A stretch of 64,000 nucleotides of DNA from Aurantimonas coralicida DSM 14790 (lineage in GTDB: Bacteria; Pseudomonadota; Alphaproteobacteria; Rhizobiales; Rhizobiaceae), in assembly GCF_000421645.1 (NCBI RefSeq), contig NZ_ATXK01000002.1:248001-312000 (forward strand). Reading direction: 5' to 3'. The number at the start of each line of letters is the position of its first letter. The stretch's first letter is position 1. The notes below the pieces were generated by a model. The model saw only the letters and a program-made list of their open reading frames with translations. It had not been told where the DNA came from and made no database searches. The translations under genes and the position numbers were made by a program. Below, piece by piece: positions 1 through 64,000 of the stretch.

Positions 1-534
1 GTCGTCGGTGAACAGGGTCGCCTGCAGGATGTCGAAGGTCAGCAGCGTCATCTCGTGGCTGCCGTCCACCATGCCGCCGGCCCGCGCGGCGAGCCCGTCG
101 GCGAAGCGTTCCGACCGGTCCTGCATGGTTTCGGAGAAGCCGGCCGTGTGGCGCGGCGTGAACACCGGCGCGATGGCCTTGCGGGTGCGGCGCCACAGGG
201 CGCCCTCGGCGGTCAGCAGCCCGTCGCGCAGGAGCGGCCGCAGAATGCGCTGGCGCAGCGGCTGCATGACGTAGTTTTTCGCGTTCTCCACCAGACAGTG
301 CCGGACGCCGGCCGGATCGTTGATGACGATGTTCGGCACGCCCAGCCACTTGCCGACGATATAGGGCTCCTTGAACGCTCGCGTGCCCCAGATCTCGATG
401 GGATTGCGCGAGGCCGTCGTCAGGAAGCCGAAGAAGCCGAGCGGCGTCGCGTTGGGCACCGGGGCCGGGGCGCGGAACGGCCGCACGGGCGTGGCGGACG
501 CGGCCTGGGCTGGAGCGGTCAGTGTATCGGACAT
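1..534 (-). CDS. Cytochrome P450, N-terminal part (cut by window edge)
   Basis: The reading frame starts at ATG 534 and runs without a stop to base 1, giving the first 178 residues. The N-terminal part has the beta-1 region of a soluble bacterial P450 and a C-helix motif WRRTRK (WxxxR), which in this family contacts the haem propionate. The I-helix and the haem-binding cysteine loop would lie beyond the left edge and cannot be checked. There is no membrane anchor, so a soluble class I enzyme that needs separate ferredoxin partners is likely. The substrate cannot be told. It follows a thioesterase gene on the same strand, 141 bases downstream of it. Confidence 0.8.
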   Translation of the reverse strand, partial: MSDTLTAPAQAASATPVRPFRAPAPVPNATPLGFFGFLTTASRNPIEIWGTRAFKEPYIVGKWLGVPNIVINDPAGVRHCLVENAKNYVMQPLRQRILRPLLRDGLLTAEGALWRRTRKAIAPVFTPRHTAGFSETMQDRSERFADGLAARAGGMVDGSHEMTLLTFDILQATLFTDD

Positions 535-675
535 GAAATGCGACTCGCCGCAGGAGAGGAACCGCGATTCCATATGGGTGGCGAGGATTGCCGCGTCGAG
601 CGGCGCAATCGTCGCGGGTGGCGTCGGGCGCCGTTGCCCTGCCACCGGCGGCTGCCGGCAAGGCAGGGCGTCCGG

Positions 676-1113
676 TCAGGCCTCGGCGGGGCTCGACCGG
701 ACATGGGCCGCGAGCCGGCCGCGCATGTCGTCGGGCAGCGGCGTCGAGCGGCGGGTGGTCTCGTCCATCAGGACGATCACCGCGGCGGCGCTGGCGCACA
801 GGACGCCATTCTGGAACACGGCCTGGCGCAGGCGGATCGAGCTGTTGCCCAGGCCCTCGACCGCCGTGCCGATCTCCACCTCGCCCGGCCAGTTCATCTC
901 GCGCCGGAAGTCGATGGTGATCTGCGCCAGGACGAAGGCGGTTCCGGCCGGTGGCGGCGCCTCGCCGGCATGCAGCACTTCCACCCGGCCGGTCTCGAAG
1001 AAGGTCGCATAGACGGCGTTGTTCACATGGCCCTGACGGTCGGTGTCGCCGTAGCGCAGCTTGTCGCGGGTCCAGAACGGGAAGTCGTCCCGAGTCGGGT
1101 CGTTGGAAGGCAT
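676..1113 (-). CDS. Acyl-CoA thioesterase, YbgC/4HBT hot-dog family
   Basis: A 145-residue hot-dog fold protein predicted to hydrolyse acyl-CoA thioesters in the cytoplasm. Near the N-terminus it has the family signature RYGDTDRQGHVNN, in which the aspartate is the usual catalytic residue of 4-hydroxybenzoyl-CoA thioesterase-like enzymes. I chose ATG 1113 because a GAGAG ribosome binding site precedes it and the upstream extension to 1245 has no family similarity. It is divergent from gyrB and lies upstream of the P450 gene on the same strand. The natural acyl group is unknown. Confidence 0.85.
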   Translation of the reverse strand: MPSNDPTRDDFPFWTRDKLRYGDTDRQGHVNNAVYATFFETGRVEVLHAGEAPPPAGTAFVLAQITIDFRREMNWPGEVEIGTAVEGLGNSSIRLRQAVFQNGVLCASAAAVIVLMDETTRRSTPLPDDMRGRLAAHVRSSPAEA

Positions 1114-1261
1114 GGATCGGTCTCTCACGGCGAAAATTGCAGCGGAAGCGGAGGCGCGGCACGGGTCGCGCGGCCGGCCAGGCGTTGCGTTCGCGCCGCA
1201 TTCCGGCCCGCTGCTGGGGGTAGGGCCGGCAGGCGCTTTCGTCAATGAAGGAGAGACCCTA

Positions 1262-3762
<2,501 letters not shown>

Positions 3763-3771
3763 GGGTCCGCG

Positions 3772-3790
3772 GACCGGTGTTGCACCGGTC
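3772..3790 (+). terminator. Hairpin just after gyrB
   Basis: GACCGGTG and CACCGGTC form a perfect 8-bp stem with a 3-base loop, ten bases after the gyrB stop. A second palindrome, GGTCCGCGGACC (3764-3775), overlaps its left arm and could compete. There is no T-run, so this may stabilise the gyrB 3' end rather than terminate by itself. Confidence 0.4.
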
Positions 3791-3932
3791 GCGTTTCGCG
3801 TCTGATGGTTTCCATGGAACAGACCGCTTGGCGGGGTGGGCGTCCGTTTGTCGGATGCGCCCGCCTTGCCGGGCCGGTTGAGCGCGTCGTCGGCGACCCT
3901 ACATCCCTTGTACAACAACAGGATGTCGTCCG

Positions 3933-4409
3933 ATGAGTGTCGCTTTCGTCAAGGAACCCAATGACGACCAGGTCGAGGTGCTGCCGGATCGCGATCTGGG
4001 CACCGAGCCCAATCTCGTCACGCCGCGCGGGCTGTCGCTGATCGATGCCGAGGTCGCCGCGCTGAACGAGCGCAAGGAGGCGGCGCGGCAGGCCGACGAC
4101 AAGATCGCCATCGCGAACATCAATCGCGATCTGCGCTACTGGAATGCCCGGCGGGCGACCGCCGAGTTGATCCGGCCGCGCGACACCGGCGGCACCGCCC
4201 AGTTCGGCAGCGTCGTGTCGATCGAGCGCGAGGATGGCCGCACCCAGCAATTCACCATTGTCGGGATCGACGAGGCCGATCCGTCCGCCGGGCTGATCTC
4301 CTATCTGTCGCCGCTGGCCCGCAGCCTGATCGGCCGGACCGTCGGTGACGTCGTGCGCGCCGGCACGGCCGATGCCGAGATCGTGGCGATTTCCGAGGAA
4401 GCCGCCTGA
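3933..4409 (+). CDS. GreA/GreB-family transcript cleavage factor-like protein
   Basis: A 158-residue protein that starts MSVAFVKE and has a VTPRG block, like the GreB-type proteins of alphaproteobacteria. A coiled-coil-like stretch (about 35-85) is followed by an FKBP-like C-terminal domain with the pattern FGSVVSIE...IVGIDEADP...SYLSPLARSLIG...GDVV. Canonical Gre factors carry an acidic GDxSEN tip on the coiled coil that enters the RNA polymerase secondary channel and holds magnesium; that motif is not visible here. It may therefore regulate polymerase without stimulating cleavage. It stands alone after gyrB, with an AGGAT ribosome binding site. Confidence 0.8.
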   Translation: MSVAFVKEPNDDQVEVLPDRDLGTEPNLVTPRGLSLIDAEVAALNERKEAARQADDKIAIANINRDLRYWNARRATAELIRPRDTGGTAQFGSVVSIEREDGRTQQFTIVGIDEADPSAGLISYLSPLARSLIGRTVGDVVRAGTADAEIVAISEEAA

Positions 4410-4556
4410 GCCGCATCCCGGTCGGCTGAGGCTGCGGGCCGGGATCGTTAACGAATCCTTTCCGCCGCCGTGCCGCCACGGCATGGCTGCCTTGCATCGC
4501 GCGGCATTGCTGCATTGCGGCAAAGCTTCCATCTAAGGGCGGAAAGGAGACCGATC

Positions 4557-4715
4557 ATGAACATCACCGACAAGATCCGCGGCGCCTTCCGCCGCAACCG
4601 CGAGCAGGAGCGGGTTCGGGCCTATCTGGACCAGTCCGTGTCCATGTCCGACCTGGAGCGCCGTCTCCGCGAGGTCGACCAGGGCCGTTTCTCGGCACGT
4701 AGCTACCCCTTCTGA
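4557..4715 (+). CDS. DUF3563 mini-protein
   Basis: A 52-residue basic protein preceded by a strong GGAAAGGAGA ribosome binding site. It has the DUF3563 pattern: a central [20 protein letters not shown] segment and a C-terminal aromatic end (SYPF). Small proteins of this family are common in proteobacteria and have no established function; several are expressed under stress. It is predicted to be a cytoplasmic, mostly helical protein with no signal peptide. A hairpin follows immediately after the stop. Confidence 0.75.
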
Positions 4716-4721
4716 CAGGGC

Positions 4722-4739
4722 GCGGGAGGCTTCTCCCGC
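4722..4739 (+). terminator. Hairpin after the DUF3563 gene
   Basis: GCGGGAG and CTCCCGC form a perfect 7-bp stem with a 4-base loop, six bases after the stop codon. No T-run follows. It is the first of three consecutive perfect hairpins in this gap. Confidence 0.45.
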
Positions 4740-4752
4740 CTCGATCTGCCCG

Positions 4753-4771
4753 GCGCAGGCACGGCCTGCGC
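4753..4771. repeat. Perfect 8-bp inverted repeat
   Basis: GCGCAGGC and GCCTGCGC are separated by ACG. It is the second of three hairpins between the DUF3563 gene and the ABC transporter; no protein is predicted here. Confidence 0.6.
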
Positions 4772-4789
4772 GCGACGGGCCGGATTCAC

Positions 4790-4838
4790 CGCCCGCAAAC
4801 GACGCGCCAGCTTCCCGCTGCCCCGTCGTTTGCGGGCG
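4790..4838. repeat. Perfect 15-bp inverted repeat with 19-base loop
   Basis: Arms 4790-4804 and 4824-4838 are exact reverse complements (CGCCCGCAAACGACG and its complement). This is the longest perfect stem seen in the window. It could be a terminator, a processing site or part of a structured RNA leader of the ABC operon, which starts 140 bases downstream. Confidence 0.6.
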
Positions 4839-4978
4839 TTCTCGTCTGCGGGTATGCCGGTTGACGATCCGTCCGTCCGACTGCCTCTGGCCAAAGCTGG
4901 CCGAACGGCTATGTCGGGTGGAAATGCCCGGCGACATTCGCTCGCTCCGGCCGTCTCCTGCAGCGGTAGCATCTCTCC

Positions 4979-5905
4979 ATGGCACCGATCCTCTCCGTCC
5001 AGAACGTCTCGAAGACCTATGCGGGCGGCTTCCAGGCGCTGAAGAACATCGACCTGTCCATCGACAAGGGCGAGATCTTCGCGCTGCTCGGCCCCAACGG
5101 CGCCGGCAAGACGACGCTGATTTCGATCATCTGCGGCATTGCCGGCCTGACCGAGGGCTCGATCTCGGTCGGCGGCCACGACATCGACCGCGACTTCCGC
5201 GCCGCCCGCTCGATGATCGGCCTGGTCCCGCAGGAGCTGACCACCGACGCCTTCGAGAGCGTCTGGGCGACCGTCTCCTTCTCGCGCGGGCTGTTCGGCA
5301 AGAAGCGCAATCCGGCCCATATCGAGAAGGTGCTGCGCGACCTGTCGCTGTGGGACAAGCGCGACAGCAAGATCATGACCCTGTCGGGCGGCATGAAGCG
5401 CCGCGTCCTGATCGCCAAGGCGCTGTCGCACGAGCCGGAGGTGCTGTTCCTCGACGAGCCGACGGCCGGCGTCGATGTCGGCCTGCGCCGCGAGATGTGG
5501 GAAGTCGTGCGCAAGCTGCGCGAATCCGGCGTCACCATCATCCTGACCACCCACTATATCGAGGAAGCCGAGATGATGGCCGACCGTATCGGCGTCATCT
5601 CGCGCGGCGAGCTGATCCTGGTCGAGGACAAGGCCGAGCTGATGCGCAAGCTCGGCCACAAGGAACTGACCCTGCATCTGCAGGAGCCGATCCAGCGCCT
5701 GCCGGACGGGCTCGACGACTACGACATCACGCTGGCGCCGGACGGGGAGAGCCTGACCTACAGCTACGACACCACGGCCGAGCGCACCGGCATCGCCACG
5801 CTGATGAGCCGCCTGTCGGACGCCGGCATCCGCTTCCGCGACCTGTCGACCAAACAGTCCACGCTGGAGGAAATCTTCGTGAACCTGGTGAGGGACGAGG
5901 CATGA
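4979..5905 (+). CDS. ABC-2 type exporter, ATP-binding protein
   Basis: A 308-residue ATPase subunit of an ABC-2 exporter on the inner face of the membrane. Walker A is GPNGAGKTT (about residue 37), the signature is LSGGMKRR (about 137), Walker B is [12 protein letters not shown], and the H-loop histidine is in [11 protein letters not shown]-terminal extension of about 90 residues is typical of the CcmA/YadG group. Its stop codon overlaps the next start in ATGA, so the two genes are translationally coupled. The YadG/YadH-type pair has no well-established substrate. Confidence 0.92.
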
Positions 5906-6663
5906 ATTTCGCTGCGGTCCGCGCAATCTACAAGTTCGAGATGGCCCGCACCTGGCGGACCATCATGCAGAGCGTGATCTCGCCGGTCATCTCGACCTCG
6001 CTCTATTTCGTCGTCTTCGGCGCGGCCATCGGCTCGCGTATCGAGGAGATCGACGGCGTCTCCTACGGCGCCTTCATCGTGCCCGGCCTGATCATGCTGT
6101 CGCTGTTGCAGCAGAGCCTGACCAATGCCGCCTTCGGCATCTATTTCCCCAAATTCGTAGGCACGATCTACGAGATCCTGTCGGCGCCGATCTCGGCCTT
6201 CGAGATCGTGCTCGGCTATGTCGGCGCGGCGGCCACCAAATCGGCCATGCTCGGCCTGATCATCCTCGCCACCGCCTGGTTCTTCGTCGATCTGCGGATC
6301 GAGCATCCGATCTGGATGCTCTCCTTCCTCGTCCTGACGGCGATCACCTTCTCGCTGTTCGGCTTCATCATCGGCATCTGGGCCGACGGCTTCGAGAAAC
6401 TGCAGCTCGTGCCGCTGCTGATCATCACCCCACTGGCCTTTCTGGGAGGCAGCTTCTATTCCATCAAGATGCTGCCGGAGTTCTGGCAGGACGTCAGCCT
6501 GGTCAATCCGGTCGTCTATCTGATCAGCGGCTTTCGCTGGGCCTTCTACGGCACGTCGGACGTGTCGATCGGGGTGAGCCTTGCCATGACGCTGGTCTTT
6601 CTGGTGGCCAGCCTGCTGGTCATCGGCTGGATCTTCCGCACCGGCTGGCGGCTGAAGAGCTGA
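5902..6663 (+). CDS. ABC-2 type exporter, permease
   Basis: A 253-residue integral membrane protein with about six hydrophobic segments and the ABC-2 membrane family pattern. Visible features are the N-terminal amphipathic stretch [17 protein letters not shown] and the late [16 protein letters not shown]...[16 protein letters not shown] block, which is characteristic of YadH-like permeases. ATG 5902 overlaps the stop of the ATPase gene by four bases. Together they should form a half-transporter dimer exporting an unidentified lipid, polysaccharide or drug. Confidence 0.92.
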
Positions 6664-6750
6664 CACGCGCGGCGACCGCCGCGAAACGCAATTCGACGGA
6701 CCGTCCGGCGTGGCGCATCGCCCGAGGCGGGGGAAGACAGGAGAAGTCAG

Positions 6751-8175
6751 ATGGTTGATCGGCCGGCCGATATCGGGGTCTATGGTCTCGGGACGATGGG
6801 CGCCAATCTCGCGCTCAACATCGCCGAGAAGGGCTTCAGGGTGGCGGTCTTCAACCGCACCGTCGAGAAGGGCTTTGCCCTGCGCGACGACAATCCGGGC
6901 ATCGGCGACAATGTCGTGCCGGCCTCCACGCTGAAGGAATTCGTCGCCTCGCTGAAGAGCCCGCGGCTGGTGCTGTTCATGGTCCCGGCCGGCAAGATCG
7001 TCGATGACGAGATGGCCGAGGTGGCGCCGCTGCTGTCGCCCGGCGACGTAATGATCGACGCCGGCAATGCCGATTTCAACGACACGGTTCGCCGCTCCAG
7101 GGACGTCGAGGGCACCGGCCTCAACTTCGTCGGCATGGGCGTATCGGGCGGCGAGCTCGGTGCGCGCCACGGCCCCTCGATCATGGTCGGCGGCGCCAAG
7201 GACACCTATCCGCAGCTCGAGCCGATCCTGACCAAGATCGCGGCGAAATACGAGGGCGCGCCCTGCGTCGCCTGGCTCGGCCCGGACGGAGCCGGCCATT
7301 TCGTCAAGACCATCCACAACGGCATCGAATATGCCGACATGCAGATGATCGCCGAGATCTACGGCATCATGCGCGACGGCATGGGGATGCAGGCGGACGC
7401 CATGGCGGCGATCTTCGCCGAGTGGAACAAGGGCGGCCTGTCCTCCTATCTGATCGAGATCACCGCGGTGAATCTCGCCGAGAAGGACCCGGAGACGGGC
7501 AAGCCGCTGGTCGACCTGATCGTCGACGAGGCCGGCCAGAAGGGCACCGGCCGCTGGGCGGTCATCGAGGCGCAGAAGCTGGGCGTCGGCGCCACCACCA
7601 TCGAGGCCGCGGTCTCGGCGCGTGGCGTCTCCTCGCGCCGCTCCGAGCGGGCCGAGGCGAGCCGTCTCTATGCCGGCATCGCCACCGAGGCGGCGGATTT
7701 CTCCGGCGAGGCCGCCGGCATCGCCGAGCTGGAGCAGGCGCTGGAGACCGCCAAGATCATCGCCTACGCCCAGGGCTATGCCACCATGGCCTCGGCTTCG
7801 GAGGAGTTCGGCTGGAACCTGCCGCTCGGCACCATCGCCGAGATTTGGCGCGCCGGCTGCATCATCCGCTCGCAGTTCCTCGACGACATCGCCGGCGCCT
7901 ACGAGACCGGCGGCGTGGTCAATTTGTTGCAGTCGCCGGCCTTCATCGGCCGGGTCGAGGCGGGGCAGACGGCGCTGCGCAAGGTCGTCGCCAAGGCGTC
8001 CATGGCCGGCATCCCGGTGCCGGCGCTGTCGGCGGCGCTCGCCTATTTCGACGATTATCGCCGGGCGCGCGGCACCACCAATCTGACCCAGGCGCAGCGC
8101 GACCTGTTCGGGGCCCACACCTTCCACCGGCTCGACCGCGACGGTGTCTTCCACCATCGCTGGCCGGCGGTCTGA
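6751..8175 (+). CDS. gnd: 6-phosphogluconate dehydrogenase, decarboxylating
   Basis: A 474-residue cytoplasmic enzyme of the oxidative pentose phosphate pathway that converts 6-phosphogluconate to ribulose 5-phosphate, CO2 and NADPH. The Rossmann start is GLGTMGANLALN (about residue 10). The substrate-binding and catalytic block HFVKTIHNGIEYADMQ holds the catalytic lysine, and KGTGRWAVIEA is the family signature. Full length is normal for the long form of the enzyme. The ribosome binding site GGAGAAG precedes ATG 6751. It converges on arsB, with six bases between the two stop codons. Confidence 0.95.
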   Translation: MVDRPADIGVYGLGTMGANLALNIAEKGFRVAVFNRTVEKGFALRDDNPGIGDNVVPASTLKEFVASLKSPRLVLFMVPAGKIVDDEMAEVAPLLSPGDVMIDAGNADFNDTVRRSRDVEGTGLNFVGMGVSGGELGARHGPSIMVGGAKDTYPQLEPILTKIAAKYEGAPCVAWLGPDGAGHFVKTIHNGIEYADMQMIAEIYGIMRDGMGMQADAMAAIFAEWNKGGLSSYLIEITAVNLAEKDPETGKPLVDLIVDEAGQKGTGRWAVIEAQKLGVGATTIEAAVSARGVSSRRSERAEASRLYAGIATEAADFSGEAAGIAELEQALETAKIIAYAQGYATMASASEEFGWNLPLGTIAEIWRAGCIIRSQFLDDIAGAYETGGVVNLLQSPAFIGRVEAGQTALRKVVAKASMAGIPVPALSAALAYFDDYRRARGTTNLTQAQRDLFGAHTFHRLDRDGVFHHRWPAV

Positions 8176-8181
8176 TCCGGC

Positions 8182-9489
8182 CTAGCTGCCGTTCACCAGA
8201 GGCAGCCAGACGACCAGCGCGAGAAGCGTCGCCAGGAGCACTGGCGGCGTGATGACCAGCCCGACCTTCATGTACTGGCCCCAGGTGATGCGATGTCCCT
8301 TGGTGGCCAGGACATGCAGCCAGAGCAGCGTGGCGAGGCTGCCGATCGGGGTGAATTTCGGCCCGAGATCGTTGCCGATGACGTTGGCGTAGATCATCAG
8401 CTCCTGGGTCAGCGGCGCGACGTCCGCCCGGTCGATGGCCAGCGCCCCGACCAGCGTCGCCGGCATGTTGTTCATCACCGAGGCGAGGATGGCGGCGGCA
8501 AAGCCGCTGCCGACGGTCGCCACGAGATTGCCCTGCTGGCCGAGCCAGACCAGGAGGCCGGCGGCCAGATCCGTCAGGCCGGCATTGCCGAGGCCGTAGA
8601 CCACCAGATACATGCCGACCGAGAACAGGACGATCTGCCAGGGCGCATTGCGCAGGACCCGGCCGATCGGCACCACCGCCGCGCCCTTGCCGATCCAGCG
8701 GCCGGCGATGGCCAGCAGCAGCAAGGCCGCGGCGCCGGTGACGAAGGCGATCGGCACGTCGAACGGGCCGGTGACGAAATAGGCGACCAGCAGGAGGCCG
8801 AGCAGCGGGAAGGCGGCGCGGAACACCAGCGGGTCGCGGATCGCCGAACGCGGCGCTTCCAGTTCCTCCACCGGATAGGCCGCCGGGATCGCCCGGCCGT
8901 AATAGACCCACAGCACCGCCAGCGTCGCCGCCAGCGCGACGAGGTCGACCGGCACCATGACCAGCGCGTAGCGGTTGAAGCTGATGTCGAAATAATTCGC
9001 CGAGACGATGTTCACGAGATTGGAGATGACCAGCGGCAGGCTGGTCGTGTCGGCGACGAAGCCGGTGGCGACGATGAAGGCCAGCGCCGCCTCGGGCCGG
9101 AAGTCGAGCCGCAGGAGGATCGCCAGCACGATCGGCGTCAGAAGCAGCGCCGCGCCGTCATTGGCGAAGAAGGCCGCGATCACCGCGCCGAGCAGCACGA
9201 CGAGCGGGAACAGCCGCCGTCCGTTGCCGCCGCCCCAGCGCGCTACATGCAACGCCGCCCAGTGGAAGAAGCCCGCCTCGTCGAGGATCAGCGAGATGAC
9301 GATCAGCCCGACAAAGGTGAAGGTCGCGTCCCAGACGATATCCCAGACGACGCCGAGATCGGTGAAATCGACCACCCCGACGGCCATTGCCACCGCCGCG
9401 CCGCCCAGCGCGCTCCAGCCGATGCCAAGGCCCTTCGGCTGCCAGATGACGAGGATCAGGGTGGCGAGGAAGATCGCGAAGGCGAGCAT
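8182..9489 (-). CDS. arsB: Arsenite efflux membrane protein ArsB
   Basis: A 435-residue polytopic inner-membrane protein with about twelve hydrophobic segments, matching the ArsB/NhaD ion-transporter fold. Supporting motifs include FFANDGAALLLTPI and SLPLVISNLVNIVSANYF. It exports arsenite, and often antimonite, using the proton gradient; no arsA ATPase gene is present, so it should work as a secondary carrier. It is the last gene of the ars operon, 31 bases after arsH. Confidence 0.9.
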   Translation of the reverse strand: MLAFAIFLATLILVIWQPKGLGIGWSALGGAAVAMAVGVVDFTDLGVVWDIVWDATFTFVGLIVISLILDEAGFFHWAALHVARWGGGNGRRLFPLVVLLGAVIAAFFANDGAALLLTPIVLAILLRLDFRPEAALAFIVATGFVADTTSLPLVISNLVNIVSANYFDISFNRYALVMVPVDLVALAATLAVLWVYYGRAIPAAYPVEELEAPRSAIRDPLVFRAAFPLLGLLLVAYFVTGPFDVPIAFVTGAAALLLLAIAGRWIGKGAAVVPIGRVLRNAPWQIVLFSVGMYLVVYGLGNAGLTDLAAGLLVWLGQQGNLVATVGSGFAAAILASVMNNMPATLVGALAIDRADVAPLTQELMIYANVIGNDLGPKFTPIGSLATLLWLHVLATKGHRITWGQYMKVGLVITPPVLLATLLALVVWLPLVNGS

Positions 9490-9520
9490 GGCAATGTCCG
9501 GGACGGGGAGGCAAGAAAGC

Positions 9521-10252
9521 TCAGATCGAGCGCTGGTTGACCCTGAGGGAGACGGCTTCCGCGCTCTCCACGCGCTCGGAATAGCGATCGGTCAGATAGT
9601 CCGACCGGCCGCGCACGAGATGGGTGAACTTCACCAGCTCCTCGCAGACATCGACGATGCGGTTGTAATAGGCGGACGGCTTCATCCGCCCGGCCTCGTC
9701 GAATTCGTTGAAGGCCTTGGCCACCGACGACTGGTTGGGGATGGTGACCATGCGCATCCAGCGGCCGAGAATGCGCATCTGGTTGACGGCGTTGAAGGAT
9801 TGCGAGCCGCCGGACACCTGCATGACCGCCAGCGTCTTGCCCTGGGTCGGCCGCACGCCGCCGAGCGACAGCGGCAGCCAGTCGATCTGCGCCTTCATGA
9901 TCGCCGTCATCGCGCCGTGGCGCTCCGGGCTGACCCAGACCATGCCCTCGGCCCACATGGTGAGATCGCGCAGCTCCTTCACCTTCGGATGGGAGGGCTC
10001 GGCACCGTCGGGCAGCGGCAGGTCGCGCGGATCGAAGGTCTTCACCTCGCAGCCGAACCAGCGCAGCAGCCGGCCTGCTTCCTCCGAGGCGAGGCGCGAA
10101 TAGGAGCGTTCGCGGATCGAGCCGTAGAGGACCAGGATCCGCGGCGCATGGGCCGGACCGTCCGACCCGGCCAGCGCCGCGACATCGGGCCGTTCCAGCT
10201 GGTCGGCGGCGATGTTCGGCAGGTCGAACGGCGTTGCAGGCTCATCCGTCAT
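9521..10252 (-). CDS. arsH: ArsH, NADPH-dependent FMN reductase / organoarsenical oxidase
   Basis: A 243-residue flavodoxin-like enzyme with the ArsH signature [20 protein letters not shown] near residue 45, an acidic N-terminal extension and [22 protein letters not shown]. Known ArsH proteins use NADPH and FMN to oxidise trivalent methyl- and aryl-arsenicals to less toxic pentavalent forms. Its start overlaps the end of arsC by 11 bases, so the genes are coupled. ArsH presence suggests protection against methylated arsenic as well as inorganic arsenic. Confidence 0.93.
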
Positions 10253-10667
10253 GGTAGTGTTCGCTTCCTTCGATCACCACTTCGCCATCCTCCTTGGTGA
10301 ACAGGCCGATCTCGGGATCCGGCAGGATCTCCAGCACGGTCTCCGACGGACGGCACAGCCGGGCGCCCTTGTCGGTCACCACGATCGGGCGGTTGATCAG
10401 GATCGGGTGCTGCATCATCGCGGCGAGGATCTCCTCGTCCGACAGCTTCGGATCATCGAGGCCGAGCTCGGCATAGGGCGTGCCCTTTTCGCGCAGCAGG
10501 TCGCGCGGCTTCATCTGCATCATGTTGAGAAGCTCGATCAGCGTCTCGCGGCTGGGCGGGTTCCTCAGATATTCGATGACCTGCGGCTCCTCGCCGGACT
10601 GGCGGATCATGGCGAGGGTGTTGCGCGAAGTGCCGCAGTCGGGGTTGTGATAGATCGTGACGGTCAT
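10242..10667 (-). CDS. arsC: Arsenate reductase, glutaredoxin-dependent type
   Basis: A 141-residue thioredoxin-fold reductase of the E. coli R773 ArsC/Spx-like family. The catalytic cysteine is in [12 protein letters not shown] near residue 12, and the downstream [15 protein letters not shown] block binds substrate. It reduces arsenate to arsenite with glutathione and glutaredoxin. The operon also encodes a second, structurally unrelated arsenate reductase directly upstream, with a four-base overlap. Confidence 0.93.
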
Positions 10668-11203
10668 GGGGCCTCTGCTGGCTGGGGAGCGGTCGCCGTC
10701 GTCCCCTCCAACCGGCCAATGGCACGGATCTCGGCGGTCAGGCTGCTGCGCTCGAGCGTTTCAATCGGCAACGCCGTGAAGACGGCGATGCGATTGCGCA
10801 TGTAATGCAGCGCACGCAGAAAGGCAGCGCGCTGCCACATTCCGCCGCGTGTTTCCGCCGCCGGATCCTCGATGCCCCAATGCCCGGTCATCGGCTGGCC
10901 CGGCCAGACCGGGCAGGATTCGCCGGCCGCGTCGTCGCAGACGGTGAAGACGAAATCCATCTTCGGCGCGCCCGGCTCGGCGAACTCGTCCCAGGTCTTC
11001 GACCGCAGCCCCTCGGTCGGATAGCCATGCTCGGCCAGGAGCTCGAGGCTCATCGGGTGGACGTCGGGCCTGGGGAAGCTGCCCGCCGAAAAGGCGTTGA
11101 AGCGCCCGCCGCCCTCCTTGCGCAGGATGGCTTCGGCGAGGATCGAGCGGGCGGAATTGCCCGTACACAGGAACAGCACGTTGAACGGATCGGACCGGGT
11201 CAT
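10664..11203 (-). CDS. Arsenate reductase, low-molecular-weight phosphatase (thioredoxin-linked) type
   Basis: A 179-residue protein with the LMW phosphatase P-loop CTGNSARS (Cx5R) near residue 15 and the two later cysteines in VCDDAAGESCP that relay electrons in the S. aureus pI258-type ArsC. This family reduces arsenate using thioredoxin. ATG 11203 was chosen because GAGGAGG precedes it and because it forms an ATGA overlap with arsR. It has about 40 more residues at the C-terminus than the minimal family member; that tail has no recognisable motif. Confidence 0.88.
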   Translation of the reverse strand: MTRSDPFNVLFLCTGNSARSILAEAILRKEGGGRFNAFSAGSFPRPDVHPMSLELLAEHGYPTEGLRSKTWDEFAEPGAPKMDFVFTVCDDAAGESCPVWPGQPMTGHWGIEDPAAETRGGMWQRAAFLRALHYMRNRIAVFTALPIETLERSSLTAEIRAIGRLEGTTATAPQPAEAP

Positions 11204-11550
11204 CGGCAGGCCTCCTCTGTCCCGCAGGCGGGCACCAGCGCGGCAAGATCGCCGCAAAGCTCGGGCCGGCCGCCGCAGCAATCCTCGGTGAGGAAGCCCA
11301 GCAGGCCGCGCATCTCGTCGTAGCGGACGGCATAGAGGATGCGCCGTCCGTCCCGCCGCGAGCCGATCAGCCCGCCGCGCTCGAGGGCGGCGAGATGAAA
11401 GCTCATCCGGGTGGGGGCCGCGCCGAGACGCTCCGCGATCACGCCGGAGGGCAGTCCCTCGGGGCCGGCCTGCACGAGGGCGCGGAAGGCGGCGAGGCGG
11501 TCGGCATGGGCAAGGGCGGCGAGCGCCGCGACGGCTCTGTCTTCATCCAT
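11200..11550 (-). CDS. arsR: ArsR-family arsenite-responsive repressor
   Basis: A 116-residue winged-helix repressor that should bind the operator next to its start and release it when trivalent arsenic binds. The HTH is in SGVIAERLGAAPTRMSFHLAALERGGLI. The C-terminal segment carries DCCGGRPELCG, a vicinal cysteine pair plus a third cysteine. This resembles the type of arsenite site known in Acidithiobacillus ArsR rather than the CxC site in the DNA-binding helix of R773 ArsR. It is the first gene of the ars operon. Confidence 0.92.
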   Translation of the reverse strand: MDEDRAVAALAALAHADRLAAFRALVQAGPEGLPSGVIAERLGAAPTRMSFHLAALERGGLIGSRRDGRRILYAVRYDEMRGLLGFLTEDCCGGRPELCGDLAALVPACGTEEACR

Positions 11551-11556
11551 GCTGCA

Positions 11557-11580
11557 ATACTACAAGGATATTTGTAGTAT
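11557..11580. promoter_or_regulatory. ArsR operator: perfect 9-bp inverted repeat
   Basis: ATACTACAA-N6-TTGTAGTAT is an exact dyad six bases upstream of the arsR start. On the minus strand it overlaps a possible promoter: TTGCAT at 11584-11579 and TAGTAT at 11562-11557, 16 bases apart. That geometry would put repressor binding over the polymerase site and give a leaderless or nearly leaderless arsR message. Confidence 0.75.
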
Positions 11581-11662
11581 GCAAGTGCGGCGATGCCGCC
11601 GCCCGGCGCGCGGTGCCCGTCACGGCGTCGTCCGGAGACGGCCGTTTGCGGCGGCAGTCCGG

Positions 11663-12481
11663 TCAGTCGCCGGGGTCGGGAATCTTCAGGAGCTGGCCGC
11701 AGGCCTTGCAGTGGACGGCGTCGGGGTCGTGGCGCTGCAGGCCGCAATTGGGGCAGGGGTAATCCACCTTGCGCGGCCGGAAGATCGCCTGCGCCAGCCG
11801 CACGAACAGCGAGATGCCGATGATCATGATGACCACCGAGGTCAGCTTGCCCCAGCTGCCCGGCAGGGTGATGTCGCCGTAGCCCGTCGTCGTCACCGAG
11901 GCGACGGTGAAATAGAGGGCGTCGAGATAGCCTTCGAGGCCGGAGCCCTTGCGGAAGAAGGTCGTGTAGACGAAGCCCGTCGCCAGGAAGAGGAAGGTGA
12001 TCAGATTCACCACCGCGCGGGCGAGCTGTTCCCAGTCCTTGTGGCCCCAGCGCCGCAGCGGCCGCCACAGGACGCCGCTCTGGGAGATCGACCACAGGCG
12101 GACGATCCGCAGGAAGCCGAAATTGATGAAGGTGTAGGGAAACAGCAGCGTCGCCAGGATCACCAGGTCGAGCAGCACGAAGGGCTGGCGCAGCCATTTG
12201 AGCGGGTTGCGGGCGGCAAAGCACCGGGCGGCGACGTCGGCGGCCAGGATCGCGGCGACCGAGTAGTCGACGAAGAGGAAGGACGGGTCGTCGCGCAGGA
12301 TCGGGCTGAAGACGAAGAAGGCGATGATCGCCATGTCGACGAGGAGCACCGCCATCTGGAAGCGCAGGGCGTTGCGGGTGTGGCCGTGATAGAGCCGGCG
12401 CAGGCGGACCCTGGCGCGGGCGATCCGGGTCTTGAGCCGGCGGCGGTGCCTGCCATGTGCAGGACGGGCGGATTGCAGCAT
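11663..12481 (-). CDS. Six-TM potassium channel-like protein with C-terminal zinc ribbon
   Basis: A 272-residue membrane protein. After a basic N-terminus come several hydrophobic segments resembling a voltage-sensor-like module with a charged segment FLRIVRLW. A pore loop follows with TTTGYGDI, the potassium selectivity filter, and a last membrane helix. The cytoplasmic C-terminus contains CPNCG and CKACG separated by about 12 residues, a zinc ribbon. This should be a potassium-selective channel, with the ribbon perhaps sensing metal or binding a partner. ATG 12481 was chosen; an in-frame extension to 12616 overlaps the divergent selW-like start. It lies upstream of arsR on the same strand. 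Confidence 0.8.
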   Translation of the reverse strand: MLQSARPAHGRHRRRLKTRIARARVRLRRLYHGHTRNALRFQMAVLLVDMAIIAFFVFSPILRDDPSFLFVDYSVAAILAADVAARCFAARNPLKWLRQPFVLLDLVILATLLFPYTFINFGFLRIVRLWSISQSGVLWRPLRRWGHKDWEQLARAVVNLITFLFLATGFVYTTFFRKGSGLEGYLDALYFTVASVTTTGYGDITLPGSWGKLTSVVIMIIGISLFVRLAQAIFRPRKVDYPCPNCGLQRHDPDAVHCKACGQLLKIPDPGD

Positions 12482-12578
12482 TGCGGCCGATCGTTGGGTC
12501 CGGGAGGGCGCGTCGCGGATCGGCCGGAATGCCGCTCCGATGTCCGAGGTAGCGCGGCAGGCTTCAGGAGTACAGGCA

Positions 12579-12866
12579 ATGAGCGACGACGTGGCGGCCC
12601 CGAGGATCGCGATCACCTATTGCACCCAGTGCCAGTGGCTGCTGCGGGCGGCCTGGATGGCGCAGGAGCTGCTCTCGACGTTCGGCCCGGATCTGGGCGA
12701 GGTGGCGCTGGTGCCGGGCACCGGCGGCGTCTTCGAGATCCGCTATGAGGGCGAGACGATCTGGGAGCGCAAGGCCGATGGCGGTTTTCCCGAGGCCAAG
12801 GTCCTGAAGCAGCGGGTGCGCGACCGGCTCGATCCGGCTCGCGACCTCGGCCACAACGACCGCTGA
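12579..12866 (+). CDS. SelT/SelW/SelH-family redox protein
   Basis: A 95-residue Rdx-family protein with the thioredoxin-like start ITYCTQCQWLLRAAW, whose CxxC replaces the CxxU of eukaryotic selenoprotein W. The central EVALVPGTGGVFEI and the later ETIWERKADGGFPEAKVLKQRVRD blocks are family signatures. It is predicted to be a small cytoplasmic thiol-redox protein of unclear partner. ATG 12579 gives the family length. It is divergent from the channel gene and converges on the DUF427 gene. Confidence 0.88.
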   Translation: MSDDVAAPRIAITYCTQCQWLLRAAWMAQELLSTFGPDLGEVALVPGTGGVFEIRYEGETIWERKADGGFPEAKVLKQRVRDRLDPARDLGHNDR

Positions 12867-12870
12867 CGCG

Positions 12871-12892
12871 GCGGGGCCGCTGCCGGCCCCGC
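12871..12892. terminator. GC hairpin between convergent genes
   Basis: GCGGGGCC and GGCCCCGC form a perfect 8-bp stem with a 6-base loop between the stop codons of the SelW-like and DUF427 genes. No T-run is present on either side. It is a possible bidirectional terminator. Confidence 0.4.
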
Positions 12893-12915
12893 GCAGGATG
12901 AAAGGCCCGGCCGGA

Positions 12916-13281
12916 TCAATCGACGGCGACGGTCACCTTGCTCGGATCGAAGGCGACATGGCCGGCGATCTCGCCGACGCCGGCATGGGGCGTGTCATAG
13001 GCCCAGACCGCATCGTCGGCCGCCTGCGCCTCGGCGGTGATCGACCAGTAGCGGGCCTCGCCCTTGAACGGGCAGGTCGTGCGCCGGTCGCTCTCGCGCA
13101 GATAGGCCATCTCCACCCGGTCCTTCGGGATGTAGTAGACCGGGTCGTAGCCGGTCTCGTGCAGCACCAGAGCCTCATTGGTGGAGGCGAGGATCGCGCC
13201 ATGGAAATTGACGATCACCGGGCCGGTTGCCGGCTCGATGCGAATCCGTTCGCGGGTGCGCTGTTCCATGTCTGTGGTCAT
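12916..13281 (-). CDS. DUF427 domain protein
   Basis: A 121-residue protein with the DUF427 signatures: ALVLHETGYDPVYYIPKDRVEM, TTCPFKGEARYWSI and DDAVWAYDTPHAGVGEIAGHVAFD. Members are small, soluble, probably beta-barrel proteins with no assigned reaction. The start ATG 13281 is followed by MTTDMEQRTRERIRIEPA. The 128 bases upstream contain the dyad CCAAT-N7-ATTGG (13291-13307), a possible operator. Confidence 0.85.
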   Translation of the reverse strand: MTTDMEQRTRERIRIEPATGPVIVNFHGAILASTNEALVLHETGYDPVYYIPKDRVEMAYLRESDRRTTCPFKGEARYWSITAEAQAADDAVWAYDTPHAGVGEIAGHVAFDPSKVTVAVD

Positions 13282-13409
13282 CGGGCTTCTCCAATTGCAG
13301 TGATTGGCAAGGGAAAGGGGACCGTGGCCAAGCTGTTCCCCGGCTGCGGCGAAGCGTCCGGATCGCTGCCGTGCCGGGACGGGCGCCCGGCACGGAGTTT
13401 TGGCCGCGC

Positions 13410-13850
13410 CTAGAGCGCGAGTTGCAGATGTGGCCGGCCGTCCGAGGTCTTCTCGGCCGTTGCGCCGGTCGCATCCACGGTGACGGTCACCCGCCGCCGG
13501 AACGCCGAGAAACTGTCGAAGGAGACGACGTCCACCGGGGTGTCGAACTGGATCGAGGCCCGGTAGCGCCCGCTCTTGGACAGAGCGTGCAACGCGACGA
13601 GTTCGCCGGTGAAGTCGTGGCCGAGATAGCGGCCGGCCACCGTCGAGCCGATGGTGAGATCGGCGACGGAGCGACCGCGTGCGGCCAGCGCATTCAGCGT
13701 GTTCCAGTCGCGCACGCCATGCTGGCGCGCCACCAGTTCCAGGGCGGCGCTGTGGGTGAGGTCGTGGCCCGTGTCCGCCAGTCCGGCGCGCAGGCGCCTG
13801 GCCTGGGCCTTGTAGTCGGTGGCGGTCTGGGTGTGGGGCATGCCGGTCAT
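13410..13850 (-). CDS. Glyoxalase-superfamily-type small protein
   Basis: A 146-residue protein with the N-terminal pattern DYKAQARRLRAGLADTGHDLTHSAALELVARQHGVRDWNTL, found in proteins that databases label glyoxalase superfamily. A second half contains LGHDFTGELVALHAL and a beta-rich end. No metal-binding His/Glu set typical of glyoxalase I is evident, so enzymatic activity is doubtful. ATG 13850 is preceded by GAAAGG at good spacing; an earlier in-frame start at 13877 is less likely. It is divergent from betB across 282 bases in which I see no clear site. Confidence 0.6.
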   Translation of the reverse strand: MTGMPHTQTATDYKAQARRLRAGLADTGHDLTHSAALELVARQHGVRDWNTLNALAARGRSVADLTIGSTVAGRYLGHDFTGELVALHALSKSGRYRASIQFDTPVDVVSFDSFSAFRRRVTVTVDATGATAEKTSDGRPHLQLAL

Positions 13851-14132
13851 CTGCTGAACCTTTCGAGGTCGTCGCATGCGGCGTCTTGAAGTCGGGGCTC
13901 GCGATTGCCGTCAGGCCGCATGCCAACACGATTGGCGTCACGGATGATCGGAAAGGGGATTCACCACGGCTTTCGCCCGCGAGCGGCAGGCTCCCTCGGC
14001 CCGCAGCACAGATGGAGGGTTGCGGTCGCAACGTCAAGCGCGGCGGTGTCGGCGGCATCGGCGGACCCGCCATGGTGGCGCGCGGCGGCCGGCGGCGTTA
14101 CAGAAGCGGCAACGAAGGAAGAGGACGAAGCC

Positions 14133-15596
14133 ATGCGCGCCCAGCCCAACGGATCCCATTACATCGACGGCGGCTATGTCGAGGACGAGAGCGGCGAGGC
14201 CTTCGCCAGCATCTATCCGGCCACCGGCGAGACCATCGCCGAACTGCATGCGGCCACCCCGGCCCTGATCGAGCGCGCCATTGCCGCGGCGCAGAAGGGG
14301 CAGGCCGTCTGGGCGGCAATGACCGGCGCCGAGCGCGGCCGCATCCTGCGCCGGGCCGCGGCGATCATGCGCGACCGCAACGAGGCGCTGTCGGAGCTGG
14401 AGACGCTGGACACCGGCAAGGCGCTGTCCGAGACGCTGGTGGCGGATGCCGCCTCGGGCGCCGACGCGCTGGAATATTTCGGCGCGCTGGCCGCCGACAT
14501 CACCGGCGACTACATCGATCTCGGCGGCTCCTTCGCCTATACGCGCCGCGAACCGCTGGGCGTCTGCGCCGGCATCGGCGCCTGGAACTACCCGATCCAG
14601 ATCGCATCCTGGAAGGCCGCGCCGGCGCTGGCCTGCGGCAATGCGATGATCTTCAAGCCCTCTGAAGTGACGCCGCTGACGGCGCTGAAACTCGCCGAGA
14701 TCCTGTCCGAGGCGGGCCTGCCGGCCGGCGTCTTCAACGTCGTGCAGGGCATGGGCCCGGTCGGTGCGGCACTCGCCGGGCATCCGCAGATCGCCAAGGT
14801 GTCGGTCACCGGCTCGGTGCCGACCGGCGCGCGGGTGATGCAGGCGGCGTCGCAGACGACCAAGCACGTGACCCTGGAGCTCGGCGGCAAGTCGCCGATC
14901 GTGGTCTTCGCCGATGCCGATCTCGATGCGGCGGTTTCCGGCGCGATCCTCGGCAATTTCTACTCCACCGGCCAGATCTGCTCGAACGGCACCCGCGTCT
15001 TCGTCGAGCGCTCGGTGCGGGCCGCCTTCGTCGAGAAGCTGGTGGCGCGCACCAGGGCGATCACCCTCGGCGACCCGATGCGGGTGACCACCGATCTCGG
15101 CCCGCTGGTCTCGCGCGCCCAGTACGAGAAGGTGCTCTCCTATCTGGAGATCGGCCGGCAGGAAGGCGCGACGGTCGCCTGCGGCGGCGGCAGTGCGAAG
15201 GTCGACGGCTTTCCCGACGGCGTCTTCGTCGAGCCGACGGTCTTCACCGACGTGACCGACGACATGCGCATCGCCGGCGAGGAGATCTTCGGCCCGGTCA
15301 TGTGCGTCCTCGATTTCGACGACGAGGAGGAGGCGATCGCCCGGGCCAATGCCAGCGAGTTCGGCTTGGCGGCGGGCGTCTACACCCGCGACATCCAGCG
15401 CGGCCACCGGGTCGTGGCGAAGCTGCAGGCCGGCACCTGCTGGATCAACGCCTACAATCTGACCCCAGTGGAAATGCCCTTCGGCGGCTTCAAGCGCTCC
15501 GGCATCGGGCGAGAGAACGGACGGGCGGCGCTGGAGCACTACAGCCAGGTCAAGTCCGTCTATGTCGAGATGGGCACCAGCGAAGCGCCCTACTGA
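14133..15596 (+). CDS. betB: Betaine aldehyde dehydrogenase
   Basis: A 487-residue NAD(P)-dependent aldehyde dehydrogenase. It oxidises betaine aldehyde to the osmoprotectant glycine betaine. The N-terminal [10 protein letters not shown], the [10 protein letters not shown] block and the Glu motif TLELGGKSP and Cys motif [12 protein letters not shown] are those of BetB. The C-terminal [22 protein letters not shown] matches E. coli BetB closely. ATG 14133 gives the usual length (about 490). No betA, betI or choline transporter gene is adjacent, so the substrate supply must be encoded elsewhere. Confidence 0.9.
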
Positions 15597-15704
15597 CGTG
15601 GTGGGGGCCGGTCACGGGACCGTCAGGGTGCAGGCGTTGACTTTCGCCCGCCGCCATTGTTCGGCTGTCTGCATGTGCGGCGAAGCAGCGAGAACCCGGC
15701 CCTG

Positions 15705-16268
15705 ATGGCGACAAGTGCGGAGGAAGGCCGGGCTGTGCTCGTGGAACGCCTGCGCGCCGTCGCCGCGGGCGACCGCGGGGCCCTGCAGGCCGTCTATGAT
15801 CTGACATCGGCGAAGCTTTTCGGCATCTGCCTGCGTATCTTGGGGGACCGCGAGGAAGCCGAGGACGTGTTGCAGGATGTGTATCTGATCATATGGCGCA
15901 AGGCCGAGAGCTTCGATGCGGGGCGGGCGAGCCCGATCACCTGGCTGGCGACGATCGCCCGCAACCGGTCGATCGACCGGCTGCGCCAGGTCGGCCCCCG
16001 CCGCGCCGACCGGCCGGTGGACGCTGCGCTGGATCTTGCCGATGGCACGCCCGACGCCTTCGAGCTGCTGCATCGCGCGCAGGAGGGGCAGCAACTCGCC
16101 GTATGCCTGGACACGCTGGAGGAGCGCGCCCGCAGTGCGATCACCGCGGCCTTTTTCGGCGGCGCCACCTATGAAACGCTGGCCGGACATGCCGGGGTGC
16201 CGCTCGGCACCATGAAGAGCCTGATCCGGCGCGGACTGCAGAAACTGAAGGGATGCCTGTCGCAATGA
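15705..16268 (+). CDS. ECF sigma factor (SigK-like)
   Basis: A 187-residue RNA polymerase sigma factor with regions 2 and 4 only. Region 2 contains LGDREEAEDVLQDVYLIIWRKAESFD and the ITWLATIARNRSIDRLR melting/-10 recognition helix; region 4 has ITAAFFGGATYETLAGHAGVPLGTMKSLIRRGLQKL. ATG 15705 was chosen, as the 16 residues before it are not family-like. Its stop overlaps the anti-sigma start in ATGA. SigK-type factors usually respond to redox or oxidative signals through their anti-sigma partner. Confidence 0.88.
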   Translation: MATSAEEGRAVLVERLRAVAAGDRGALQAVYDLTSAKLFGICLRILGDREEAEDVLQDVYLIIWRKAESFDAGRASPITWLATIARNRSIDRLRQVGPRRADRPVDAALDLADGTPDAFELLHRAQEGQQLAVCLDTLEERARSAITAAFFGGATYETLAGHAGVPLGTMKSLIRRGLQKLKGCLSQ

Positions 16269-16993
16269 CCGCGGCGCAAGACCACGAACGGGACGATGCG
16301 GATCTGGCCGCCGAGTATGTGCTCGGCGTCCTGGATGGCGCGGAGCGTCGTGCGGTCGAGCGCCGGGCGGCGACGGATGCCGCCTTCGCGCAGGAGATCG
16401 ATGCCTGGGCCGAGCGCCTCGGACCTTTGGCGCAGACGGTGCCGGCGGTGGTGCCGCCCGCCAGCGTCTGGTCCCGCATTGCCGGTGAGATCGACTGGAC
16501 GACGCGCCGTGCCGCGACCCCGGCGGCGCCGCGCGGCCGCAGGGTGTCGCCGATCTGGCAATGGCTGGGGCTCGGCGGCATGGGGCTCGCCGTCACCAGC
16601 CTGGCCATGCTCATTCTGGTCGCCGGGCGCGACCTCGCCGCACCGCCCCAGGCGCCGGGCGGGACGCTGACCGCGACGCTCAGCGCCGATGACGGCACGC
16701 CGCTCCTGACGGTGGTGATCGATACCGGCACTGCCGAGGCGACGCTGATCCCCGTCGTCGCGGCGCAGGAGGCGGGCCGGGTGCCCGAGCTCTGGCTGGT
16801 GCCGCCGGCCGGCGGTGCGCCGCGCTCGCTCGGCCTGATCGACATGACTCATCCGCTGCGGCTGGTTCTCAGCGATCCCGAATATGGCGCCACCGATGCC
16901 GCGCTCGCGGTTTCCATGGAGCCCGAGGGTGGTTCACCCACCGGCCTGCCGACGGGACCCGTCGTCGCCTCCGGCCCGCTGCATTCGATCTGA
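16265..16993 (+). CDS. RskA-type anti-sigma factor
   Basis: A 242-residue single-pass membrane protein. The cytoplasmic N-terminus (DLAAEYVLGVLDGAERRAVERR) is the anti-sigma domain of the RskA family. One hydrophobic segment (about 105-122) is followed by a periplasmic domain with LWLVPPAGGAPRSLGLI and a P/G-rich end, the RskA C-terminal domain. It should sequester the ECF factor encoded directly upstream, which it overlaps by four bases. The periplasmic domain would receive the signal. Confidence 0.88.
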   Translation: MTAAQDHERDDADLAAEYVLGVLDGAERRAVERRAATDAAFAQEIDAWAERLGPLAQTVPAVVPPASVWSRIAGEIDWTTRRAATPAAPRGRRVSPIWQWLGLGGMGLAVTSLAMLILVAGRDLAAPPQAPGGTLTATLSADDGTPLLTVVIDTGTAEATLIPVVAAQEAGRVPELWLVPPAGGAPRSLGLIDMTHPLRLVLSDPEYGATDAALAVSMEPEGGSPTGLPTGPVVASGPLHSI

Positions 16994-17011
16994 TCGCCTG
17001 ACAGGAACGGA

Positions 17012-17049
17012 ACAGGCCGGTCGACCTCGCGAGAGATCGACCGGCCTGT
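17012..17049. terminator. 13-bp perfect hairpin between convergent genes
   Basis: ACAGGCCGGTCGA and its exact complement flank a 12-base loop. It lies between the stop codons of the anti-sigma gene and the chemoreceptor gene. No T-run is present, but stability and location suggest a bidirectional terminator. Confidence 0.5.
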
Positions 17050-17141
17050 CTGCATGTGATCGGAAGCGTCGGACCGTTGGTTTCCCGGCTCAGTCAGTCG
17101 GTCCGGTGGCCGGGCACGCGAACGCGCCGGGCTATTGTTTC

Positions 17142-19364
17142 TCAGAACTCGTCCCAGCTGTCGGCGACCGGCTTCGGTGCCGCACCGCCGTCGATGGTCC
17201 GCAGCTGCGTGACGCCGCGCGACGGCGCCCCGTGGCGATGCGAGGCCTGAGGCGCCGGCGAACCGCGGCGGGCGCCGGCATTGCCGGCACTGGTGCTGAA
17301 CTTGGCCATGGCATGGGCCAACTCGTCGGTCTCGTTGGCCAGCGTCTGGCTGGCCGCCGTCGCTTCCTCGACCATCGCGGCGTTCTGCTGGGTCACCTTG
17401 TCCATCTGGTCGGCGGCCCCCGAGACTTCCCGCAGGCTCGTCGCCTGTTCACGGGCGCTCGATGCAATGGTCGAGATCACTTCGGCCATGGCGCTGACCT
17501 CGGTGACGATCTCCTCCAGCGACTTGCCGGACGCGGTGACCAGCTCGACGCCGGTGCCGACCTGCTCGCGGGACGTGGCGATCAGCGTCTTGATCTCCTT
17601 GGCGGCTTCCGCCGAGCGCTGGGCGAGCCCGCGCACTTCCTGGGCGACGACCGCAAAGCCCTTGCCCGCCTCGCCGGCCCGTGCCGCCTCGACACCGGCA
17701 TTCAGGGCAAGCAGGTTGGTCTGGAAGGCGATCTCGTCGATGACGGAAATGATCGAGTTGATCTTCTCGGACGACTGCTCGATCTGGCCCATGGCCGCGA
17801 CCGCCTTGCCGACGACCTCGCCGCCCTTCTGCGCCTTCTCGCGGGCCCCCGACGCCACCTGCTGGGCCTTGCCGGCACCCTCGGCGGTCTCGTTGACCGC
17901 CTGGGTGACTTCGCCAAGGGCTGCAACAGTCTCTTCGAGGCTGGCCGCCTGCTGTTCGGTGCGATGCGCCAGATCGTTCGACGCGGTGTTGATCTCACCG
18001 AGACCGGTACGGATCGAGGCGATGGAGGTCACGACATGGCCGATGGCCTCTTCCAGCGAGGCGACGCTGGCGTTGAACTTGGCGCGGATCGGCTCGAACT
18101 CCTCGGCCACCCTGTCCTGCATGCGCACGGTCAGGTCGCCGGCCGACAGACGCTCGAAGCCCACCTCGACGACGCCGACAAAGGCCCGCAGATCCTCAGC
18201 CTTGGCGTTGTCGAGGGCCGCCTGACGCTTCTTGGCCTCTTCCTGGCTGATGCGGGTGGCCTCGGCTTCCTCCTCCAGACGCTCCTGGTCGATGGCGGTC
18301 TGCTTGAAGACCTGCACGGCGCGGGCCATCGCGCCGATCTCGTCGGCGCGTTCCTGGCCGTGGACCTCGACCGAATGGTCGCCGGTCGCCAGCGTGCCCA
18401 TGGTCGCGGTCAGGCGCTGGATGGCGCCGCCGAGGGAACGGGCGAACAGCATGAAGCCGAGAAGCGACAGGAGCGACACGACCAGCGTGCCGACGATGGT
18501 GGACCAGAGCGCGGCGCTGCGGCCCGCGGCCATGGCGCTGACGTCGGAGGCGACTTCCAAGACGCCGATATTGGTGCCGGAATAGTTCGTCAGCGGGATC
18601 GCGGTGGCCGCATAGCTGACATTGCCGACATCGGCGATCTTCTCCACCGTGGTGCCGCCATAGACCGTCTGCACTTCCGACAGGTCGAGCAGGCCTTCCG
18701 ACGCCATGGTCGAAGCCTGGGTGACGAAGCCCTCGTCGGTGAAGATCTTGACGGTGAGCGCGGCGTTGCGGCTCTCGGCAAGGCGCGCGAAATACTGCTC
18801 GGTCAGCTTGGTGCCGATATCGACGATACCGACGACGACGCCGTTGCGGATCACCGGAGCCGAGGCGAACATGCTGACGGCGGTGCGGCCCGGCTCGATG
18901 CCGGCCGTCATCTGGCCGCCGGCGATCGCCGCTTCCACCATCTTGCGCCGGCCGGCGAGCTTGTCGCCGAACTTGCCGGGCTCGTGGATGCGCGCCACGA
19001 CGGTAGTATCGGCCTGGCTGAAGGTGATGAGCTGCATCGCGCCCTTTTCGACGATCTCTTCGTAATTGCCGCCGTAGCGCGCCAGCAGCGCATCGCGGTC
19101 GTTCGCCATCACGAGGTCGGCGACGCCGGGATCGGCAGCCAGCGCCAGCGCAAGGGCCGAGGCGGCGCGCTTCTGGGCCTCGATGTCGGCCATCACGAAG
19201 GACAGATCATTGGCCATCTCGGCATGGATATTGGCGTCGTTCATCACCGCCTGGCGATACCAGGCGAGGCCACCGATCATGCAGCTGGCAAACAGGACGG
19301 CGGCAAACCCGTAGGCGGTAATGCGGATCCAGAGCGGTCGTGCGACCTCGGCCTTGGTCTTCAT
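17142..19364 (-). CDS. Methyl-accepting chemotaxis protein with periplasmic sensor
   Basis: A 740-residue chemoreceptor. A first membrane helix (about 15-37) is followed by a periplasmic ligand-binding domain of about 270 residues resembling the single/double Cache group ([26 protein letters not shown]). A second membrane helix, HAMP repeats and a long coiled-coil signalling domain follow, with the conserved tip [28 protein letters not shown] that binds CheA and CheW. The last residues SWDEF resemble the NWETF-type tether used by CheR and CheB. ATG 19364 was chosen because it begins [15 protein letters not shown] before the first membrane helix. The gene stands alone. Confidence 0.92.
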
Positions 19365-19601
19365 CGTCTCGAACTTCTTTCGCGGGTCTGACGCCTGCCG
19401 GTAGTGTCGCGGCGTCGGGAAATGATCATCGGCACACAGGAATTTGATCAACAGCACTTAACAATGTGCGAACGCGCCGCGGTTGCTTTCGATTTGCCCG
19501 GAGCCTGACGCAAGGTTGGCGCGGCGGGCGCTGTTCGCGGTCTTTGTAAGCCGGTCGATCAGCCATGGCGCGGGGTCGGCCGATGCGGTAACGCTGCCCC
19601 G

Positions 19602-19760
19602 ATGAGCAAGCTCTTTTCCGTCATCTTCCTGCTTTTGATGATCGCCCATCTGATCCGGCCCTTCGGCGTGCCGGGGCTGCGCAAGCGCGGCGATTTCTGG
19701 AAGCTGGCGCTTCTGGGCATCTTCGCCTTCATGGCGACGGTGCTGATCCGGCCGCAATAG
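19602..19760 (+). CDS. Small single/two-helix membrane protein
   Basis: An open frame of 52 residues, MSKLFSVIFLLLMIAHLIRP followed by FGVPGLRKRGDFWKLALLGIFAF and a second hydrophobic stretch ending LIRPQ. The pattern is two membrane helices joined by a basic loop. The high G/C at third positions fits coding DNA, and similar tiny membrane proteins occur in other Rhizobiales from memory. The role is unknown. It sits between the divergent chemoreceptor and the branched-chain dehydrogenase operon. Confidence 0.55.
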   Translation: MSKLFSVIFLLLMIAHLIRPFGVPGLRKRGDFWKLALLGIFAFMATVLIRPQ

Positions 19761-19820
19761 TCGCGCCGCGCCGGCAGACCCCCGGCAGACAAACGCGGCC
19801 GTCCCCACACGCCACCTTGA

Positions 19821-21110
<1,290 letters not shown>

Positions 21111-21179
21111 CGATGCGCACGGCAGGGCGGAACGGCCGGGCAGGCCCCGGCGGCGAACGCAGGAAAGGTTGCTGACGCC

Positions 21180-22193
21180 ATGGCGCGCATGACCATGATC
21201 GAGGCGATCCGCGACGCCCATGCGGTGAAGATGGCGGAGGACGACAATGTCGTCGTCTTCGGCGAGGACGTCGGCTATTTCGGCGGCGTCTTCCGCTGCA
21301 CCGCCGGGCTGCAGGAGCGCTTCGGCAAGAACCGCTGCTTCGACGCGCCGATCAACGAGAGCGGCATCGTCGGCACCGCCATCGGCATGGCCGCCTATGG
21401 CTTGCGGCCGGTCGTGGAGATGCAGTTCGCCGATTACGTCTATCCGGCCTACGACCAGATCGTCTCGGAGGCGGCGCGGCTGCGCTATCGCTCGGCCAGC
21501 GACTTCACCGCGCCGATGGTGGTGCGCATGCCGACCGGCGGCGGCATCTTCGGCGGCCAGACCCACTCCCAGTCGCCCGAGGCGCTGTTCACCCATGTCG
21601 CCGGCCTGAAGACGGTGGTGCCGTCCAACCCCTACGACGCCAAGGGCCTGCTGATCGCCGCCATCGAGGACAACGACCCGGTGATCTTCCTGGAGCCCAA
21701 GCGGCTCTATAACGGCCCCTTCGACGGCCATCACGACCGGCCGGTGACGCCCTGGTCGAAGCACCCGCTGGGCGAGGTGCCGGAGGGCCGCTACACCGTG
21801 CCGCTCGGCAAGGGCGTGGTGCGCCGCGAGGGCGCCGGGGTCACCGTTCTGGCCTATGGGACCATGGTGCATGTCGCCATCGCGGCGGCCGAAATGGTCG
21901 GCGTCGATGCCGAGATCCTCGACCTGCGCACCCTCGTGCCCCTCGATCTCGACCTGATCCGGCAATCGGTGGAAAAGACCGGCCGCTGCGTCGTCGTCCA
22001 CGAGGCGACGCTGACCTCGGGCTTCGGCGCCGAGCTCTGCGCCCTCGTCGAGGAGAATTGCTTCTATCACCTCGAGGCGCCGATCCTCAGGGTCGCCGGC
22101 TGGGACACGCCCTATCCGCACGCCCAGGAATGGGACTATTTTCCCGGTCCGGCGCGGGTCGGGGCGGCCCTCAGACAGGTCATGGAGGGCTGA
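21180..22193 (+). CDS. bkdA2: Branched-chain 2-oxo acid dehydrogenase E1, beta subunit
   Basis: A 337-residue partner of the alpha subunit that completes the E1 active site. Family signatures are FGEDVGYFGGVFRCTAGLQERFG, NESGIVGTAIGMAAYGLRPVVEMQF and GGGIFGGQTHSQSPEA. The C-terminal transketolase domain includes EILDLRTLVPLD. It starts at ATG 21180, about 70 bases after bkdA1, with AGGAAAGG upstream, and ends three bases before the E2 start. Confidence 0.95.
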   Translation: MARMTMIEAIRDAHAVKMAEDDNVVVFGEDVGYFGGVFRCTAGLQERFGKNRCFDAPINESGIVGTAIGMAAYGLRPVVEMQFADYVYPAYDQIVSEAARLRYRSASDFTAPMVVRMPTGGGIFGGQTHSQSPEALFTHVAGLKTVVPSNPYDAKGLLIAAIEDNDPVIFLEPKRLYNGPFDGHHDRPVTPWSKHPLGEVPEGRYTVPLGKGVVRREGAGVTVLAYGTMVHVAIAAAEMVGVDAEILDLRTLVPLDLDLIRQSVEKTGRCVVVHEATLTSGFGAELCALVEENCFYHLEAPILRVAGWDTPYPHAQEWDYFPGPARVGAALRQVMEG

Positions 22194-22195
22194 TC

Positions 22196-23583
22196 ATGGG
22201 CACCTACACGATCAAGCTGCCGGATGTGGGCGAGGGCGTCGCCGAGGCCGAGCTCGTCGAATGGCACGTGAAGATCGGCGATGTGGTGCGCGAGGACGCG
22301 GTCCTTGCCGCCGTGATGACCGACAAGGCGACGGTCGACATTCCCTCGCCGGTGGACGGCACCGTCGCCTGGATGGGCGGCGAGATCGGCGAGACGCTGG
22401 CCGTCGGATCGCCGCTGGTGAAGCTCACCGTCGACGGGGAGGGCGGCACCAACGAGCCCGATGAGAACCCCGACGAATTGGTCGCGACAAGCGAGGACGC
22501 GCCGCGTTCGCCCTCGGCCGAACGGGCGCCCGGACCGGCCGACCGCAAGGCCGCGACCAGCGACGACGATGCCGCCAAAGCGAACGAAGTGTCCGCAGAT
22601 AAGCCGGCAAAGCCGTTGAGTAGCGGTTCCTCTGGCGCATCGCCGGCTACCCCGGCCCGGCCGAAGGCGCAACGACCCGCGTCCGCCTCGCCGGCGCGCA
22701 AGCCGGGCGAGCGTCCGCTGGCCTCGCCGGCGGTGCGGCGCCGGGCCATGGAGGCCGGAATCGATCTGCGCCGGGTCGCCGGCAGCGGTCCGGCGGGCCG
22801 GATCGGCCAGGACGATCTCGATGCCTATCTCGACGGTGGCGCCGCCGAGCCGTCCGCGGGCGGCGGACTGCAGGCCGACAGTTCGGTCACCGAGATCAAG
22901 GTGGTCGGCCTCAGGCGGCGCATCGCCGAGAAGATGGCGCTGGCCAAGAGCCGCATCGCCCACATCACCTATGTCGAGGAGATCGACGTCGAGGCGCTGG
23001 AGGATCTGCGCGCCGCGATGAACCGCGACCGCCGCGACGACCGGCCGAAACTGACGCTTCTGCCCTTCCTGATGCGGGCCATGGTCATCGCCATCCGCGA
23101 GCAGCCGGCGCTGAACGCGCTCTATGACGACGAGGCCAACATCCTGCACCAGCATGGCGGCGTGCATATCGGCATCGCGGCCCAGACCGGCGCCGGGCTG
23201 GTCGTGCCGGTGGTCCGCCATGCCGAGGCGCGCGACCTGTGGAACTGCGCCGGCGAACTGGGCCGGCTCGGCGAGGCGGCGAAGTCCGGCACCGCCAAGC
23301 GCGAGGAACTGTCCGGCTCGACCATCACCATCACCTCCCTCGGGGCCATGGGCGGCATCGTCACGACTCCGGTGATCAACCATCCGGAAGTCGCCATCGT
23401 CGGCGTCAACAAGATCGAAATCCGTCCGGTCTGGGACGGCACCCGCTTCGTGCCGCGCCGGCGCATGAATCTCTCCTCCAGCTTCGACCACCGGGTGATC
23501 GACGGCTGGGACGCCGCCCGCTTCGTCCAGCGCATCAAGGCACTTCTGGAAACCCCCGCGATGATCTTCGTCGAGGAGCGGCC

Positions 23584-23587
<4 letters not shown>
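22196..23587 (+). CDS. bkdB: Branched-chain 2-oxo acid dehydrogenase E2, dihydrolipoyl transacylase
   Basis: A 463-residue core subunit that transfers the acyl group from E1 to CoA. The N-terminal lipoyl domain has MTDKATVDIPSPV, in which the lysine is lipoylated (about residue 44). A long alanine/proline-rich linker follows, then a peripheral subunit-binding domain (ASPAVRRRAMEAGIDLRRVAGSGPAGRI, about 180-215). The catalytic domain ends with SFDHRVIDGWDAARF, containing the active-site His and Asp. The stop overlaps the E3 start by four bases. Confidence 0.95.
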
Positions 23588-24981
<1,394 letters not shown>

Positions 24982-25082
24982 GCGGGGCCGGGCGGGCCGG
25001 CTCTGCGTGCCGCTGTTTGATACCGGGTGCCGGCTGGTGTAGAGACCCGCCTTCGGGACGATAGCAGGCAAGGCCGGACATC

Positions 25083-26375
25083 ATGGATCGCATTCGCATT
25101 CGCGGCGGCAACGAGCTCAACGGGACGATACCCATCTCGGGCGCCAAGAACGCGGCGTTGCCGCTGATGATCGCGTCGCTGCTCACCGACGACACGCTGA
25201 CGCTGGAAAACGTGCCGCATCTCGCCGATGTCGAGCAGCTGATCCGCATTCTCGGCAATCACGGCGTCGATTATTCGGTGATCGGCAAGCGCTTCCGGCA
25301 GCAGCCGGGTCTCGGCCGCACCATCCATTTCGACGCGCGCAACATCGTCGACACCACCGCGCCCTACGAACTCGTCTCCAAGATGCGGGCAAGCTTCTGG
25401 GTCATCGGCCCGCTTCTGGCGCGCATGCACAAGGCCAAGGTCTCGCTGCCGGGCGGCTGCGCCATCGGCACACGGCCGGTCGACCTGTTCATCGACGGCC
25501 TGCGGGCGCTCGGCGCCACCATCGACATCGATGCCGGCTATGCCGTGGCCGAGGCCAAGGGCGGCCTTGTCGGCGCGCGCTATGTCTTCCCGAAGGTCTC
25601 GGTCGGCGCGACCCACGTCCTGTTGATGGCCGCGACGCTCGCCAAGGGTCAGACGGTTCTGGAAAACGCCGCGCGCGAGCCGGAAGTCGTCGACCTCGCC
25701 ACCTGCCTCTCGGCCATGGGCGCCAGGATCGAGGGCGCCGGCACCGGCACCATCACCATCGAGGGCGTGCCGGCCCTGTCGGGCGCCCGCCACCGGGTGC
25801 TGCCGGACCGCATCGAGACCGGCACCTATGCCATGGCCGTGGCGATGACCGGCGGCGACGTGACCCTGACCGGCACCAATGCCCAGCTCCTGCAGACCGC
25901 GCTCGGCAGCCTGAAGGGCGCCGGCGTCACCGTCGATCCGGTTGAGGACGGCATCCGGGTCTATCGCAATGGCGGCGGCATCGCGCCGGTCGACGTCGTC
26001 ACCGACCCCTATCCGGGCTTCCCGACCGATCTGCAGGCGCAGATGATGGCGCTGATGACCCGCGCCGAGGGCACCTCGCACATCACCGAGACGATCTTCG
26101 AGAACCGCTTCATGCATGTGCAGGAACTGGTCCGGCTCGGCGCCCGGATCACCTTGTCCGGGCAGGTCGCGACGATCGAGGGCGTCAACCGCCTCGTCGG
26201 CGCACCGGTCATGGCGACAGATCTGCGCGCCTCCGTGTCGCTGGTGATCGCCGGCCTCGTCGCCGAGGGCGAGACGACGATCAACCGCGTCTATCATCTG
26301 GATCGCGGCTTCGAGCGGCTGGAAGAAAAGCTGAGCGCCTGCGGCGCCGACATCGAACGCGTCTCGGCCGGTTGA
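25083..26375 (+). CDS. murA: UDP-N-acetylglucosamine 1-carboxyvinyltransferase
   Basis: A 430-residue cytosolic enzyme for the first committed step of peptidoglycan synthesis: transfer of enolpyruvate from PEP to UDP-GlcNAc. The N-terminus [27 protein letters not shown] is the substrate-binding block. The catalytic cysteine is in [15 protein letters not shown] (about residue 125), so fosfomycin sensitivity is expected. Length is normal for the family. It stands about 200 bases upstream of infA, and the gap between them shows no clear terminator. Confidence 0.97.
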
Positions 26376-26579
26376 GGATCGGGGGCCGGGCGAGGGTCGA
26401 TCCGACGCCGTCGGCGGTCCCCTTGGCGGCCGTCCTCGACCGGCGCATATTGCTTTTTTTCGCGTTTGCCCCGATCTAAGGCACCGATCCCCATTCCGTC
26501 GCCGCGTCAGTGCGGCGGTTCGTCTCGTCGCGAAGCCTGACGCTTCGCGCCCTCACACACGATCAAGGCACGACATCAT

Positions 26580-26798
26580 ATGGCAAAAGAAGAAGTTCTC
26601 GAGTTTCCGGGCACGGTGACAGAGCTGTTACCCAACGCGACGTTCCGGATCAAACTCGAGAACGAGCACGAGATCATCGCCCATACGGCGGGCCGTATGC
26701 GCAAGAACCGCATTCGCGTCCTGACCGGCGACAAGGTGCTCGTCGAGATGACGCCCTACGACCTGACCAAGGGTCGCATCACCTACCGCTTCAAGTAA
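26580..26798 (+). CDS. infA: Translation initiation factor IF-1
   Basis: A 72-residue OB-fold factor that binds the ribosomal A site during initiation. The sequence is nearly universal in form: [63 protein letters not shown]. It starts at ATG 26580. The maf gene follows 12 bases after the stop, so the two are probably cotranscribed. Confidence 0.98.
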
Positions 26799-26810
26799 GT
26801 CGGCAAGGGC

Positions 26811-27461
26811 ATGAGTACCAAAGCGGCGCGCCCCGTGCTCGTTCTCGCCTCGGGTTCGCCCCGGCGGCTGGAGCTGCTTGCGCAGGCCGGTATCGAGCCG
26901 GACCGCCTGCTGCCGGCCGATATGGACGAGTCGCCGCTGCGCAACGAGCATCCGCGTTCGCTGGCCAAGCGCCTGGCCAAGGCGAAGGCCGAACTGGCCG
27001 TGCGCGCCCTGCGCGAGCTCGACGTGCCCGGTCCGCGCTTCGTCCTGGCGGCCGACACGGTGGTGTCGGTGGGCCGGCAGATCATGCCCAAGGCCGAACT
27101 GGCCGACGACGCGATCGCCAATCTGCGCACGCTGTCGGGACGCACGCACCGCGTCTATACCGGCGTTGCGCTGGTCGGCCCGAGCGGCTCGCTGCGCCAG
27201 CGCCTGATCGAGACGCGCGTCCGCTTCAAGCGGCTGTCGCGCGAGGACATCGATTGCTACATCGCCTCGGATGAATGGCGCGGCAAGGCCGGTGGCTATG
27301 CCATCCAGGGTCTGGCCGGCAGCTTCGTGGTGCGCCTGATCGGCTCCTACACCAGCGTCGTCGGCCTGCCGCTCTACGAGACGCTCGCGCTGCTCGCCGG
27401 CGAAGGCTACGACATCCACAACCGGTGGAAGGCCGCAGCGGGCCAGACGGAAACGGCATGA
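26811..27461 (+). CDS. maf: Maf-like nucleotide pyrophosphatase
   Basis: A 216-residue Maf/HAM1-like NTP pyrophosphatase. Signatures are [15 protein letters not shown] near residue 12 and [16 protein letters not shown], with the [13 protein letters not shown] catalytic block at about residue 160. The family hydrolyses dTTP, UTP or modified pyrimidine nucleotides and has been linked to septum control. It lies between infA and yacG; its stop overlaps the yacG start in ATGA. Confidence 0.93.
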
Positions 27462-27661
27462 ACGCGATCGGTGCGAAGGTGACGCCGCTTCGTCCCAAGC
27501 GGCAATGCCCCGAATGCGGCAATCCGTCTGATCGGGCGAGCTATCCGTTCTGCTCGCCGCGCTGCAAGGCGATCGACCTCAATCGCTGGCTGAGCGGCAG
27601 CTACGTGATCCCAGGGACCGAGGAAGAGCCCTCGGCGCCGGATACCGGCGAAGAGAACTGA
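27458..27661 (+). CDS. yacG: DNA gyrase inhibitor YacG (zinc-binding)
   Basis: A 67-residue protein with the four zinc-binding cysteines in CPECG and [23 protein letters not shown], as in E. coli YacG. YacG binds the C-terminal domain of GyrB and blocks DNA binding. It is coupled to maf by a four-base overlap. The C-terminal tail is acidic ([13 protein letters not shown]). Confidence 0.93.
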
Positions 27662-27680
27662 CGGCGGCGCGCGTCGCCGT
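27661..27680. terminator. Short GC hairpin between convergent genes
   Basis: ACGGCGGCG and CGTCGCCGT pair with one G-U wobble across a 2-base gap, immediately after yacG and before the 3' end of the convergent peptidase gene. There is no T-run. Confidence 0.3.
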
Positions 27681-27718
27681 GACGATGGCCGAAGCCGGAC
27701 GGAACGGGCCGGCGATCC

Positions 27719-28351
27719 CTAGTCCTTGACCGATCCCACCAGCACGGCATTGCCGTCCTCGACGCGGTTCCAGCGGCCGGGATCGGCAACGCTCTGGCGC
27801 TTCAGGAAGCGGTAGGGCGTGTCCCGCCAGGCCACGACCCGGCGATCGAGATTGTCGAGGATGAACTCGCCGCGCTGGGTCCTGAGCGTCAGGATGGCGT
27901 GGCCTTCGCCATCGCGCTTGCGCACGACGGTGAGGAGCAGATTGCCCAGATCGATCCCCGTGCGCTCGTGCAGGATCTTGCGCTTCAACAGGGCGTAGTC
28001 CTCGCAGTCGCCCTCGTTGCTCTCCGGGGGATAGGTCCAGCGCTCTTCGACACCGTAGAGCTCGTGATCCGACTTGGCGGTGATGCGGCGGTTGATCTCG
28101 GCATTGGTCTCGGCCACGGCGCTGATCAGCTCGGGGGTCAGCTTGACCGGCTCGACGGTCTGGCCGGCCACACGGTCGCTGGCGGGTCGGCATTCGTCGG
28201 GATGGGTATGGCAGAACAGCCGGTGTCCGACCGGCGGCGTCGTGGTGACCCCGACCACCATGAACGGCCCGCGTGCTTCCGCCATGACCGATCCGGTCTG
28301 TACTGTCAGGCAAAGCAGTATCGTGGCGCCAATTGCGCGTATAGACCCCAT
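27719..28351 (-). CDS. Bacterial transglutaminase-like cysteine peptidase (BTLCP)
   Basis: A 210-residue exported protein with a signal peptide (residues 1-25, cleaved near VMAEA) and the BTLCP fold. The catalytic triad can be seen as GDCEDYALLKR (Cys), GEGHAILTLR (His) and LDNLDRRV (Asp). In other bacteria the relative LapG cleaves a surface adhesin under c-di-GMP control through LapD; no lapD-like gene is seen here, so that role is only a possibility. Proteins of this type are very common in Rhizobiales. Confidence 0.85.
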   Translation of the reverse strand: MGSIRAIGATILLCLTVQTGSVMAEARGPFMVVGVTTTPPVGHRLFCHTHPDECRPASDRVAGQTVEPVKLTPELISAVAETNAEINRRITAKSDHELYGVEERWTYPPESNEGDCEDYALLKRKILHERTGIDLGNLLLTVVRKRDGEGHAILTLRTQRGEFILDNLDRRVVAWRDTPYRFLKRQSVADPGRWNRVEDGNAVLVGSVKD

Positions 28352-28573
28352 CCGTACCCCGCTCGGACGAACAACCCTCTCTGGTCTTGATGGTGTTGGG
28401 GATGCGGAAAACTGTCAACGCGACCGGCGTTGCTGCGGCGCATCATTTTCCAGCCACGCACAAGCTGCGGCCGGTTTCCGCATGGAAACGACAGCACGAA
28501 CAGGCATTTGGGTGCGACCCGTAGCAGGCTAATCGACGGAAACCATGGGAGTTTCTCGATCCGGCCGCTGGCT

Positions 28574-28590
28574 TTGTGACAAATTCACAA
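28574..28590. promoter_or_regulatory. Perfect 17-bp palindrome
   Basis: TTGTGA-CAAAT-TCACAA is an exact odd-centred dyad in the 285-base gap between the hydrolase 3' end and the BTLCP gene start. It resembles a CRP-type half-site pair, but the spacer is five bases instead of six. The rest of the gap holds the short repeat GTTTCC-GCAT-GGAAAC (28474-28489) and no recognisable gene. Confidence 0.45.
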
Positions 28591-28636
28591 CAGCCGGGAG
28601 GCGAACGCCTTCGCGGGTGCAGAATCGGTGGAACCT

Positions 28637-29437
28637 TTACGCGCCGTCGCGGAATGCGGTCACGAGATCGGACACCGCGCGGCCGATCAGCGCCAGATCC
28701 TGCGGCCGGGACAGGCGGTGATCGCCGTCCTTGACCAGCGTCATGATCGTTCCGGAGAAGGGTAGGTGGGTGACCAGCTCCATCGCATGGGAGAACGGCA
28801 CGTCCTTGTCGGCCATGCCCTGGATGATGGTCACCGGGCAGCCCGTCTCGATCAGGTCGGTCATCACGAGATTGTCCCGGCCGTCCTCGAACAGGGCGCG
28901 GGTGTAGAGGTCGGGCTCGGGTGAATAGTCGGACGGCTTGGTCAGCACACCGTCGCGCGCCAGCGCCTCGCGCTGGGCGGCGTCGAGCTTCGGCATCATC
29001 AGCTTCTCGGTGAAGTCGGGGGCCGGGGCCAGCAGCAGCAACCCGGCGATCCGTTTGCGGTCGCCGGCCGCTCGCGCCATCTGCGTCAGCCGCAGGGCGA
29101 CCCATGCCCCCATGGACGAGCCGACGAGGATGGCCGGCCCGTCGACCGCGGCGTCGATCACCGCCTTCGCGTCCTCGACCCAGCGGCTGATCGTGCCGTC
29201 CTCGAAGCGACCGCCGGATTCGCCATGGCCGGAATAGTCGAGCCGGCAGAAGCCGAGACCCTCGCGCTGCGCCAGTTCGGCGAGATACTCTGCCTTCGTG
29301 CCGCGCATGTCGGAACGGTAGCCGCCGAGCCAGACGAGGGTGGGCCCCGCGCCGGCCTGGGTGCGGTAGGCGATGCGCCGCGCGTCCGTGCCGACGGTCA
29401 GGGTCCGGGGCGTGTCGGCAGAGGGTTCGGCGCGCAT
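28637..29437 (-). CDS. Alpha/beta hydrolase
   Basis: A 266-residue soluble hydrolase. The nucleophile elbow is VGSSMGAWVAL (Ser about residue 108), preceded by the LDYSGHGESGG oxyanion-loop region; the acid and base are probably in GMADKDVPF and DGDHRLS. The substrate cannot be predicted from sequence; similar proteins in Rhizobiales sit next to infC. I chose ATG 29437; an upstream in-frame ATG exists at 29569 but the extra residues are not hydrolase-like. It is divergent from infC. Confidence 0.85.
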   Translation of the reverse strand: MRAEPSADTPRTLTVGTDARRIAYRTQAGAGPTLVWLGGYRSDMRGTKAEYLAELAQREGLGFCRLDYSGHGESGGRFEDGTISRWVEDAKAVIDAAVDGPAILVGSSMGAWVALRLTQMARAAGDRKRIAGLLLLAPAPDFTEKLMMPKLDAAQREALARDGVLTKPSDYSPEPDLYTRALFEDGRDNLVMTDLIETGCPVTIIQGMADKDVPFSHAMELVTHLPFSGTIMTLVKDGDHRLSRPQDLALIGRAVSDLVTAFRDGA

Positions 29438-29675
29438 GAAGATGATCCGTTCTGGTGACTCTACGGCGCCCGACGCGCCCGTTTGGGGCCCCCGGCGCAT
29501 TTTCTCGACCCGCGGGGCGTGCCAATTGGCCCCGCCGATGCTATATACGCCCCACTGAAGGACCCGCATCGTGGGTGATCGTTGATCGGTTCCGCCGTTC
29601 GTTCGAGGAACCCGATCCGACGCCGCGTGTTGTCCCAGAGCCGTCTTGCGTCGTCAACAACAGGAGTCAACGACC

Positions 29676-30215
29676 ATTCGCAGACCATTCCGTGCACCAC
29701 CGACCCAGAACACGGGACCGCGTTCCAACAAGGATATTCGCGTTCCTCAGGTCCAGTTGATCGACGCCGACGGTGAAAACCGCGGCCCGACCGCGACCTC
29801 TGAAGCGCTTGCCATGGCTGAGGAAGCCGGCCTCGATCTCGTCGAGATCGTGCCGACGGCCAACCCGCCTGTCTGCAAGATTCTCGACCTGGGCAAGCTG
29901 AAATACGAGACCCAGAAGAAGTCGGCCGAGGCGCGCAGGCGCCAGAAGACCATCGAGGTCAAAGAGATCAAGATGCGGCCGAACATCGACGAGCACGATT
30001 ACGAGACCAAGATGAAGTCGGTCCGCCGCTTCTTCGACGAGGGCGACAAGGTGAAGGTCACCCTGCGCTTCCGGGGTCGCGAAATGGCGCACCAGGAACT
30101 GGGCATGCGTCTGCTCAACCGGGTTCGCGAAGAGACCGGCGAGATCGCCAAGGTCGAGGCCGAGCCCAAGCTCGAAGGCCGGCAGATGATGATGGTTCTC
30201 GCCCCGCGCGGCTGA
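29676..30215 (+). CDS. infC: Translation initiation factor IF-3, ATT start
   Basis: A 179-residue IF-3 that keeps 30S and 50S subunits apart and proofreads initiation. The start is placed at ATT 29676: CAGGAG precedes it, and translation from there gives RRPFRAPP, the usual alphaproteobacterial IF-3 N-terminus. The rare start codon is the classic IF-3 autocontrol device, since IF-3 itself discriminates against it. Conserved blocks are [29 protein letters not shown], and the C-terminal [11 protein letters not shown]...RGREMAH. A clear terminator follows. Confidence 0.95.
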
Positions 30216-30243
30216 GATCGATCGTCGATCGGTAGACATGCAG

Positions 30244-30280
30244 AAAGCCGGCATCCCTCGGGGGAGCCGGCTTTTTCTTT
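30244..30280 (+). terminator. Rho-independent terminator of infC
   Basis: AAAGCCGGC (30244-30252) pairs with GCCGGCTTT (30266-30274), and the right arm runs into TTTCTTT. This is a textbook intrinsic terminator ending the infC transcript. Confidence 0.85.
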
Positions 30281-30328
30281 GCGCCGTCAGGAATCCGGCC
30301 CGTATGTCGTCGACGCGTGCCGTGCGCC

Positions 30329-31231
30329 TCAGCCGCCACAGCAGCCGGCGCTCAGATCGTGCTGGCTCTTGCCGATGACGGCGATCAGCCGGTCGAGACG
30401 GCTTGGCGGCGGTGCCCCGCACGGTTCGAGCCCGTTGCCGTGGCCGCAGGGCAGAAGCGTAATCGGCAATGGCGCGCCGTGGCGCAGGCCGTGAAGGCCG
30501 AGGGCCTCGCTGTCGCTGTCGCCGCCGACGACGCGTTCGACCGCGCGGTAGAGCTGGCGTCGATCCCGCATTGTCGCGGGGCGCAGGGTATCGGTGTCAC
30601 CGGGCGGCACGAAGAAGCGGCGCGTCGAGATCATGTCCTCCGCGGCCGTGTTGGCGGCAAGGATGGTGCGGCGGTCGGACAGGAGCGCGATCCCGAAGGG
30701 CAGCGGGTCCCAGCTTGCCTCGATCGTCTCCCGGTCCGGCTCGTCCGGGGTGCCGAGGCAGTGGGACACCAGGAAGGTGCGCCGCAGATCGTCGGCATTG
30801 CGGCGCAGCAGCGTGTGGATGGCCGTCGCATTGCGTTCTGTCGGGGTGTCGGGGCTTTCGACGAGGAGGAGCCAGGTCCATGGCGCGCCGTGGTGGAGGA
30901 CCAGTCCGGTCGCCCATGGGACCTGTGATCGGGGCATTCCGAAAGGTTCGATCTGGCGGCTGTCGAACACCGCGCCCGCAATGAGTTTCGGCGTGCCGGG
31001 AGGCGGGCCGGTTTCACCAAAGCGGAAGACGGCCTGTTGCCCGCCGAACGGCAGGGCGAGTTCGAGGCGCTCGGTGCATTGGGTCGCCACCCGAAGGAGC
31101 GTCGTCCGCGCGCCGGCGAACATCGCGTCGATGGCCTGTGTGACCCCGGCCCAGTTTTCCCGGCTGAAAGCGGCACATGGGAGTTGTTTGCGCAGCGTGT
31201 CGATACCGTGCGGAAACCGTATGAGGGTCAT
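30329..31231 (-). CDS. PAS-like regulatory protein without a DNA-binding domain
   Basis: A 300-residue soluble protein. The C-terminal half contains DPLPFGIALLSDRRTILAAN with AAEDM, then LRPATMRDRRQLYRAVERV and a PLPITLLPCG block. This is the PAS-like arrangement of LuxR-type regulators common in Rhizobiales, but those end with an HTH and this one stops at SAGCCGG with none. ATG 31231 was chosen over a longer TTG start at 31315. Codon third positions look less GC-rich than in neighbours. It lies on the opposite strand within the otherwise co-directional infC-rpmI-rplT cluster. It may be a stand-alone sensor or a truncated regulator. Confidence 0.6.
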   Translation of the reverse strand: MTLIRFPHGIDTLRKQLPCAAFSRENWAGVTQAIDAMFAGARTTLLRVATQCTERLELALPFGGQQAVFRFGETGPPPGTPKLIAGAVFDSRQIEPFGMPRSQVPWATGLVLHHGAPWTWLLLVESPDTPTERNATAIHTLLRRNADDLRRTFLVSHCLGTPDEPDRETIEASWDPLPFGIALLSDRRTILAANTAAEDMISTRRFFVPPGDTDTLRPATMRDRRQLYRAVERVVGGDSDSEALGLHGLRHGAPLPITLLPCGHGNGLEPCGAPPPSRLDRLIAVIGKSQHDLSAGCCGG

Positions 31232-31407
31232 TGCCGTCCATTTCCATGCCCACCGGATGATTCCATCGTGTCCGGGATCTGGCAAGTAACTCAGTGAGGA
31301 AATAGCCGGAGTCAAGAATATTCCGTAGGGAGAGGCGGGCGGCCCGCCGGCTGTCCCGGTCGGTTGCGGGGCGGATCCGGGGCTGTGGGGAACCCCGTTG
31401 CGGCGTC

Positions 31408-31436
31408 TTGCGCGGCGACGTGGATTTGCCTATAAG
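31408..31436 (+). promoter_or_regulatory. Promoter of rpmI-rplT
   Basis: TTGCGC and TATAAG are separated by exactly 17 bases. This would give the operon its own start, with a leader of about 135 bases before rpmI. It fits a transcript unlinked from infC, which has its own terminator. Confidence 0.6.
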
Positions 31437-31519
31437 CGCGACGTTCAGATGCGAACCGGCCGGCAGGGCATGCCGTGGCGGTTCTCAATGCTGTCGCGAC
31501 ATCGTCACAGAGGCGACCC

Positions 31520-31542
31520 GGCAATCGGGAGTTCCGATTGCC
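31520..31542 (+). promoter_or_regulatory. Hairpin in the rpmI leader
   Basis: GGCAATCGG and CCGATTGCC form a perfect 9-bp stem with a 5-base loop, about 35 bases before the rpmI start and inside the predicted leader. Ribosomal protein L20 represses its own operon through leader RNA in other bacteria; this stem is a candidate for such control, not a proven site. Confidence 0.45.
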
Positions 31543-31577
31543 CGCGGATTGTCGCGATCCTCACCAAGGAGAGCAAA

Positions 31578-31778
31578 ATGCCCAAGATGAAGACCAAGGC
31601 CAGCGCCAAGAAGCGCTTCCGGATGACGGCCAATGGCCGCGTCAAGGCAGGCGCCGCCGGCAAGCGCCACGGCATGATCAAACGCTCCAACGACTTCCTG
31701 CGCGATGCGCGCGGCACGATGATCCTGTCCAAGCCCGACGAGCGGATCGTCAAGATCTACATGCCCTACAACCGCTAA
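31578..31778 (+). CDS. rpmI: 50S ribosomal protein L35
   Basis: A 66-residue basic large-subunit protein. The sequence [20 protein letters not shown] and the end YMPYNR are typical of L35. It has a good ribosome binding site, AAGGAGA. rplT follows 38 bases later. Confidence 0.98.
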
Positions 31779-31816
31779 GCGGCCCGGGCTTTTTAGAGAA
31801 TTCAGGAGTTTAGATC

Positions 31817-32236
31817 ATGGCACGAGTGAAACGGGGCGTTACGTCCCACGCCAAGCACAAGAAGATTCTGAAGCAGGCCGCCGGTTTCTACGGTCGCCGC
31901 AAGAACACTATCCGCGCCGCCAAGGCCGCCGTCGACCGGTCGAAGCAGTATGCGACCCGCGATCGCCGGGTGAAGAAGCGGAATTTCCGCGCCTTGTGGA
32001 TCCAGCGCATCAACGCCGCCGTCCGCGAGCATGGCATGACCTATGGCCGCTTCATCGACGGCCTGAACAAGGCCGGCATCGAGGTCGACCGCAAGGTCCT
32101 GTCCGACATCGCCATCCACGAGCCCGAGGCATTCGGTGCGCTGTGCGAGCAGGCCAAGTCGGCGCTTGCCTATCTCAAGGAAAGCGAATTTGACGGTGCC
32201 TACGAGCGCGCCGTTGGCGAGACGCGCGCGGCCTGA
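31817..32236 (+). CDS. rplT: 50S ribosomal protein L20
   Basis: A 139-residue large-subunit protein that helps assemble 23S rRNA and in other bacteria represses its own operon. [45 protein letters not shown] and the C-terminal [12 protein letters not shown] blocks are characteristic. It is about 20 residues longer at the C-terminus than the E. coli protein, as is usual in alphaproteobacteria. Confidence 0.98.
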
Positions 32237-32262
32237 GGCCAGCGCAACTCTTGACGCTTACG

Positions 32263-32293
32263 GGCCCGCGCCGCACTGCCGCGCGGGCCTTTT
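32263..32293 (+). terminator. Intrinsic terminator or attenuator between rplT and pheS
   Basis: GGCCCGCGC (32263-32271) pairs with GCGCGGGCC (32281-32289) and is followed by TTTT. It would end the rpmI-rplT transcript, or attenuate reading into pheS about 100 bases downstream. No short phenylalanine-rich leader peptide was found. Confidence 0.7.
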
Positions 32294-32393
32294 CATGTCG
32301 GCGGGTCCGATCGGGCCGCGGTCCGGGCGCGTGTCGCGCGGGGACCTTCGGCGCACGGTCGTCCGGCTTTCGCAAGCAGTATGGGAGCAACGG

Positions 32394-33479
32394 ATGAGCG
32401 ATCTTCAGGCACTGGAAGCCCATCTCTCCGAACAGGTCGCGGCCGCCGCCGACGAGGCGCAGCTCGAGGCGATCCGCGTCGCCGAGCTCGGCAAGAAGGG
32501 CCGCATCTCCGAGCTCCTGAAGGGTCTCGGCAAGATGAGCCCCGACGAGCGCCGCGTCGAAGGCCCGAAGCTGAACGGCCTGCGCGATCGCGCCCAGGCG
32601 CTGATCAACGCCCGCCGCGAGGAACTCGCCGACGCCGCGATCGCCGTGCGCCTCGCCGCCGAGCGGGTCGACGTGACCCTGCCGGTGCGCCCCAGCCCCG
32701 CCGCCCGCGGCCGCATTCACCCGATCAGCCAGGTCATCGACGAGATCACCGCGATCTTCGCCGATATGGGCTTTGCCATCGCCGAAGGGCCGGACATCGA
32801 GACCGACCACTACAATTTTACGGCGCTGAACTTTCCCGAGGGCCATCCGGCCCGCGAGATGCACGACACCTTCTTCCTGAAGCCGGACGCCGCTGGCGAG
32901 CGCAAGGTGCTGCGCACCCACACCTCGCCGGTGCAGATCCGCACCATGGAAACGACGAAGCCGCCGCTGCGCATCGTCATTCCCGGCCGCACCTACCGGC
33001 AGGATTCCGACGCGACCCATTCGCCGATGTTCCACCAGGTCGAGGGTCTCGTCATCGACAAGACCGCCAATGTGGCGAACATGAAATGGGTGCTGGAGGA
33101 GTTCTGCAAGGCGTTCTTCGAGGTGCCGTCGCTGAACATGCGGTTCCGGCCGTCCTACTTCCCCTTCACCGAGCCGAGCCTCGAGGTCGACATCCAGTGC
33201 GACCGGTCGAACCCGGGCGAGGTGCGCTTCGGCGAGGGCTCGGACTGGATGGAGATCCTGGGCTGCGGCATGGTGCATCCGAACGTGCTGCGCCATGGCG
33301 GGCTCGACCCGGACGAGTATCAGGGCTTTGCCTGGGGCATGGGTATCGACCGCATCGCCATGCTGAAATACGGCATGCCGGATCTGCGCGCCTTCTTCGA
33401 TTCCGACGTGCGCTGGCTGGAGCATTACGGCTTCCGCCCGCTCGACATGCCGACCCTGTTCGGCGGCCTATCGACGTGA
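32394..33479 (+). CDS. pheS: Phenylalanyl-tRNA synthetase, alpha subunit
   Basis: A 361-residue catalytic subunit of the class II phenylalanyl-tRNA synthetase. An N-terminal coiled coil (about 1-90) that grips tRNA precedes the catalytic core with motif 2 [19 protein letters not shown] and motif 3 [21 protein letters not shown] 32394 was chosen; the long upstream open frame is not family-like. Confidence 0.97.
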
Positions 33480-33564
33480 CATTGATGACCGCCGCCGTGT
33501 CCTTTTCGGACCTGCGGCGCGTCGTTCCGAGTTGACTGTCCACCCGCAAGCAGGAGCCTTCGCC

Positions 33565-33978
33565 ATGTCGGCACGCATGACCGTCCTCGAAGTGATTGCC
33601 GTCGTGGCCGGCGCGGTCATCGGCCTTCTGGCGCTCGATTTCGCCAGCTGGCTGTTTGCCGACACCAGCTTCTTCGCGCTGCTGGCCTCGCCCGGCCGCA
33701 TCGTCGTGGCGCTGGTGACGGTCGGCCTTTTCGCCTTCTACTACCGCTCCATGTCCCAGACCCCGGCGGCGCTGGCCTCGTTCTTCACCGGCGTCGGCCT
33801 GCCGGCGATCCTCGACCGCTTCGGCTTCGATTCGCTGCTGCCCTGGGGCACGCTGCTCGTCCTCTACGTCGTCTTTGCCATCGTCGCCCTGCTGACCTAT
33901 CGCTTCGTCCATGCCACGGCGCTGGCGCAGGGCGTCGCCGACGACATCGCCGGGCCGAAGCGGCGCGACGATTTCTGA
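33565..33978 (+). CDS. Unknown four-helix membrane protein between pheS and pheT
   Basis: A 137-residue protein with about four hydrophobic segments (TVLEVIAVVAGAVIGLLAL, IVVALVTVGLFAFYY, LASFFTGVGLPAILD, LLVLYVVFAIVALLTY) and a basic/acidic end GPKRRDDF. I do not recognise a family. ATG 33565 has GCAGGAGC upstream. It lies 85 bases after pheS and 120 before pheT on the same strand, so it is probably cotranscribed, but a function linked to tRNA charging is not implied. Confidence 0.7.
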   Translation: MSARMTVLEVIAVVAGAVIGLLALDFASWLFADTSFFALLASPGRIVVALVTVGLFAFYYRSMSQTPAALASFFTGVGLPAILDRFGFDSLLPWGTLLVLYVVFAIVALLTYRFVHATALAQGVADDIAGPKRRDDF

Positions 33979-34098
33979 GCCCCGTGGCCGGAGCGCCCGC
34001 GGGCGCCCCGGCGAAGACACGCGCGCCGCGGCCCCGCAGCCATCCGGCGCATTTCCCACGGCCGATCGGCCCGTCCGCAACGAGACTGAACCGAACCG

Positions 34099-36513
34099 AT
34101 GAAATTCACGCTTTCCTGGCTCAAGGACCATCTCGACACCGACGCCTCGCTGGCCGAGATCTGCGAACGCCTGACCATGATCGGCCTCGAGGTCGAGGCG
34201 GTGGACGACCGCGCCGTCTTCGCGCCCTTCCGCATCGCGCGGGTGCTGAGCGCCGAGCGCCACCCGGACGCCGACAAGCTGCAGGTGCTGAGCGTCGACG
34301 CCGGCCCCGAGGTCAATGACGGCAAGCCGCTGCAGGTGGTCTGCGGCGCCCCCAACGCGCGGGCCGGGATGGTCGGCGTTCTGGCGATGCCGGGCACCTA
34401 TGTGCCGGGCATCGACACGACCCTGTCGATCGGCCGCATCCGGGGTGTCGAATCCCACGGCATGATGTGCTCGGAGCGCGAGCTGGAACTCTCCGACAGC
34501 CATGACGGCATCATCGATCTCGCCGCGGACGCGCCGGTGGGCACGCGCTTTGCCGATTACGCGGACCTCGCCGACCCGGTCATCGAGATCAACCTGACGC
34601 CGAACCGGCCCGACGCCACCGGTGTGGCCGGCATCGCCCGCGATCTCGCCGCCTCGGGCATGGGCAGGCTGAAGACCGCCGCGCCCGAGCGCATCGAGGG
34701 CGAGGGCGACTGCCCCGTCGCCCTGTCGGTGGAGAGCGCGACCTGCACCGGCTTTGCCCTGCGCAAGGTGTCGGGCGTCGCCAATGGCGCCTCGCCGGAA
34801 TGGATGCAGAAGCGGCTGAAGGCGATCGGCCTGCGCCCGATCAACGCGCTCGTCGACATCACCAATTACGTCACCTTCGACCGCGGCCGGCCGCTGCACG
34901 TCTTCGATGCCGCCAAGGTCGCCGGCGGCCTCGTCGTGCGCGATGCCCGCGACGGCGAGGAGGTGCTGGCCCTCGACGAACGGACCTACACCCTGTCGGC
35001 CGGCATGTGCGTCATCGCCGACGACAACGGCGTCGAATCCATCGCCGGTATCATGGGCGGCGAGCATTCGGGCTGCGATGCGGCGACGACCGACGTCCTG
35101 ATCGAATCGGCGTTGTGGGACCCGCGCGCCATCGCCCGCACCGGCCGCAGCCTCGGTATCATCACCGATGCCCGCTACCGCTTCGAGCGCGGCGTCGATC
35201 CCGACTTCATGGAGCCGGGCCTCGATCTGGCGACGCATCTCGTCCTCGATCTATGCGGCGGCACGCCGTCGCGCCGCGTGGTTGTGGAGAGCACCACGCC
35301 GGCTCCGGCGCCCATCGTCCTGCCCTTCACCGAGACCGAGCGCCTGACCGGCATCCAGGTGGAGCGCGACCGGCAGGTCGCCATTCTGGAGAGCCTCGGC
35401 TTTGCCGTGTCGCCGGACGGCGAGACCGCCAGCGTCGTCAGCCCGAGCTGGCGGCCGGATATCGACGGCAAGGCCGATCTCGTCGAGGAAGTCATGCGCC
35501 TCGTCGGCGTCGACACCATCGCGCCACAGCCGCTGCCTTCGGCGGGCGCCGTCGGCGGACGTATCCTCACCGTGCCGCAAATCCGCGATCGCGCCGCGCG
35601 CCGGGCGCTGGCCGCCCGCGGCATGGTGGAGACGGTGAGCTACAGCTTCATCGCCGAGAGCCATGCGGCGGCCTTCGGCGGCGGCGCGGCCGCGCTGAAG
35701 CTGGAAAACCCGATTTCGGCCGACATGTCGGACATGCGGCCCTCGCTGCTGCCGGGCCTGATCGCGGCGGCGGCGCGCAACGCCGCCCGCGGCCATGGCG
35801 ATACGGCGCTGTTCGAGGTGGCGGCGATCTACCGCTCGGACGAGCCGGACGGCCAGTTGCGCGTCGCCGGCGGCCTGCGCCGCGGCACCGCCATCATGTC
35901 CGGCGGCGGCCGGTCGTGGAACGGCAATGCCTCCGCCGTCTCGGTGTACGACGCCAAGGCCGACGCCCTCGCGGCGCTGGAGGCGGCCGGCGCGCCGGTC
36001 GACCGGCTGATGATCGAGGCGCCGGCGAGCGACTGGTACCATCCGGGCCGCTCCGGCCGGATCAAGCTGGGGCCCAAGGTGGTGTTGGCGGAGTTCGGTG
36101 AATTCCACCCCAAGACGCTGAAAACCCTGGACGCATCGGGACCGCATTGCGGCTTCGAGGTGTTCCTCGATGCGATCCCGACGCCCAAGCGCAAGGCGAC
36201 CCGCACCAAGCCGGTGCTGGCCCTGTCGGCCTTCCAGCCGGTGCGCCGCGACTTCGCCTTCGTCGTCGATAGCGACGTGGACGCGCTGAAGCTGGTGCGC
36301 GCCGCCGAGGGCGCCGACCGCAAGCTGGTCGGGGAGGTTCGCGTCTTCGACGTCTTCACCGGCGCGGCGCTCGGCGAGAACCGCAAGTCGGTGGCGCTGG
36401 AAGTCACCCTCAATCCGGTCGAGCGGACCCTGACCGAAGAGGATCTGGAGGCGGTGTCCGCCAAGATCGTCGCCCAGGTCGAGAAGGCCACCGGCGGCAC
36501 GCTGCGGGCGTAA
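34099..36513 (+). CDS. pheT: Phenylalanyl-tRNA synthetase, beta subunit
   Basis: An 804-residue subunit that binds tRNA and edits mischarged tyrosine. The N-terminal [18 protein letters not shown] is followed by an OB-fold tRNA-binding domain (about 40-150, [13 protein letters not shown]...[12 protein letters not shown]), the B3/B4 editing domain, B5 and a C-terminal ferredoxin-like anticodon-binding domain ending [10 protein letters not shown]. It pairs with PheS as an alpha2-beta2 enzyme. Confidence 0.97.
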
Positions 36514-36826
36514 CGGCCCGGGCATCCGGCGGGCGTACTCGGCGCGCGTTGCTGCCTAATGGTGGCGTGTGGTTCTGCTGCGGAGCGGGCCGCATCGGCG
36601 CTGAGGCATGGGTCCTCGGGTTGAACCCGAGGATGACGCGCGTTGATGGAGCGGGTAGCCTGTCGAGGGGGGCACATCGTCCCGGAACAGAAGCGCGTGC
36701 CGTCCGCCACTGTGCGGGCGGGTAAGTGGGGCCGCCTGATGGCGTGGCGGCTTTGTGGCCGCGGCTGTGGTGTTGCGGCCGCCTCGCGGGTGCCAATGGC
36801 CCTGCGCGAACAAACCTCGGACTGCG
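36514..36826. other. 313-base gap after pheT
   Basis: No protein gene is supported here. The only structured element is the REP-like hairpin at 36613-36633; the remaining sequence shows no promoter or terminator that I trust. Confidence 0.55.
36613..36633. repeat. REP-like palindromic element
   Basis: TCCTCGGGTT-G-AACCCGAGGA is a near-perfect 10-bp dyad with a one-base centre, flanked by GG and TGAC. Short palindromes of the form CCTCGGGTT/AACCCGAGG recur as dispersed repeats in many alphaproteobacterial genomes. Only one copy is visible in this window, so its repeat status is known from elsewhere, not from here. Confidence 0.55.
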
Positions 36827-37429
36827 TCAATTCTTCTGTGCCATCCAGACCTTGTGGATGGCACCCTGCGGCTCGTCGAAGACGGCCATGCGCACGGTGA
36901 AGCCGGCCTCTGCCAGGAGCACCCGGTAGCCGGTGTCGCTGTAGCTGGCGTAGGCGAAGGGCACGTCGAACATCGTATCGCGAACGCTCGAATGGGACGG
37001 CCCGCTGGTGAACAGCAGCCAGCCGCCGGGGCGCAGCCAGGCGGCGAAGCGGCCCAGCATCGCCGTCTGGTCGCCATGGTCCAGATGGAAGAAGCTGTCC
37101 CAGGCGATGATTGCATCGAAGGACACGGCCGGGAGATAGGCCCGCATGTCGCACAGGATGGTCCGCACCTGCGGGTAGGCCCGCTGGAAATGCGCCAGCA
37201 TGGCGGCCGAGCCGTCCAGCGCGGTGATCGAGATCCCGGCCTCCACGAGATGCGCCAGCCCCGCGTGACCGGTGCCGCAGCCGCAATCCAGGAGCCGCGC
37301 CCCGGACGGCAGCGCCGCCGCCAGTTGCACGTAGAAGGGCGGCTCCCAGGGCTTCAGCCGGCGCGCGGCCTCGAAGCGGTCGGCGATGAGGTCGTAGCCC
37401 GCAACGGCGGGGTGAAGCTCCGCGCTCAT
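36827..37429 (-). CDS. Class I SAM-dependent methyltransferase
   Basis: A 200-residue Rossmann-like methyltransferase. Motif I is LLDCGCGTGHAG (about residue 46), the acidic residue after strand 2 is in ITALDGSAAM, and motif IV is FDAIIAWDSFFHLD. The substrate is unknown. The start is eight bases after comM on the minus strand, so the two are probably cotranscribed. Confidence 0.85.
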   Translation of the reverse strand: MSAELHPAVAGYDLIADRFEAARRLKPWEPPFYVQLAAALPSGARLLDCGCGTGHAGLAHLVEAGISITALDGSAAMLAHFQRAYPQVRTILCDMRAYLPAVSFDAIIAWDSFFHLDHGDQTAMLGRFAAWLRPGGWLLFTSGPSHSSVRDTMFDVPFAYASYSDTGYRVLLAEAGFTVRMAVFDEPQGAIHKVWMAQKN

Positions 37430-37436
37430 CTTGCCG

Positions 37437-38969
37437 TCACGCCGCGGCGGCCAGCCGCTCGCCGGCCATGCGGTAGGAGATCGCTTCGGCCAGATGGATG
37501 CGCCGGACCATGTCGTCGCCGTCGAGATCGGCGAGGGTACGCGCGACCTTGAGGATGCGGTGATAGGCGCGGGCGGAGAAGCGCATCTGCTCGGCCGCCT
37601 CCTGCAGCAGTGTCCGGCCCTCCCGGTCGGGCTCGGCGACGCTTTCGATCAGGGCGGCCGGACAATGGGAATTGCGGGTCGAGCCGGGCAGGCCGAGGCT
37701 CTCGTAACGCTCCGTCTGCAGGGCGTGGGCGGCAGCGACGCGCGCCATGACGTCGGCTGAGGATTCCGCCGGCTGCGGCCTGATCAGATCGGCGGCCGTG
37801 ACCGCCGGCACATCGACGCGGATGTCGATCCGGTCCATCAGCGGGCCGGAGATGCGGGCCTGGTAGTCGGCGGCGCAGCGCGGGCCGCGGGCACAGCTGC
37901 GGCCGGGCTCGCCGGCCATGCCGCACCGGCAGGGATTCATCGCGGCGACGAGCTGCATCTTGGCCGGGTAGGTGACCCGGTGATTGGCCCGGGCGATGAC
38001 GCTTTCGCCGGCCTCCAGCGGCTGGCGCAGGGAATCCAGCACGACCGGCGAGAATTCGGGGAACTCGTCGAGGAACAGGATGCCGCGATGGGCGAGCGAG
38101 ACCTCGCCGGGTCGCGCCCGCAGGCCCCCGCCGACCATCGCCGCCATCGAGGCCGAATGATGCGGCGCCCGGAACGGCCGGCGATCCGACAGCTTGCCGC
38201 CGGACAATTCCCCGGCGATCGAGGCGATCATCGAGACTTCGAGCAATTCACGCGGTGTCAGCGCCGGCAGGATCGATGGCAGGCGCTGCGCCAGCATCGA
38301 CTTGCCCGAGCCGGGCGGGCCGACCATCAAGAGGTTGTGGCCGCCCGCTGCGCTGATCTCCAGCGCCCGCTTGGCGACGATCTGGCCCTTGATCTCGGCA
38401 AGGTCCGGCAGGTCGGACGGCGCGGCCCGGATGGCCGGCTCCGGCCGGGCGATGATCTGCGTGCCGCGGAAATGGTTGGCGATCTGGATCAGGCTGCGGG
38501 CGGCGACGATGTCCATGTCCTGGCTCGCCCAGGCCGCCTCCGCCCCGCTCTCGGCCGGGCAGATCAGGCCGAGGCCGATGGCGTTGGCGCCCATTGCCGC
38601 CGGCAGTGCCCCGGCGACCGCGGTGGTCATGCCGTCGAGGGAAAGTTCGCCCAAGACGACATAGCCGGCCAGCGCATCGGACGGGATCGCGCCGAGTGCC
38701 GCCATCAGGCCGAGGGCGATCGGCAGGTCGTAATGGCTGCCCTCCTTGGGCAGGTCGGCGGGGGCGAGATTGACGGTCACCTTCTTCGGCGGCATCGACA
38801 GGCCGGAGGCATGCAGGGCGGCCTGGACGCGCTCGCGGCTTTCGGCCACCGCCTTGTCCGGCAGGCCGACGATCTGGATGCCGACCTTGCCCGGCGCCAC
38901 CATCACCTGCACGTCGACGGGAATCGCCTCGATGCCCTGAAACGCCACCGTCTTGACCCGCGATACCAT
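37437..38969 (-). CDS. comM: ComM/YifB-family Mg-chelatase-like AAA ATPase
   Basis: A 510-residue AAA+ protein. The N-terminal Lon-protease-like ChlI domain (MVSRVKTVAFQGIEAIPVDVQV...KVTVNLAPADLPKEGSHYDLPIALG) precedes the ATPase with Walker A GPPGSGKS and Walker B LFLDEFPEF. The NPCRCG...CARGPRCAADY segment is the usual zinc-ligand-like loop. ComM is a helicase that promotes integration of DNA during natural transformation. The start MVSRVK at 38969 was chosen. A CtrA-type site lies 143 bases upstream. Confidence 0.93.
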   Translation of the reverse strand: MVSRVKTVAFQGIEAIPVDVQVMVAPGKVGIQIVGLPDKAVAESRERVQAALHASGLSMPPKKVTVNLAPADLPKEGSHYDLPIALGLMAALGAIPSDALAGYVVLGELSLDGMTTAVAGALPAAMGANAIGLGLICPAESGAEAAWASQDMDIVAARSLIQIANHFRGTQIIARPEPAIRAAPSDLPDLAEIKGQIVAKRALEISAAGGHNLLMVGPPGSGKSMLAQRLPSILPALTPRELLEVSMIASIAGELSGGKLSDRRPFRAPHHSASMAAMVGGGLRARPGEVSLAHRGILFLDEFPEFSPVVLDSLRQPLEAGESVIARANHRVTYPAKMQLVAAMNPCRCGMAGEPGRSCARGPRCAADYQARISGPLMDRIDIRVDVPAVTAADLIRPQPAESSADVMARVAAAHALQTERYESLGLPGSTRNSHCPAALIESVAEPDREGRTLLQEAAEQMRFSARAYHRILKVARTLADLDGDDMVRRIHLAEAISYRMAGERLAAAA

Positions 38970-39111
38970 GCCACCACCCCTCGTGATGAACTCCGGCTCA
39001 CCCATTTGCCGGAAAGCGACGTTAGGTAAGCATGGAAATCGGAATGAAACAAGAACAGGACAGAAACAAATCGGCGCCAGAGTGAGTCGCGGTCCAGCGA
39101 CGACTCGATGG

Positions 39112-39127
39112 TTAAGCCGTCGTTAAC
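39112..39127 (+). promoter_or_regulatory. CtrA-type box TTAA-N7-TTAAC
   Basis: TTAAGCCGTCGTTAAC matches the alphaproteobacterial cell-cycle regulator CtrA consensus TTAA-N7-TTAA exactly. It lies 143 bases upstream of the minus-strand comM start and 32 bases before the stop end of the transporter gene, so it would control comM. Confidence 0.5.
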
Positions 39128-39159
39128 GCGTCAAGCAGATGTCGCACGCCGCGCGCGGC

Positions 39160-40542
39160 TCAAAGCTGGGCTATCAGGAAGATTGTAGCCGACAGGGCCA
39201 GCAGGCCGGCCACCATGAAGCCGCCGTTCCAGACCACCCCGACGCGGAAGGCGCTGGTATGGCCGAGGCGGCCGATCAGCAGCGTCGTCGCCGTGAAGGG
39301 CGAGGAGGCGCCGGTGAGCGCCCAGCCGGCGGTCAGCGCGACGACCACGACATTCGGCGACACGCCCATGGCGGCCGCCGACGGCAGCAGGGGCGCCAGC
39401 AGCGACACCGACAGGATCGGGTTCATGCCGAGCTGGCCGAGCAGCGGGATGATCCAGACGATGGCGACGAGGATCACCGAGACCGGGATGGCGTCCAGCG
39501 CCAGGGCCTGATCGGCGATCAGCGGCTGCAGCAACTCGCCGCCGGTGGCGCCGATAAAGCCGGCCATGACCAGAAGGATCAGCTCGGACTGGAAGGAGGG
39601 GATGTCGATGAGGGCGAGCCGCTTCAGCCGCGTGGCGGTGCGCGCCGCCGTTCCGGTCTCGCCGCGGGACTGGATGACGATCCAGCCGATGGCGATGGTC
39701 GGCACCAGCAGCATCACCACGGCAATCACCCGCAGCCCGGTCAGGAGCTCCAGCACCGCAACGCCCGAAAAGAGCAGGACGAGCAGCGCCAGAAGCGGCT
39801 TCAGGTCGCGCCAGCCGCCGATCGGGTCGCGCCGTGCCGGTGCCGGCTGGGTCAGCTTCGGCTTGAAGTAGGTGTCCAGCGCCCAGCCGATGAAGGTGAC
39901 GAGAGCCGCGTTGAAGATCGCGAAGACGGCGGCCCCGCTCCATGACGAGCCGGGAATGACCGAGGTGGAGATCGCCATGGCGAAGGCCAGCGGCGACCAG
40001 GTGAGCGAGGCGACGAAGCCGCGCTGGATCGCCAGCAGCATGCGCCGGTTGCGGATCTCGCGGATTTCGGCGTTGGGCTCGCGGCTGGCGATGCTTTCGG
40101 TCAGCCCGCCTAAAAGCGAGATCGCGCCGTAGCTGAGGATCAGCGCGAAGAGATGGCCGCCGGTGGTCAGCGCCAGATAGCGTTTGCCGGGCGGCTGGCT
40201 GGCGAGATACTGCCCGCATCGCTCGATGGCCGGCGAGGCGGCGGCGGGGCCGCGTAGCGAGGCGAGCGCGATGAAGAAGGCCGCGATGAAGCCGCCCTGT
40301 TCGAGCCCCTTCACCGTGATGGCGAGCCAGTCGGCACGGGTGAAGAGGGCGATGGCGACGAGGCCGAGGCCGAGCGCCACGAAGGCTTGGCGCGACCAGG
40401 GCGCCCGCGGCGTGGCGAGGACCAGGAAGACGAGGATGCCACCGGCCGCGACCAGCCCGGCGCCCGCGCTGCCCACCCATTCGCGCAGAAGGATGGCGAC
40501 GCCCGTGACGATCAGAACGACACCGATGAGACGGTCGATCAA
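39160..40542 (-). CDS. Polytopic ion-transporter-like membrane protein
   Basis: A 460-residue inner-membrane protein with about 12 hydrophobic segments. The motifs GQLGMNPILSVSLLAPLLP and TAGWALTGASSPFTATTLLIGRLG recall the re-entrant loops of ArsB/NhaD-type ion transporters, but the protein is not a clear member. Start TTG 40542 was chosen: GGAG precedes it, and the upstream open frame to 40638 has far more A/T at third codon positions than the gene. The substrate is unknown. Confidence 0.7.
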   Translation of the reverse strand: MIDRLIGVVLIVTGVAILLREWVGSAGAGLVAAGGILVFLVLATPRAPWSRQAFVALGLGLVAIALFTRADWLAITVKGLEQGGFIAAFFIALASLRGPAAASPAIERCGQYLASQPPGKRYLALTTGGHLFALILSYGAISLLGGLTESIASREPNAEIREIRNRRMLLAIQRGFVASLTWSPLAFAMAISTSVIPGSSWSGAAVFAIFNAALVTFIGWALDTYFKPKLTQPAPARRDPIGGWRDLKPLLALLVLLFSGVAVLELLTGLRVIAVVMLLVPTIAIGWIVIQSRGETGTAARTATRLKRLALIDIPSFQSELILLVMAGFIGATGGELLQPLIADQALALDAIPVSVILVAIVWIIPLLGQLGMNPILSVSLLAPLLPSAAAMGVSPNVVVVALTAGWALTGASSPFTATTLLIGRLGHTSAFRVGVVWNGGFMVAGLLALSATIFLIAQL

Positions 40543-40717
40543 CGCTTGCGAACTCCGCGGAGGGACAAGGCGGCGGGAAACTCTCTCTGTCTTAGCATTC
40601 CCGGGCGGCGCGTCACGTCTCGCCGGCGAGATTTGCACCGGATCGTCGCCTGGGGATCGGTGAGCGGCGCAGGGCGCGGGGGTTTGTCAGGCGGGCAGAC
40701 CGGCGGTATGACGCGCC

Positions 40718-41605
40718 ATGCCCCTGACCGTCGCCACCTTCTATCGTTTTGTCACGCTCGACGACCTTCCCGCGCTGAAGGCCGAGCTTGCCGCCTTGTG
40801 CGCCGACACCGGCACGCGCGGCACGATCCTCATTGCCCCGGAGGGGATCAACGGCACGCTGGCGGGCCCGCGGGACGGCGTGGCGACGATGGTCGCGCAT
40901 CTCGACCGGCGCTGCGGCATCGGTCGCGGCGAGTTGAAATTCTCGGCGGCCGAGGACTGGCCTTTCGCCCGCACCAAGGTGCGCATCCGGCCCGAGATCA
41001 TCACCATGCGGGCGCCCGAGGCCGATCCCTCCCGGCGCGTCGGCACCTATGTCGCCCCTTCCGACTGGAACGCCCTGATCGACGATCCGGAGGTGCTCGT
41101 CCTCGACACCCGCAACCGCTACGAGACCAAGGTCGGCGGCTTTGCCGGGGCGGTGGATCCGGCGATCGACAGCTTCACTGACTTCAAGGCCTATGTGGAG
41201 ACCGCGCTCGATCCGGCCGAACACCGCAAGGTGGCGATGTTCTGCACCGGCGGCATCCGCTGCGAGAAGGCCTCGGCCTACATGCTGTCCAAGGGGTTCG
41301 AGAGCGTCTTCCACCTCAAGGGCGGCATCCTGCAATATCTCGAGGACGTGCCGCAGGAAGACAGCCGCTGGGAGGGCGACTGCTACGTCTTCGACGGCCG
41401 CGTCGCCGTCGGCCACGGGCTGGCCCGGACGGACTGGACCGCCTGTTATGGCTGCGGCCAGCCGCTGTCGCCGGAAGAGCGCGCTGACCCGGCCTTCGAG
41501 GAGGGGGTCTCCTGCGCCCATTGCATCGACAGGCTGACCGAGGAGAAGGCCGCGTCGCTGCGCGAGCGCCAGCGCCAGATCATGCGGGAGGCGGGACGCG
41601 ACTGA
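40718..41605 (+). CDS. trhO: tRNA uridine-34 hydroxylase TrhO (rhodanese domain)
   Basis: A 295-residue enzyme that makes 5-hydroxyuridine at tRNA position 34, the first step to cmo5U and mcmo5U. An N-terminal ferredoxin-like domain (TVATFYRFVTLDDLPALK...GTILIAPEGINGTLAG) precedes a rhodanese domain with the active cysteine in MFCTGGIRCEKASAYM, then a C-terminal CYGCGQPLSPEER...CAHCI pair that may bind metal. The gene is divergent from the transporter gene. Confidence 0.93.
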   Translation: MPLTVATFYRFVTLDDLPALKAELAALCADTGTRGTILIAPEGINGTLAGPRDGVATMVAHLDRRCGIGRGELKFSAAEDWPFARTKVRIRPEIITMRAPEADPSRRVGTYVAPSDWNALIDDPEVLVLDTRNRYETKVGGFAGAVDPAIDSFTDFKAYVETALDPAEHRKVAMFCTGGIRCEKASAYMLSKGFESVFHLKGGILQYLEDVPQEDSRWEGDCYVFDGRVAVGHGLARTDWTACYGCGQPLSPEERADPAFEEGVSCAHCIDRLTEEKAASLRERQRQIMREAGRD

Positions 41606-41620
41606 GCGGCCCGCCGTCCG

Positions 41621-44438
<2,818 letters not shown>

Positions 44439-44455
44439 GGATCTCTTTGCAGCCG

Positions 44456-45082
44456 TCAGATGTCGAAGAAGATCGTCTCGTTCTCGCCCTGCAGGTGGAT
44501 GTCGAACCGGTAGGTCGGCACGTCGCCCTCCTGCGTGCGCGGCGCGATCAGCGTCTGGACCCGCGCACGGTGCTCGATGCGCGCCAGCACCGGATCGGCC
44601 GCGTTGGCTGTCTCCTCGTCGCCGAAATACATGCGGGTGTGAAGCCCGAGATTGATGCCGCGCGCCACGATCCAGACCGTCACATGCGGCGCCTGGGGGC
44701 GGCCGTCCTTGAACGGGACCGGGCCCGGCTTGATCGTCTCGAAGACGAACTCGCCGGTGGTCATGTCGCCGGGCGAGCGGCCGAAGCCGGAAAAATGCGG
44801 ATCGGCGGTACCGCGGGTCTCGGACGGGCCGGGATAGAGCCCTTGCGCATCGGCCTGCCAGATTTCGACCAGGGCGTCCTTCAGCGCGGTGCCGACGCCG
44901 TCGAAGACGCGGCCGACGATGCGGATGCGCTCGCCTTGCGTCTGCGCATCGACCATGCGGGCGCCGAGATCCTCGGCATAGACGCCCTCGATGCCGCTGT
45001 AGTTCGGCGTGCAGCCGATATGGACGTAAGGTCCGGCGGTCTGCGACGGCGATTCCTTCAGATAGGGAAGCGGCTGGACCAT
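44456..45082 (-). CDS. pcaG: Protocatechuate 3,4-dioxygenase, alpha subunit
   Basis: A 208-residue subunit of the intradiol ring-cleaving dioxygenase that makes 3-carboxy-cis,cis-muconate. SPSQTAGPYVHIGCTPNYSG is the usual N-terminal block, DALVEIWQADAQGLYPGP and GPVPFKDGRPQAPHVTVWIVARGINLG complete the fold. The alpha subunit does not hold the iron in PcaGH. The start ATG 45082 overlaps the pcaH stop as TGATG. Confidence 0.95.
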   Translation of the reverse strand: MVQPLPYLKESPSQTAGPYVHIGCTPNYSGIEGVYAEDLGARMVDAQTQGERIRIVGRVFDGVGTALKDALVEIWQADAQGLYPGPSETRGTADPHFSGFGRSPGDMTTGEFVFETIKPGPVPFKDGRPQAPHVTVWIVARGINLGLHTRMYFGDEETANAADPVLARIEHRARVQTLIAPRTQEGDVPTYRFDIHLQGENETIFFDI

Positions 45083-45804
45083 CAATTGCCCTCCGTCCGG
45101 TTCTCGAAAAGGGTCGACCGGCGCCCGCGCAGGACGATGTCGAAGCGATAGGCGCGGCTGTCCATCGGCACGGCATTGTTCATGTCGAGCGGCGCGATCA
45201 GCCGTTCGACCGCGGCCCGGTCGGGGATCGTGGCGACGATCGGGCAGCGCCAGATCAGCGGGTCGCCCTCGAAATACATCTGGGTGATCAGCCGCTGGGC
45301 AAAGCCGTGGCCGAAGACCGAGAAATGGATATGGGCCGGCCGCCAGTCATTGACGCCGTTCGGCCAGGGATAGGCGCCGGGCTTGATGGTACGCAGGCGG
45401 TAGCTGCCGTCGGCATCGGTGAGGGTGCGTCCGCAGCCGCCGAAATTCGGATCGAGCGGTGCCAGATAGGTTTCCTTCTTGTGCCGGTAGCGCCCGCCGG
45501 CATTGGCCTGCCAGAATTCCAGCAGCGCGCCGGGAACGCCCCTGCCGGTCTCGTCGAGCACCCGGCCATGGACGATGATGCGCTGGCCGATCGGCTCGCC
45601 GCCATGGGCGAAATTGCGCAGCAGGTCGTTGTCGGTCTCGCCGATCAGATCATGGCCGAAGACCGGGCCGGTCATCTCCGAGACGGTGTTGTCGAGCGAG
45701 ATCGGCGCCTTCTGCGGCGAGCGCGTCACGCTCGTCTTGTAGCCGGGCGTATAGGCGGCCGGGTGCCAGTTGCGGTCGCGCTGGAAGAAGGATCCGCCGC
45801 TCAT
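45082..45804 (-). CDS. pcaH: Protocatechuate 3,4-dioxygenase, beta subunit
   Basis: A 240-residue subunit that carries the catalytic ferric ion. Iron ligands can be assigned to the tyrosines in RYRHKKETY and PGAYPWPNG and to the histidines in [10 protein letters not shown]. Its N-terminus [22 protein letters not shown] is typical. It overlaps pcaC by four bases (ATGA) and pcaG by one. Confidence 0.95.
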
Positions 45805-46208
45805 GCGGGGCCTGCCTCCGCGGCCTTGTCGATCTCGGCATAGACCGACTTGGCGATCTTGATGGCGTGGTTGGCGGCCGGCACGCCGGCATAGACGGCG
45901 ACGTGCAGCAGCGCTTCCAGGACGTCCTCGCGGGTCGCGCCGGTATTGGCCGTGGCGCGCACATGCATGGCGACCTCGTCGTCCTGGCCGAGCGCGGCCA
46001 GCAGCGCGATGGTGACGATGGAGCGTTCGCGATGGGTGAAATGCGGCCGCGACCAGACGGTGCCCCAGGCGCCCTCGGTGATGAAGCTCTGGAAGGGGGC
46101 GTCGAACCCGTCGCTCTGGCGCTGGGCGCGATCGACATGGGCGTCGCCGAGCACGGCACGGCGCACCGTCATGCCCGCCTGGTAGCGCTCGCTGGGGTCC
46201 TGCTGCAT
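45801..46208 (-). CDS. pcaC: 4-carboxymuconolactone decarboxylase
   Basis: A 135-residue AhpD-like decarboxylase that converts 4-carboxymuconolactone to the enol-lactone of 3-oxoadipate. Conserved blocks are [31 protein letters not shown] and [12 protein letters not shown]. It is the first gene of the operon reading left from the PcaQ box. No pcaD (enol-lactone hydrolase) or pcaB (cycloisomerase) is in this cluster. Confidence 0.95.
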
Positions 46209-46292
46209 GGTTCCTCCCGGTCTCCGTCAGCTCAACCCGGTCACTATCAGCCGCCTGAAAACTCATGTAAAATGAATTCCAGCGCAGTTCGC

Positions 46293-46308
46293 ATAACCGT
46301 GAGATTAT
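46293..46308. promoter_or_regulatory. PcaQ-type operator
   Basis: ATAACC-GTGA-GATTAT matches the PcaQ binding pattern ATAACC-N4-GGTTA with one mismatch and extends to an imperfect dyad CATAACC/GATTATG. It lies between pcaC and pcaQ and includes the A and T of the pcaQ start codon, so PcaQ binding would affect its own translation start region or transcription as well as the pca operon. Confidence 0.6.
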
Positions 46309-47230
46309 GGAAATCGACCCACGGGTTCGTCTGAGACATCTGAAGACCTTTATCGAGGTAGCCCGCTCCGCCAGTCTCGGCAAGGCGGCGGTGCGGCTGA
46401 ACGTATCGCAGCCCGCCGTCTCCAAGACCCTGTCCGAACTCGAGGAGATGCTGGGCGCACGCCTCGTCCGCCGCGGGCGGGGCGGGGCGACGCTGACGCC
46501 GGTGGGGCGGATGTTCCATTCCTATGCCTCGGCCAGCCTTGCGGCGCTCAGCCAGGGGATCGAGGGCGTCGCCGAGACGCTGGCCGCATCGCAGCTGCGC
46601 CTGGCCATCGGCGCGCTGCCGAGCGTCGCCGCGCGCATCGTGCCGGATGCGGCGATCGAGATGACGCGGACCGCCCCGGAGGCGGGGCTAACCATCGTTT
46701 CCGGGCCCAACGCCTATCTCCTGTCGCAGCTTGCCTCCGGCGCCCTCGACCTGGTGATCGGCCGGCTCGGACAGCCCGATGCGATGGCCGGCTTCAGCTT
46801 CGCTCAGCTCTATTCCGAGCGGGTCAGTCTCGTCGTGCGCCCCGGCCATCCGCTGCTGACCGCTGCCGATCCCGGGTCGATCGCCGCCTATCCGCTGATC
46901 TTTCCCGATGCCGATGCCGCCATCCGGACGATCGCCGAGCGCTACTTCATCGCCCACGGCCTGACCCGCCGCCGCGACCGCATCGAGACCGTCGTCGACA
47001 GTTTCGGCCGCGCCTATGTCCGCAAGACCGATGCGGTCTGGTTCATTTCGTCGGGCGTGGTGGCGCTGGACGTGGCCGACGGCATGCTGGCCGAACTGCC
47101 GGTCGACATGGCCGAGACGCTGGGGCCGGTCGGCCTGACCATGCGCGGGGAGGGCGATCCGTCGCCGGCGCTCCGGCTGTTCATCGCCGCGATCCGCGCC
47201 ACGGTGGCCGCGCACGGGCTGGCTCGCTGA
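46307..47230 (+). CDS. pcaQ: LysR-family activator PcaQ
   Basis: A 307-residue LysR regulator. N-terminal [43 protein letters not shown] and an effector domain with [34 protein letters not shown] match PcaQ. In related bacteria it activates the pca operon in response to 4-carboxymuconolactone or the 3-oxoadipate enol lactone. It is divergent from pcaC across 98 bases. Confidence 0.9.
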
Positions 47231-47297
47231 CGCGGCAGCGGGATCGGCCTCGCACGCGGGCGGTCCGACGCGGTCTTCGGGATGGCCCAAGCCGCCA

Positions 47298-47313
47298 TTA
47301 ACGGCCCGCTAAC
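47298..47313 (+). promoter_or_regulatory. CtrA-like box, one mismatch
   Basis: TTAA-CGGCCCG-CTAAC differs from the CtrA consensus TTAA-N7-TTAA by one base. It lies 35 bases before the lipoprotein start. Half-site content is high, but one copy with a mismatch is weak evidence. Confidence 0.3.
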
Positions 47314-47347
47314 CATAAATGTGGAAGGTCGCAGCGAGGGACACCCG

Positions 47348-47962
47348 ATGCGACCAGCTCTGCCACTCCTGTTCACGCTCGCCATCGTCGGCGGATGCAC
47401 CAGCATCCCCTCGCGCTGCTATGTGACGCTCGACAATGGCGGCGGCCCGACCGCCGAGGCCTGCGAGACCGGGCCGGAACTCATCGTGCGGCCGATCACC
47501 CCGACCAACGCCGCCTATTACGTCCCGCCCTATGTCATCGCGGCCCTGTCCTATGAGGGATTCCTGGTGCCCCGGGAGCCGGCCGTCGACGCGGATGCGG
47601 ACGGGGAGCCTGCCGGTCCGGACGCGGATTGGGAAGCGCCGGCAGATGGCGCGGCCGACGCCGCCGTGACGCCCGCCTGGCCGCTGCCGGCCGCCGGCCA
47701 GACACCCTGGCGGCAGACGGTCACCGGGACGGAAGGCCTCGCCATCGCCTTTGCCGACGACGAGGACGGCGTGACGGCGGACGATCTCGAACGCTTCTGG
47801 GATGCCGGATTGATGGTGACGCCGACGCGCACGGCGCCGCCCGTCGGCGCGCCGGAGAACCGGCTGCCGCAGGCCTATACGATCGACGGCGAAATCCGCT
47901 ATCGCCGACCGGACGCGTTTGACGGGATGAGCTTCCCGATCTCTAGCGCGCTGTCTCCATGA
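47348..47962 (+). CDS. Lipoprotein of unknown function
   Basis: A 204-residue exported protein. Its start ATG 47348 gives a short lipoprotein signal ending in the lipobox VGGC, so it should be anchored in a membrane. The mature part is acidic and has a long Asp/Ala/Gly/Pro-rich segment (about 80-110). I recognise no domain. It converges on the next gene and the two reading frames overlap by 20 bases at their ends. Confidence 0.7.
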   Translation: MRPALPLLFTLAIVGGCTSIPSRCYVTLDNGGGPTAEACETGPELIVRPITPTNAAYYVPPYVIAALSYEGFLVPREPAVDADADGEPAGPDADWEAPADGAADAAVTPAWPLPAAGQTPWRQTVTGTEGLAIAFADDEDGVTADDLERFWDAGLMVTPTRTAPPVGAPENRLPQAYTIDGEIRYRRPDAFDGMSFPISSALSP

Positions 47963-48362
47963 GCAGCGGAATGCCGTTCAGGATGGCGTGGCCGGGGGGC
48001 AGGATCTTGACCCGTCGCGACGGCTTGGTGTCGGAGGATTCGACGACGATCGCCGTGCCCTCGGTCTCGAAAACGTAATTCACCCCGTCGCAACGCACGG
48101 GGCTCCCGAACAGGCCTTCGGAAAAGGACTCGATGTCGATGGCATCGCACCGGTTGATGGTGGTGCTCTCCACCTTGCGGGTGGCGCGATCCTGGACGAG
48201 GGCGTTCAGCGTATAGCCACGCTCCTCTTCGACGAATTCAAAGGCGAGCCCGTATTCCGGCAGCGGAGCGGGCGCGGTGGCGGGGGGAGATTTCTCCCCG
48301 AAGGGAATGGTCAGGCCGGCGGCCAGGACGAGTGCTGCCGTGAAGCTGGCGGTGACGGTCAT
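47943..48362 (-). CDS. Small secreted protein of unknown function
   Basis: A 139-residue protein with a likely N-terminal signal (MTVTASFTAALVLAAGL). The mature part has two cysteines (NRCDAIDI and PVRCDGVNY) and beta-rich character. No family is recognised. It overlaps the convergent lipoprotein gene by 20 bases and is followed upstream by another small exported protein gene on the same strand. Confidence 0.65.
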   Translation of the reverse strand: MTVTASFTAALVLAAGLTIPFGEKSPPATAPAPLPEYGLAFEFVEEERGYTLNALVQDRATRKVESTTINRCDAIDIESFSEGLFGSPVRCDGVNYVFETEGTAIVVESSDTKPSRRVKILPPGHAILNGIPLLMETAR

Positions 48363-48434
48363 CGGCGTCCGCTCCTTCCGTGGCAAGGGTGAAGGGGGAG
48401 CGGGCACATCGGCTCGCTCCCCCTTCGTGCGATG

Positions 48435-48740
48435 TCAGCAGGCGCCTTCGACGAGCGTGTAGTGATCCTGCTCGACGAGCTTCCGCGTGGTCTTGTACAC
48501 GGCCGGATTGCGGCGCTTGACGATGGTGGCGCCGTCGACGAAGTCGCCGACCCAGGAGCGGCTCTCGCCGACGACCTTCTTGCCACGGGTATTGTAGATG
48601 TAGGTGGAAGGCACGTACTCGACGCAATATGCCTTCTCGTTGTTTTCGGCGATGTGCCGCTTGTATGTTTTGGCTTCGACGGTCGCCGAAAACGCGAGCA
48701 CCGCAGCGATAGCGGAAATGCTAAGCAGGACCTTGCGCAT
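48435..48740 (-). CDS. Small secreted protein of unknown function
   Basis: A 101-residue protein with a clear signal peptide (MRKVLLSISAIAAVLAFSA, cleaved near VEAKTY). The mature part has two cysteines, at YCVEYVP and at the C-terminus, which may form a disulfide. A GGAGG ribosome binding site precedes the start. No family is recognised. It has an AT-richer upstream region. Confidence 0.7.
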   Translation of the reverse strand: MRKVLLSISAIAAVLAFSATVEAKTYKRHIAENNEKAYCVEYVPSTYIYNTRGKKVVGESRSWVGDFVDGATIVKRRNPAVYKTTRKLVEQDHYTLVEGAC

Positions 48741-49041
48741 GGAAAAAACGCCTCCGTTGTTTTGATGTAGCGCAAGGGGAGGATTGAATCATATCTGACG
48801 AATATCAACAGGATTATGATGACTTAGGGGAAGTTTTTGCTTCGCCGCGCGAGTTGTGCCAAGTTGAGACAAAATCTGTGCTGTTATGGCGCGACGGACG
48901 GCGCATCTGACCCATGTTGTTCATAAGGCAGAGGAAATCCGCGCATGTTCCTCTGCGGTATGCCCTGTGGTTGCCGTCGGGTTGCGACAGAGCGGCAGCC
49001 GCCATGCGCGGCACGCTGCCAGCGGGTGACGCCGCCCGGTC
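48741..49041. other. 301-base intergenic region
   Basis: This stretch is clearly richer in A and T than the rest of the window. It contains the upstream sequence of the small secreted protein gene, with no promoter that I can define, and the 3' flank of ribB. I see no gene or stable hairpin. Confidence 0.5.
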
Positions 49042-50169
49042 TCAGTCCTCGACGAGAATGGTCCCGGCGACCTCGATGCCGAAGCCGGTGAGGCCGACAT
49101 AGGCGCGCTCATGCGTCGCCACGACCGAGATCGAGCGCACGCCGAGATCGCGCAGGATCTGTGCCCCGACGCCGATCTCGCGCCAGCGCTGCTGGCGCTT
49201 CAGGGCACTGCCGTGGCGTTCGCCGTCGGCATGGTCGGCAATCGTCTCGCCGGTCTCGAAATCGTCGACATTGGGGGTGCGCAGCAGCATCAGGACACCG
49301 GAGCCGTGGCTCTTCAGCCGGTCGACCGCGATCTCCACCCAGGTCTTGGTCTCCCGTGTGCGGCCGAACAGGTCGAGCACCGGCTGCTCGCGATGGATGC
49401 GGGTCGGCACCTTCTCACCGTCGCGCACGTCGCCGAACACCGCCACCACGTGCTGCATCTGGTCGAAGGGCGTCTCGTAGATGCGCAGCATGGCATCCAC
49501 GCCGCCGACCTTCATCGGCTCCTCGCGCACGCAGGTGACGAAGGATTCGCGCCGGATGCGGTGGGAGATCAGATCCTCGATGGAGATGATCTTCAGGCCG
49601 TGCTCGCGGGCAAAGACCAGCAGCTCCGGCAGCCGTTTCACCGTGCCGTCGTCATTGACGATCTCGGCCAGGACGCCGGCCGGCTCCAGGCCGGCCAGCT
49701 TGGCGAGATCGGTGCCCGCCTCGGTGTGGCCGGAGCGGGTGAGGACGCCGCCATCGCGGGCGATCAGCGGAAAGATGTGGCCCGGCTTCAGGAAGTCGCT
49801 GCCCGAGCAATTGTCGTTGGCCAGCGCCCGCACCGTATTGGTGCGTTCCTCGGCGGAAATGCCGGTGGTCATGCCGACCTTGTAGTCGACGGAGACGGTG
49901 AAGGCGGTGCGCATCGGGTCGAGATTGTTGGCGACCATCGGCGGCAGGTTCAGCCGGTCGGCGCGGTCGGCGGTCATCGGCACGCAGATGATGCCGCTGG
50001 TGTGGCGGATCATGAAGGCCATCTTTTCCGGCGTCGCCTTCGACGCGGCCATGATCAGGTCGCCCTCGTTCTCGCGGTCGGTGTCGTCGACGACGACGAC
50101 GAGCTCGCCCTCGGCGATGGCCGCGATGGCCGATTCGATGCTGTCGAGCTGCGTGTCCTGGTCCGTCAT
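49042..50169 (-). CDS. ribB: 3,4-dihydroxy-2-butanone 4-phosphate synthase with degenerate RibA domain (RibBX)
   Basis: A 375-residue fusion. The N-terminal domain (about 1-205) has the DHBP synthase active site DDTDRENEGDLIMAA and the SGHTEAGTDLAKLAG block and should make the four-carbon unit of riboflavin from ribulose 5-phosphate. The C-terminal domain resembles GTP cyclohydrolase II but the zinc cysteines and their GDxFxSxxCxC context are replaced by REQPVLDLFGRTRETK. That domain should be inactive. No FMN riboswitch is seen upstream. Confidence 0.9.
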   Translation of the reverse strand: MTDQDTQLDSIESAIAAIAEGELVVVVDDTDRENEGDLIMAASKATPEKMAFMIRHTSGIICVPMTADRADRLNLPPMVANNLDPMRTAFTVSVDYKVGMTTGISAEERTNTVRALANDNCSGSDFLKPGHIFPLIARDGGVLTRSGHTEAGTDLAKLAGLEPAGVLAEIVNDDGTVKRLPELLVFAREHGLKIISIEDLISHRIRRESFVTCVREEPMKVGGVDAMLRIYETPFDQMQHVVAVFGDVRDGEKVPTRIHREQPVLDLFGRTRETKTWVEIAVDRLKSHGSGVLMLLRTPNVDDFETGETIADHADGERHGSALKRQQRWREIGVGAQILRDLGVRSISVVATHERAYVGLTGFGIEVAGTILVED

Positions 50170-50334
50170 GTCCGTCCGCTCCGATTGCAGGTCATGCGCC
50201 CCGGCATGCCGCCTCGTCTCCGCGACCCCGGCCGGCCGAGCCGCAAGGGCCGTCGCCGCGCCGTCGCGCTTGCTTCCTCGATGCTTTAGGCGCGGGGCGC
50301 CCGGCGATCAATGCGGCCGCTCCGAACGCAGTGG

Positions 50335-50796
50335 TCAGCCGCGACCGCGATAGGGCGGTACGCCGGTCTCCGGGACCCAGGCGCCCTCGGGGGCGGGGCC
50401 GGTCTGCCAGAACACGTCGATCGGGATGCCGCCGCGCGGATACCAGTATCCGCCGATGCGCAGCCACAGGGGCTTGGTCGCGGCGACGATGCGCCGGCCG
50501 ACCGAGACCGTGCAATCCTCGTGGAAGGCGCCGTGATTGCGGAAGCTCGTCAGGAACAGCTTCAGCGACTTCGATTCCACCAGCCGCTCGTCCGGCGCGT
50601 AGTCGATGACGAGATGGGCGAAGTCGGGCTGGCCGGTCACCGGGCAGAGCGAGGTGAATTCCGGGCAGGTGAAGCGCACGATGGCCGGGGCGCCGTCGCC
50701 GCGCGTGTAGGGCACCGTTTCCAGCACCGCCTCTTCGGGCGAGGCGGCGGGACGAGCGTCGCGGCCGAGTTGGGAGAGATCGTCGGGAGAAACCAT
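50335..50796 (-). CDS. queF: NADPH-dependent 7-cyano-7-deazaguanine reductase
   Basis: A 153-residue QueF that reduces preQ0 to preQ1 in queuosine biosynthesis. The nucleophilic cysteine is in [13 protein letters not shown] (about 55), and [22 protein letters not shown] (about 80) is the family signature. This is the short, single-domain type. ATG 50796 gives the normal length. It is divergent from a LysR gene; no preQ1 riboswitch is seen in the 108-base gap. Confidence 0.95.
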
Positions 50797-50904
50797 GGAA
50801 GCGTCCGTAAAGCCGTCGGAAGGACTGCGCCGCTTCCTGGGGACAGCGGCGGCGCGAAGCCGATGCATGTAGGAGCGTGGTCCGGCGATTGATAGGGTGC
50901 CGCG

Positions 50905-51789
50905 ATGATCGACAAGCTCGAATATCTCATCATGCTGGCCGGCGAGAAGCATTTCGGCCGCGCCGCCGAACGGCTGGGCATCACCCAGCCGACCCTGTCG
51001 GCGGGCCTCCGCCAGCTGGAGGAGCGGCTCGAGGTGACGCTGGTCAATCGCGGCTCGCGGTTCCAGGGCATGACCGAGGAGGGCGAACGCGTCCTCGTCT
51101 GGGCGCGGCGGATCACCGACGATTTGCGCACCATGCGCGAAGAGATCCGCACCGTCCGGTCCGGCCTTTCCGGCCATCTGCGGATCGGCGCGGTGCCGAC
51201 GGCGCTGCCGGTGGTGGCGCGGCTGACGACGCCCTTCCTGGCGCGGCACGCCGATGTGTCCTTCGAGGTCATGTCCCACACCTCGACCGAGATCGTGCAG
51301 GGCGTCGAGAATTTCGAGATCGACGTCGCCCTGACCTATCTCGACGACGAGCGCCTGCGCCGGCTGGATACACGGCCGCTCTATGCCGAGCGCTACTGCC
51401 TGGTGACGACCCGCGGCAGCCGCCTGGCCGACAAGGCGAGCGTGACCTGGGAGGAGGCGGCCTCGATCCCGCTCTGCCTCCTGTCGGGCGACATGCAGAA
51501 CCGGCAGATCCTCAACCGGCATCTTGGGGCCGAGGGGCGGGCGTTCCGGGCGGTGATGGAATCGAACTCGATGATCGCGCTCTTGGCGCAGGTGCGGGCC
51601 GCGGACCTGGCGACGATCATGCCCTGTCCCTTTGCCGATACGCTGGGGCTGGCAGAGCCGATGGTGGCGATCCCCATCACCGATGGCGACGTCAGCTACC
51701 GCATCGGGCTGGTCACGGCCCGGCGCGATCCGCGTCCGCCGATCCTGACCGCCTTCTGGGAGGAAAGCGCGCTGCCGGACGAGGCTTGA
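50905..51789 (+). CDS. LysR-family regulator next to fdhD
   Basis: A 294-residue LysR regulator. The N-terminal HTH is [36 protein letters not shown]; a periplasmic-binding-like effector domain follows. Such regulators often stand upstream of formate dehydrogenase (fds) genes; here the next gene is fdhD. A role in controlling molybdoenzyme maturation is therefore reasonable but not shown. Confidence 0.8.
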
Positions 51790-51895
51790 AGACGTCGTTG
51801 CGACGAGGGCGCTTGCGGCGACGCCGGTCTGCTCCACTTGGCCAGGGACCGGCGTGGACGTCGATCCGCGCCGCCTGCCGCAAGAAGGATCTGGC

Positions 51896-52756
51896 ATGAC
51901 CCGCAACCCGTCGACGGGCACGCAGAGCATCGTCTTTCGGGATGGCGCCTTCGCATCGGTGACGCGCCAGGTGCCGGCGGAGACCGCCGTCGCGATCTCG
52001 GTCAACGGCTCGACCCATGCGGTGATGATGGCGACGCCCTCCCATATCCGGGACCTCGGCATCGGCCTGGCCCTGAACGAGCGCATCGTCACCCGTCCCG
52101 ACGAGATCGAACGGATGGAGATCGTCGACAGCGACCTCGGCATCGACTGCCGGCTATGGCTGAGCGAGGCCCGCGCCGCGACCTACACCGCCCGCCGACG
52201 CCAGATGACCGGGCCGGTGGGCTGCGGTCTCTGCGGCGTGGAATCGCTGGAGCTCGCCGGCCGCGACCTGCCGACAGTCGAAGCGGCAGGATTCTCCGTC
52301 GCGCCCGCCGAACTGACCGAGGCGGTGGCGGCGATGGCGCGGCAGCAGGAGCTGACGCGGCTGACGCGGGCCGTCCACGCGGCGGCGTTTCACCAGCCGG
52401 GTGGTGACATGGTGGTGCTGCGCGAGGATGTCGGCCGGCACAATGCGCTGGACAAGGTGGCCGGTCATCTGGCCGGGGCCGGCATAGAGCCCGCCGCCGG
52501 CTTCCTGACCATCACCAGCCGGGTCTCGGTGGAGCTGATCCAGAAGGCGGCGGTAATGGGCTGCGGTCTGATCGCGGCGATCTCGGCTCCCACGGAGCTT
52601 GCCATCGCGGAGGCGCAGGCCACCGGCATCACGCTGGTGGCGGTGGTGCGCGGCGAGGGTTTCGAGATATTCACCCATCCGGCGCGCATCGCGGGCGCCG
52701 ACGCGGCATTGGGTAAGCATCGCGCAGGTGGCGAGGCCCGGCCCCGGAGCGCCTGA
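51896..52756 (+). CDS. fdhD: Formate dehydrogenase sulfurtransferase FdhD
   Basis: A 286-residue protein that passes sulfur from IscS to the molybdenum cofactor of formate dehydrogenase. The active-site loop is [12 protein letters not shown], with the CxxC motif, and [15 protein letters not shown] is strongly conserved. ATG 51896 was chosen, with AAGAAGGA upstream. No formate dehydrogenase gene is in the window, so the client enzyme must be encoded elsewhere. Confidence 0.93.
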
Positions 52757-52850
52757 TCCCGGCCGGCGGATCGAAACGGGCAAGGCGCGCAACCGGGCGT
52801 TAACCATGGCGCGATACAACCGGAGCGTCGAAACTCTCCGGATCGCTGTC

Positions 52851-53711
52851 ATGAAACTGTTTCGTGCCGGGGCCGCCATTCTGGCGCTCGCCCTCATTGC
52901 CGGCTGCGGCCACAACGAGGCGAGAAGCCTTGCGATGAAGGGCCCGACCGCCACGACTTCGGTCGCCGCGCTCGGTTTCGCGCCCGATGCTTCAGACGGC
53001 GCCTTCCCGCTGTTCCAGTCCTTCGCGCCGGTCTCGTCCTCGCCGCTGAACGGTCGCACGCTGGAAGTCAGCCACATCTCCGACATCGTGCTGCAACCCA
53101 AGGAGGTGGTCCTCACCTTCGATGACGGCCCAATTCCGGGGAAGACCCACAAGATCCTGCGCGCTCTCGACGAATACGGCGTCGGCGCGACCTTCCTGAT
53201 GGTCGGCCAGATGGCCCGCGCCTATCCGAAGATCGCCCAGGACGTGGCGCTGCACGGCCACACGATCGGCACCCACACCGAGGGCCACGCCAATCTGCGC
53301 ACCCTCAGCGCCGACGCGGCCATCGCCGAGATCCATCGCGGCCAGCGCAGCGTCTCGGCGGCGCTCGCGCCGATCGGCCGGCGCCCGGCGCCGTTCTTCC
53401 GCTTTCCCTATCTGGCCGATACGCGGCCGCTGCGCGAGCGCCTGTCGGGCGAGGGCGTCGTGGCGATCGACGTCGACATCGACTCCAAGGACTATTTCCG
53501 CGACGCGCCGTCGATCGTGCGCGACCGCACCCTTCTGTCGCTGGAAAAGCACGGCCGCGGCATCGTGCTGTTCCACGACATCCAGTCGCGCACGGCGGCG
53601 ATGCTGCCGGACTTCCTGCAGGCGCTGCAGGAGCGCGGCTTCAAGGTGGTGCGGCTGGTGCCGGCGGGCCGTCCGTCGGGACCGATGCTCCTGTCCGACG
53701 CGAGCTTCTGA
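52851..53711 (+). CDS. Polysaccharide deacetylase lipoprotein
   Basis: A 286-residue carbohydrate esterase family 4 protein. A lipoprotein signal MKLFRAGAAILALALIAGC anchors it outside the cytoplasm. The NodB motifs are VVLTFDDGP (about 84) with the catalytic and metal-binding aspartates, THTEGHANL with the HxxxH metal ligands, and RFPY. It should remove acetyl groups from a surface or wall polysaccharide. ATG 52851 was chosen for the lipobox; an upstream ATG at 52806 would bury the signal. Confidence 0.88.
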   Translation: MKLFRAGAAILALALIAGCGHNEARSLAMKGPTATTSVAALGFAPDASDGAFPLFQSFAPVSSSPLNGRTLEVSHISDIVLQPKEVVLTFDDGPIPGKTHKILRALDEYGVGATFLMVGQMARAYPKIAQDVALHGHTIGTHTEGHANLRTLSADAAIAEIHRGQRSVSAALAPIGRRPAPFFRFPYLADTRPLRERLSGEGVVAIDVDIDSKDYFRDAPSIVRDRTLLSLEKHGRGIVLFHDIQSRTAAMLPDFLQALQERGFKVVRLVPAGRPSGPMLLSDASF

Positions 53712-53732
53712 CGGAAGGCGAGGCGCCGGGGC

Positions 53733-54167
53733 TCAGGCCCCGAATGTCTCGCTCGGCCCCGGAGGCAGCGTCTCGCGCCGGCCGCCGGCGGCCTGGCGCC
53801 ACCGCACCTCGCCATCATAGAGCTCCTGGAGTTCGGCCTCGCGGGCCTGCGACTGGCGCAGCCGGTCCCGCGTGTCGCGCAGCCGCACGCGCAGGGCCAT
53901 GGCGACCAGCGAGACCGCGAGGATCACGGCCAGGCACCCATAGGCCAGGACCTTGCGCTGCAGCGGATCGTCCACCGGCGCGGTGGCGAGGACGGCGGTC
54001 AGGGCGAGAAACACCGCCGCCAGGAAGATGACGACGCTGCGCGTCAGGATCAGCGACAGCAGCGCCAGCGCCAGTCCCGCGGCGGTGATGACCGGCTGGC
54101 GCACCGCGATCGCGATCCACGCATCCGACCATTCCATCGCGATCGCCATCGATGCCTGCGCCGTCAC
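53733..54167 (-). CDS. Small membrane protein of unknown function
   Basis: A 144-residue protein with about three hydrophobic segments (ITAAGLALALLSLIL, VVIFLAAVFLALTAVLA, AYGCLAVILAVSLVAMAL) followed by a charged coiled-coil-like helix (RLRDTRDRLRQSQAREAELQELYDGEVRW). I do not recognise a family. It converges on the deacetylase gene and lies downstream of the osmolyte operon on the same strand. Confidence 0.65.
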   Translation of the reverse strand: MTAQASMAIAMEWSDAWIAIAVRQPVITAAGLALALLSLILTRSVVIFLAAVFLALTAVLATAPVDDPLQRKVLAYGCLAVILAVSLVAMALRVRLRDTRDRLRQSQAREAELQELYDGEVRWRQAAGGRRETLPPGPSETFGA

Positions 54168-54270
54168 GCTGTTCCCCCGTCGTGCCGCTCCTGTGCGGGC
54201 AGGATCATCCTAGCCCGCTAGAGGGGGCGAGGGGAGGGGATTCGACGGCCGCCCGGACTGTCCGCCCGGG

Positions 54271-55425
54271 TCATTCCGCCGGTTCGGAATCCTCGGCCAG
54301 TTCCTGTTCCGCCTCGATCGCCGGCTGGCGGGTGAAGCCCTTGATGCCGGCATGCTGATTGCGGTCGCGCTCGATCTCCACCGGCGAGGTGGCATAGGCG
54401 GTGATCAGCTCCGACAGCGAGCGCAGCGCGTGCATGTGGATGCGCTCGTAGCCGTGCGAGGCATCGACGCCGAAGGTGATGAGGGCGGTGCGCACGTCGT
54501 GGCCGGCCTCGATCGCCGAGGCCGAATCCGAGCGGTAGAACTTGAAGATGTCCTTCTGGTAGCTGATGTCCTCGTCGATGCAGAGCCGCACCAGCTTCTT
54601 GGTCAGATGGAAGTCGAACGGGCCGGACTGGTCGGACATGCCGATGGTCACGCCGAATTCCGACGAGTTCTGGCCGGGCGCCGAGGTGCCGTTGTCGACG
54701 GCGATCATCGAGGCGACGTCGGGGGTGAGGATCGAGGCGGCGCCGACGCCCACCTCCTCGGCGATGGTGAACAGCCAGTGGATGTCCACCGGCGTCGACA
54801 CGCCCTCGCGCTCCATCGCCTCGATCGCCGCCAGCATCACCGCGACGCCGGCCTTGTTGTCGAGATGGCGGGAGACGATGAAGCCGTTTTCCATGAATTC
54901 GGGCTGCGGATCGATGGCGACCGTGTCGCCGATCTCGATCTTCAGCTTGTCGAGCTCCTCGCGATTGCGCGACAGCGCGTCGACGCGCATTTCGACATAG
55001 TCCCAGCCCACCGGCATGGTGTCGATTTCCATGTTGTAGGTATGGCCCGAGGCCTTCAGCGGCAGGATGGTGCCGCGATAGGTGCCGGCCTCTGTGAACA
55101 GCGTCGCGCGGGCGCCTTCGGCAAAGCGCGCCGACCACATGCCGATCGGCACCAGTTCCAGCCGGCCATTGTCCTTGAGCTGCTTCACCTGGGCGCCGAG
55201 CGTGTCGAGATGGCTGACGATGGCGCGGGCCGAGGCCCGGCGCGAGCCCTGGCGGACGGCCGAGATGGCGCCGCGGCGGGTCAGCTCGGCGGTCAGGCCG
55301 AGGCGCTCCAGCTCCTTGGCGACATGGCGCACGATGGTGTCCGTGTAACCGGTCGGACTGGGGATGGTGAGCAGCGCCTTGAGCTGGTCCGTCAGATACT
55401 GGGCATCGATGGCAAGCCGCGGCAC
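54271..55425 (-). CDS. M42-family peptidase of the N-acetylglutaminylglutamine amide (NAGGN) operon
   Basis: A 384-residue M42 metallopeptidase. Metal-binding and active-site residues are visible at SHLDTLG, LDNKAGVAV (bridging Asp), TIAEEVGVGAA (catalytic and metal Glu) and the C-terminal MHALRSL His. It starts at GTG 55425, overlapping the ngg stop as TAGTG. In genomes with asnO-ngg this gene is commonly third. It probably turns over or matures the dipeptide osmolyte; the exact reaction is not established. Confidence 0.85.
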   Translation of the reverse strand: MPRLAIDAQYLTDQLKALLTIPSPTGYTDTIVRHVAKELERLGLTAELTRRGAISAVRQGSRRASARAIVSHLDTLGAQVKQLKDNGRLELVPIGMWSARFAEGARATLFTEAGTYRGTILPLKASGHTYNMEIDTMPVGWDYVEMRVDALSRNREELDKLKIEIGDTVAIDPQPEFMENGFIVSRHLDNKAGVAVMLAAIEAMEREGVSTPVDIHWLFTIAEEVGVGAASILTPDVASMIAVDNGTSAPGQNSSEFGVTIGMSDQSGPFDFHLTKKLVRLCIDEDISYQKDIFKFYRSDSASAIEAGHDVRTALITFGVDASHGYERIHMHALRSLSELITAYATSPVEIERDRNQHAGIKGFTRQPAIEAEQELAEDSEPAE

Positions 55426-57236
55426 TATTCGTCCTTCCGTGATTTCTGCTGCTGATTCCTGGCTGCGCGCACTGAAAACGGTATCGACAGGGGAAACAAG
55501 AGGTCGATGAAACGCTCGGCCGTCGGCTGCGGCTCGTGATTGGCCAGACCCGGCCGCTCATTGGCCTCGATGAAGACGTAGTCGGGGCGGCGCGGATCCT
55601 TGACCATCAGGTCGATGCCGGTCACCGGGATCTCGATCGCGCGGGCCGCCGCGATGGCCGCCTGGACCAGCGTCGGATGCACCTCGCCGGTGACGTCGTG
55701 GATGGTCCCGCCAGTGTGCAGATTGGCCGTCTTGCGCACGGCGATCCATTCGCCCTTGGGCAGGACGGAATCCATGTCGTAGCCGGCATTCTTCACGCAG
55801 CGCGCCGTCTCGGCGTCGTCGGGAATGCGGCTTTCGCCGCCGGTGGCGGCCGCGCGGCGTCGCGACAGATGCTCGATCAGCTCGCGCACGCTGGAGCGGC
55901 CGTCGCCGGTGATGTGCGGCGGCCGGCGCAGCGCGGCGGCCACCAGCCGGTAGTCGATGACGATGAGCCGCAGATCCTCGCCGTTGAAGCAGGCCTCCAG
56001 CAGCACCCGGTCGGATTGCTGGCGGGCCGCCGCTATGGCGGTCTTCGCGTCCTCCAGATTGTCGATGCCGACGGCGATGCCACGGCCCTGTTCGCCGCGC
56101 GCCGGCTTCACCACGATGCTGCTATGGGTCTCGATGAAGGCGGCGATGGCCTCGTCGCCGACATCCGCGTCCATCTGTTCGGGCACCTTGACGCCGGCCG
56201 CCTCGACGGTGCGCCGGGTGACCGACTTGTCGTCGCAGATCGACATGGCGATGGCGGAGGTGAGCTCCGACAGGCTCTCGCGGCAATGGATCGTGCGACC
56301 GCCCTGGGTCAGGCGGAAGAAGCCGCCCGGCGCGTCGGTGACCTCGGCATGGATGCCGCGCCGCCGGGCCTCGTCGACGATGATCCGGGCGTAGGGATTG
56401 AGATGGTCGTAATCGTCGTCGGTGCCGGTGAACAGCTTCTCGTTGATCTCGTTCTTGCGCTTCACGGCGAAATACGGGACCCGGTAGAAGCCGAGCTTGT
56501 CGTAGAGGGCGATCGCCTTGTCGTTGTCGTGCATCACCGACAGATCCATGAAGGCGCATTCGCGCGCCTGGAAATGCTCGGCGAGGCGCCGCACCAGCGC
56601 TTCGCCGATGCCGGGCTGGGTGGCCTGCGGATCGACGGCCAGGCACCAGAGCGAGGAGCCGTTCTCCGGGTCGTTGAACGCGCGGCGATTGTGGACGCCG
56701 GTGACGGTGCCGATGATCGCGCCGGTGGTCTCGTCCTCTGCAACGAAATAGGTCAGCGCCCGGTTGTCGCGGTTCGACCAGAAGAAGCCGGGATGCACCT
56801 GCACCATGCCGCGGCTCTGGTAGATGCGGTTGACCTCGTTGGCATCCTGTTCCGACGACATGCGGCGGATGAAATAGCCGCGCGGCCGGCGCGGATCGCT
56901 GCGATAGGTCGCGAGATCCAGCCGGTAGGTGTGGGACGGGTCGAGAAAGATCTCCTGCGGCGCGTGGCTGAGCAGGACATGGGGATCGCGCACATAGAAG
57001 GCGATGTCGCGCCGCGCCGTGCCTTCCTCGCGCAGGCTGCTGACCAGTTCCTTGGGATCGTCGAAGGTCTGGCCGAAGACCAGCCGGCCCCAGCCGCAAT
57101 CGAGAATGGCGTTTTCCTGCGCCTGGTAGGCGGCACCGCCCGGCTGGTTGATCGGCGGTTTCATGCCGTCGCGATGCATCCGCCGCAGGCGGTGCTTGTC
57201 GACCCCGTGCTGCTGCTTGTCTCTCATGTCGGCCAT
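55425..57236 (-). CDS. ngg: N-acetylglutaminylglutamine synthetase (GNAT + ATP-grasp)
   Basis: A 603-residue bifunctional enzyme. The N-terminal half (about 110-290) is a GNAT acetyltransferase with the acetyl-CoA region VDPQATQPGIGEALVRR, and the C-terminal half is an ATP-grasp ligase with KPARGEQGRGIAVG and DYVFIEANERPGL. In Sinorhizobium this type of enzyme joins and acetylates two glutamines as the first step to the osmoprotectant NAGGN. It begins eight bases after asnO ends. Confidence 0.9.
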   Translation of the reverse strand: MADMRDKQQHGVDKHRLRRMHRDGMKPPINQPGGAAYQAQENAILDCGWGRLVFGQTFDDPKELVSSLREEGTARRDIAFYVRDPHVLLSHAPQEIFLDPSHTYRLDLATYRSDPRRPRGYFIRRMSSEQDANEVNRIYQSRGMVQVHPGFFWSNRDNRALTYFVAEDETTGAIIGTVTGVHNRRAFNDPENGSSLWCLAVDPQATQPGIGEALVRRLAEHFQARECAFMDLSVMHDNDKAIALYDKLGFYRVPYFAVKRKNEINEKLFTGTDDDYDHLNPYARIIVDEARRRGIHAEVTDAPGGFFRLTQGGRTIHCRESLSELTSAIAMSICDDKSVTRRTVEAAGVKVPEQMDADVGDEAIAAFIETHSSIVVKPARGEQGRGIAVGIDNLEDAKTAIAAARQQSDRVLLEACFNGEDLRLIVIDYRLVAAALRRPPHITGDGRSSVRELIEHLSRRRAAATGGESRIPDDAETARCVKNAGYDMDSVLPKGEWIAVRKTANLHTGGTIHDVTGEVHPTLVQAAIAAARAIEIPVTGIDLMVKDPRRPDYVFIEANERPGLANHEPQPTAERFIDLLFPLSIPFSVRAARNQQQKSRKDE

Positions 57237-57243
57237 GGCGCGA

Positions 57244-59019
57244 TCACAGCTCCTGCTGCTGAAGCCACATTTCCAGAAGCGCGACCTGCCAGAGTTCCGA
57301 GCCGCGCAGCGGCGTGATGTGGTCCGCCGGATTGGCGAACAGCGTGTCGAGATAGTCGTCGCGGAACAGGCCGCGCGAACGGGCGCTGTCGGAGCGCAGC
57401 GTGTCCTGCACCATGTCGAGATAGGGGCCGGAGATGTATTTGAGCTGCGGGACCGGGAAATAGCCCTTCTTGCGGTCGATCACCTCGGACGGGACGACCT
57501 GCCGGGCGACTTCCTTGAGGACGCCCTTGCCCTCCTGCTTGAGCTTCTCCTCGGCCGGCACGCGCGCGGCCAGCTCGACCAGCTCGTGGTCGAGGAACGG
57601 CACCCGCGCCTCCAGGCCCCAGGCCATGGTCATGTTGTCGACGCGCTTGACCGGATCGTCCACCAGCATGATGTGGGCGTCGACCCGCAGCGCCTTGTCG
57701 ACCGGGTTGGTGGCGCCGGCCATGGCGAAATGGCGCTCGACGAATTCGCGGCTGACGTCGCTCTCGGCGTGCCATTCCGGCGAGATTTGCCGGCGCAGCG
57801 TCTCGTCGGAGCGGTCGAAGAAGGCGCGGCTGTAGGCGGCCAGCGGATCCTTGGCGCCGACCATCGGCGGGTACCAGTGATAGCCGCCGAAGATCTCGTC
57901 GGCGCCCTGGCCCGACTGGACCACCTTGATGTGCTTGGAGACCTCGCGCGACAGGAGGTAGAAGCCAACATTGTCGTAGGAGACCATCGGCTCCGACATC
58001 GCGGCGATGGTGCCGGGCAGATGCTCCATCAGCTCCGAGCCCGGCACGAAGATCTTGTGGTGCTCGGTGCCGTAGTGATTGGCGATCAGGTCGGAGAACT
58101 CGAACTCGTTGCCGACTTCGCCATTGGCGTCCTCGAAGCCGATCGAGAAGGTGTTGAGGTCCTTCTGGCCGGCCTCGGCGAGGAGCCCGACGATCAGCGA
58201 GGAATCGACGCCGCCCGACAGCAGCACGCCGACCGGCACGTCGGCGACCATGCGGCGCGCGACGGCGGTCTTCAGCGACTCCATGACGAGGTCGCGCCAG
58301 TCGTTGGAGGACAGCTTCTCGTCGCCCGGCAGGGGTGCGAAGTTCGGCGCCCAGAACATCTCGTCGCTGTAGCTGCCGTCGGCCTCGATCAGCCGCGTCG
58401 TCGCCGGCGGCAGCTTGCGCACGCCCTTGACGATGGTCAGCGGCGGCGGCACCACCGCGTGAAACGTCATGTAGTGGTGCAGCGCCTCGCGGTCGATCGA
58501 GGTGTCGACGTCGCCGGTGCGCAGGATCGCCTGCAGCGACGAGCCGACATAGAGGCGCTTGTCGTTCTGCGAGAGATAGAGCGGCTTGATGCCGAAGCGG
58601 TCGCGGGCGAGCAGCACCCGGCCGGTCTCGCGCTCGTGCAGGACGAAGGCGAACATGCCGTGGAAGCGCTTGACGCAGTCGCGGCCCCAGGCGTGGTACG
58701 CCTTCAGGATCACCTCGGTGTCGCCATGGGAGAAGAAGCGGTAGCCCTTGCCCTCCAGCTCCTGGCGCAGTTCCGGATAATTGTAGATGCAGCCGTTGAA
58801 GGCGATGGTCAGGCCGAGATCGGGGTCGACCATCGGCTGCTCGGCCTTCTCGCTCAGATCGATGATCTTCAGCCGGCGGTGGCCGAGGCCGACCCGACCG
58901 CGCACCACCTGGCCGGAGCCGTCGGGGCCGCGGCGCTCGAGGCAGGCGGACATTCTGGAAATGCGTTCCGGCGACGCCGAATTTCCGTCAAACCGGATCT
59001 CACCGCAAATTCCGCACAT
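57244..59019 (-). CDS. asnO: Asparagine synthase-type amidotransferase of NAGGN synthesis
   Basis: A 591-residue protein with an N-terminal class II glutamine amidotransferase domain, catalytic Cys2 in MCGICGEIRFDG, and a C-terminal asparagine synthase-like domain with the PP-loop LLSGGVDSSL. It would amidate N-acetylglutaminylglutamine to NAGGN, an osmoprotectant made under salt stress. ATG 59019 is required to put Cys2 at the N-terminus, and GGAGG precedes it. It is the first gene of the operon. Confidence 0.9.
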   Translation of the reverse strand: MCGICGEIRFDGNSASPERISRMSACLERRGPDGSGQVVRGRVGLGHRRLKIIDLSEKAEQPMVDPDLGLTIAFNGCIYNYPELRQELEGKGYRFFSHGDTEVILKAYHAWGRDCVKRFHGMFAFVLHERETGRVLLARDRFGIKPLYLSQNDKRLYVGSSLQAILRTGDVDTSIDREALHHYMTFHAVVPPPLTIVKGVRKLPPATTRLIEADGSYSDEMFWAPNFAPLPGDEKLSSNDWRDLVMESLKTAVARRMVADVPVGVLLSGGVDSSLIVGLLAEAGQKDLNTFSIGFEDANGEVGNEFEFSDLIANHYGTEHHKIFVPGSELMEHLPGTIAAMSEPMVSYDNVGFYLLSREVSKHIKVVQSGQGADEIFGGYHWYPPMVGAKDPLAAYSRAFFDRSDETLRRQISPEWHAESDVSREFVERHFAMAGATNPVDKALRVDAHIMLVDDPVKRVDNMTMAWGLEARVPFLDHELVELAARVPAEEKLKQEGKGVLKEVARQVVPSEVIDRKKGYFPVPQLKYISGPYLDMVQDTLRSDSARSRGLFRDDYLDTLFANPADHITPLRGSELWQVALLEMWLQQQEL

Positions 59020-59175
59020 GTCGCCTCCAGAGCCTGTCTCGTCGTCGTGGCGCCCGCCTGCGATGCGGCCGGACGCTCGGGTGAAACGGGCATATAGGCC
59101 GCGCCGGCCGGACATGAACCGAAGCGGCCGAGTTTTTGCCGCGGTGCAGCGAGATCGCGCCGCGGCAGGCCGCCC

Positions 59176-60222
59176 TCAGGGCCGCAGGAAGACCTTGCCG
59201 CGGTTCATGCCTTCGAGAGCCCCGGCGAGCCGGTCCGGCGCCTCGGCGAGCGGAATGGTCTCGGCGACATCGGTCTTCCAGGCACCGCTGATGAAGCGTT
59301 TCTGCACTTCGGTGAAGGCTTCGACGCGCTGCTCGGGCGTCGCGCGGCCGAGCCATTCGGTCAGCCAGAAGCCCTCGATGACCTTCTTCATGAAGACCAT
59401 CTGGCCCAGCGCCGGCAGGCGGGGCGCCTCCTGCGAGAGCTTGCCGTAGATCACCCAGTGCGACCCGGCCGGCATGGCCGAGAAGATCGTTGCCGAGTGA
59501 TTGTCCGCCACGGCGTCCAGCAGCATCTTCGGCTGGTTCTGCTTCATCGCCTGCAGGAGCATGTCCTCGAAATCCTCCCGGGCGGTGTTGAGCACCGTGC
59601 CCGCGCCGAGGCCTTCCAGCGTGCTGCGATGCTCCTCGCGTCGCACGACCGCGATGGCGTGCATGCCCAGGTCGCGGGCAAGCGAGGCCATCAGCTTGCA
59701 AAGCTGGCTGGCGCCGGCGGTCATCACGAAGGAATTCGCACCGTGCTCCTTGGCCAGATGCACCATGGCCCAGGCGCTGAGCGGATTGACGATCAGCGCC
59801 GCGGCATCCTCGTCGCGCATCTGCGGGGCCAGCGGCACGACCGCACCGGCATCGGTGAGGGCATATTGCGCCCAGGCGCCGGTCCCGGTGCGCGCCACCG
59901 AGACGGCGACACGCTGGCCGACCAGCTTGGCCGCCGCCGGGTCCTCGCCGGCCGCCACGACCTCGCCCATCGCCTCGAAGCCGGCGGCGACACCCTTGCG
60001 CCGCGGCTGTCCGTATTCGCCCTTGATGTAGTGGAGATCGGACGGGTTGATGTTGGCAAGGCCGATGCGGACCAGCGCCTGCCGGCCTTCCGGCTTCGGC
60101 ACGGCGATCTCCTCCAGCGAGACCCAGTCCTTCAGGTCCTCGATGGTCGGGCCTTCGGCGGTGCCGGAATAGCCGTCATATTTGAGGACGAGCGCCTGCA
60201 TCGTATCGGGAATGGCGGACAT
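59176..60222 (-). CDS. MDR-family zinc-free oxidoreductase
   Basis: A 348-residue medium-chain dehydrogenase/reductase. The GroES-like start is followed by the cofactor domain (TAGASQLCKLMASLARDLGMHAIAVVRR). Zinc-binding cysteines of alcohol dehydrogenases are absent, so this is a quinone-reductase-like or enoyl-reductase-like NADPH enzyme. Substrate unknown. It lies 78 bases downstream of a second MDR gene on the same strand. Confidence 0.85.
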   Translation of the reverse strand: MSAIPDTMQALVLKYDGYSGTAEGPTIEDLKDWVSLEEIAVPKPEGRQALVRIGLANINPSDLHYIKGEYGQPRRKGVAAGFEAMGEVVAAGEDPAAAKLVGQRVAVSVARTGTGAWAQYALTDAGAVVPLAPQMRDEDAAALIVNPLSAWAMVHLAKEHGANSFVMTAGASQLCKLMASLARDLGMHAIAVVRREEHRSTLEGLGAGTVLNTAREDFEDMLLQAMKQNQPKMLLDAVADNHSATIFSAMPAGSHWVIYGKLSQEAPRLPALGQMVFMKKVIEGFWLTEWLGRATPEQRVEAFTEVQKRFISGAWKTDVAETIPLAEAPDRLAGALEGMNRGKVFLRP

Positions 60223-60300
60223 GGATGTCTCCGGAAACGGGATGTCTCGTGTGCGAACGCGTGACCGGGCCGTCGGTTTCGGCCCGGCGGAGGCTGCATC

Positions 60301-61269
60301 TTACGGAACGAGGACGATCTTGCCGGTGGTCTGGCGGTCGTGCATGCGGCGCAGGACATCGGCGGCATCGGCGAGCTTCGCCCGTTCCGAGACATGCGGG
60401 CGGACGCTGCCGTTGACGGCCCAGCCCATCAGCTCGCGCATATTGTCGGCGAAGACCTCCGGCTCCTTGCGGGTGAAGGAGCCCCAGAACACGCCGACGA
60501 GGCTGTAGCCCTTCACCAGGGCAAGATTGACCGGGAGTTTCGGGATGGTGCCGGAGGCAAAGCCAATGACCAGTAACCGGCCGTTCCAGGCCATCGACCG
60601 GGCCAGCGCGTCGAAGGCCTCGCCGCCGACGGGGTCGAAGGCGACATCGACGCCGGCGCCGTCTGTCAGCCGCTTGATGTCGCCGCGCAGATCCTCGTAG
60701 CCGATCGCCTCGTCGGCACCCTCGGCCCTGGCCAGCGCCTGCTTTTCGGCCGACGAGGCGACGGCGATCACCCGCGCGCCCATGGTCTTGCCGATCTGGA
60801 TGGCGGCAAGGCCCGTGGCGCCGGCCGCGCCGAGGACGAGCAGCGTCTCGCCGGGTTTGAGGTCGGCACGCTGCTTCAGCGCGTGATGGGCGGTGCCGTA
60901 GCCGCAGACGAGGGCGCAGGCGATTTCGGCATCGAACCCGTCGGGCAGGGGCATGGCCGCGGCCTCGTCCACGGCGACCCTTTCGGCAAAGGCGCCGAGC
61001 TGCATCGAGGCGACGACCCGGTCGCCGACCTTCAGCCGCGTCACGTCGGGGCCGACCGCGACGACGGTGCCAGCGCTTTCCATACCCGGGATGAACGGCA
61101 CATCGGGCTTGGCCTGATACAGTCCCTGGACGAGCAGGCCGTCCGGATAGTTCACGCCGACCGCCTCGGCCTCGATGACGACCTCCCGGCCCGTGGGCGA
61201 CGGTTCGTCGACATCCTTGTAGACGAGGTTTTCGATCGGACCGAAGTCTTCGCAGACGATGGCTTTCAT
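60301..61269 (-). CDS. NADPH:quinone oxidoreductase family protein
   Basis: A 322-residue MDR protein with the QOR signatures VGVNYPDGLLVQGLYQ, PGMESAGTVVAVG and the cofactor loop VLGAAGATGLAAIQIGKTMGARVIAV. It lacks the catalytic-zinc cysteines. It may act with the neighbouring acyl-CoA dehydrogenase in lipid or aromatic acid metabolism, as these families are often adjacent in Rhizobiales; that link is an inference. Confidence 0.88.
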   Translation of the reverse strand: MKAIVCEDFGPIENLVYKDVDEPSPTGREVVIEAEAVGVNYPDGLLVQGLYQAKPDVPFIPGMESAGTVVAVGPDVTRLKVGDRVVASMQLGAFAERVAVDEAAAMPLPDGFDAEIACALVCGYGTAHHALKQRADLKPGETLLVLGAAGATGLAAIQIGKTMGARVIAVASSAEKQALARAEGADEAIGYEDLRGDIKRLTDGAGVDVAFDPVGGEAFDALARSMAWNGRLLVIGFASGTIPKLPVNLALVKGYSLVGVFWGSFTRKEPEVFADNMRELMGWAVNGSVRPHVSERAKLADAADVLRRMHDRQTTGKIVLVP

Positions 61270-61350
61270 GGAAGTTCCTAAGGGCTTGCGGCCGGCGCCG
61301 TCACGGCATCGCGGTTGCGCGAGGGCTGCGCAGACGGGGCCGGCAGGGTT

Positions 61351-61566
61351 TCAGGACAGGCGTTCGGCGATCCACAGCTTGATCAGCGCCTGGCGGGTCA
61401 CGCCGAGGCGCCGGGCCTGCTGGTCGAGACCCGTCACGACCCAGGCGGGGAAGTCGACATTGACGCGCCGGGTTTCGACATTGGGCCGCCGGGCCTTCGA
61501 CCAGTCGATCTGGTCGCTCACATCCTCGCCGGCGTCGAATGCCGCATCGAGATCATGCGCTTTCAT
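61351..61566 (-). CDS. brnA: BrnA-type antitoxin
   Basis: A 71-residue antitoxin with a ribbon-helix-helix DNA-binding domain at its C-terminus: RRVNVDFPAWVVTGLDQQARRLGVTRQALIKLWIAERL. The N-terminal part should neutralise BrnT. Its start overlaps the end of brnT by 14 bases, the toxin-first order typical of this system. It likely represses the operon by binding the palindrome upstream. Confidence 0.85.
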   Translation of the reverse strand: MKAHDLDAAFDAGEDVSDQIDWSKARRPNVETRRVNVDFPAWVVTGLDQQARRLGVTRQALIKLWIAERLS

Positions 61567-61816
61567 AGAATGCGACCTCCTGTTGTCTGGCCCGCCGCAC
61601 GGAAATCAGCCGGACCCTGCCGGTGCGAACGGCATAGATGGCCGCCCAGTGTTTCTCGCCGATCCGGCCAATCGCCAGGAAGCGGGGTTCGTCATCGGTG
61701 CGGGCTGGCGCCTCGATCATCCACGGATCGTCCCAGATGCGCTGGGCGTCCTCGAAGTCGATACCGTGCTTGGCCTTGTTCGCCGTGCTCTTGTTCGGAT
61801 CGTACTCGAACTGCAT
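61553..61816 (-). CDS. brnT: BrnT-type ribonuclease toxin
   Basis: An 87-residue RelE-fold toxin. FEYDPNKSTANKAKHGIDFEDAQRIWDD and LISVRRARQQEVAFYE are typical of BrnT, with the family RxxR-E arrangement near the C-terminus. It would cleave RNA and stop translation when free of BrnA. The pair is inserted between an acyl-CoA dehydrogenase gene and an oxidoreductase gene, all on the minus strand. Confidence 0.88.
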   Translation of the reverse strand: MQFEYDPNKSTANKAKHGIDFEDAQRIWDDPWMIEAPARTDDEPRFLAIGRIGEKHWAAIYAVRTGRVRLISVRRARQQEVAFYESA

Positions 61817-61826
61817 GGGTCATATT

Positions 61827-61854
61827 GGTATGGAAACGGCGCAATTTCCATACC
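61827..61854. promoter_or_regulatory. BrnTA operator: perfect 10-bp inverted repeat
   Basis: GGTATGGAAA and TTTCCATACC are exact complements separated by eight bases, ten bases upstream of the brnT start. BrnTA modules are autoregulated by the antitoxin, so this dyad is the probable binding site. Confidence 0.75.
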
Positions 61855-61908
61855 TTTCCACCATGCTGACCGAGGCGGCCTGACCGCCCCGGTCTCGCTG
61901 ATCCGGCG

Positions 61909-63159
61909 TTAGACCTTCTGTTGGGTGTGCTTGGCCAGTTCCCAGCGCGCCACCTGACGGCGGTGCACGGCGTCGGGGCCGTCGGCAAGCCGCAGGGTGC
62001 GGACATGGGTCCACATGCGGGCCAGCGGCGTGTCCTGGGAAATGCCTTCGCCGCCGAACATCTGCACCGCCTCGTCGATCACCGACAGGGCGACGTTGGG
62101 GGCGACGACCTTGATCTGGCTGATCCAGGGCGCGGCGGCCCGCTGGTCGCCCTGGTCCATCATCCAGGCCGCCTTCAGGCAGAGCAGGCGTGCCATCTCG
62201 ATGTCCATGCGGCACTTGGCGATGATGTCGTAATTGGCGCCGAGCTGGGCCAGCGGCTTGCCAAAGGCCTCGCGGCGCAGCGACCGGGCGCACATCATCT
62301 CCAGCGCCGCCTCGGCATGGCCGATGGCGCGCATGCAATGGTGGATGCGGCCGGGTCCGAGCCGGCCCTGGGCCACTTCGAAACCGCGGCCTTCCTCCAG
62401 GATCATTGCCGATTTCGGCACCCGCACGTCGGTGAAGCGGATATGCATGTGGCCATGCGGCGCGTCGTCGTCGCCATAGACGGTCATGGCGCGCAGGATC
62501 TCGATGCCCGGCGTGTCGGCCGGCACCAGGATCATCGAATGGCGCTTGTGCTTGGGCAGCTCGTCGCCGCCGGTCTTGACCATGACGATGTAGATCTCGC
62601 AGCGCGGATCGCCGGCGCCGGACGACCACCATTTCTCGCCGTTCAGCACGTAATCGTCGCCGTCGGCGACGCAGGGCATCGACACGTTGGTTGCGTCGGA
62701 GGAGGCGACATCCGGCTCGGTCATCAGATAGGCCGAGCGGATCTCGCCATCGAGCAGGCGGGGCAGCCACGGCGCCTGCTGCTCGGGCGTGCAATAGCGC
62801 TCGAAGACTTCCATGTTGCCGGTGTCGGGGGCCGAGCAGTTGAAGGTCTCGGCGCCCAGATGCGTCTTGCCCATCTCCTCGGCGAGATAGGCGTATTCGA
62901 CGGTGGACAGGCCGTAGCCGCGCTCGGAATCCGTCAGCCAGAAATTCCACAGCTTGCGGCTCTTGGCCGTCGCCTTCAGCCCTTCGAGGATTTCCTTCTG
63001 GCGCGCCGTATAGACCCAGCGGCCTTCCTTCGGCACCTCGGCGAGGAATTCCTCGCCGGCCGGCGTGATCTCGTTGCGCACCATGTCGCGCACCGCCGCA
63101 TGGATCGGCTTCAGCCGCTCGGTCATGCCCAGCGCCATCGCGCCGTTCTGTTGGTTCAT
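61909..63159 (-). CDS. Acyl-CoA dehydrogenase family protein
   Basis: A 416-residue flavoprotein. AYLMTEPDVASSDATNV is the FAD/substrate block, and the C-terminal domain has RSLRREAFGKPLAQLGANYDIIAKCRMDIEMAR and EAVQMFGGEGISQDTPLA. It resembles the ACAD10/11-like branch more than short-chain enzymes, so the acyl substrate is uncertain. It overlaps the TetR gene by four bases and is probably controlled by it. Confidence 0.9.
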   Translation of the reverse strand: MNQQNGAMALGMTERLKPIHAAVRDMVRNEITPAGEEFLAEVPKEGRWVYTARQKEILEGLKATAKSRKLWNFWLTDSERGYGLSTVEYAYLAEEMGKTHLGAETFNCSAPDTGNMEVFERYCTPEQQAPWLPRLLDGEIRSAYLMTEPDVASSDATNVSMPCVADGDDYVLNGEKWWSSGAGDPRCEIYIVMVKTGGDELPKHKRHSMILVPADTPGIEILRAMTVYGDDDAPHGHMHIRFTDVRVPKSAMILEEGRGFEVAQGRLGPGRIHHCMRAIGHAEAALEMMCARSLRREAFGKPLAQLGANYDIIAKCRMDIEMARLLCLKAAWMMDQGDQRAAAPWISQIKVVAPNVALSVIDEAVQMFGGEGISQDTPLARMWTHVRTLRLADGPDAVHRRQVARWELAKHTQQKV

Positions 63160-63914
63160 CGGTCGAATTCCTCCTCAAGAATGCTGTCGTCGGCACCGGC
63201 GCCGCGCAATGCAAAGAATGCCAGGTCGCGGGCGATGGTCCGGCGATCGTCCGCCGTCTCGCCGTCCCGCTCCCGATACCAGAAGACCGGCGAGTTGATC
63301 ACCGCCAGGAATGTCTTGCCCGCCAGGGAGATGTCGCTCGTCGCCGGCAGGTCGCCCTGGGTCCGCGCCTCGGCGATCACCCCGCGGAACAGTGCCTCGT
63401 AGCGGTCCCGCTCGGCGATCAGCGTGTCGAGCGACGCCTTGTCCTCCGGCGTCGTCGGGTTGTTGAGATGCCGCGAGACGCCCTGCAGGATCACCAGCTG
63501 GAAATGGACCTCGTGCATCATCGTCATGATGTGGGCCTCGGCCATGGCCCGCAGCCGCGTCACCGCCCGGTCGCGCGACTGGGCATGCGGGGTGACGGCG
63601 GCGAAATCCAGCGCCATGCCGTGCTGGCAGACGTCGAAGAACAGATCGTTCTTCGAGCGGTAGTAATGATAGACGATGCCCTTGGTCGCGCCCATGCGGC
63701 GGGCGACGTCGTCGATGGACGCCGCCGCATAGCCGCTTTCGCCGAAAGCCCGGGCCGCGGCGGCCAGGATCGCCGCCCGCACGCCGTCCGGATCGCCATC
63801 GCCGCCGCGCGCCGCCACGAAGTCCCGGTCGCGCCGCGAGCGCGACGGCGCCGCCGCCCGGCGCGGCCGGGCCCCGGTCTCCTGAGTGTCGCCTGTGGTT
63901 CTCGCGCTCGTCAT
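63156..63914 (-). CDS. TetR-family regulator
   Basis: A 252-residue regulator. A long Arg/Ala-rich N-terminal tail (about 35 residues) precedes the HTH ILAAAARAFGESGYAAASIDDVARRMGATKGIVYHYYRSKNDLFFDV. The C-terminal ligand domain is helical. Two starts are possible: ATG 63932 lies inside a perfect palindrome, and ATG 63914 lies just downstream of it. I prefer 63914 because the palindrome is likely the operator. It should control its own gene and the acyl-CoA dehydrogenase. Confidence 0.85.
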   Translation of the reverse strand: MTSARTTGDTQETGARPRRAAAPSRSRRDRDFVAARGGDGDPDGVRAAILAAAARAFGESGYAAASIDDVARRMGATKGIVYHYYRSKNDLFFDVCQHGMALDFAAVTPHAQSRDRAVTRLRAMAEAHIMTMMHEVHFQLVILQGVSRHLNNPTTPEDKASLDTLIAERDRYEALFRGVIAEARTQGDLPATSDISLAGKTFLAVINSPVFWYRERDGETADDRRTIARDLAFFALRGAGADDSILEEEFDR

Positions 63915-63929
63915 CCTGTCGCCACTGGA

Positions 63930-63945
63930 CATACTCGCGAGTATG
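63930..63945. promoter_or_regulatory. TetR operator candidate: perfect 16-bp palindrome
   Basis: CATACTCGCGAGTATG is an exact palindrome directly upstream of the chosen TetR start. On the minus strand a consensus -35 hexamer TTGACA (63953-63948) stands next to it, so a bound repressor would cover the promoter. Confidence 0.65.
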
Positions 63946-64000
63946 ATGTCAATTGCGGCACGAAGGATTTCGCGTCGCGCCGTCGCCGGACGGGCGCCGA

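Follow-up and report, generated by a model that had tools for sequence, protein, structure and literature searches.

In the Hyphomicrobiales, LuxR-type PAS/GAF-HTH regulators are built of an N-terminal domain, a linking helix and a PAS domain, in that order, and carry a GerE-type helix-turn-helix (HTH). Sensor halves of the LuxR type that dispense with the HTH have been described in two alphaproteobacterial hosts, as CerN in Cereibacter sphaeroides and TrlR in Agrobacterium. CerN carries an autoinducer-binding domain, lacks an HTH and, together with AHL, releases CerM (the product of the next locus tag) from its sites; TrlR and its target TraR share 88% identity (both according to excerpts of PMC11655674).

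The window analysed here, a stretch of 64,000 nucleotides from Aurantimonas coralicida DSM 14790, contains a gene (here called X; Table 1) whose product falls among the alphaproteobacterial LuxR-type GAF/PAS-HTH regulators, minus their C-terminal HTH. Its N-terminal domain, linking helix and PAS domain follow the same order as in the Hyphomicrobiales regulators, whereas the GerE-type HTH is missing, pairwise identity to them is at noise level and X forms a separate branch. With CerN and TrlR it has in common a LuxR-type sensor half without HTH in an alphaproteobacterial host; its sensor, however, is of the GAF-PAS type, without an autoinducer-domain match, and no partner lies nearby. The frame opens with ATG, and the protein ends in DLSAGCCGG. 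By comparison with relatives, this ATG at 31231 is a better start than the upstream TTG at 31315, because most relatives have an M-x-[LI]-x-FP-like start and because a stop lies at most two codons ahead of it in G001, G003 and G004. Relatives with as little as 21% identity keep the frame, so the ORF is far from a chance one. A sub-threshold Rfam match to ctRNA_p42d (30242-30282, E 3.2, from a search of 29500-32500) falls on the same site as the hairpin behind infC and was rejected.

Table 1. Gene X, its predicted domains, its surroundings in the window and the HTH-bearing paralogues elsewhere in the genome
Feature	Coordinates	Strand	Basis or remark
X, HTH-free protein (predicted GAF-PAS), CDS, 300 aa	30329..31231	-	ORF reading; orthologues; dN/dS
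Putative GAF-like N-terminal domain of X, residues 10-158, ending in the LLRRxAxDLRRxF helix	30758..31204	-	AlphaFold2 secondary structure
Predicted PAS domain of X, residues 165-289	30365..30739	-	AlphaFold2 and fold search
infC (IF3)	29646..30215	+	convergent neighbour of X
GC-rich hairpin then T-run, between the convergent infC and X stops	30244..30277	.	read directly in the sequence
Hairpin in the rpmI leader	31453-31484	+	93-125 nt upstream of rpmI, just past a TATAAG box
rpmI (L35)	31578..31778	+	divergent neighbour of X
rplT	31817-32236		after rpmI
HTH-bearing paralogue in the same genome	L077:7723-8838	-	
HTH-bearing paralogue in the same genome	L077:17268-18455	+	
HTH-bearing paralogue in the same genome	L080:11671-12807	-	

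An earlier note on this DNA had described X as the PAS-like half of a LuxR-type regulator that stops at SAGCCGG without an HTH and leaves no HTH remnant before infC, and each part of that description held. The stop is confirmed in the 300-aa ORF; between it and infC no LuxR-type HTH rose above noise (best score in the gap, -1.4 bits); and the affiliation is borne out by profile comparison, by the reverse search of the genome and by structure, as set out below. Across the window, no frame of at least 15 aa gave a LuxR-type HTH above noise (best E 0.2), and, with no match in these frames, the idea of an HTH detached into its own gene close by was dropped. A C-terminal LuxR-type HTH is likewise found in none of the 24 X frames tested, and the 24 proteins, each from a different genome, end near the same domain boundary. 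X itself ends 11 residues past the PAS domain, about where the HTH of its relatives would begin; in 21 of 22 relatives the HTH starts between residues 290 and 354, the exception (L132) being a shorter protein. A model of a full-length HTH-bearing paralogue, which is poor (pLDDT 58.7, pTM 0.38) and was compared in the order of its elements only, places the HTH right after the PAS strands, at the point where X ends.

Kinship with the HTH-bearing proteins was read from profiles. Aligned by hhalign with six HTH-bearing relatives, X matches over residues 14-258 (probability 98.3%, E 1.9e-14), a comparison that is not independent, since the six came from a search with the X profile. In the profile alignment a helix motif, LLxRLAxxLRRxF, is common to X and the HTH family. 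A profile of the HTH family run against the genome itself brings up X (E 9.4e-6) together with three HTH paralogues of full length (Table 1); these are the HTH-bearing paralogues that the earlier note had proposed to look for, and none lies in the window or is close to X in sequence. In the other direction the signal is weaker: at a cut-off of E 0.001 the X profile reaches only one of the three, with 16 bits, and pairwise BLASTP of X against nine HTH relatives, the three from its own genome among them, gives nothing below E 0.05, so that the kinship must be a distant one. At the level of sequence profiles, the sensor half of X is homologous to that of the HTH-bearing GerE regulators, weakly so when the search starts from X.

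Structure prediction, which had also been suggested for this protein, gave a model of two alpha/beta domains (AlphaFold2 with 24 sequences; pLDDT 82.7, pTM 0.82), a GAF-like one and a PAS one. The second of these aligns with solved PAS domains at VIA-align Z 8.7-10.2, where Z values of 9-10 stand only moderately above the 7-8 reached by models with no clear match, and in the model X has the fold by which PAS-domain proteins are recognized. Among Foldseek matches, multi-domain PAS and PAS-containing sensors rank highest (E 5e-5 to 1e-3); their TM-scores are low, 0.2-0.3 over the whole chain, and for this reason the label GAF-like, given to the N-terminal domain, is our own reading of the predicted fold, the PAS domain alone being well supported by the fold search. 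Asn194 and Phe207 are invariant across the 24 X sequences. RsLOV, one of the short PAS/LOV proteins, is not known to have an output domain, and LOV proteins carry a flavin-cysteine motif. X resembles RsLOV (4hia, 4hnb) in its PAS fold (Z 8.8-9.3), and in fold only, as the LOV flavin-cysteine motif is not seen in X when the alignment is inspected by eye. Sequence families add little: no Pfam or NCBIfam family matches X up to E 10, PAS_4 is weakly matched by 4 of the 24 family members (best E 0.0009), weak matches to PAS_4, PAS_8 or PAS profiles occur in some of the 24 and not in X itself, and a sequence search of solved structures brought up one protein, a sensor histidine kinase, as a marginal match (E 0.05). 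In L048, L050 and L051 (genomes G030, G407 and G109), which occupy the infC-rpmI site, the gene has kept its PAS domain but has an N-terminal domain that is reduced in length or missing; hence not every member can work through its N-terminal domain.

X has been kept within one bacterial family. Searched with the protein alone, 12 of 60 genomes proved to have a relative, among them all eight genomes of the genus searched (its own counted), and besides these eight X occurs in 17 other genomes of the family. Profile searching gave matches in 31 of 394 family genomes, and with the final X profile the HTH-free frame, at 110 bits or more, is present in 24 genomes of seven genera; all other matched frames score at most 51 bits. 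Of seven weaker family matches, the six fetched (all but G138) are LuxR-type HTH proteins. Of 397 genomes sampled from the order, 43 have a match, and X itself occurs in two (its own genome and G027), both of the window's family; 28 of the 45 rows that matched and were not X were fetched, and 24 of them have an HTH, the other four being frames of 518-874 aa without one, with no row above 51 bits. Orthologues within the genus share about 30-45% identity, save one pair at 92%, and G006 carries an orthologue of 93% identity to X. A contig scan with the single protein found A. manganoxydans as the only true relative; two Bifidobacterium matches in that scan, of 19-21 residues, were judged to be chance. 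Literature searches on HTH-less LuxR proteins, rpmI leaders and the Aurantimonas gene, in a corpus that leaves most subscription journals outside its coverage, showed no description of X in the titles and abstract openings of the matches listed.

These proteins form one branch in each of three trees. After removal of the HTH from all relatives, all 24 rows group together at 99/99, in an alignment of the 24 X rows and 22 HTH relatives that has several long branches and a bootstrap not fully settled. Two further trees, whose alignments still contained some 23-26 HTH residues, unite 24 of 24 rows at 100/99 and, with G007 and G030 left out, 22 of 22 at 98/98. The 24-row alignment is without L041 (G394), and in it L006 (G007) is partial, at a contig end. 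The trees give no direction of gain or loss; since HTH-bearing forms occur in many families of the order and X in one, the likely direction is loss, the clade's ancestor having given up the HTH.

This distribution bears directly on whether X could be a truncated import, as the earlier note had offered, or more generally a truncated, recently imported or decaying gene. The note had also remarked on third-codon base use less GC-rich than that of the neighbours. Within the window that difference stands, GC3 being lower than that of X in just 5 of the 41 coding-like ORFs and the codon score in just 4. It shrinks to a minor one against 133 coding-like ORFs drawn from the window and eight 20-kb genome stretches (some of them atypical): X has a GC3 of 0.827 against 0.850 (s.d. 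0.069), at the 25th percentile, and a codon score at the 22nd, so that its codon usage is slightly low in GC3 and not alien to the genome. As a separate observation, two of the HTH paralogues, the plus-strand one on L077 and that on L080, have very atypical codons (GC3 0.62 and 0.67) and look more foreign than X. X is under purifying selection, with dN/dS values of 0.34, 0.20, 0.37, 0.33, 0.42 and 0.09 in six pairs; the constraint is loose, because these values exceed those of eight neighbours (0 to 0.09, window against G006) and because the orthologues diverge fast. The raised dN/dS is, with the window's codon figures, what favours import or decay, but an open HTH-free frame in 24 genomes of seven genera with a shared end, a fixed locus whose position is kept across the genus, purifying selection and a codon usage at the 22nd to 25th percentile make such an origin hardly credible. 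The stand-alone sensor that the note had put forward instead fares better, in that the family is real, conserved and HTH-free, and we consider it fairly probable that X, passed down vertically, is a stand-alone GAF-PAS sensor working through a protein partner.

CerN and TrlR are the models for a rival reading, which the earlier note had also raised. X could be an antagonist of a full-length LuxR-type regulator, either trapping it in inactive heterodimers as TrlR does TraR or releasing it from DNA as CerN does CerM. X has kept the sensor half and the helix without the HTH, three HTH-bearing relatives are encoded in its own genome, and the alphaproteobacterial precedent of CerN and CerM works at only 31% identity (excerpts of PMC11655674); against this, the BLASTP comparison with nine relatives reveals no close HTH-bearing paralogue, no HTH match lies within the window, and X is not an autoinducer-binding-domain protein. 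The domain concerned, PF03472, is absent from X in Pfam up to E 10 and is not among the six families matched by the 24 members, and the one PF03472 match in the genome sits on a different contig from X. Taken together, we regard antagonism as possible and rather unlikely.

A stand-alone sensor of this kind is ordinary; its fixed place is what makes the X family unusual. Outside genus g21, infC adjoins X in 18 of 18 genomes and rpmI lies directly on its other side in 13. In G007 rpmI lies apart, on another contig with a weak match to X at its end (L088), and in four of the 18 rpmI is not beside X: panC is there in G222 (by Pfam) and G154 (by eye) and an EamA gene in G034, and in G029 no rpmI lies within 12 kb around X. 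An in-frame query for rpmI matched 43 of 47 loci, the exceptions being L020, L021, L022 and L027. In six of the seven g21 genomes (L021, L115-L119) X stands divergent to rimP-nusA; in the remaining one, G394, a contig end cuts the locus short. The identities of rimP, nusA and ylxR at L021, and of nusA at L116, were confirmed by Pfam, and the neighbours at the other g21 loci were read from near-identical N-termini. Separation of infC from rplT, on different contigs or by 229 kb (G221), was seen in 9 of 9 genomes (seven of g21, G034 and G222).

Such company invites the idea that X regulates the adjacent translation genes (infC, rpmI-rplT or, in g21, rimP-nusA), linking a signal to the supply of ribosomes and initiation factors. 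The constant place beside infC, with rpmI on the other side in 13 of the 18 genomes, and the position beside rimP-nusA in g21 would fit it, but most of the instances represent one inherited position, panC or an EamA gene faces X in g23 and g28, and X has no recognizable RNA- or DNA-binding part. A single local rearrangement may account for the g21 position, since three Aurantimonas genomes have nusA at a distance of only some 80 kb from X. We think regulation of these genes improbable, and it is no likelier that X founds an unnamed family of output-less, metabolite-sensing GAF-PAS sensors tied to translation operons, tuning initiation-factor and ribosome supply by protein contact. Some relatives without X have a different gene in the infC-rpmI gap (L099, L101, L102 and, upstream of rpmI, L111), which by eye encodes a small membrane protein resembling an isoprenylcysteine methyltransferase, and the gap seems to be a site of gene swapping.

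The rpmI side of the gap holds an element of its own. In the leader lies a hairpin with a nearly invariant apical part (CGGCA-GGGCA-TGCCG) and a covarying outer stem, whose core motif precedes rpmI in 34 of 36 genomes (41 of 43 regions), with and without X; it was also noticed at loci such as L094, L107 and L108. The alignment, drawn from 43 upstream regions of 36 genomes (seven seen twice), omits the motif-less L110 and L112 and the variant L104, L106, L109, L111 and L114, and comprises 21 of the 23 remaining distinct elements. In these 21, 98.7% of 231 cells are paired and 23 double changes occur against a shuffled mean of 4.5; none of 500 shuffles reached the covariation score, and one of the 500 came up to the observed number of pairs with double changes. 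Rfam 15 gave no match to the hairpin, up to E 5, in the window stretch or at four loci. It is probably a leader controlling L35/L20, independently of X, and is likely to be a ribosomal-protein leader so far unlisted.

If X is, as we prefer, an inherited stand-alone sensor, its PAS pocket would most likely bind a small ligand or cofactor, and X would most likely dimerise with a partner protein through the retained inter-domain helix, LLRRLAxDLRRxF; its state would then most likely be passed on by protein contact, the leading candidate for the partner being an HTH-bearing regulator. The practical weight of X is modest until its partner or its ligand comes to light. X is no recent truncation: a LuxR-like sensor half has persisted through a bacterial lineage with no DNA-binding part, in most genomes at one fixed site next to a core translation gene. 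This makes it a clean case in which to ask how one-component regulators become pure protein-protein signalling modules.
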